Shown here: one piece after another, positions 1-22,979 of the stretch
How the letters are laid out: every line of letters starts with the position of its first letter
Numbering within the stretch: position 1 is the stretch's first letter
From: Bacteroidota bacterium
GTDB taxonomy: Bacteria; Bacteroidota; Bacteroidia; Bacteroidales; UBA932
Direction of reading: 5' to 3'
Length of the DNA stretch: 22,979 bases
Assembly: GCA_017860395.1 (NCBI GenBank)
Contig: JAGDMC010000002.1
Coordinates: forward strand, 1 to 22,979
Notes under the pieces: generated by a model
What the model was told of the DNA's origin: nothing
Seen by the model: only the letters and a program-made list of their open reading frames with translations
Database searches by the model: none
Translations under genes and position numbers: made by a program

Positions 1-462
1 AAGGATATCATTACAATTGACCATATGTCAAAAATGCTTGACAATGCAATAGTTTGCAACATTGGCCACTTCGACAATGAAATACAGGTAGAAAAACTTA
101 AGAACTATCCGGGCATCAGGACAAGAAATATTAAACCTCAGGTTGATCAGTACTTCTTTCCGGAAGGACACTCAATTTTACTGCTGGCCGATGGCCGCCT
201 GGTTAACCTTGGTTGCGCTACAGGTCACCCTTCATTTGTAATGAGCAACTCATTTACAAATCAGACCCTTGCTCAGATTGAACTTTGGACAAAAGAGCTG
301 GAAGTTGGAGTTTACCTTTTGCCTAAACTTTTGGACGAAGAGGTGGCAAGGCTGCATCTGCAAAGAATTGGCGTTAAACTCACAACGCTTACTCCTGAAC
401 AGGCTGCATATATCGGTGTAGATATTGAAGGACCGTATAAACCTGCGTACTACAGGTATTAA
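1..462 (+). CDS. ahcY: Adenosylhomocysteinase, C-terminal part (5' truncated)
   Basis: This is the 3' end of S-adenosylhomocysteine hydrolase, the cytosolic NAD-dependent enzyme that splits S-adenosylhomocysteine into adenosine and homocysteine. The frame is open from base 1, so the gene begins outside the window; the first in-window ATG is internal. Family hallmarks are visible: [12 protein letters not shown] followed by [14 protein letters not shown] from the NAD-binding domain, a [14 protein letters not shown] segment, and the C-terminal KPAYYRY tail whose Lys and Tyr contact the NAD of the neighbouring subunit in the family. The product homocysteine is the substrate of the MetH encoded next, so the order is metabolically coherent, but a strong hairpin separates the two and they are probably separate transcripts. 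Identification is essentially certain; only the missing N-terminus limits it. Confidence 0.96.
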
Positions 463-492
463 ACAGCCTTATACGCTGATAATTAATATTAT

Positions 493-531
493 GCTAAAAA
501 GAACGACATCATGGATGTCGTTCTTTTTAGC
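493..531 (+). terminator. Perfect 18-bp hairpin terminator after ahcY
   Basis: The arms 493-510 and 514-531 are perfectly complementary over 18 bp with a three-base loop (atg). The outer stem is A5/T5, so the right arm supplies the U-run, which is typical of Bacteroidota intrinsic terminators. It shares the tip CATC-N3-GATG and the CTAAAAAG flank with hairpins at 14526-14558 and 18879-18923. Confidence 0.85.
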
Positions 532-542
532 AATTAACTGTA

Positions 543-574
543 TATGATCCTAAATGAATTTTGAATTATCTTTG
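543..574 (+). promoter_or_regulatory. Putative Bacteroidota promoter for metH
   Basis: TATCTTTG at 567-574 matches the -7 consensus TAnnTTTG exactly. TATG at 543-546 is a 3/4 match to the -33 TTTG with a 20-bp spacer. The predicted start of transcription is near 580, leaving a leader of about 16 bases, too short for a cobalamin or SAM riboswitch. Confidence 0.6.
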
Positions 575-595
575 CAATCAGAAATATAGAATACT

Positions 596-3500
596 ATGAC
601 AAATAACTCACTTGAAGTTGCTGCCGGCAAAAAAATATTGATTCTCGATGGTGCCATGGGTACAATGATCCAAAGGCACAAACTTCAGGAAAGCGATTAT
701 CGCGGAGAGATGTTTAAGGAACATCCCATGCTTCAGAAGGGGAACAACGATTTGCTGTCCCTTACTAAACCAGAAGTTATTAAAGGTATTCACAGGGAAT
801 ATCTTGAAGCCGGGGCTGATATTATTACTACAAATACATTTAATTCAAACAAAATTTCCATGGCAGATTATGGCATGGAAGGAAGAGTTTATGAGTTGAA
901 TGTTGGGGCGGCGCGGCTGGCGGCGGCAGCCGTGCGTGAATATGCGGCGTCCCTTGAGGAAGATAACAAACCCGGCCGCGCCCTCTTTGTGGCGGGCACA
1001 ATGGGGCCAACCAACCGCACAGCATCAATGTCTTCCGATGTTAACGATCCGGGAGCGAGAGCCGTCACTTTTGATGATCTTGTAGAGGCGTACTCTGAGC
1101 AGGCGAAAGGTCTGATTGACGGTGGCGTGGATATTCTTCTTGTTGAGACAGTATTTGATGTTCTTAATTGCAAAGCTGCACTTTTTGCAATTGATTCTGT
1201 TTTTGAGGAGAGAGGAATGAAGTTGCCGGTTATGGTATCCGGGACAATCACCGATGCCAGCGGAAGGACTCTTACAGGACAGACCCTCGAAGCTTTTTTA
1301 GTGTCTGTTTCCCATTTTCCATTGTTTAGCATTGGGCTTAACTGTGCTTTAGGAGCGGAGCAGCTCCGCCCCTTCATACAGGAACTGAGTGCAAAGTCGC
1401 CGTTTTATGTTTCTGCGCACCCTAATGCGGGGCTGCCAAACCAGTTTGGCGAATATGACCAGTCAGCAGCCTTTATGGCATCAATTGCAGAAGATTATAT
1501 GAAAGAGGGCTGGGTGAATGTTCTTGGAGGCTGCTGCGGAACTACTCCTCTGCATATTCAAAAAATTGCGCAGGCCTCAAAAAATCATAAACCACGGGTT
1601 AAACCCGATATTAAAAAATTCACAAAACTCAGTGGTCTTGAGGTTCTCACAATAACTCCGGAAACAAACTTCGTAAATGTTGGAGAACGTACAAATGTCT
1701 CAGGTTCGATTAAGTTTGCCAGGCTCATCAGGGAGGAGAAATACGACGAAGCTCTCGCTATCGCAAGAAATCAGGTTGAAGGTGGTGCGCAGGTTATTGA
1801 TATTTGCATGGACGAGGCAATGCTTGATTCGGAAAAGGCGATGGTAAAGTTTGTTAATCTCATTATGGCCGAGCCGGATATCTCAAAGCTTCCGTTAATG
1901 ATTGACTCTTCCCGATGGAGTGTTATTGAGGGAGCACTCAAATGCATCCAGGGCAAATCTGTTGTCAACTCAATCAGCCTTAAAGAGGGAGAAGATATTT
2001 TCCTAAACCGCGCAAAAACAATCAGGAAATACGGAGCAGCCACAGTTGTTATGCTGTTTGACGAAAATGGCCAGGCAGACACTTTTGAAAGGAAAATAGA
2101 GGTAGCCGAAAGGTCCTATCGTCTCCTTACGGAAAAAATAGGATTTCCTCCGGAAGATATCATATTTGACCCCAATGTTCTGGCTGTTGCAACAGGCATT
2201 GAGGAACATAATAATTATGGAATCAATTTCATAAGGGCAACAGAATGGATCAAACAGAACCTTCCGTATGCAAAAGTGAGCGGAGGAATAAGCAATCTCT
2301 CTTTTTCTTTTCGCGGTACCGACAAAGTGCGTGAGGCAATGCATTCGGTTTTCCTTTTTCACGCAATAAAGGCCGGTCTTGATATGGGTATTGTTAATCC
2401 GGGGATGCTGCAGGTATACAGCGAAATTGAACCGAATCTTCTCGCACTGTCGGAGGATGTGATTCTTAACCGACGTTCCGACGCGACTGAACGGCTTGTG
2501 AAATTTGCTGAGGGAATTAAGAATGAGGGAAAGAAACAAGAAAAAGAAGATGCATGGAGGATGCTTCCTGTCGTTGACAGAATAAAGCATGCTCTTATCC
2601 GTGGACTTGATGAATTTATTGAACAGGATGTTGAAGAAGCGCGATCACTCTTTAAAAGATCTATTGAACTGATAGAAGGCCCGTTAATGGGAGGTATGAA
2701 TGAAGTGGGAGATCTTTTTGGCTCCGGTAAAATGTTTTTACCGCAGGTTGTTAAGAGTGCCAGGGTAATGAAGAAAGCTGTAACAAAACTTGCCCCCTAT
2801 ATTGAACAGGAGAGCCTTGGTGAAGAGAAGAAGAGTGCCGGTAAAGTTCTTTTGGCAACAGTAAAGGGAGATGTTCACGACATTGGAAAAAACATAGTGG
2901 GGGTTGTGCTGTCTTGTAATAATTACGAGATAATCGACCTTGGCGTTATGGTTCCGGCAGAAAAAATTATTGATGCTGCCATTAAAGAACAGGTAGATTT
3001 TATTGGTCTTAGCGGGCTCATAACTCCTTCGCTTGAAGAGATGGTTCATGTTGCTGCAGAAATGGAACGCAGGAAGATTTCCATTCCTCTCCTGATTGGA
3101 GGAGCAACTACTTCGGAAATACACGCAGCTGTTAAAGTTGCCCCTGTTTACTCATACTCTGTTATTCACGTAAAAGATGCTTCAAAAGCCGCCGGTGTTT
3201 TATCTTCATTGCTTAACAAAGACAGTATCGACTACGCTACATCCATACGCGATAAGTATAACAAAATGCGTGATGCTCACAGTTCACGTGTTGCCGAAAA
3301 AAATCTTATTACACTGAGTCAGGCTCGTGCGAACAGGTTTTGCGGCGACTTCTCCCCTTTTGCTCCAAAGCAACCGGGAATTCATGTTCTAAACAACATT
3401 GATCTTGCAGAACTTGCTGGTTATATAGACTGGACCTTCTTTTTCTTTGCATGGAAACTGTCCGGCAAGTATCCCGCAATCTTTTCAGATCCCGTAAAAG

Positions 3501-4237
3501 GGGAAGAGGCAAAGAAATTGTTTGATGATGGCCAGATATATCTCAAAAAGATAATTGAGAATAAACTTATAACAGCAAAAGCGGTATTCGGTCTCTTCCC
3601 TGCTGTCTCAGACGGTGACGATGTAAAAGTTCTTGAACCAAAATCAACCTTCTGTTTTTTAAGAAATCAGGAACAAAAAGAAAAGGGAATCAATAATCTC
3701 TCTCTTGCCGATTACATTGCTCCGGAATCAACCGGCATTATTGACAATATCGGAGCATTTGTTGTAACGGCAGGACTTGACGAATCAGGAACTGACAAAT
3801 ACAAAGACGACGACTACGCAATGATTATGATTCGTATTCTGAGCGACAGGCTTGCAGAAGCTGCAGCAGAATGGCTTCATGCAAAAATTCGAAGAGAATA
3901 TTGGGGTTATGCAGCAGAGGAAAATCTATCTGTAGAAGAGATGATTAAACAAAAATACAAGGGCATCAGACCGGCACCCGGATATCCTGCCTGTCCCGAC
4001 CATACCGAAAAAAGAGTTATCTTTGACTTACTCGGGGCCGAAAAGCGAATTGGAGCAAGGCTCACAGAAAATTTTGCAATGGTTCCGGCAGCAGCAGTGA
4101 GCGGATATGTTTTCTCTCATCCGCAATCTGCCTACTTTAACATTGGAAAGATTGGTGAGGACCAGCTGAAAGAATATGCCTCCCGCAAAAAGATGACTAT
4201 TGAAGAGGCCGCCAAATGGCTGGCTCCAAACTTATAA
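596..4237 (+). CDS. metH: Cobalamin-dependent methionine synthase, full length
   Basis: A cytosolic enzyme that transfers a methyl group from 5-methyltetrahydrofolate to homocysteine through B12. At 1213 residues it has the complete four-module E. coli-type layout. The homocysteine domain (about 1-330) carries the zinc ligands C250 (in NCALG) and C313/C314 (in GGCCGTT). The pterin domain (about 350-640) contains [14 protein letters not shown]. The cap and B12 domain (about 655-890) has the lower axial ligand motif DVHDIG with H761. The C-terminal AdoMet reactivation domain (about 900-1213) has [15 protein letters not shown]. No Shine-Dalgarno is evident before the ATG, but LDGAMGT sits at the expected distance from it. 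metF follows after 16 bases, so the two are probably cotranscribed. A GC-rich codon patch lies at about 900-1020, although the protein there still aligns with the family. Confidence 0.97.
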
Positions 4238-4253
4238 ATAACCCCATTAGAGT

Positions 4254-5207
4254 ATGAACGTAATAGATAAAATAAAAAGCGCCAAAGGGCCACTATTCAC
4301 ATTTGAACTTCTTCCTCCGCTAAGAGGCCACAGCATCGAAAGAATTTATAATGCCATCGACAGATTGATTGAATTTGATCCGGCATATATAAATTTTACT
4401 TCGCACCGCAACGAAACTACATATTATGAGAGATCGGACGGACATATCGAAAAGAAAATTGTACGAATCCGCCCCGGAACTGTTGCTTTAGCTGCCGCTG
4501 TAAAGTACAAATACAACATTACAGTTGTTCCCCATATATTATGTGGGGGTTTTTCCAGGGAAGAGACTGAAAATGCTCTTATCGAGATGAATTTTCTTGG
4601 TATAAACGATGTTCTGGCACTCAGAGGTGATACCCAAAAAGGAGCCCGCCGTTTCATCCCCGACAAGGACGGCCATTCCCATGCCAATGAACTGGTAGAG
4701 CAGATTACCAACATGAATAATGGAAAATATCTTGAAGATACTCTTGAGGTTACAACTCCTTCTAATTTTTGCATAGGGGTTGCAGGTTATCCTGAGAAGC
4801 ATTTTGAAGCTCCTAACAGACGGATTGATATTGAAAATCTTAAGAAAAAAGTTGATGCAGGCGCACACTATATTGTTACACAAATGTTTTTTGACAACAG
4901 TAAATTTTTCCAGTTCAGGGACGATTGTGTTAAGGCCGGTATAACTATTCCAATAATTGCCGGAGTAAAACCAATATCAGCACTTAACGACATCAATCTT
5001 TTGCCTCAGGCTTTCCATATAGATCTTCCAAACGACCTTTATGTTGCCGCACAAAAATGCACAACAGACAAAGAGGTTCGTGAAGTAGGAATCGAATGGA
5101 CAACCATGCAGTCCAAAGAGCTTATAAAAGAAGGAGTTACCGGAATACATTATTACACATACGGCGGTTCTGATAATATCGCCAGAATAGTTAAAGCGTC
5201 GTTTTGA
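4254..5207 (+). CDS. metF: Methylenetetrahydrofolate reductase
   Basis: A flavoprotein that reduces 5,10-methylene-THF to 5-methyl-THF, the methyl donor used by MetH encoded immediately upstream. At 317 residues it has the usual bacterial single-domain length. Visible family motifs are FTFELLPP with the catalytic Glu at position 18, LALRGDTQKG in the FAD/folate region, GYPEKHFEAP, and AGAHYIVTQMFFD. The start ATG lies 16 bases after the metH stop with no separate promoter motif, so a metH-metF operon is inferred. A hairpin terminator at 5273-5312 closes the unit. Nothing unusual was seen, and the identification is firm. Confidence 0.95.
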   Translation: MNVIDKIKSAKGPLFTFELLPPLRGHSIERIYNAIDRLIEFDPAYINFTSHRNETTYYERSDGHIEKKIVRIRPGTVALAAAVKYKYNITVVPHILCGGFSREETENALIEMNFLGINDVLALRGDTQKGARRFIPDKDGHSHANELVEQITNMNNGKYLEDTLEVTTPSNFCIGVAGYPEKHFEAPNRRIDIENLKKKVDAGAHYIVTQMFFDNSKFFQFRDDCVKAGITIPIIAGVKPISALNDINLLPQAFHIDLPNDLYVAAQKCTTDKEVREVGIEWTTMQSKELIKEGVTGIHYYTYGGSDNIARIVKASF

Positions 5208-5272
5208 TTGCTGAATGATTTTGCCTGCCGCATGGCTCATTAACCATGTCGCAGTCGCACCATATTTTTTTC

Positions 5273-5313
5273 AAAAAGCCTGAAAAGTATTTATTTATTT
5301 TTCAGGCTTTTTT
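5273..5313 (+). terminator. Intrinsic terminator after metF
   Basis: The arms AAAAAGCCTGAAAA (5273-5286) and TTTTCAGGCTTTTT (5299-5312) pair perfectly over 14 bp around a 12-base AT loop, and the T-run continues to 5313. This ends the metH-metF unit just before the receptor promoter. Confidence 0.85.
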
Positions 5314-5315
5314 AT

Positions 5316-5323
5316 TATATTTG
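5316..5323 (+). promoter_or_regulatory. -7 promoter element of the receptor-kinase operon
   Basis: TATATTTG matches the TAnnTTTG consensus exactly. The -33 region overlaps the preceding terminator arm and shows only T-rich sequence. The predicted leader is about 35 bases to the ATG at 5365. Confidence 0.5.
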
Positions 5324-5364
5324 ATTAGAGTTCCGTGAGTGTTTTATTTTGTAAAACAACCATT

Positions 5365-7356
5365 ATGAAAAGGCTATTTTTACTTCTTATGATTGGAGTT
5401 AATTGCTTTTCAAATGTATTTGCTCAGGAAAAAGATACATTAAAAGCCGACGATATTCTTAAAATGTCGTTTACAGACCTGATGAATACAAAAGTAATCA
5501 GTGCGTCTAAGGTCCAGCAGGAAATTAAAGATGTTTCCGCCACCGTTCAGGTGATTACTGCAGAACAGATTAAAGATCGCGGATATTTTACTCTTGAAGA
5601 GGCTTTGGGGGATTTACCGGGATTTCAATTCAGGAATATAAACGGGTTTAACAGCTATGTCTTTCTGAGAGGTGCTCCCAGCCAGAATAATCTGATTCTA
5701 TTATTGGTTGACGGCGTCCAGATTAATGAGTTGAATTCAGGCGGCTTCTATGGAGGGGGGCAGTTTAATATGTCAAATATTGAAAGGATTGAAATTGTTT
5801 ACGGGCCTTCATCTACGCTTTATGGAACAAATGCCGTTTCCGGAGTAATAAATATTATAACAAAAAGTTCCAATTGGGGGAAAAAAGGTAACATAAGTAT
5901 GCTTGCTGGTACCTTCAAAACCGGAATGCTGGATTTTAACTTAAGAAATTATAACGACGAAAGTCAAATCGCCTATTCTGTTTCCGGAATGTATAAAGTC
6001 TCTGAGAAGGCCGATTTGCGAGGAATAGATGGGGATAATAACTGGACCGGTGAAATGGAGAATTTTGAAAACGACTTCTCCTTATCGGCAAAACTGAGAA
6101 TAAAAAACTTTAGTGCAGGAATTATATTTCAGAATAAACAGTCATCAATGACAACTAATAACAAATCCATTGATGATAAGTATTTCGACAGAAATACTTT
6201 GTGGAACATCTCCTTTCTTAATGGATTTGTAAAATATACCTACAACAGAAGCAACAGAATTTCTTATAAATCTACACTATACTACAGGAACGCAACTGTA
6301 AACCCAAATACAGTCAATAATATTATTAAGGCGACAGATACAACCAGCGGTAATCAGGTTGGCTATTACAGGCCAAACCACTTGGTTGGCTTAGATAATC
6401 AGCTCATCTATAACCCATTCAAAAAATTAATGATAATAGGTGGGATAATTGGAGAAATAGAAAAACTTTCCGATGGTTTTTCAATTTCAAACAGCAATTC
6501 TCAGTTTGTCCCCCCTCCTGCCCCTTCAAAACCGGATATGCTTAACAACAATCTTTTCAGCTATTATCTGCAGCTGAATTACAAAATCATCAATAAATTG
6601 TCATTCGTCGGAGGAATCCGTCATGATTTTTCAAGTTACTACGGACGAGTCCTGACGCCACGTGCCGGGCTTGTATTCAATACAGATAAATTTACAGCAA
6701 AATTCATGTACAACAGGGCTTTCAGGGCACCAAAACCATGGGACTATAACTATGGAACGGGCAATGAATTACTGAAACCGGAAAAAATGCATTCTTTTGA
6801 ATTGTTTACATCATATTCCATTCTTAAAAACCTCTCTTTCGGGGCATCACTTTACAGAAACCATATTAACGATAAGCTCACTCTGGATATTTCCGGAAGT
6901 GATGTAAGATGGGTTAATGAAAACAAGCTAAACACATTTGGTCTTGAATTTTACGGTAATTACTCAACAAAAAGCCTTTCCATTTACGCAAATTATACTT
7001 ATACCAACTCTTACGAAGACGAAGGAATACTTATTCCCGAGATTTCCATGCATACGGCAAATGCAGGCGTAACATATTCTTTCTCGCCACACATTAAAGC
7101 AAACCTAAGAGCCAACTATCTTGGAGGCAGGAACAATCCAATGCTGATACCTTCTACCGGAGACAATAAAATTGATGGTGTATTTTTACTGCATGGAGCC
7201 ATTTCCTATAATGATTTCAATGGATTCGACATTCAACTTAAGGTAAATAATTTTTTCAATGAGGTTTATTATCATCCTTCTAACCGCTTTGCCGGAAGAT
7301 ACAGGCAACCGCAAAGGAGTATTATGTTAATGATAACTTATGATTTATTCAGATAA
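5365..7356 (+). CDS. TonB-dependent outer-membrane receptor, first gene of signalling operon
   Basis: A 663-residue outer-membrane beta-barrel receptor. I chose ATG 5365 over an upstream in-frame GTG (5335) because it starts directly with a signal peptide, MKRLFLLLMIGVNCFSNVFA, cleaved around AQ. After a short linker comes the sequence SFTDLMNTKVISASKVQQ, typical of receptors lacking the CarboxypepD-like extension of SusC proteins. The plug (about 50-170) has VQVITAEQI, LEEALGDLPGF, LRGAPSQNN, LLVDGVQIN, IERIEIVYGPSSTLYGTNAVSGVINIITK. The rest is barrel, ending in MLMITYDLFR. The ligand cannot be read from sequence. Position next to metH raises cobalamin as a possibility, but a terminator and a new promoter intervene. 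It is 12 bases from the YfiR-like gene, so it probably delivers or senses a signal for that system. Confidence 0.88.
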   Translation: MKRLFLLLMIGVNCFSNVFAQEKDTLKADDILKMSFTDLMNTKVISASKVQQEIKDVSATVQVITAEQIKDRGYFTLEEALGDLPGFQFRNINGFNSYVFLRGAPSQNNLILLLVDGVQINELNSGGFYGGGQFNMSNIERIEIVYGPSSTLYGTNAVSGVINIITKSSNWGKKGNISMLAGTFKTGMLDFNLRNYNDESQIAYSVSGMYKVSEKADLRGIDGDNNWTGEMENFENDFSLSAKLRIKNFSAGIIFQNKQSSMTTNNKSIDDKYFDRNTLWNISFLNGFVKYTYNRSNRISYKSTLYYRNATVNPNTVNNIIKATDTTSGNQVGYYRPNHLVGLDNQLIYNPFKKLMIIGGIIGEIEKLSDGFSISNSNSQFVPPPAPSKPDMLNNNLFSYYLQLNYKIINKLSFVGGIRHDFSSYYGRVLTPRAGLVFNTDKFTAKFMYNRAFRAPKPWDYNYGTGNELLKPEKMHSFELFTSYSILKNLSFGASLYRNHINDKLTLDISGSDVRWVNENKLNTFGLEFYGNYSTKSLSIYANYTYTNSYEDEGILIPEISMHTANAGVTYSFSPHIKANLRANYLGGRNNPMLIPSTGDNKIDGVFLLHGAISYNDFNGFDIQLKVNNFFNEVYYHPSNRFAGRYRQPQRSIMLMITYDLFR

Positions 7357-7368
7357 TTTAATCGAGAT

Positions 7369-7926
7369 ATGGCAAAAAGCTCTTTACATATTGGAAAGCA
7401 TATTGCGCTGCTGATTATTTTATTTTCGGGATTAATTATTCCTTGCCGTGGAGAAGCGCAAACACGGGAACTATTATTGAAAGCCGGTTACATAGAAAAG
7501 TTTACCCATTTTGTTGATTGGTCCAAAAACCCGTTCAGTAAAGACTCTTTATTCAAAGTGGCAGTTATAGGCGACAAGAAATTTTCTCTGGCACTTGAAC
7601 AAATTTTTAGCAATATAAAGGTAAATGAAAAGAGCGTTAAGGTTACCTATATAACCTCCGTGGACCAGATTAAAGACAACATGATTCTTGTGATTTCAAA
7701 ATCTATAGGAAGTGATAAACTTGACGAGATACTTGATTACACTACTGGAAAAACAATACTCACAATAAGCGAAAAGGACGGATACGGAGTAAGAGGGTCA
7801 ATAATAAATCTGGTTGTAGTTGATGAATTTATCCGTTATGAGATTAACAGAGTAACCCTTGGAAAATCGGGGCTTAAGATGAATAGTTTGCTGATTAAAT
7901 CCGGAACACTGGTTGGAACAAAATGA
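7369..7926 (+). CDS. Periplasmic YfiR-like (DUF4154) protein
   Basis: A 185-residue exported protein of the YfiR/DUF4154 family. Residues about 12-31 form a hydrophobic signal peptide ending in GEAQ. The mature part begins LLLKAGYIEKFTHFVDW, the usual opening of the family, contains FKVAVIGDKKF and TILTISEKDGYGVRGSIINLVV, and ends with YEINRVTLGKSGLKMNSLLIKSG, the other characteristic end. In Pseudomonas the family member YfiR represses the CHASE8-domain diguanylate cyclase YfiN from the periplasm. Here the next gene, overlapping by ATGA, is a CHASE8 histidine kinase, so this protein is inferred to regulate that kinase. The mature chain has no cysteine, so the disulfide-based control described for Pseudomonas YfiR cannot apply. 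Family assignment is confident; the partner is inferred from context. Confidence 0.85.
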   Translation: MAKSSLHIGKHIALLIILFSGLIIPCRGEAQTRELLLKAGYIEKFTHFVDWSKNPFSKDSLFKVAVIGDKKFSLALEQIFSNIKVNEKSVKVTYITSVDQIKDNMILVISKSIGSDKLDEILDYTTGKTILTISEKDGYGVRGSIINLVVVDEFIRYEINRVTLGKSGLKMNSLLIKSGTLVGTK

Positions 7927-9392
7927 TTAAATTTCAATTCATACGAGACCTTTCCATAAAGAACAAGATAATTGTTATTGTTTTGTTCGTCGTGTTTACT
8001 GCAATATCTGCAGGGTTTATTACAATTGCCACCTGGGATATAAATAAACTTAAGGCCAATACCCAGTCAAATTTAGTATTGAATGCCAAGTTAATAGGTG
8101 ATTATTGTGTTGTGCCTCTATTTTTTGACGATAAAAATCAGGCTTCTGAAGCATTGTTGCGGTTGAAGTTTGTTGAATCTGTTGAGCAAGGATATTTGTT
8201 TGATAAAAACGGAGAACTATTTGCCTCTTATCCGGACACTATTTCAAATAATATGATTCCCGCTATTAATAAAAGTTCGGAAACGAGTTTTGAAGGAGGT
8301 TATTTTTATGTTACAGAAACTATCAATTTTCAGGGAAAGGTGCTGGGAACAATTTTCATTAAGGCAAATTCCAAAATACTTACAGCCCAAAAACAGAAGC
8401 TTATTTGGGTGCTGGCTATACTGGTAATCGCTCTTCTTTCGCTTTCATACTTTCTTGTATCAAGAATGCATAAGCTTGTTTCTGCACCAATCTTAAACTT
8501 AGCAACCTTAACTGCTGCAATTTCTAAAAACCAGAACTTTAATGTTCAAATTGAGCAACACGGAAGTGATGAAGTGGGATTTCTTTATGAGCAGTTTAAC
8601 AATATGTTGTCTCAGCTGTTGAAGAGACAGAATGAGAGGGATCTGGCAGAGGAAGAGATCCGGAATTTAAATGCAAGTCTGGAAAAAAAGGTTGCAGAGC
8701 GTACCGCTTTGCTGGAAGCCGCAAATAAAGAGCTTGAGTCTTTTTCATATTCGGTCTCTCACGACCTGAGGGCGCCATTACGTCACATTAATGGCTATCT
8801 TGAATTGCTTATCAAACGAAACAATTCGCAGCTGGACGATAAAGGGAAACATTATATTGAGTCCATTTACGAGGCATCCAACCATATGGGTCATTTAATT
8901 GATGACCTGCTTAATTTTTCCCGCACAGGACGTATGGAGATGAAGCCGGATAATATCGATATGAACAAGGTTGTAAAAGATGCTATGATAATTTTGGAGT
9001 CCGAAATGAAAGGGCGCAAAATTGACTGGAAACTTAATACTTTGCCAAGTGTTCATGCAGACTATGCCATGATGCGGCAGGTATGGGCCAACCTTATTGG
9101 AAATGCAATTAAATATAGCCGTAAACGTGATATTGCAACCATAGAAATTGGGGCAATAAACGAAAGAAATGAAATAATATTTTTTATCCGGGACAATGGT
9201 GCCGGATTCGATATGAATTATTCGCAAAAACTGTTTGGAGTATTCCAGCGGTTACATTCAAACGAAGAATTCGAAGGCACAGGAATAGGCCTGGCAAATG
9301 TTAATCAGGTTGTAAAAAGGCACAATGGGCGAACCTGGGCCGAAGGAGAAGTCGATAAAGGGGCTACTTTTTATTTTTCATTACCTAAATAA
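7923..9392 (+). CDS. CHASE8-HAMP sensor histidine kinase (phytochrome-type kinase core)
   Basis: A 489-residue inner-membrane sensor kinase. TM1 is about residues 16-36. The periplasmic segment (about 38-155) resembles CHASE8 as in YfiN: NLVLNAKLIGDYCVVPLFFD, a leucine-rich turn, then YLFDKNGELFASYP. TM2 is about 160-180, followed by a HAMP domain and a coiled coil (NASLEKKVAERTALLEAANKE). The DHp motif SYSVSHDLRAPLRHI places the phospho-acceptor at H280. The ATPase has the N box NLIGNAIKYS (N394), G1 DNGAGF (D424) and G2 GTGIGL (452-457). The SVSHDLRAPLRHI helix is the type found in Cph1-like phytochrome kinases, which pair with single-domain Rcp1-like regulators, and exactly such a regulator follows. 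The gene overlaps the YfiR-like gene by ATGA, suggesting translational coupling. Confidence 0.92.
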   Translation: MIKFQFIRDLSIKNKIIVIVLFVVFTAISAGFITIATWDINKLKANTQSNLVLNAKLIGDYCVVPLFFDDKNQASEALLRLKFVESVEQGYLFDKNGELFASYPDTISNNMIPAINKSSETSFEGGYFYVTETINFQGKVLGTIFIKANSKILTAQKQKLIWVLAILVIALLSLSYFLVSRMHKLVSAPILNLATLTAAISKNQNFNVQIEQHGSDEVGFLYEQFNNMLSQLLKRQNERDLAEEEIRNLNASLEKKVAERTALLEAANKELESFSYSVSHDLRAPLRHINGYLELLIKRNNSQLDDKGKHYIESIYEASNHMGHLIDDLLNFSRTGRMEMKPDNIDMNKVVKDAMIILESEMKGRKIDWKLNTLPSVHADYAMMRQVWANLIGNAIKYSRKRDIATIEIGAINERNEIIFFIRDNGAGFDMNYSQKLFGVFQRLHSNEEFEGTGIGLANVNQVVKRHNGRTWAEGEVDKGATFYFSLPK

Positions 9393-9393
9393 T

Positions 9394-9400
9394 GGGAGAG
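9394..9400 (+). promoter_or_regulatory. Shine-Dalgarno-like sequence for the response regulator
   Basis: GGGAGAG lies six bases before ATG 9407. It favours that start over the upstream ATG at 9392, which overlaps the kinase stop by one base. Most other genes here show no such site. Confidence 0.4.
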
Positions 9401-9406
9401 TATAAT

Positions 9407-9850
9407 ATGATTGAACTTAAAAAAATTCTACTGGCAGAAGATAATCCGAAGGATGTAGAACTGACCCTTGAAGCAATGGAAGACAGTCTTCTTGCGAACA
9501 GAGTGGTGGTGGTTAAAGACGGTGTCGAGACAATGGAATATCTAAGGTGTGAAGGGCAATTTGCCGATAGAGAACCCGGGCTTCCGTCTGTTTTGCTGCT
9601 TGACATAAAGATGCCCCGAAAAGACGGCATTGAAGTGTTGCGGGAAATACGAAGTGATCCTAAATTAAAGTTGCTTCCGGTTGTGATGCTGACTTCTTCC
9701 CGTGAGGACAAAGATTTGCTGAACAGCTATTATTTAGGCGTAAATGCGTATGTGGTAAAGCCTGTAAATTTCAACGGTTTTATTGATGCGATTAAGCAAT
9801 TGGGCATTTTCTGGGGATTAGTTAATGAACTTCCTCCGGAAAATAAGTAA
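9407..9850 (+). CDS. Single-domain response regulator, Rcp1/CheY-like
   Basis: A stand-alone receiver domain of 147 residues (152 if translated from ATG 9392). Numbered from the longer form, the acidic pocket is E16/D17 in LLAEDNPKDVELT, the phospho-acceptor is D71 in LLLDIKMPRKDG, the switch residue is T101 in VVMLTSS, and the conserved lysine is K123 in YVVKPV. The NPKDVELTLEAM opening and the VNFNGFIDAIKQLGIFWGLVNELPP tail are typical of the Rcp1 group, partners of phytochrome-like kinases. It carries no output domain, so the signal must pass to another protein. The likely donor is the kinase just upstream, and a plausible recipient or co-partner is the REC-PAS kinase 23 bases downstream. 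Confidence 0.93.
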   Translation: MIELKKILLAEDNPKDVELTLEAMEDSLLANRVVVVKDGVETMEYLRCEGQFADREPGLPSVLLLDIKMPRKDGIEVLREIRSDPKLKLLPVVMLTSSREDKDLLNSYYLGVNAYVVKPVNFNGFIDAIKQLGIFWGLVNELPPENK

Positions 9851-9873
9851 CATAAAAATTAAAACAGGTTTAT

Positions 9874-11385
9874 ATGAAGGTCAAGCTGTATGCACTTCTT
9901 CTTGAAGATGTAAAGAGAGATGCCGAACTTTTGGAAGAGATTCTTACCGAAGAGGGATTCGATTTGGAAATTGATCTGGTAGATAACGAGGAGGAATTTG
10001 TATCAAACCTGAAGAGGCATAACTATGATATAATTTTTGCAGATTTTACATTGCCTTCTTTCAATGGACAGTTGGCACTGGAACTGGCAAAAAAGTTAAG
10101 CCCAAATGTTCCGTTTATTTGTATTTCAGGCACAATTGGAGAAGACAGGGCTGTTGAACTTCTTAAACAGGGAGCTACTGACTATGTACTTAAAGACAGA
10201 ATGGAGAGAGTCCCAATGGCAACAAAAAGAGCATTGGATGCTACGGCTCAGCTAAGTAAATTCCGGGAAACAGAAATTGAATTGCAAACCAACAGAAGAT
10301 TGCTTCAGTCCATTATTAACAATGCGCTTGATTCAATTTATATAAAGGATATCAATGGTAAATACCTGCTGTTCAATGATGCCGCTGAAAAAACATTCGG
10401 TATTACGGAACAGGAAGTCATTGGCAAAGATGATTCCGTTATTTTCCCGGCCGTTCATGCTCAAATGGTAAAGGAAATAGATAAAAAAGTCATTGAGAGC
10501 GGTGTTCCTTATACCTATGAAGATTCTATCATCACTTCCGGGGGTGCTGTCCGCACTTTTCATACTATAAAATGTCCCATGTTCGACGACTTTGGCAATC
10601 CTACGGGCCTTTTTGGAATTGCCCGGGATATTACCGAACGTAAGCGTCTTGAGCAAGTACTTACAGAAGCTAAAGATAAAGCAGAAGACAGCAACAGATT
10701 AATTACCGCATTTCTTAACAACATCTCACACGAAATTCGTACCCCGATGAATGCAATCGTCGGTTTTTCGGATTTTTTAAAAGTTCCGGAGCTTCCTGTA
10801 GAAAAACGCATTGAGTATATTGATATTATTTCAAATAACTGCTACCAGCTGCTTGATATCATAAACGACATTGTAATCACCGCTTCCCTTGCATCAGGTC
10901 AGGTTAAATTAAATATCAGCAATTTCAACATTAATATTATCTGCAAGAACCTGTATTCTCAGTTTGAGCCAAAAGCCAAATTGAAAGACATAACATTAAA
11001 TTATGATTGTCCTTTTGATGATAGCAATGCAGACATTCGTACAGATGAGATAAAACTGACTCATATTCTTTCCAGCCTGATTAATAATGCTATTAAGTTT
11101 ACATTAAAGGGGAATATCCATTTTGGATATATTGTGAGGGAAGATAAACTGGAGTTCTACATTGAAGATACAGGCATTGGAATCTCTCACGAAAAACAGG
11201 AATTGATTTTTGAACGCTTCCGCCAGGCTGAACGGTCAATTGCCTACGAATTTGGCGGTACCGGACTTGGTTTAACAATATCAAAGGGGTATGTTGAACT
11301 TCTGGGCGGGAAGATTTGGTTATCTTCCGATTTAGGTAAAGGTTCTACATTTTTCTTTACAATTCCTTTTACCAAGAGTATGTAA
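9874..11385 (+). CDS. REC-PAS-histidine kinase (cytoplasmic hybrid kinase)
   Basis: A 503-residue soluble protein with no membrane segments. The N-terminal receiver (about 1-125) has phospho-acceptor D57 in IIFADFTLPSFNG and K107 in YVLKDR. A coiled linker leads to a PAS domain (about 138-258; SIINNALDSIYIKDINGKYL and GIARDITERK). HisKA follows, with H286 in NNISHEIRTPMNAIVGF, then an ATPase with N405 in LINNAIKFT, EDTGIGIS and GGTGLGLTISKGYVELLGGKI. An N-terminal rather than C-terminal receiver means phosphorylation probably gates the kinase instead of relaying from it. As the last gene of the five-gene run it is the probable integrator, but its own output regulator is not in the window. The domain calls are clear; the signalling topology is inference. 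Confidence 0.92.
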   Translation: MKVKLYALLLEDVKRDAELLEEILTEEGFDLEIDLVDNEEEFVSNLKRHNYDIIFADFTLPSFNGQLALELAKKLSPNVPFICISGTIGEDRAVELLKQGATDYVLKDRMERVPMATKRALDATAQLSKFRETEIELQTNRRLLQSIINNALDSIYIKDINGKYLLFNDAAEKTFGITEQEVIGKDDSVIFPAVHAQMVKEIDKKVIESGVPYTYEDSIITSGGAVRTFHTIKCPMFDDFGNPTGLFGIARDITERKRLEQVLTEAKDKAEDSNRLITAFLNNISHEIRTPMNAIVGFSDFLKVPELPVEKRIEYIDIISNNCYQLLDIINDIVITASLASGQVKLNISNFNINIICKNLYSQFEPKAKLKDITLNYDCPFDDSNADIRTDEIKLTHILSSLINNAIKFTLKGNIHFGYIVREDKLEFYIEDTGIGISHEKQELIFERFRQAERSIAYEFGGTGLGLTISKGYVELLGGKIWLSSDLGKGSTFFFTIPFTKSM

Positions 11386-11392
11386 CATTTTG

Positions 11393-11400
11393 TATCTTTG
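11393..11400 (+). promoter_or_regulatory. -7 promoter element of the mannose-1-phosphate guanylyltransferase gene
   Basis: TATCTTTG matches the consensus exactly and begins eight bases after the kinase stop codon. Transcription would start near 11406, giving a leader of about 18 bases. No terminator separates this gene from the kinase operon, so read-through is also possible. Confidence 0.55.
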
Positions 11401-11423
11401 AGTAATATTTAACAAAATTACTC

Positions 11424-12560
11424 ATGTCCAATTTAACTATACTAATAATGGCCGGAGGCTCAGGAGAGCGTTTCTGGCCATTGTCTACAAAAGAGAGACC
11501 TAAGCAGCTGCTAAGGCTCATTGATGAAGAAAAAAGCCTGATAAGGATGACCGTCGACAGAGTGTTGCCGATGGTGCCGGCCAATCGAATTTTCGTTGGT
11601 ACAAATGCTGTTCAGGCAAAAACCGTATTGGAAGAACTGCCTATGCTTCCTGCCGGAAATGTGATTATTGAGCCTTCATTTAAGGATACTGCTGCCGCAA
11701 TAGGATTTGGATGTATAGAAATTGAACGCAAGTTTCCCGATTCAACGTTAATTGTGTTGGCCTCGGACCATCTGATTAAGGATGAGGCCGACTTTAGATT
11801 GCATCTGAAAAAAGCTGTTGAAGTGGCAGAAAGGGAGGAAGCGATTGTCACCCTCGGTATTAAACCAGACAGACCCGAAACCGGTTATGGATATCTGGAG
11901 ACAGGTGCTGATGCCGACTTAGTGGCGGAAGGAGGTTCCGGTGCAGACGGCAGCCTGGAGGTAGAAGAAGGATTAGTTGGATGCACAGTTGGAGTTCCAA
12001 CCCGGGTTTTGCGGTTTTGCGAGAAACCTGCTTTGGAAACCGCATTGGAATATGTGAAGAGCGGGCGTTTTTTATGGAACAGCGGTATGTTTATTTTTAA
12101 GGTGTCTACGATTATACGTGCGTTTGCAGAGTTGTTACCGGCACACCGGGCTGTTTTGAAGGAAATTGAAGAATTGGAAAACGCGACGGGGAGAGGTGAA
12201 AATACGGCCAATGAACGTGACGAAAAACTTAAATTATTGTTTGAGAAATTTGTAAAAATCTCTATTGACTTTGGAATAATGGAGAAATTCAAGAATACCT
12301 ATGTTATTCCCGTTGATTTTGGATGGAGCGATATTGGCTCCTACCCTGCCCTTGCCGATGTATTCCTGGCCAATGATAACGGTACAACTGTCAAAGGTGC
12401 TTCTATCAAAGAGTTCAACTCAGGAGGGAACATTGTAATTGGAACAACTGGTAAAACCATTGCCCTGCTTGGTGTTCATGATATGGTTGTTGTTGAGACT
12501 GCAGATGCCATTCTGGTTTGTACCAAGGCTGAGGCACAGAATATTAAAAAAATATTGTAA
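11424..12560 (+). CDS. manC: Mannose-1-phosphate guanylyltransferase (GDP-mannose pyrophosphorylase)
   Basis: A cytosolic nucleotidyltransferase making GDP-mannose from mannose-1-phosphate and GTP for surface glycans. The 378-residue chain is the single-function form without the C-terminal isomerase domain. Motifs: LIMAGGSGERFWPLSTKERPKQLL (GTP-binding signature, residues 7-30), EPSFKDTAAAIGFG, VLASDHLIKD, PDRPETGYGYLETG, FCEKP, FLWNSGMFIFKV, and VDFGWSDIGSY. An acidic, glycine-rich stretch (about residues 161-193) sits between GYGYLETG and RVLRFCEKP, where family members usually have only a short loop; a second charged stretch lies at about 250-265. These look like in-frame surface insertions and should not affect the active site. 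The enzyme is unambiguous; the symbol could also be given as manC/cpsB. Confidence 0.92.
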   Translation: MSNLTILIMAGGSGERFWPLSTKERPKQLLRLIDEEKSLIRMTVDRVLPMVPANRIFVGTNAVQAKTVLEELPMLPAGNVIIEPSFKDTAAAIGFGCIEIERKFPDSTLIVLASDHLIKDEADFRLHLKKAVEVAEREEAIVTLGIKPDRPETGYGYLETGADADLVAEGGSGADGSLEVEEGLVGCTVGVPTRVLRFCEKPALETALEYVKSGRFLWNSGMFIFKVSTIIRAFAELLPAHRAVLKEIEELENATGRGENTANERDEKLKLLFEKFVKISIDFGIMEKFKNTYVIPVDFGWSDIGSYPALADVFLANDNGTTVKGASIKEFNSGGNIVIGTTGKTIALLGVHDMVVVETADAILVCTKAEAQNIKKIL

Positions 12561-12567
12561 AAAAACA

Positions 12568-12594
12568 TTTGGTTTATAATATAAACTTATTTAC
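12568..12594 (+). repeat. 27-bp direct repeat, copy 1, with internal palindrome
   Basis: This stretch is identical to 12641-12667. It begins with a -33-like TTTG and contains the perfect 15-bp palindrome GTTTATA-A-TATAAAC at 12572-12586, which lies inside the promoter spacer. It is a likely operator. Confidence 0.7.
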
Positions 12595-12599
12595 ATTTG
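12568..12599 (+). promoter_or_regulatory. Bacteroidota promoter (P1) for the membrane protein-regulator pair
   Basis: TTTG at 12568-12571, a 20-bp spacer, then TACATTTG at 12592-12599: both elements match the consensus perfectly. Transcription would begin near 12605, inside the left arm of the following hairpin. Confidence 0.65.
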
Positions 12600-12600
12600 T

Positions 12601-12632
12601 AAAGTGCAACGAAATAATGGTTGCACTTTTTT
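12601..12632 (+). terminator. Hairpin terminator after the guanylyltransferase gene
   Basis: AAAGTGCAAC (12601-12610) pairs perfectly with GTTGCACTTT (12620-12629) around a nine-base loop, and T's continue to 12632. A transcript starting at P1 would lack the first bases of the left arm, so the hairpin should mainly stop read-through from upstream. Confidence 0.7.
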
Positions 12633-12640
12633 AACGTTGT

Positions 12641-12667
12641 TTTGGTTTATAATATAAACTTATTTAC
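12641..12667 (+). repeat. 27-bp direct repeat, copy 2, with internal palindrome
   Basis: This is an exact copy of 12568-12594, offset by 73 bp, close to seven helical turns. The palindrome is at 12645-12659. TTTG at 12641-12644 could serve as -33, but the sequence at the -7 position (12665-12672, TACGTAGC) matches poorly. It is either a second operator or a decayed promoter. Confidence 0.7.
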
Positions 12668-12704
12668 GTAGCGAACATTTAATGTCACTTAAATATTAAT
12701 AATT

Positions 12705-13307
12705 ATGGAAGAGAAAATTTTATCAGAAAAAGAAAGTCTGGAACTGATTTCAAAAATGATTAGTGAGACTAAGAACAAACTCGAAAGGGGCGGCGGAAAT
12801 ATATTTCTGCTATGGGGATATCTGGGCGTTTGTGTATCCCTAATTGTTTACGGTCTGCTTAATTTCACAGAGAATTATGCGGTTCAGTGGTTATGGTTTC
12901 TTATTCCGGTTATAGGCTATCCGGCAATGTTTTTCATGAAAGGTAAATCTCATACGGGCTCTGTCACTTTCATCGGAAGTGTCATTTCCAAGATATGGAT
13001 TGTAATAGGAGTATGCACTATTCTTGTGTCAATAAGCATTTTGTATGACTATACTCTTTTGCCTATTCTATTTATAATGTCTTTGCTTGTTACAGCCGGT
13101 GTGACAATGTCAGGACTTGTTCTCAAATTTAAACCTGCCGCTGTTGCAGGATTTATTGGGATTGTATTAAGTTTTGTATTACTGTTGGTTTCCTGGAAAA
13201 GCCAGATTCTCGTTTTTGCCGCTATGTCTGCAATAATGCTGATTATCCCGGGACATATACTAAATTCAGCCTTCAGAAAACAGCAAAAAAATGCTAACAA
13301 TGTTTAA
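12705..13307 (+). CDS. Membrane protein paired with winged-helix regulator
   Basis: A 200-residue integral membrane protein. An N-terminal cytosolic helix (ILSEKESLELISKMISETKNKLERGGGN) precedes about five to six hydrophobic segments at roughly 33-53, 62-78, 88-108, 113-133, 138-158 and 166-186. There is a basic C-tail (RKQQKNANNV). I recognise the type as a conserved Bacteroidota membrane protein that usually accompanies a small HTH regulator, but I know of no assigned function. Its end overlaps the regulator start, so the two are cotranscribed. Upstream lie the duplicated palindromes, suggesting the pair is controlled by its own regulator. A role in sensing or transport at the membrane is possible but unproven. 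Confidence 0.75.
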   Translation: MEEKILSEKESLELISKMISETKNKLERGGGNIFLLWGYLGVCVSLIVYGLLNFTENYAVQWLWFLIPVIGYPAMFFMKGKSHTGSVTFIGSVISKIWIVIGVCTILVSISILYDYTLLPILFIMSLLVTAGVTMSGLVLKFKPAAVAGFIGIVLSFVLLLVSWKSQILVFAAMSAIMLIIPGHILNSAFRKQQKNANNV

Positions 13308-13581
13308 AGAGCTTGATCCGCTGCTTCATTCCCAACTCAGGCTTGCAGTGATATCTTTGCTAATGTCGCTGGAAGAGGCAGACTTTGTCTTCCTGAGAGA
13401 AAAAACCGGAGCAACTGCCGGGAACCTGAGTGTACAATTGGAAAAACTAAGTGAAGCCGGATACATCGAAGTTGCAAAAAGTTTCCTTGGCAAAAGGCCA
13501 CGAACTACATGCCGGATAACTGCTCAAGGCCAAAAAGCTTTCGAAGAGTATATCGAAGCGATAAAAGGCTATATTGGGTAG
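13291..13581 (+). CDS. Winged-helix DNA-binding regulator (HTH_34/MarR-like)
   Basis: A 96-residue one-domain regulator. DPLLHSQLRLAVISLLMSLEEADFVFLREKTGATAGNLSVQLEKLSEAGYIEV gives the helix-turn-helix, and FLGKRPRTTCRITAQGQKAFEEYIEAIK gives the wing and final helix, matching the small HTH_34 winged-helix family related to MarR/ArsR. An alternative start is ATG 13300, which gives an 8-base overlap with the membrane gene instead of 17 and places FKELDPLLHS at the N-terminus, as is usual. There is no effector domain. The two palindromes 0.7 kb upstream, in the promoter of this two-gene unit, are the obvious candidate binding sites. The target assignment is inference. Confidence 0.85.
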   Translation: MLTMFKELDPLLHSQLRLAVISLLMSLEEADFVFLREKTGATAGNLSVQLEKLSEAGYIEVAKSFLGKRPRTTCRITAQGQKAFEEYIEAIKGYIG

Positions 13582-13603
13582 TCATTTATAGCTGATAAAT
13601 ACG

Positions 13604-13611
13604 TAAATTTG
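13604..13611 (+). promoter_or_regulatory. -7 promoter element of the ATP-cone nuclease gene
   Basis: TAAATTTG matches the consensus exactly. No good TTTG lies at the usual distance upstream. The predicted leader is about 22 bases. Confidence 0.45.
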
Positions 13612-13639
13612 TAATGATTTATACGAATATTAAATCATC

Positions 13640-14482
13640 ATGAATAATAAACTATTGATAAGAAAAGCCTCCGGTGATATGGAGCCTTTTTCTTCAGAAA
13701 AATTAAGAAGGTCTTTGCAACGCTCCGGGGCTGCCGATAATGTTATTGAACCTATTTTAAATGATGTTGAATCATGGATTTATGATGGGATTTCAAGCAG
13801 AAAAATATATGACAGGGCTTTTGCATTATTAAGAAAAAAGACGTTAAGTGTTGCTTCCAGATACAAATTAAAGAACGCGCTTATGGAAATGGGGCCCACC
13901 GGACATCCTTTCGAGCACTTTGCGGGTCAGGTATTTAAAGCACTGGGGTATAATGTGGAAGTAGCTCAGATTCTTCAGGGCCATTGTGTCACTCATGAGG
14001 TCGATGTAATTGCTTCCAAAGAAAAAAGCCAGATGTTTATTGAGTGCAAATATTATCTCACTACAGATAAAAACGCAAATGTTCAGGTACCCCTTTACAT
14101 CCGGTCCAGAGTAGATGACATAATTAAGAAACAAAGCACTCTGCCTGAGTTTGCCGGCTATACATTTTTAGGCGGTGTTGTAACAAATACAAGATTTACC
14201 TCTGATGCCATGGCATATGGTGAGTGCAGCGGCCTTAAGTTACTGAGCTGGGATTATCCTGCCGGGAACGGTCTTAAGGAGATAATAGACAGAGAAAAAA
14301 TTTTCCCGATTACAGTCTTAACAAAGCTTTCAAAACAGGATAAACAGAGACTTATGGGGCAGGGAATTGTTACTTGCCGGCAAATACTTGAAACTCCAGG
14401 AACACTGGACTCTTTAGGGATAGAGATGATTAACAGACAAAAGATTCTTGCAGAAATTAAGAATCTATGTGTAACTGAATAG
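13640..14482 (+). CDS. ATP-cone domain fused to PD-(D/E)XK (Mrr-like) nuclease
   Basis: A 280-residue protein in three parts. Residues 1-85 form an ATP-cone (LLIRKASGDMEPFSSEKLRRSL, then GISSRKIYDRAFALL and a Tyr-containing helix), the nucleotide-binding regulatory domain best known from ribonucleotide reductases and NrdR. Residues about 90-205 form a restriction-endonuclease-like fold with E92 (FEHFAGQVFKALGY), D122 (HEVDVIA) and E135-x-K137 (MFIECKYY), the full catalytic set, ending in LKLLSWDYP. Residues about 225-275 resemble a helix-hairpin-helix region (LSKQDKQRLMGQGIVTCRQIL). The protein has its own promoter and a terminator behind it, and no methyltransferase or helicase neighbours. 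It could be a nucleotide-gated DNA repair or defence nuclease. The domains are fairly clear; the biological role is unknown. Confidence 0.82.
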   Translation: MNNKLLIRKASGDMEPFSSEKLRRSLQRSGAADNVIEPILNDVESWIYDGISSRKIYDRAFALLRKKTLSVASRYKLKNALMEMGPTGHPFEHFAGQVFKALGYNVEVAQILQGHCVTHEVDVIASKEKSQMFIECKYYLTTDKNANVQVPLYIRSRVDDIIKKQSTLPEFAGYTFLGGVVTNTRFTSDAMAYGECSGLKLLSWDYPAGNGLKEIIDREKIFPITVLTKLSKQDKQRLMGQGIVTCRQILETPGTLDSLGIEMINRQKILAEIKNLCVTE

Positions 14483-14525
14483 TCTTATTATTTTGGCTCA
14501 ACTTATTTACTAATAATTACTTACT

Positions 14526-14560
14526 AAAAAGGATAACATCTAAGATGTTATCCTTTTTTT
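14526..14560. terminator. Bidirectional hairpin terminator between convergent genes
   Basis: AAAAAGGATAACATC (14526-14540) pairs perfectly with 14544-14558 around loop taa. The A-run on one side and T-run on the other let it end both the nuclease gene and the minus-strand transaldolase gene. It belongs to the CATC-N3-GATG hairpin group. Confidence 0.85.
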
Positions 14561-14583
14561 GCAAGTAAAATATAATAAGTAGT

Positions 14584-15240
14584 TTAACCATTTACTTTTT
14601 TGTAATCGGCAAGAAATTTCTCAAGTCCGCTATCGGTCAGTGGATGTCTTAATAACCCAAGAATAGCATCTAACGGGCATGTGGCAACATCCGCACCGGC
14701 TTCAAGGCACTGTATAATATGCATTGTATGCCTGATTGAGGCTGCAAGGACTTCGGTTTCGTAACCATAGTAATTGAATATTTCAACAATCTGCCTGATA
14801 AGGGCAACACCGTCGGTTGATATATCATCCAGCCGGCCTACGAATGGAGAGACATATGTTGCACCGGCTTTAGCAGCAAGGAGTGCTTGCCCGGCAGTAA
14901 AAACAAGAGTGCAGTTGGTACGAATTCCATTATCGGAAAAATACTTGATTGCTTTTATCCCTTCCTTAATACATGGTACTTTGACAACAATCTGCGGATG
15001 AAGAGCTGCGAGTTCTTTACCCTCTCTTACCATTCCTTCGAAATCCGTTGCAATAACCTCTGCACTTACATCTCCTTTAACAATATTGCAGATATCTATA
15101 TAGTGTTGCTTTATTTTCGCCGCTCCTTTGATGCCCTCTTTTGCCATTAGCGATGGGTTAGTTGTTACGCCATCCAGAACTCCAAGATCATTAGCTTCAC
15201 GAATTTGATCCAGGTTTGCCGTATCAATAAAAAATTTCAT
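14584..15240 (-). CDS. Small-type transaldolase (TalC/MipB family)
   Basis: A 218-residue cytosolic class I aldolase of the short transaldolase subfamily, acting in the non-oxidative pentose phosphate pathway. [31 protein letters not shown] is the family start, and the Schiff-base lysine is K87 in IVVKVP. Two positions separate true transaldolases from fructose-6-phosphate aldolase. Here E61 (SAEVIA) and the Phe of SPFVGRLDD are the transaldolase residues, where FSA has Gln and Tyr. The C-terminal region [28 protein letters not shown] is also typical. The gene stands alone, with its own -7 element at 15273-15280 and a shared terminator at its end. The gene symbol varies in use (tal, talC, fsa), so none is given. 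Confidence 0.93.
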
Positions 15241-15272
15241 AATTAATGGATTTTTAGTTTATTAATATTAAA

Positions 15273-15280
15273 CAAAGATA
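15273..15280 (-). promoter_or_regulatory. -7 promoter element of the transaldolase gene
   Basis: Read on the minus strand, this is TATCTTTG, an exact consensus match. The start of transcription would be near 15267, about 27 bases before the ATG. No clear -33 TTTG was found. Confidence 0.5.
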
Positions 15281-15346
15281 AAGATTATGTTGTTATGATA
15301 TTTTTAAAAATGGCTATCTTCGGCGCTATAAATTTCATAATTTGTG

Positions 15347-16687
15347 ATGCAGGAAAACTGGAAAAAAACATTTGCTTTTATTTGGACCGGACAGCTTTTT
15401 TCAACACTAAGCAGTTCTGTTGTGAGTTTTGCCGTAATCTTCTGGTTAAGCGTGCAGACAGGTTCTGCGCAAGTTCTTGCCCTTGCAACTATATCTTCAC
15501 TTCTGCCACAACTTGTTCTCGGATTGTTCACAGGAGTCCTGATTGACCGGTGGGACCGTAAACGGACAATGATTGTTGCAGATATGTATATTGCTCTTCT
15601 TACTGCAGTAATGGCAGTATTGTTTTATATGGGTGCGGCAGAAATCGGATTTATATATGCTTTGCTGGCGCTGCGTTCTATAGGAAGTGCATTCCATATG
15701 CCGGCAATGGAAGCCTCTGTGCCGCTGCTTGCACCAAAGAGCGAGCTGATGCGCGTGGCCGGCATCAACAACATGATATTTTCTGTCAGCACTATTGGTG
15801 CCCCTGCTATTGCAGCCATATTTATAAGCGCTCTGGATATGACGTGGGTATTGATGTTTGATGTACTGGGTGCTCTTATTGCATGCACATCGTTGCTTTT
15901 TGTAAAAATTCCGAATCCATGGGATAAAAAAATTTCCGAGATTTCTCTTGACAACTCGCAATTTTTGGCGGGAAAGACGGCTGCATTTCAGATTACTGAA
16001 GAAAGTATTAACGAATCCTCCAAAGAGACATCGGGAAAAACAAATATTACCCAAACAGAATTCAAACGGTTTTTATCGGAGCTTAATCAAGGTTTGCATG
16101 AGATACTTAAAAGGCCGGGATTAATGTGGATGTTTATATTCACTATTTTTGCAAGTCTGGCTATGGTACCTATTTCTACTCTGTTTCCTTTAATGACACT
16201 TGACCATTTTGCCGGAGACACGTATAAAATGAGCATGGTGGAAATTGCATGGGGAGTCGGGATGTTGATCGGGGGCGGCATAATGAGTCTGCCAAAGTTC
16301 AAATTCAATAATGTCCTTCTTATAAACTCAATGTACGTGATTCTTGGAATGACATTTGCCTTTTCGGGTCTTACTCCTGCCGGGGGATTCTATGCTTTTG
16401 TAGGATTCACTTTAATCGGAGGAATTTCAGGTGCGATTTTCTGGGGAGCATTCACAGTACTTCTTCAGAAAAGTCTGGATTCATCCGTTTTAGGCCGGGT
16501 CTTTTCCATTCATAACAGCCTTATAATGATTCCCGCAATGTTTTCTCTTATAGCAACCGGATATATTGCTGATTATATAGGCATTACGAATGCATTTATA
16601 ATTTCAGGGGCAATGCTGGTTTTCATTGGTCTTTTATCTCCCTTTTTACCGGCAATCCAGAGGTTCGCGAAAGAAAGCGGCAGCTAA
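15347..16687 (+). CDS. MFS exporter
   Basis: A 446-residue inner-membrane transporter of the major facilitator superfamily, closest in appearance to the MFS_3 group (EntS or macrolide-efflux-like exporters). ATG 15347 is preferred to the GTG one codon earlier. About 12 transmembrane helices can be traced, beginning FAFIWTGQLFSTLSSSVVSFAVIFWL. The loop between helices 2 and 3 carries GVLIDRWDRKRTMIVADM, the MFS motif A. The central cytosolic loop (about residues 190-255) is long, polar and Ser/Thr/Glu-rich, longer than expected. The second half repeats the fold (ARP-like APAGGF, LGRVFSIHNSL). The substrate cannot be predicted. It is divergent from the transaldolase gene and has only a weak promoter match (TATCTTCG at 15315). 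Confidence 0.85.
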   Translation: MQENWKKTFAFIWTGQLFSTLSSSVVSFAVIFWLSVQTGSAQVLALATISSLLPQLVLGLFTGVLIDRWDRKRTMIVADMYIALLTAVMAVLFYMGAAEIGFIYALLALRSIGSAFHMPAMEASVPLLAPKSELMRVAGINNMIFSVSTIGAPAIAAIFISALDMTWVLMFDVLGALIACTSLLFVKIPNPWDKKISEISLDNSQFLAGKTAAFQITEESINESSKETSGKTNITQTEFKRFLSELNQGLHEILKRPGLMWMFIFTIFASLAMVPISTLFPLMTLDHFAGDTYKMSMVEIAWGVGMLIGGGIMSLPKFKFNNVLLINSMYVILGMTFAFSGLTPAGGFYAFVGFTLIGGISGAIFWGAFTVLLQKSLDSSVLGRVFSIHNSLIMIPAMFSLIATGYIADYIGITNAFIISGAMLVFIGLLSPFLPAIQRFAKESGS

Positions 16688-16720
16688 CTATCTTACTCAT
16701 TCTATGTCGTTTTACGTGTG

Positions 16721-16740
16721 ATAGGATTTTGATATCCTAT
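16721..16740. repeat. Inverted repeat upstream of sucC, possible operator
   Basis: ATAGGAT (16721-16727) and ATCCTAT (16734-16740) form a perfect 7-bp inverted repeat with a six-base centre. It abuts the -33 element TTTG at 16740-16743. It lacks a T-run, so it is a poor terminator for the exporter gene and a better candidate for a protein-binding site. Confidence 0.4.
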
Positions 16741-16770
16741 TTGTGAAGATCATAATTTTCTCTATCTTTA
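16740..16770 (+). promoter_or_regulatory. Putative promoter of sucCD
   Basis: TTTG at 16740-16743, a 19-bp spacer, and TATCTTTA at 16763-16770, which matches seven of the eight -7 positions. The predicted leader is about 14 bases. Confidence 0.5.
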
Positions 16771-16788
16771 ATACTAAATATCAGTATT

Positions 16789-17931
16789 ATGAAAATTCAC
16801 GAATATCAGGGAAAGGATCTTTTTAGCAAATATGGGATTCCTACTGTTAAGGGATCTGTGTGCAGAAGCAAAGAGGAGGCTCTTCTCGCCTATGACAAGC
16901 TGGGTTTGTCAAAGGCGGTTGTAAAAGCGCAGGTTTTGACCGGTGGTCGTGGAAAAGCAGGCGGAGTTAAACTTGCCGATAATCGTGATGAACTGGGAAG
17001 GGTTGCCGAATCAATTCTTGGTATGGATATCAAAGGGTATATTGTGGACCGGGTGCTGGTTGCAGAGGCTGTTGATATTGCGGATGAATACTATTTAAGT
17101 TTTGTAATTGACAGAAATGTCAAAAGCGTGGAGATGATTCTTAGTCGCGAGGGTGGCGTAGAGATAGAGGATGTTGCAAAAACAAGTCCGGAGAAAATTC
17201 ACAAAATTCCTATTTTCCCTTTCGTAGGTGTTCCCGATTTCCTCGCCCGCAAAGCTGCTTCGCTGTTGTTTGACGATTTTGGTTTGATTGTTCAGGGCAA
17301 GGAGATGATAAAGAGACTGTACAAACTTATGATTGAGACTGATGCTTCGCTGGTAGAGATAAATCCTCTGGTTGTTTGCAAAAATGGGGATCTTATTGCT
17401 CTTGATGCAAAAATAAATTTTGACGACAATTCACTTTACAGACAGCCGGAAATTGAAGCTCTGTTTGAACCAACGAAGGAAGAACAGAAGGAGCTGTTTG
17501 CCAAGTCAAAAGGATTCAGTTTCGTTCAGTTGAAAGGAGAGATTGGTTGTATGGTAAATGGCGCAGGCCTGGCAATGGCCACGATGGACATGATTAAGCT
17601 CTACGGAGGCAATCCTGCCAATTTTCTGGATATAGGAGGGAGTTCCAATCCGAATAAAGTTGTTGAAGCAATGAAGATTTTAATGAGTGATTCCGATGTT
17701 AAGGCAGTGCTGATAAATATCTTCGGAGGGATAACCCGTTGCGACGATGTTGCAAGAGGTCTGCTGGAAGCGTTCAAACAGATTAAAACTGAGATTCCCA
17801 TTGTTATCCGGCTCGCCGGAACAAATGAAAAAGAGGGCCGGGCGATATTGGCTGACACTCATTTTTACTCTGCAGAGACAATGGGAGAGGCAATACGGAA
17901 GGTCGTTGAACTGACAAATCCAAAAAATTAA
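16789..17931 (+). CDS. sucC: Succinyl-CoA ligase, beta subunit
   Basis: The ATP-grasp subunit of succinate-CoA ligase (succinyl-CoA synthetase), interconverting succinyl-CoA and succinate with nucleotide phosphorylation in the TCA cycle. Its 380 residues are close to the usual length. It opens with MKIHEYQGKDLFSKYGIPTVKG and has the grasp loop VKAQVLTGGRGKAGGVKLA, the metal/nucleotide motif LVEINPLVVCKNGDLIALDAKINFDD, the ligase region GCMVNGAGLAMATMDMIKLYGGNPANFLDIGG, and INIFGGITRCDDVA. sucD follows after 12 bases, forming the usual two-gene operon. Nucleotide preference (ATP or GTP) cannot be decided here. Confidence 0.96.
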   Translation: MKIHEYQGKDLFSKYGIPTVKGSVCRSKEEALLAYDKLGLSKAVVKAQVLTGGRGKAGGVKLADNRDELGRVAESILGMDIKGYIVDRVLVAEAVDIADEYYLSFVIDRNVKSVEMILSREGGVEIEDVAKTSPEKIHKIPIFPFVGVPDFLARKAASLLFDDFGLIVQGKEMIKRLYKLMIETDASLVEINPLVVCKNGDLIALDAKINFDDNSLYRQPEIEALFEPTKEEQKELFAKSKGFSFVQLKGEIGCMVNGAGLAMATMDMIKLYGGNPANFLDIGGSSNPNKVVEAMKILMSDSDVKAVLINIFGGITRCDDVARGLLEAFKQIKTEIPIVIRLAGTNEKEGRAILADTHFYSAETMGEAIRKVVELTNPKN

Positions 17932-17943
17932 AAAAACAGAAAG

Positions 17944-18810
17944 ATGAGCATTCTTATAAATAAAGACACAAGGGTTGCCGTACAGGGAATAACCGGCAGG
18001 GACGGTAGTTTTCATGCAGCAAAAATGAAGGAATACGGAACCAGAGTAGTGGCAGGCGTTTCTCCGGGCAAGGGAGGATGCATTGTTTCCGACATCCCTG
18101 TTTACAATACTGTTTATGATGCGGTTCGAAAGGACGGTGCAGATACATCAATCATTTTTGTACCTCCCATGTTTGTGAAGGATGCAATAATGGAAGCTGC
18201 TGATGCCGGAATAAAATTAATAATCTGCATAACTGAGGGTGTTCCAACACTGGATATTGTTGCTGCTAGGCATTATGCTTTTGCACAGGGAGCAAAAATT
18301 ATCGGGCCGAATTGTCCGGGACTCATCACTCCGGGGGAAAGCCTTATTGGGATTATGCCGGGAAACATATTCATGCCGGGCAGGACAGGCGTTATATCAA
18401 GAAGCGGCACCTTAACTTATGAAGTGGTTTATAACCTGACAAGCTCAGGAATCGGACAGTCCACTGCAGTTGGAATTGGTGGAGATCCGGTTGCCGGTTT
18501 ATACTTTATAGATTTGCTACAGATGTTTCAGGATGATCCGGGAACAGATTCAATTGTAATGATGGGCGAAATTGGAGGAGACGCAGAGGAACGCGCTGCC
18601 GGTTTCATAAAGGAGAGAATTACAAAGCCGGTTGTATCATTCATCGCCGGCCAAACTGCTCCCCCGGACAAAAGAATGGGGCACGCCGGTGCTATAATAT
18701 CAAGCGGATCAGGAACCGCGAAAGAGAAAATTGAAGCCCTCATAGCTGCCGGAGCAAAAGTAGCGAAAGAGCCTGCTGAAATACCTTTGTTGCTCAAGAC
18801 AATGCTTTAG
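17944..18810 (+). CDS. sucD: Succinyl-CoA ligase, alpha subunit
   Basis: The CoA-binding and phosphohistidine subunit, partner of the upstream SucC. The 288-residue chain has the CoA-binding [14 protein letters not shown] and [11 protein letters not shown] segments, [14 protein letters not shown], the [15 protein letters not shown] region, and the phosphorylated histidine H247 in [17 protein letters not shown]. All key residues are present. The gene is 12 bases from sucC and is followed by a hairpin terminator at 18879-18923, which closes the operon. There are no unusual features beyond RD in the GITGxxG loop, where many homologues have KT or SQ. Confidence 0.96.
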
Positions 18811-18878
18811 AGATTGGAGCCTGTTTCAGGACTGAAAATTTAATTTTTCGTTCGGCTCATATTACTCATTAAGAGACA

Positions 18879-18923
18879 GTTACTAAAAAGGATGGCATCT
18901 TAGACGCCATCCTTTTTAGTAAC
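18879..18923. terminator. Bidirectional 21-bp hairpin between sucD and ferritin
   Basis: Arms 18879-18899 and 18903-18923 pair over 21 bp with one mismatch around loop tta. The single variant is an A-C mismatch on the plus-strand RNA but a G-U wobble on the minus-strand RNA, so the fold is complete only for the ferritin transcript. A5/T5 flanks suit termination both ways. The core closely resembles the hairpin at 14526-14558. Confidence 0.82.
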
Positions 18924-18981
18924 GAATTGATTATGTTCACACTAGGCTTGGACCGGGAAATAGGCGCTCCTCCTTATCTGG

Positions 18982-19500
18982 TTACACAGCTGTCTTGGTA
19001 GCGTCTACGAACACGCGGGTGGCAAGTTCCTTGTCAAGCAGGTATATGGCCTGGCCGTTTTCACCGATGAGCTTAAGCTGATCTATAATATTGATAACAT
19101 TTTGCTCTTCTTCTGTCTGTTCGTTAATGAACCACTGAAGCATGTTGGCTGTTGCATGGTCGCGCTCGGCAAAGGCTACTTCATAGCAATTGCTTATCAT
19201 TTCGGTTACTTTGCATTCGTGTTTGTAGGTCTCTTCAAAAGCATCTGTAATGCTTTTCCACTCAAGAGGAACTTTATCGAGTGCGGCTAGCTTAACCTGA
19301 CCTCCGCGGGCAATTATGTAGTCGGTTAGTTTAATTGCATGAGTTGTCTCTTCCAGGTACTGAACTCTCATCCAGTTTGCAAAACCTTTTAGTCCTTTGG
19401 TTTCAAACCATGAAGACATTGAAAGGTACAGAAATGACGACCAGAATTCTGCATTGATTTGTTTGTTTAAAACGTCTTCTACTTTTTTATTAAATTTCAT
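18982..19500 (-). CDS. ftnA: Non-heme ferritin
   Basis: A 172-residue bacterial ferritin subunit, which assembles into 24-mer cages that oxidise and store iron in the cytosol. The ferroxidase ligands are all in place: E18 (NAEFWSSFLYLSMS), E51 and H54 (YLEETTHA), E95 (KHECKV), Q128 and E131 (NEQTEEEQ). The length and the start MKFNKKVEDVLNKQINAE are standard. No heme-ligand methionine of bacterioferritin type is apparent. It is divergent from the patatin gene; an inverted repeat at 19525-19538 overlaps a weak -7 match and could be a control site. The symbol follows E. coli usage (ftn/ftnA). Confidence 0.94.
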   Translation of the reverse strand: MKFNKKVEDVLNKQINAEFWSSFLYLSMSSWFETKGLKGFANWMRVQYLEETTHAIKLTDYIIARGGQVKLAALDKVPLEWKSITDAFEETYKHECKVTEMISNCYEVAFAERDHATANMLQWFINEQTEEEQNVINIIDQLKLIGENGQAIYLLDKELATRVFVDATKTAV

Positions 19501-19524
19501 ATCTCTAAAATTTATATATTATTA

Positions 19525-19539
19525 ATATTCTCGAATATA
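19525..19539 (-). promoter_or_regulatory. Inverted repeat overlapping weak ferritin -7 element
   Basis: ATATTC-tc-GAATAT at 19525-19538 is a perfect 6-bp inverted repeat. On the minus strand, TATATTCG (19532-19539) matches seven of eight -7 positions and would give a leader of about 26 bases. The match is weak and has no -33 element. Confidence 0.3.
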
Positions 19540-19543
19540 AGTG

Positions 19544-19575
19544 ATTGCTAAATTAGTTATTTTTTCTTAGATTTG
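19544..19575 (+). promoter_or_regulatory. Putative promoter of the patatin-like gene
   Basis: ATTG at 19544-19547 (3/4 of the -33 consensus), a 20-bp spacer, and TAGATTTG at 19568-19575, an exact -7 match. The predicted leader is about 40 bases to the TTG start. Confidence 0.55.
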
Positions 19576-19621
19576 GATTAAGCATAGCTCTGAAACTACT
19601 TATTTTTATAAACAAAATAAA

Positions 19622-20641
19622 TTGAAAAAGGTTCTCACTTTAGACGGAGGCGGAATCCGTGGAATTATCTCCGCCTCAATTATTGCACATCTGGAAGCAA
19701 GGCTTCAGGTGGCAAAATCGGATCCGTCTTTGCGTATATCGGATTTTTTTGATTTGCTTGCAGGAACTTCTGCGGGAGGAATTCTGACGGCATTGTACCT
19801 CACGCCGGAAGATGATAAGTCGGCAGGAGACAACAACGAATTAAGGCCTAAATATTCAGCCGCTCAAGCCCTTGAATTCTATGAAGAACTTGGCCCGATT
19901 CTTTTCAACCGATCTTTTAAACAAATTTTGGTCTCGGGATGCGGTGTTTTTAGAAGCCGCTATAGCGCGGACGCTCTATACGAATTTGCCAAAAAGATTT
20001 TGGGCGATACTTATATTTCTGAAGTTGCTAAAGATTGTTTGATAACATCTTACGATTTAAGCACAAGGAAGGCACTTCTTTTTTCACGTTATTCTGTACG
20101 AAAGTATGGTGCTATGGCAGATTACAAACTTTGTGACATTGTAAGGGCCACTTCTGCAGCACCCTCCTATTTTCCTCCTGCACAAATATTTGCGAAAGAT
20201 GATTCTGCGCGTCACCTTGTGGACGGCGGGGTATATGCAAACAATCCTGCAATGTGTTCGCTTGTTGAAGCAATAAAACTTTGGCCGGAACTTTCCATAA
20301 AAGATTACTGGATGCTCTCGGTAGGAACAGGCAAGGTGGTTAAGCCATATTTTCATGAGAAGACAAAGAGGTTTGGTTATATTGACTGGCTGGTTCCAAT
20401 CATTGACATCCTTACATCTTCAGTTGCAGAGACAGTCGGGTATGAGGCTAAACAGATTTTCACTGCCTCAGGTGTTCCCGAAAATTACATCCGTATTGAG
20501 CCGCCAATACTTTCGGCTGATATAAGAATGGATAATGCAAGAAAGTGGAATATAAGAGCATTGAAGAATGCGGCTCAAAATTACATTGACCATAACTCCG
20601 ATGTTTTCGACAGGGTTGTTGCTGATTTAACATCAAAATAA
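19622..20641 (+). CDS. Patatin-like phospholipase (TTG start)
   Basis: A 339-residue patatin-family acyl hydrolase, a group that cleaves acyl chains from membrane lipids. The oxyanion motif DGGGIRG is at residues 8-14, the nucleophile is S50 in LAGTSAGG, and the dyad aspartate is D201 in LVDGGVYANNP. The catalytic set is complete. The start is TTG: no ATG lies between the in-frame stop at 19568 and this codon, and KKVLTLDGGG follows directly as in homologues. No signal peptide is present, so it is probably cytosolic. The domain resembles the Pat17/CapV-like group, but no cyclic-nucleotide synthase or other defence gene is next to it. It has its own promoter and no cotranscribed partner. The substrate is unknown. 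Confidence 0.9.
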   Translation: MKKVLTLDGGGIRGIISASIIAHLEARLQVAKSDPSLRISDFFDLLAGTSAGGILTALYLTPEDDKSAGDNNELRPKYSAAQALEFYEELGPILFNRSFKQILVSGCGVFRSRYSADALYEFAKKILGDTYISEVAKDCLITSYDLSTRKALLFSRYSVRKYGAMADYKLCDIVRATSAAPSYFPPAQIFAKDDSARHLVDGGVYANNPAMCSLVEAIKLWPELSIKDYWMLSVGTGKVVKPYFHEKTKRFGYIDWLVPIIDILTSSVAETVGYEAKQIFTASGVPENYIRIEPPILSADIRMDNARKWNIRALKNAAQNYIDHNSDVFDRVVADLTSK

Positions 20642-20673
20642 ACCGGAAGTAATATTTTAGGGGACATTTTGTC

Positions 20674-20681
20674 TATATTTG
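20674..20681 (+). promoter_or_regulatory. -7 promoter element of the rml operon
   Basis: TATATTTG matches the consensus exactly, about 27 bases before the rmlA ATG. A clear -33 TTTG was not found. Confidence 0.5.
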
Positions 20682-20707
20682 TATTATAGAAATCATAACT
20701 TAAACAT

Positions 20708-21580
20708 ATGAAAGGTATTGTGCTGGCCGGCGGTTCCGGTACCCGTCTTTTTCCTATTACAAAAGGGGTTTCAAAACAACTTCTTCCCATTTTTGACAAA
20801 CCGATGGTCTATTATCCCATTTCAGTTCTTATGCTCGCAGGCATAAGAGACATTCTGATAATTTCCACACCTTCGGATTTGCCCGGTTTTAAAAGACTTC
20901 TTGGCGACGGATCTGATTACGGTGTACGTTTTGAATATGCAGAACAGCCTTCTCCTGACGGACTTGCTCAGGCATTTATAATTGGAGAAAAATTTATTGG
21001 AAACGATACTGCATGCCTTGTTCTTGGAGATAATATATTCTATGGACAATCTTTTATAAGTATGTTAAAAGAGGCAGTAATTGCTGCTGAGGAGGACGAA
21101 GACGCGTCAGTTTTTGGCTATTGGGTAAATGACCCTGAAAGATATGGGGTTGCTGAATTTGACAAAAACGGTAAAGTGCTAAGCATAGAAGAGAAACCCA
21201 AAAACCCTAAAAGCAATTATGCAGTTGTTGGATTGTACTTCTACCCCAACAAGGTTGTAGAGGTGGCGAAGCGTATCAAGCCTTCGGCAAGGGGTGAACT
21301 TGAGATAACAACTGTAAATCAGGAGTTTCTTAAAGAGGACCGGCTTAAGGTTCAGACTTTGGGTCGCGGCTTCGCCTGGTTGGACACCGGAACACACGAC
21401 TCTCTTTCTGAAGCTTCAAATTTTGTTGAGGTAATTGAAAAAAGAACCGGTCTGAAAATCGCCTGTCTTGAAGAAATTGCATACAACAGCGGATGGATTA
21501 ACTCGGATAAAATGCGGGAGATTGCTCAGCCAATGATAAAAAATCAATATGGTCAATACCTGTTGGGTCTAATAAAATGA
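20708..21580 (+). CDS. rmlA: Glucose-1-phosphate thymidylyltransferase
   Basis: The first enzyme of dTDP-L-rhamnose synthesis, joining dTTP and glucose-1-phosphate in the cytosol. The 290-residue length is normal. The pyrophosphorylase signature [18 protein letters not shown]...[12 protein letters not shown] occupies residues 1-33; [23 protein letters not shown] (metal-binding Asp), [19 protein letters not shown] and [14 protein letters not shown] all follow in order. It overlaps rmlC by ATGA, so the genes are translationally coupled. It is also called rfbA. Confidence 0.96.
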
Positions 21581-22146
21581 ATATAATTAAAACAGAAATC
21601 CCTGAAGTTGTAATAATCGAGCCGATTGTGAGGGGTGATTCCAGAGGTTATTTTATGGAGTCGTTTCTTAAAGAGAAGTTTGAAAGAGAGGTAAAATCGA
21701 CCATATTCGTTCAGGAAAATGAATCAATATCATCTTACGGAGTTCTCAGGGGATTGCACTATCAGCTTTTGCCATTTTCCCAGTCCAAGCTTATAAGGGT
21801 TGTTACCGGTAAAATACTGGATGTTGCTGTTGACATTAGAAAAGGATCTCCAACTTTTGGAAAATGGGTGGCTACCATTCTGTCCGGCGAAAACAAAAGG
21901 CAACTTTTTATTCCCCGAGGTTTTGCACACGGATTTTCTGTATTGGAAAACAATACTGTAGTTCAATACAAAACCGATAATTACTATGCTCCTGAGTTCG
22001 AAGCAGCAATCCGCTGGAACGACCCTGCACTTTCCATTGACTGGGGGGTGCCGGTTTCGGATATTAAGTTGAGCGAAAAGGATAAATACCATCCAATGCT
22101 TGCTGATGCAAAGCTATTCGATTACAACGAAAATCTTTACGGATAA
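21577..22146 (+). CDS. rmlC: dTDP-4-dehydrorhamnose 3,5-epimerase
   Basis: The third enzyme of dTDP-rhamnose synthesis, a cupin-fold epimerase. The 189 residues carry the general base H61 in [25 protein letters not shown], the [13 protein letters not shown] strand, the [12 protein letters not shown] tyrosine region, and [10 protein letters not shown] with the conserved Asp. It starts inside the rmlA stop (ATGA overlap), and rmlD follows after 10 bases. Also called rfbC. Confidence 0.96.
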
Positions 22147-22156
22147 AAACCTTAAT

Positions 22157-22979
22157 ATGGCAAACATACTGATAACAGGCAGCAATGGTCAGCTCGGAAG
22201 CGAGCTGAGAGACATTTGGTCTGATGGTGCTCCTGATATTGAAATAAAAACGAATGCAAACAAATTCTTCTTTACAGACGTTTCCGAGCTTGACATAACA
22301 GACAGAGAAGCTGTTGACAAATTCGTTTCAAAGGGAAAAATTGAGGTAATTGTCAATTGTGCTGCATACACAGCCGTCGACAAAGCAGAGGATGACATAA
22401 AAATGGCTACAGTCGTGAATGCAGATGCAGCAAGAAATCTGGCCGAAGCGTCGGCAAAGCTGAGCTCCGGCCCGCTGCTTATTCACGTTTCAACTGATTA
22501 TGTTTTTGACGGAAAGGGTCATAAACCATATCGGGAAGACGATGTCTGCAACCCGGCAGGTGTTTATGGAAGGACGAAACATGAAGGAGAGCGGGAGATT
22601 CAGAAATCCGGTTGCAACTATATGATAATCCGTACTTCGTGGCTTTACTCCACCTACGGAACAAATTTCGTAAAAACGATAACAAAACTGGCTGGAGAGA
22701 GGGATTCCCTGAATGTTGTATTCGATCAGATAGGAACTCCCACTTATGCCGGAGATCTTGCAAAAGCAATTGACGCTATTGTGAAGAAGTATATAGGAGC
22801 AAAACCTGAAGAACAAAAACGCCTTTGCGGAATTTACCACTTCTCAAACGAAGGAGTGTGTTCGTGGTACGACTTTGCGATGGAGATTGTTGCTCAGACC
22901 GGGAGTAATTGCAAAGTGAGCCCTGTGACCTCAGAAATGTTCCCGGCAAAAGCACCCCGGCCACACTATTCGGTGCTTG
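22157..22979 (+). CDS. rmlD: dTDP-4-dehydrorhamnose reductase (3' end outside window)
   Basis: The final enzyme of dTDP-L-rhamnose synthesis, an NAD(P)H-dependent short-chain dehydrogenase. The open frame runs from ATG 22157 to the window edge without a stop, giving 274 residues of a protein usually near 285-300. It has the nucleotide-binding MANILITGSNGQLGSEL, VNCAAYTAVDKAEDD, HVSTDYVFDG, the catalytic YGRTKHEGE (YxxxK), IRTSWLYSTYGTNFV, and ends within the conserved KAPRPHYSVL segment. It continues the rmlA-rmlC operon; rmlB is missing so far and may lie downstream. No lesion is seen in the visible part. Confidence 0.95.
   Translation, partial: MANILITGSNGQLGSELRDIWSDGAPDIEIKTNANKFFFTDVSELDITDREAVDKFVSKGKIEVIVNCAAYTAVDKAEDDIKMATVVNADAARNLAEASAKLSSGPLLIHVSTDYVFDGKGHKPYREDDVCNPAGVYGRTKHEGEREIQKSGCNYMIIRTSWLYSTYGTNFVKTITKLAGERDSLNVVFDQIGTPTYAGDLAKAIDAIVKKYIGAKPEEQKRLCGIYHFSNEGVCSWYDFAMEIVAQTGSNCKVSPVTSEMFPAKAPRPHYSVL

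Follow-up and report, generated by a model that had tools for sequence, protein, structure and literature searches.

The closest described counterparts of the locus discussed here are the YfiBNR and DgcN systems of Pseudomonas aeruginosa and Escherichia coli. In these systems, YfiR represses a CHASE8-HAMP switch protein (YfiN or DgcN) that ends in a GGDEF domain, and the operon includes the gene for an outer-membrane partner, the OmpA lipoprotein YfiB. Two further systems offer partial parallels. In the TonB-dependent transducers, i.e., FecA-FecR-FecI, an outer-membrane receptor signals the presence of a ligand to an inner-membrane regulator. The phytochrome kinase Cph1 pairs with the receiver Rcp1, and receivers of the Rcp1/RcpA type are known partners of phytochrome-type kinases.

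Divergent Yfi cores have also been described. The main text of Malone 2012 (PMC3375315) reports cores with kinase, HPT, GGDEF-EAL, or MCP outputs, with almost all of its distant operons lacking a yfiB homologue; “TonB” occurs 0 times in that main text. The exchange of GGDEF for a kinase is thus already published (PMC3375315), and the cores with a histidine kinase share with our locus a YfiR and a YfiN-type periplasmic/HAMP core. A trio of a TonB-dependent receptor (TBDR), a YfiR-like protein, and a kinase has already been named by NCBIfam (NF053590 TonB_dep_TOL0244, NF053591 YfiR_like_TOL0243, and NF053592 HK_near_YfiR_like). Here, we describe a putative operon in a 22,979-nt stretch of Bacteroidota DNA (“the window”) that has these three kinds of protein side by side, plus a receiver (REC) and a REC-PAS kinase. 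Its proteins score under all three NCBIfam cut-offs (receptor, 118.5 of 645 bits; YfiR-like protein, 83.6 of 125; kinase, 159.5 of 194). In the searchable literature, we came across no description of the receptor variant or of the rod-like fusions discussed below.

Layout of the operon and its surroundings

Five co-directional genes on the + strand span positions 5365–11385, as seen from the ORF list and a Pfam profile search (Table 1). The five-gene block is confirmed as first observed, and the ORF coordinates bear out the predicted gaps and overlaps. The TBDR and yfiR-like genes are separated by 12 bases, the yfiR-like and kinase genes share an ATGA overlap, and 23 bases separate the receiver gene from that of the REC-PAS kinase. 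Starting at 9392, the receiver gene would overlap the kinase stop codon as TAATG; the preferred start lies 14 bases past the stop and is preceded by GGGAGAG. The ATG at 5365 opens a signal-peptide-like stretch in the TBDR, with an alternative GTG possible at 5335.

Table 1. Features of the operon and its upstream flank
Feature	Position	Strand	Basis
Terminator-like hairpin	5273..5312	+	Stem of 17 pairs with T tail; matches the consensus only
TAnnTTTG, candidate -7 box for an operon promoter	5316..5323	+	Consensus match
TBDR	5365..7356	+	ORF; signal-peptide-like start, Plug, barrel (Pfam)
Receptor residues 29-49 (DDILKMSFTDLMNTKVISASK), pre-plug segment	5449..5511	+	Common to YfiR-linked receptors (profile comparison)
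YfiR-like periplasmic protein (DUF4154)	7369..7926	+	ORF, Pfam, fold comparison of model
YfiR-like Y157-E158-I159-N160	7837..7848	+	Aligned with F162-E163 region of P. aeruginosa YfiR
CHASE8-HAMP sensor histidine kinase	7923..9392	+	ORF, Pfam, fold comparison
Kinase CHASE8	8049-8360	+	Pfam
Kinase V64-P65-L66-F67-F68	8112..8126	+	Aligned with DgcN A66-A67-V68-V69-F70
Kinase HAMP	8466-8621	+	Pfam
Kinase HisKA (H280)	8736-8924	+	Pfam
Kinase HATPase_c	9063-9386	+	Pfam
Single-domain receiver, Rcp1 type	9407..9850 (preferred start) or from 9392 (possible)	+	Pfam Response_reg, sequence comparison
REC-PAS-HisKA-HATPase_c protein, second kinase	9874..11385	+	ORF, Pfam

Like YfiBNR/DgcN, the operon combines a YfiR fold, a CHASE8-HAMP switch protein with an AAVVF-equivalent motif, and a gene for an outer-membrane partner. 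In contrast to those systems, a TBDR replaces YfiB before YfiR, HisKA and HATPase_c replace GGDEF, and two receiver proteins follow downstream. The original prediction had a receptor in the place of YfiB, a histidine kinase rather than GGDEF at the end of the CHASE8-HAMP protein, and no GGDEF, EAL, or DNA-binding output among the five genes. Pfam agrees throughout: the TBDR (Plug, E 7.6e-25; barrel, E 7.5e-36) lies directly before YfiR with no OmpA match in the five proteins, and none of the three outputs is encoded among them. An outer-membrane receptor that reports a ligand to an inner-membrane regulator, as proposed below, would resemble a FecA-type transducer. However, the window's receptor has no STN domain among its Pfam matches up to E 1, and a YfiR-like protein and a kinase stand in for FecR and sigma; neither FecR nor an ECF sigma factor was found in the five operon proteins or ten other scanned window proteins.

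The hairpin separates the operon from MetH-MTHFR genes, although terminator-like sites in the region are not above chance (7 found versus 5.0 +/- 2.5 in shuffles). The motif TAnnTTTG, which we take to be the Bacteroidota -7 box consensus, recurs at 11393-11400, ahead of the gene after the operon, and is likewise no more frequent than chance (29 versus 26.5 expected). The nearby B12-dependent MetH is not taken as evidence of a cobalamin link, since the hairpin intervenes and the receptor's best NCBIfam match, the B12-receptor model, reaches only 139.8 bits (cut-off, 599.7). The window has no riboswitch or other RNA matching Rfam at gathering scores. No relatives were found in viral contigs, and PADLOC has no match for the YfiR-like protein or the kinase.

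The YfiR-like protein, the kinase, and the receivers

The YfiR-like protein matches DUF4154 with E 1.3e-26 (93.8 bits; cut-off 24.9), and its predicted structure has a pLDDT of 88.8. The best 15 PDB matches of the model in Foldseek are YfiR chains without exception (E 8.9e-9 to 3.8e-7, TMt 0.72-0.82). Unlike its YfiBNR/DgcN counterparts, the protein has no cysteine past position 26. In P. aeruginosa YfiR, the F162-E163 region makes contact with YfiB and is a proposed YfiN-binding site, according to passages in PMC3375315 and PMC4655355. Within the aligned region of the window protein, E158 and N160 are invariant across 31 aligned sequences, and position 157 is F or Y in 112 of 132 paired sequences.

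The CHASE8 assignment, on which the original prediction was staked, is recovered with E 2.3e-10 (41 bits; cut-off 27), and HAMP with E 1.5e-8 (35.2 bits; cut-off 25). DgcN A66-F70 is the AAVVF motif, the proposed YfiR site of YfiN; the corresponding V64-F68 is hydrophobic and keeps the F, with the letters not identical, and F68 is retained as F in 123 of 132 paired sequences. YfiR and CHASE8 covary more strongly than in 100 of 100 within-group re-pairings, but we do not count this as evidence of contact because the top pair, S144-Y222, includes a HAMP residue. The nearest solved kinase is that of the phytochrome RpBphP2, in a fold comparison (VIA-align) whose matches mostly span residues 186-489.

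The receiver (Response_reg, E 8.5e-17) is of the Rcp1 type, as predicted. RcpA (5.1e-33) and Rcp1 (1.2e-25) are its best specifically named solved relatives, three stronger matches bearing generic response-regulator names, whereas E. coli-type CheY reaches about 1e-9. The catalytic part of the kinase and the single receiver are therefore of the same types as in Cph1-Rcp1, with a periplasmic CHASE8 input in place of the light-sensing module. The last operon protein has Response_reg, PAS, HisKA, and HATPase_c matches.

Recurrence and versions of the module

Across 393 genomes of the order, YfiR lies directly upstream of 78 of 89 CHASE8 matches (77 by ORF call and one by six-frame search). For the 77 ORF-called pairs, the gene before YfiR encodes a TBDR in 17 and an OmpA protein in 25; the remaining 35 have neither, a count that includes contig ends and antisense genes. 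There are two main versions in the order: TBDR–YfiR–kinase–REC–REC-kinase, as in the window, and OmpA–YfiR–kinase-REC–HPt. The window's exact five-gene order is found in 17 of the 31 TBDR-YfiR-CHASE8 triads uncut by a contig end (window included, one further sample left out), so the genes do co-occur in relatives, as the original prediction implied. Several observations lie beyond that prediction, namely the published kinase outputs on Yfi cores, the NCBIfam trio models, the OmpA sister class, and the YfiR::kinase fusions.

Outside the order, the window's arrangement occurs in loci from metagenome-assembled genomes (MAGs) titled Ignavibacteriales, Calditrichota, and Gammaproteobacteria. This recurrence in distant bacteria suggests a route by which a receptor might report to the cell. 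Of 60 gammaproteobacterial CHASE8 loci sampled, 19 have the order TBDR-YfiR-CHASE8, with a kinase output in 14, GGDEF in three, a kinase fused with GGDEF in one, and an MCP in one.

The two versions also differ in their relay. An HPt gene or domain is present at 22 of 25 OmpA loci, the other three being cut by contig ends, and is absent from the kinase and the next two genes in 17/17 TBDR loci (one of them cut). This split is confounded by descent, because the OmpA label needs few changes: the YfiR tree requires only 3 (26 rows), and the CHASE8 tree 6. By contrast, the TBDR label changes 19 times on the YfiR tree (51 rows) and 22 times on a quick CHASE8 tree, which implies frequent exchange or loss of input types.

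A proposed receptor-linked Yfi core and its alternatives

We give an even chance to the reading that the operon encodes a Yfi signalling core in receptor-linked form, with the TBDR as input, the YfiR-like protein as messenger, and the CHASE8-HAMP kinase as switch. Without ligand, the YfiR-like protein would sit on the CHASE8 face V64-F68 and hold the kinase in one state, presumably off, by analogy with YfiR acting on YfiN. Ligand binding and TonB pulling would expose receptor residues 29-49, which would capture the YfiR-like protein in the manner of Pseudomonas YfiB. To judge from the kinase and receiver types and the gene order, the kinase would then autophosphorylate at H280 and phosphorylate the Rcp1-type receiver, with the REC-PAS kinase relaying the signal onward to some target encoded elsewhere in the genome. 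We infer this direction of signalling for parts whose order and recurrence are established. In favor of the reading are this recurrence, the YfiR fold, the conservation of both proposed binding faces, the kinase and receiver types, a pre-plug segment common among YfiR-linked receptors but rare in unlinked ones (see below), and the natural fusions of a YfiR domain to a kinase. The original interpretation as a whole, in which events at the outer membrane free the kinase from the YfiR-like protein and start a phosphorelay, is partly supported.

The sign of control could also be the other one, with YfiR as a ligand-loaded activator. As a co-receptor, the YfiR-like protein would bind a compound imported by the TBDR, and its loaded form would activate the CHASE8 kinase without sequestration at the outer membrane. 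Substrate-binding proteins activate some kinases likewise, and they are the next folds after YfiR (Rhodothermus proteins with E 3.3e-5, then weaker ABC substrate-binding domains). A sister class (loci L160, L201, L208, and L211) carries an extra gene of 429-431 aa between TBDR and YfiR, whose product in L160, the only one scanned, is ANF_receptor/Peripla_BP_6 (125.8 bits). Moreover, the YfiR::kinase fusions keep YfiR and drop CHASE8, as a sensor domain would. We nevertheless consider a co-receptor unlikely: the two faces through which YfiR is known or proposed to repress YfiN are conserved, and the YfiR-CHASE8 pair is shared by the OmpA class, where no TBDR occupies that position.

Less likely still, the receptor itself would not signal, and would be co-expressed since its uptake is two-component-regulated; transporters are commonly co-regulated with their regulators. 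The pre-plug segment bears on this transport-only reading, being a candidate site of contact with the YfiR-like protein and/or a candidate TonB box, whose usual location overlaps it. A 21-column profile of the segment, built from 17 gammaproteobacterial YfiR-linked receptors, exceeds the 5-bit threshold in 28 of 31 window-class receptors (one of which, L072, is itself gammaproteobacterial) and in one (L331) of 24 unlinked receptors, drawn from four genomes and without YfiR in the fetched locus. It reaches 5 bits in 8/18 T-class, 3/5 fusion-class, and 0/3 further receptors with YfiR in the locus, and is passed by 5/13 (n) and 3/5 (gn) receptors in fetched YfiR/CHASE8 stretches that were not recognized as direct neighbors. 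Taken alone, the first 28 plug columns (>5 bits: window-class, 26/31; T, 16/18; unlinked, 2/24) separate linked from unlinked receptors about equally well, so the segment signal is indistinguishable from receptor ancestry, which may be its cause. Given the overlap with the usual TonB-box location, conservation of the segment could serve TonB rather than YfiR. Arguing against transport only, the TBDR-YfiR-CHASE8 order recurs with unrelated outputs, MCP and GGDEF among them, and the OmpA class has a different outer-membrane protein in the same slot.

An earlier regular expression for the segment separated the classes poorly (window-class A, 17/31; gammaproteobacterial G, 8/17; T, 2/18; unlinked, 2/24). 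The eight G sequences that it caught seeded a 50-column profile covering the segment and plug start, which exceeded 10 bits in A 30/31, C 4/5, D 4/5, T 17/18, and unlinked 2/24; after this region was split and the profiles were remade with all 17 G sequences, each half still discriminates between the classes. The idea that YfiR-linked receptors form one dedicated family was rejected, as the window-class label changes at least 10 times on a quick receptor tree, by which several barrel lineages are involved. The source genome (73% complete) has 20 Plug matches.

A chance or loose neighborhood of separately acting genes is highly improbable: most genomes sampled from the window's genus lack a strong match (4/24 relatives have one, and one more lies at a contig end), so the block is dispensable, but order is conserved in 35 triads, mostly with short gaps or overlaps (a gap >100 bases in five), and loci of the distant MAGs have the same order.

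Returning to the receptor-linked reading, a broader version is tentative and somewhat doubtful: TonB receptors may recurrently drive transmembrane kinases, diguanylate cyclases, and chemoreceptor-type proteins via YfiR adaptors recruited by the short pre-plug segment. The adaptor would be diffusible, as in the window, or carried on a coiled coil of ~22 nm that places it at the outer membrane by the receptor, a contact or mechanical link between receptor and kinase across the periplasm. TonB receptors would then have one more general signalling route, beside FecR/sigma and post-import sensing. TonB receptors are numerous in Bacteroidota, and for most of them we know of no signalling route. Should the YfiR-like protein prove to be under receptor control, a set of orphan kinases, cyclases, and MCPs would acquire a defined input, and outer-membrane ligand sensing would become testable in a compact three-protein module.

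Through their geometry, the fusions make it simple to test for contact between receptor and kinase across the envelope. In the five TBDR-[YfiR::kinase] loci, the spacer is 141-154 aa long and proline-free, with a hydrophobic period of 3.50-3.52 in four of five; it would span ~22 nm if helical. Since CHASE8 is missing, these loci cannot work by releasing a diffusible repressor. The receptor of one fusion locus, L165, falls in the same clade as the window's receptor (support 100), which is represented on that tree by the near-copy L240.

The window operon and its YfiR-like protein

ORF calls on the window confirmed the five plus-strand genes, with the gaps and overlaps of the original prediction. 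The predicted domains were also recovered by Pfam, with all main domains above cut-off: Plug and barrel in the TonB-dependent receptor (TBDR), DUF4154 (PF13689) in the YfiR-like protein, CHASE8-HAMP-HisKA-HATPase_c in the kinase, Response_reg in the Rcp1-type receiver (REC) protein, and Response_reg-PAS-HisKA-HATPase_c in the last protein. As predicted, the scan found no DNA-binding domain encoded by these five genes. The window assembly (1.77 Mb, 73% complete) has a single DUF4154 match and 23 receiver matches. A 96% identical copy of the YfiR-like gene is found in a MAG titled Bacteroidales bacterium, which places the window near Bacteroidales.

Coordinates of features in the window and in locus L222
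Feature	Location	Position	Remark
Five-gene operon	window, + strand	5365-11385	
Pre-plug segment	window receptor	residues 29-49	DDILKMSFTDLMNTKVISASK
REC gene, possible start	window	9392	TAATG overlap
REC gene, possible start	window	9407	better placed behind GGGAGAG
Protein with ATP-cone and Mrr-type restriction endonuclease matches	window	13640-14479	
TPR protein with C-terminal SpoIIE phosphatase domain	locus L222	9141-11591	after CHASE8-kinase-REC-HPt gene; possible output

At E < 0.01, the only PDB sequences matched by a profile of 31 YfiR-like homologues are those of YfiR, six distinct ones with E values from 2.2e-4 to 5.6e-4. An AlphaFold2 model of the window protein has a pLDDT of 88.8, and the 15 top rows of a structure search with it are solved Pseudomonas aeruginosa YfiR. 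Passages of two reports tie E163, I169 and the F162 region of YfiR to YfiB contact or propose them for YfiN binding (PMC3375315, PMC4655355). Alignments place their counterparts at Y157-E158-I159-N160 and, by eye, L164; E158 and N160 are invariant across 31 aligned sequences. P. aeruginosa YfiR has two cysteine pairs, whereas the window protein has neither. Because these pairs are missing, and the sole cysteine (C26) lies inside a signal-peptide-like region, the redox control of YfiR should not apply, judging by sequence.

Gene order in related and distant genomes

The gene set had been expected to recur in related genomes, and a neighborhood survey yielded 35 distinct TBDR-YfiR-CHASE8 triads, counting the window and its near-copy L061 and leaving aside the gammaproteobacterial sample described below; four are cut by contig ends. 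The window order of kinase, REC and REC...kinase is present in 17 of the 31 uncut triads. Spacings are mostly <50 bases or overlaps, with a gap >100 bases in five of the 35.

Across 393 genomes of the order, PF13689 is present in 140 and CHASE8 in 65 (89 matches, 80 above the Pfam cut-off). The contexts of all 89 matches were read. YfiR is the gene directly 5' of CHASE8 in 77, and in one more it is masked by a spurious ORF; the remaining 11 include one match at a contig end, four below cut-off, and one with TBDR and YfiR divergent and adjoining the kinase. Upstream of YfiR in the 77 loci lies OmpA (25), a TBDR (17), a second YfiR (3), or a different gene, an antisense gene or a contig end (32). 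For the OmpA class (OmpA-YfiR-kinase-REC-HPt), Pfam confirmed OmpA and PD40, and HPt, in the example L105; the other assignments rest on profiles built in this analysis. The CHASE8 protein includes a kinase in 72 of the 77 loci. The five in which none was read comprise two TBDR loci with a kinase encoded on its own, two genes downstream, as well as two contig-end cuts and one interrupted frame. In the stretches searched for a GG[DE][DE]F pattern, it occurred in one ORF only, in the gammaproteobacterial locus L072.

Some loci depart from these arrangements. L128, L133, P0114, P0122 and P0125 have CHASE8-HAMP-PAS proteins of ~430 aa that lack a catalytic domain and have a coiled-coil-like end. 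The next genes in L128 and L133 encode PAS and PAS-kinase proteins separately, resembling a kinase divided into subunits. In five order loci (L126, L135, L151, L143 and L124), YfiR then TBDR is repeated in tandem two or three times with no adjoining kinase, and the pre-plug region of their receptors is longer and contains repeats of a DELLELPLEDLL-like unit.

More widely, PF13689 is present in 39 of 395 phylum genomes, and the TBDR-YfiR-CHASE8 order also occurs in MAGs titled Bacteroidales, Prolixibacteraceae, Ignavibacteriales, Calditrichota and Gammaproteobacteria. A Bacteroidales-type operon in a MAG titled Clostridia bacterium (L066) is probably a binning error. In the class of the gammaproteobacterial MAG, CHASE8 is present in 69 of 274 genomes. 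Among the best-scoring 60 CHASE8 matches listed, YfiR is directly 5' in 38 and the full triad is found in 19, with a kinase (14), GGDEF (3), a kinase fused with GGDEF (1) or an MCP (1); these counts are probably low, as most profiles were Bacteroidota-built and ORFs were picked greedily. The next gene in the 14 kinase loci is REC...GGDEF in five and REC-starting in two. The TBDR-YfiR-CHASE8 set therefore occurs with changeable outputs. At individual loci, YfiR adjoins an MCP (L136), a HAMP-GAF-kinase with three receivers (L138) and, after a TBDR, a CHASE8-HAMP-MCP protein (L255).

The receptor segment and YfiR-kinase fusions

In YfiR-linked receptors, a short segment lies between the signal peptide and the plug; its gammaproteobacterial consensus is DLTDLSLEELMNIEVTSVSK. 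A profile of 21 columns, built from 17 linked receptors of gammaproteobacterial origin, scored >5 bits in 28/31 window-class receptors (L072 among them being gammaproteobacterial), 4/5 with an additional gene before YfiR, 3/5 of the fusion class (see below), 8/18 located after YfiR, and 1/24 without YfiR in the fetched locus (four genomes). The 24 were drawn from 30 of 111 Plug-match loci; the other six were three copies of linked receptors and three YfiR-bearing loci, whose receptors scored 0/3. Because a similar separation of the classes is obtained from just the first 28 columns of the plug (26/31 window-class versus 2/24 unlinked), the segment contrast may reflect receptor ancestry. Linked receptors do not form one clade in a quick tree, with at least 10 label changes for the window class, so that the segment seems to be retained across several barrel lineages, a comparison made across clades. 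It may be a TonB box, a YfiR site, both, or neither.

In five Bacteroidota loci, a TBDR is followed by a single protein that begins with a signal-peptide-like stretch and continues through DUF4154, a long spacer and one more TM to a kinase. CHASE8 was detected neither by Pfam (two scanned) nor by our own profile (all five). Measured from the end of LLGG to the best hydrophobic 19-mer, the spacers are 150, 154, 147, 141 and 147 residues long, with no proline. Four have a hydrophobic period of 3.50-3.52; the fifth, in L167, contains seven glycines and has its peak at 4.28. Length differences in an alignment of four fusions come in blocks of seven. As one continuous helix, the spacer would measure 21-23 nm, close to the width of the periplasm. 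A profile from four fusions, applied to 294 genomes, found seven proteins spanning the YfiR domain and spacer-TM part (the four seeds, L167 and two more), plus one split over two contigs. The gene directly after the fusion encodes a receiver or REC-kinase in 4/5 loci. This architecture supports a role for YfiR between the receptor and the kinase. It also suggests an ability of YfiR to work at the outer membrane.

Proposed control of the kinase

Kinase, HPT, GGDEF-EAL and MCP outputs on YfiR-YfiN cores appear in passages of Malone et al. 2012 (PMC3375315), the main text of which has no occurrence of "TonB". NCBIfam NF053590-NF053592 name a receptor, a YfiR-like protein and a "YfiR-like protein-associated" kinase; thus, the trio had already been noticed by annotators. 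Judged by title and abstract start, none of the open-licence PMC papers listed in the literature searches describes the receptor variant, and within that scope it is an unreported form of the published Yfi core.

By analogy with the Yfi system, the window kinase would be held in check, and capture of the YfiR-like protein by the receptor would release it. Because of the plug-column control, we consider this release mechanism an even call, and doubtful the general reading that TBDRs recurrently drive kinases, cyclases and MCPs through YfiR adaptors recruited by the pre-plug segment. The main rival, that the ligand-loaded YfiR-like protein is an activator of the kinase, strikes us as unlikely, yet two observations favor it. 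The YfiR-like model resembles substrate-binding folds in the structure search. In addition, four loci (L160, L201, L208 and L211) have a gene of 429-431 aa between TBDR and YfiR, before CHASE8-kinase-REC and all in one row; the one scanned, from L160, encodes a periplasmic-binding protein with an ANF_receptor/Peripla_BP_6 match.
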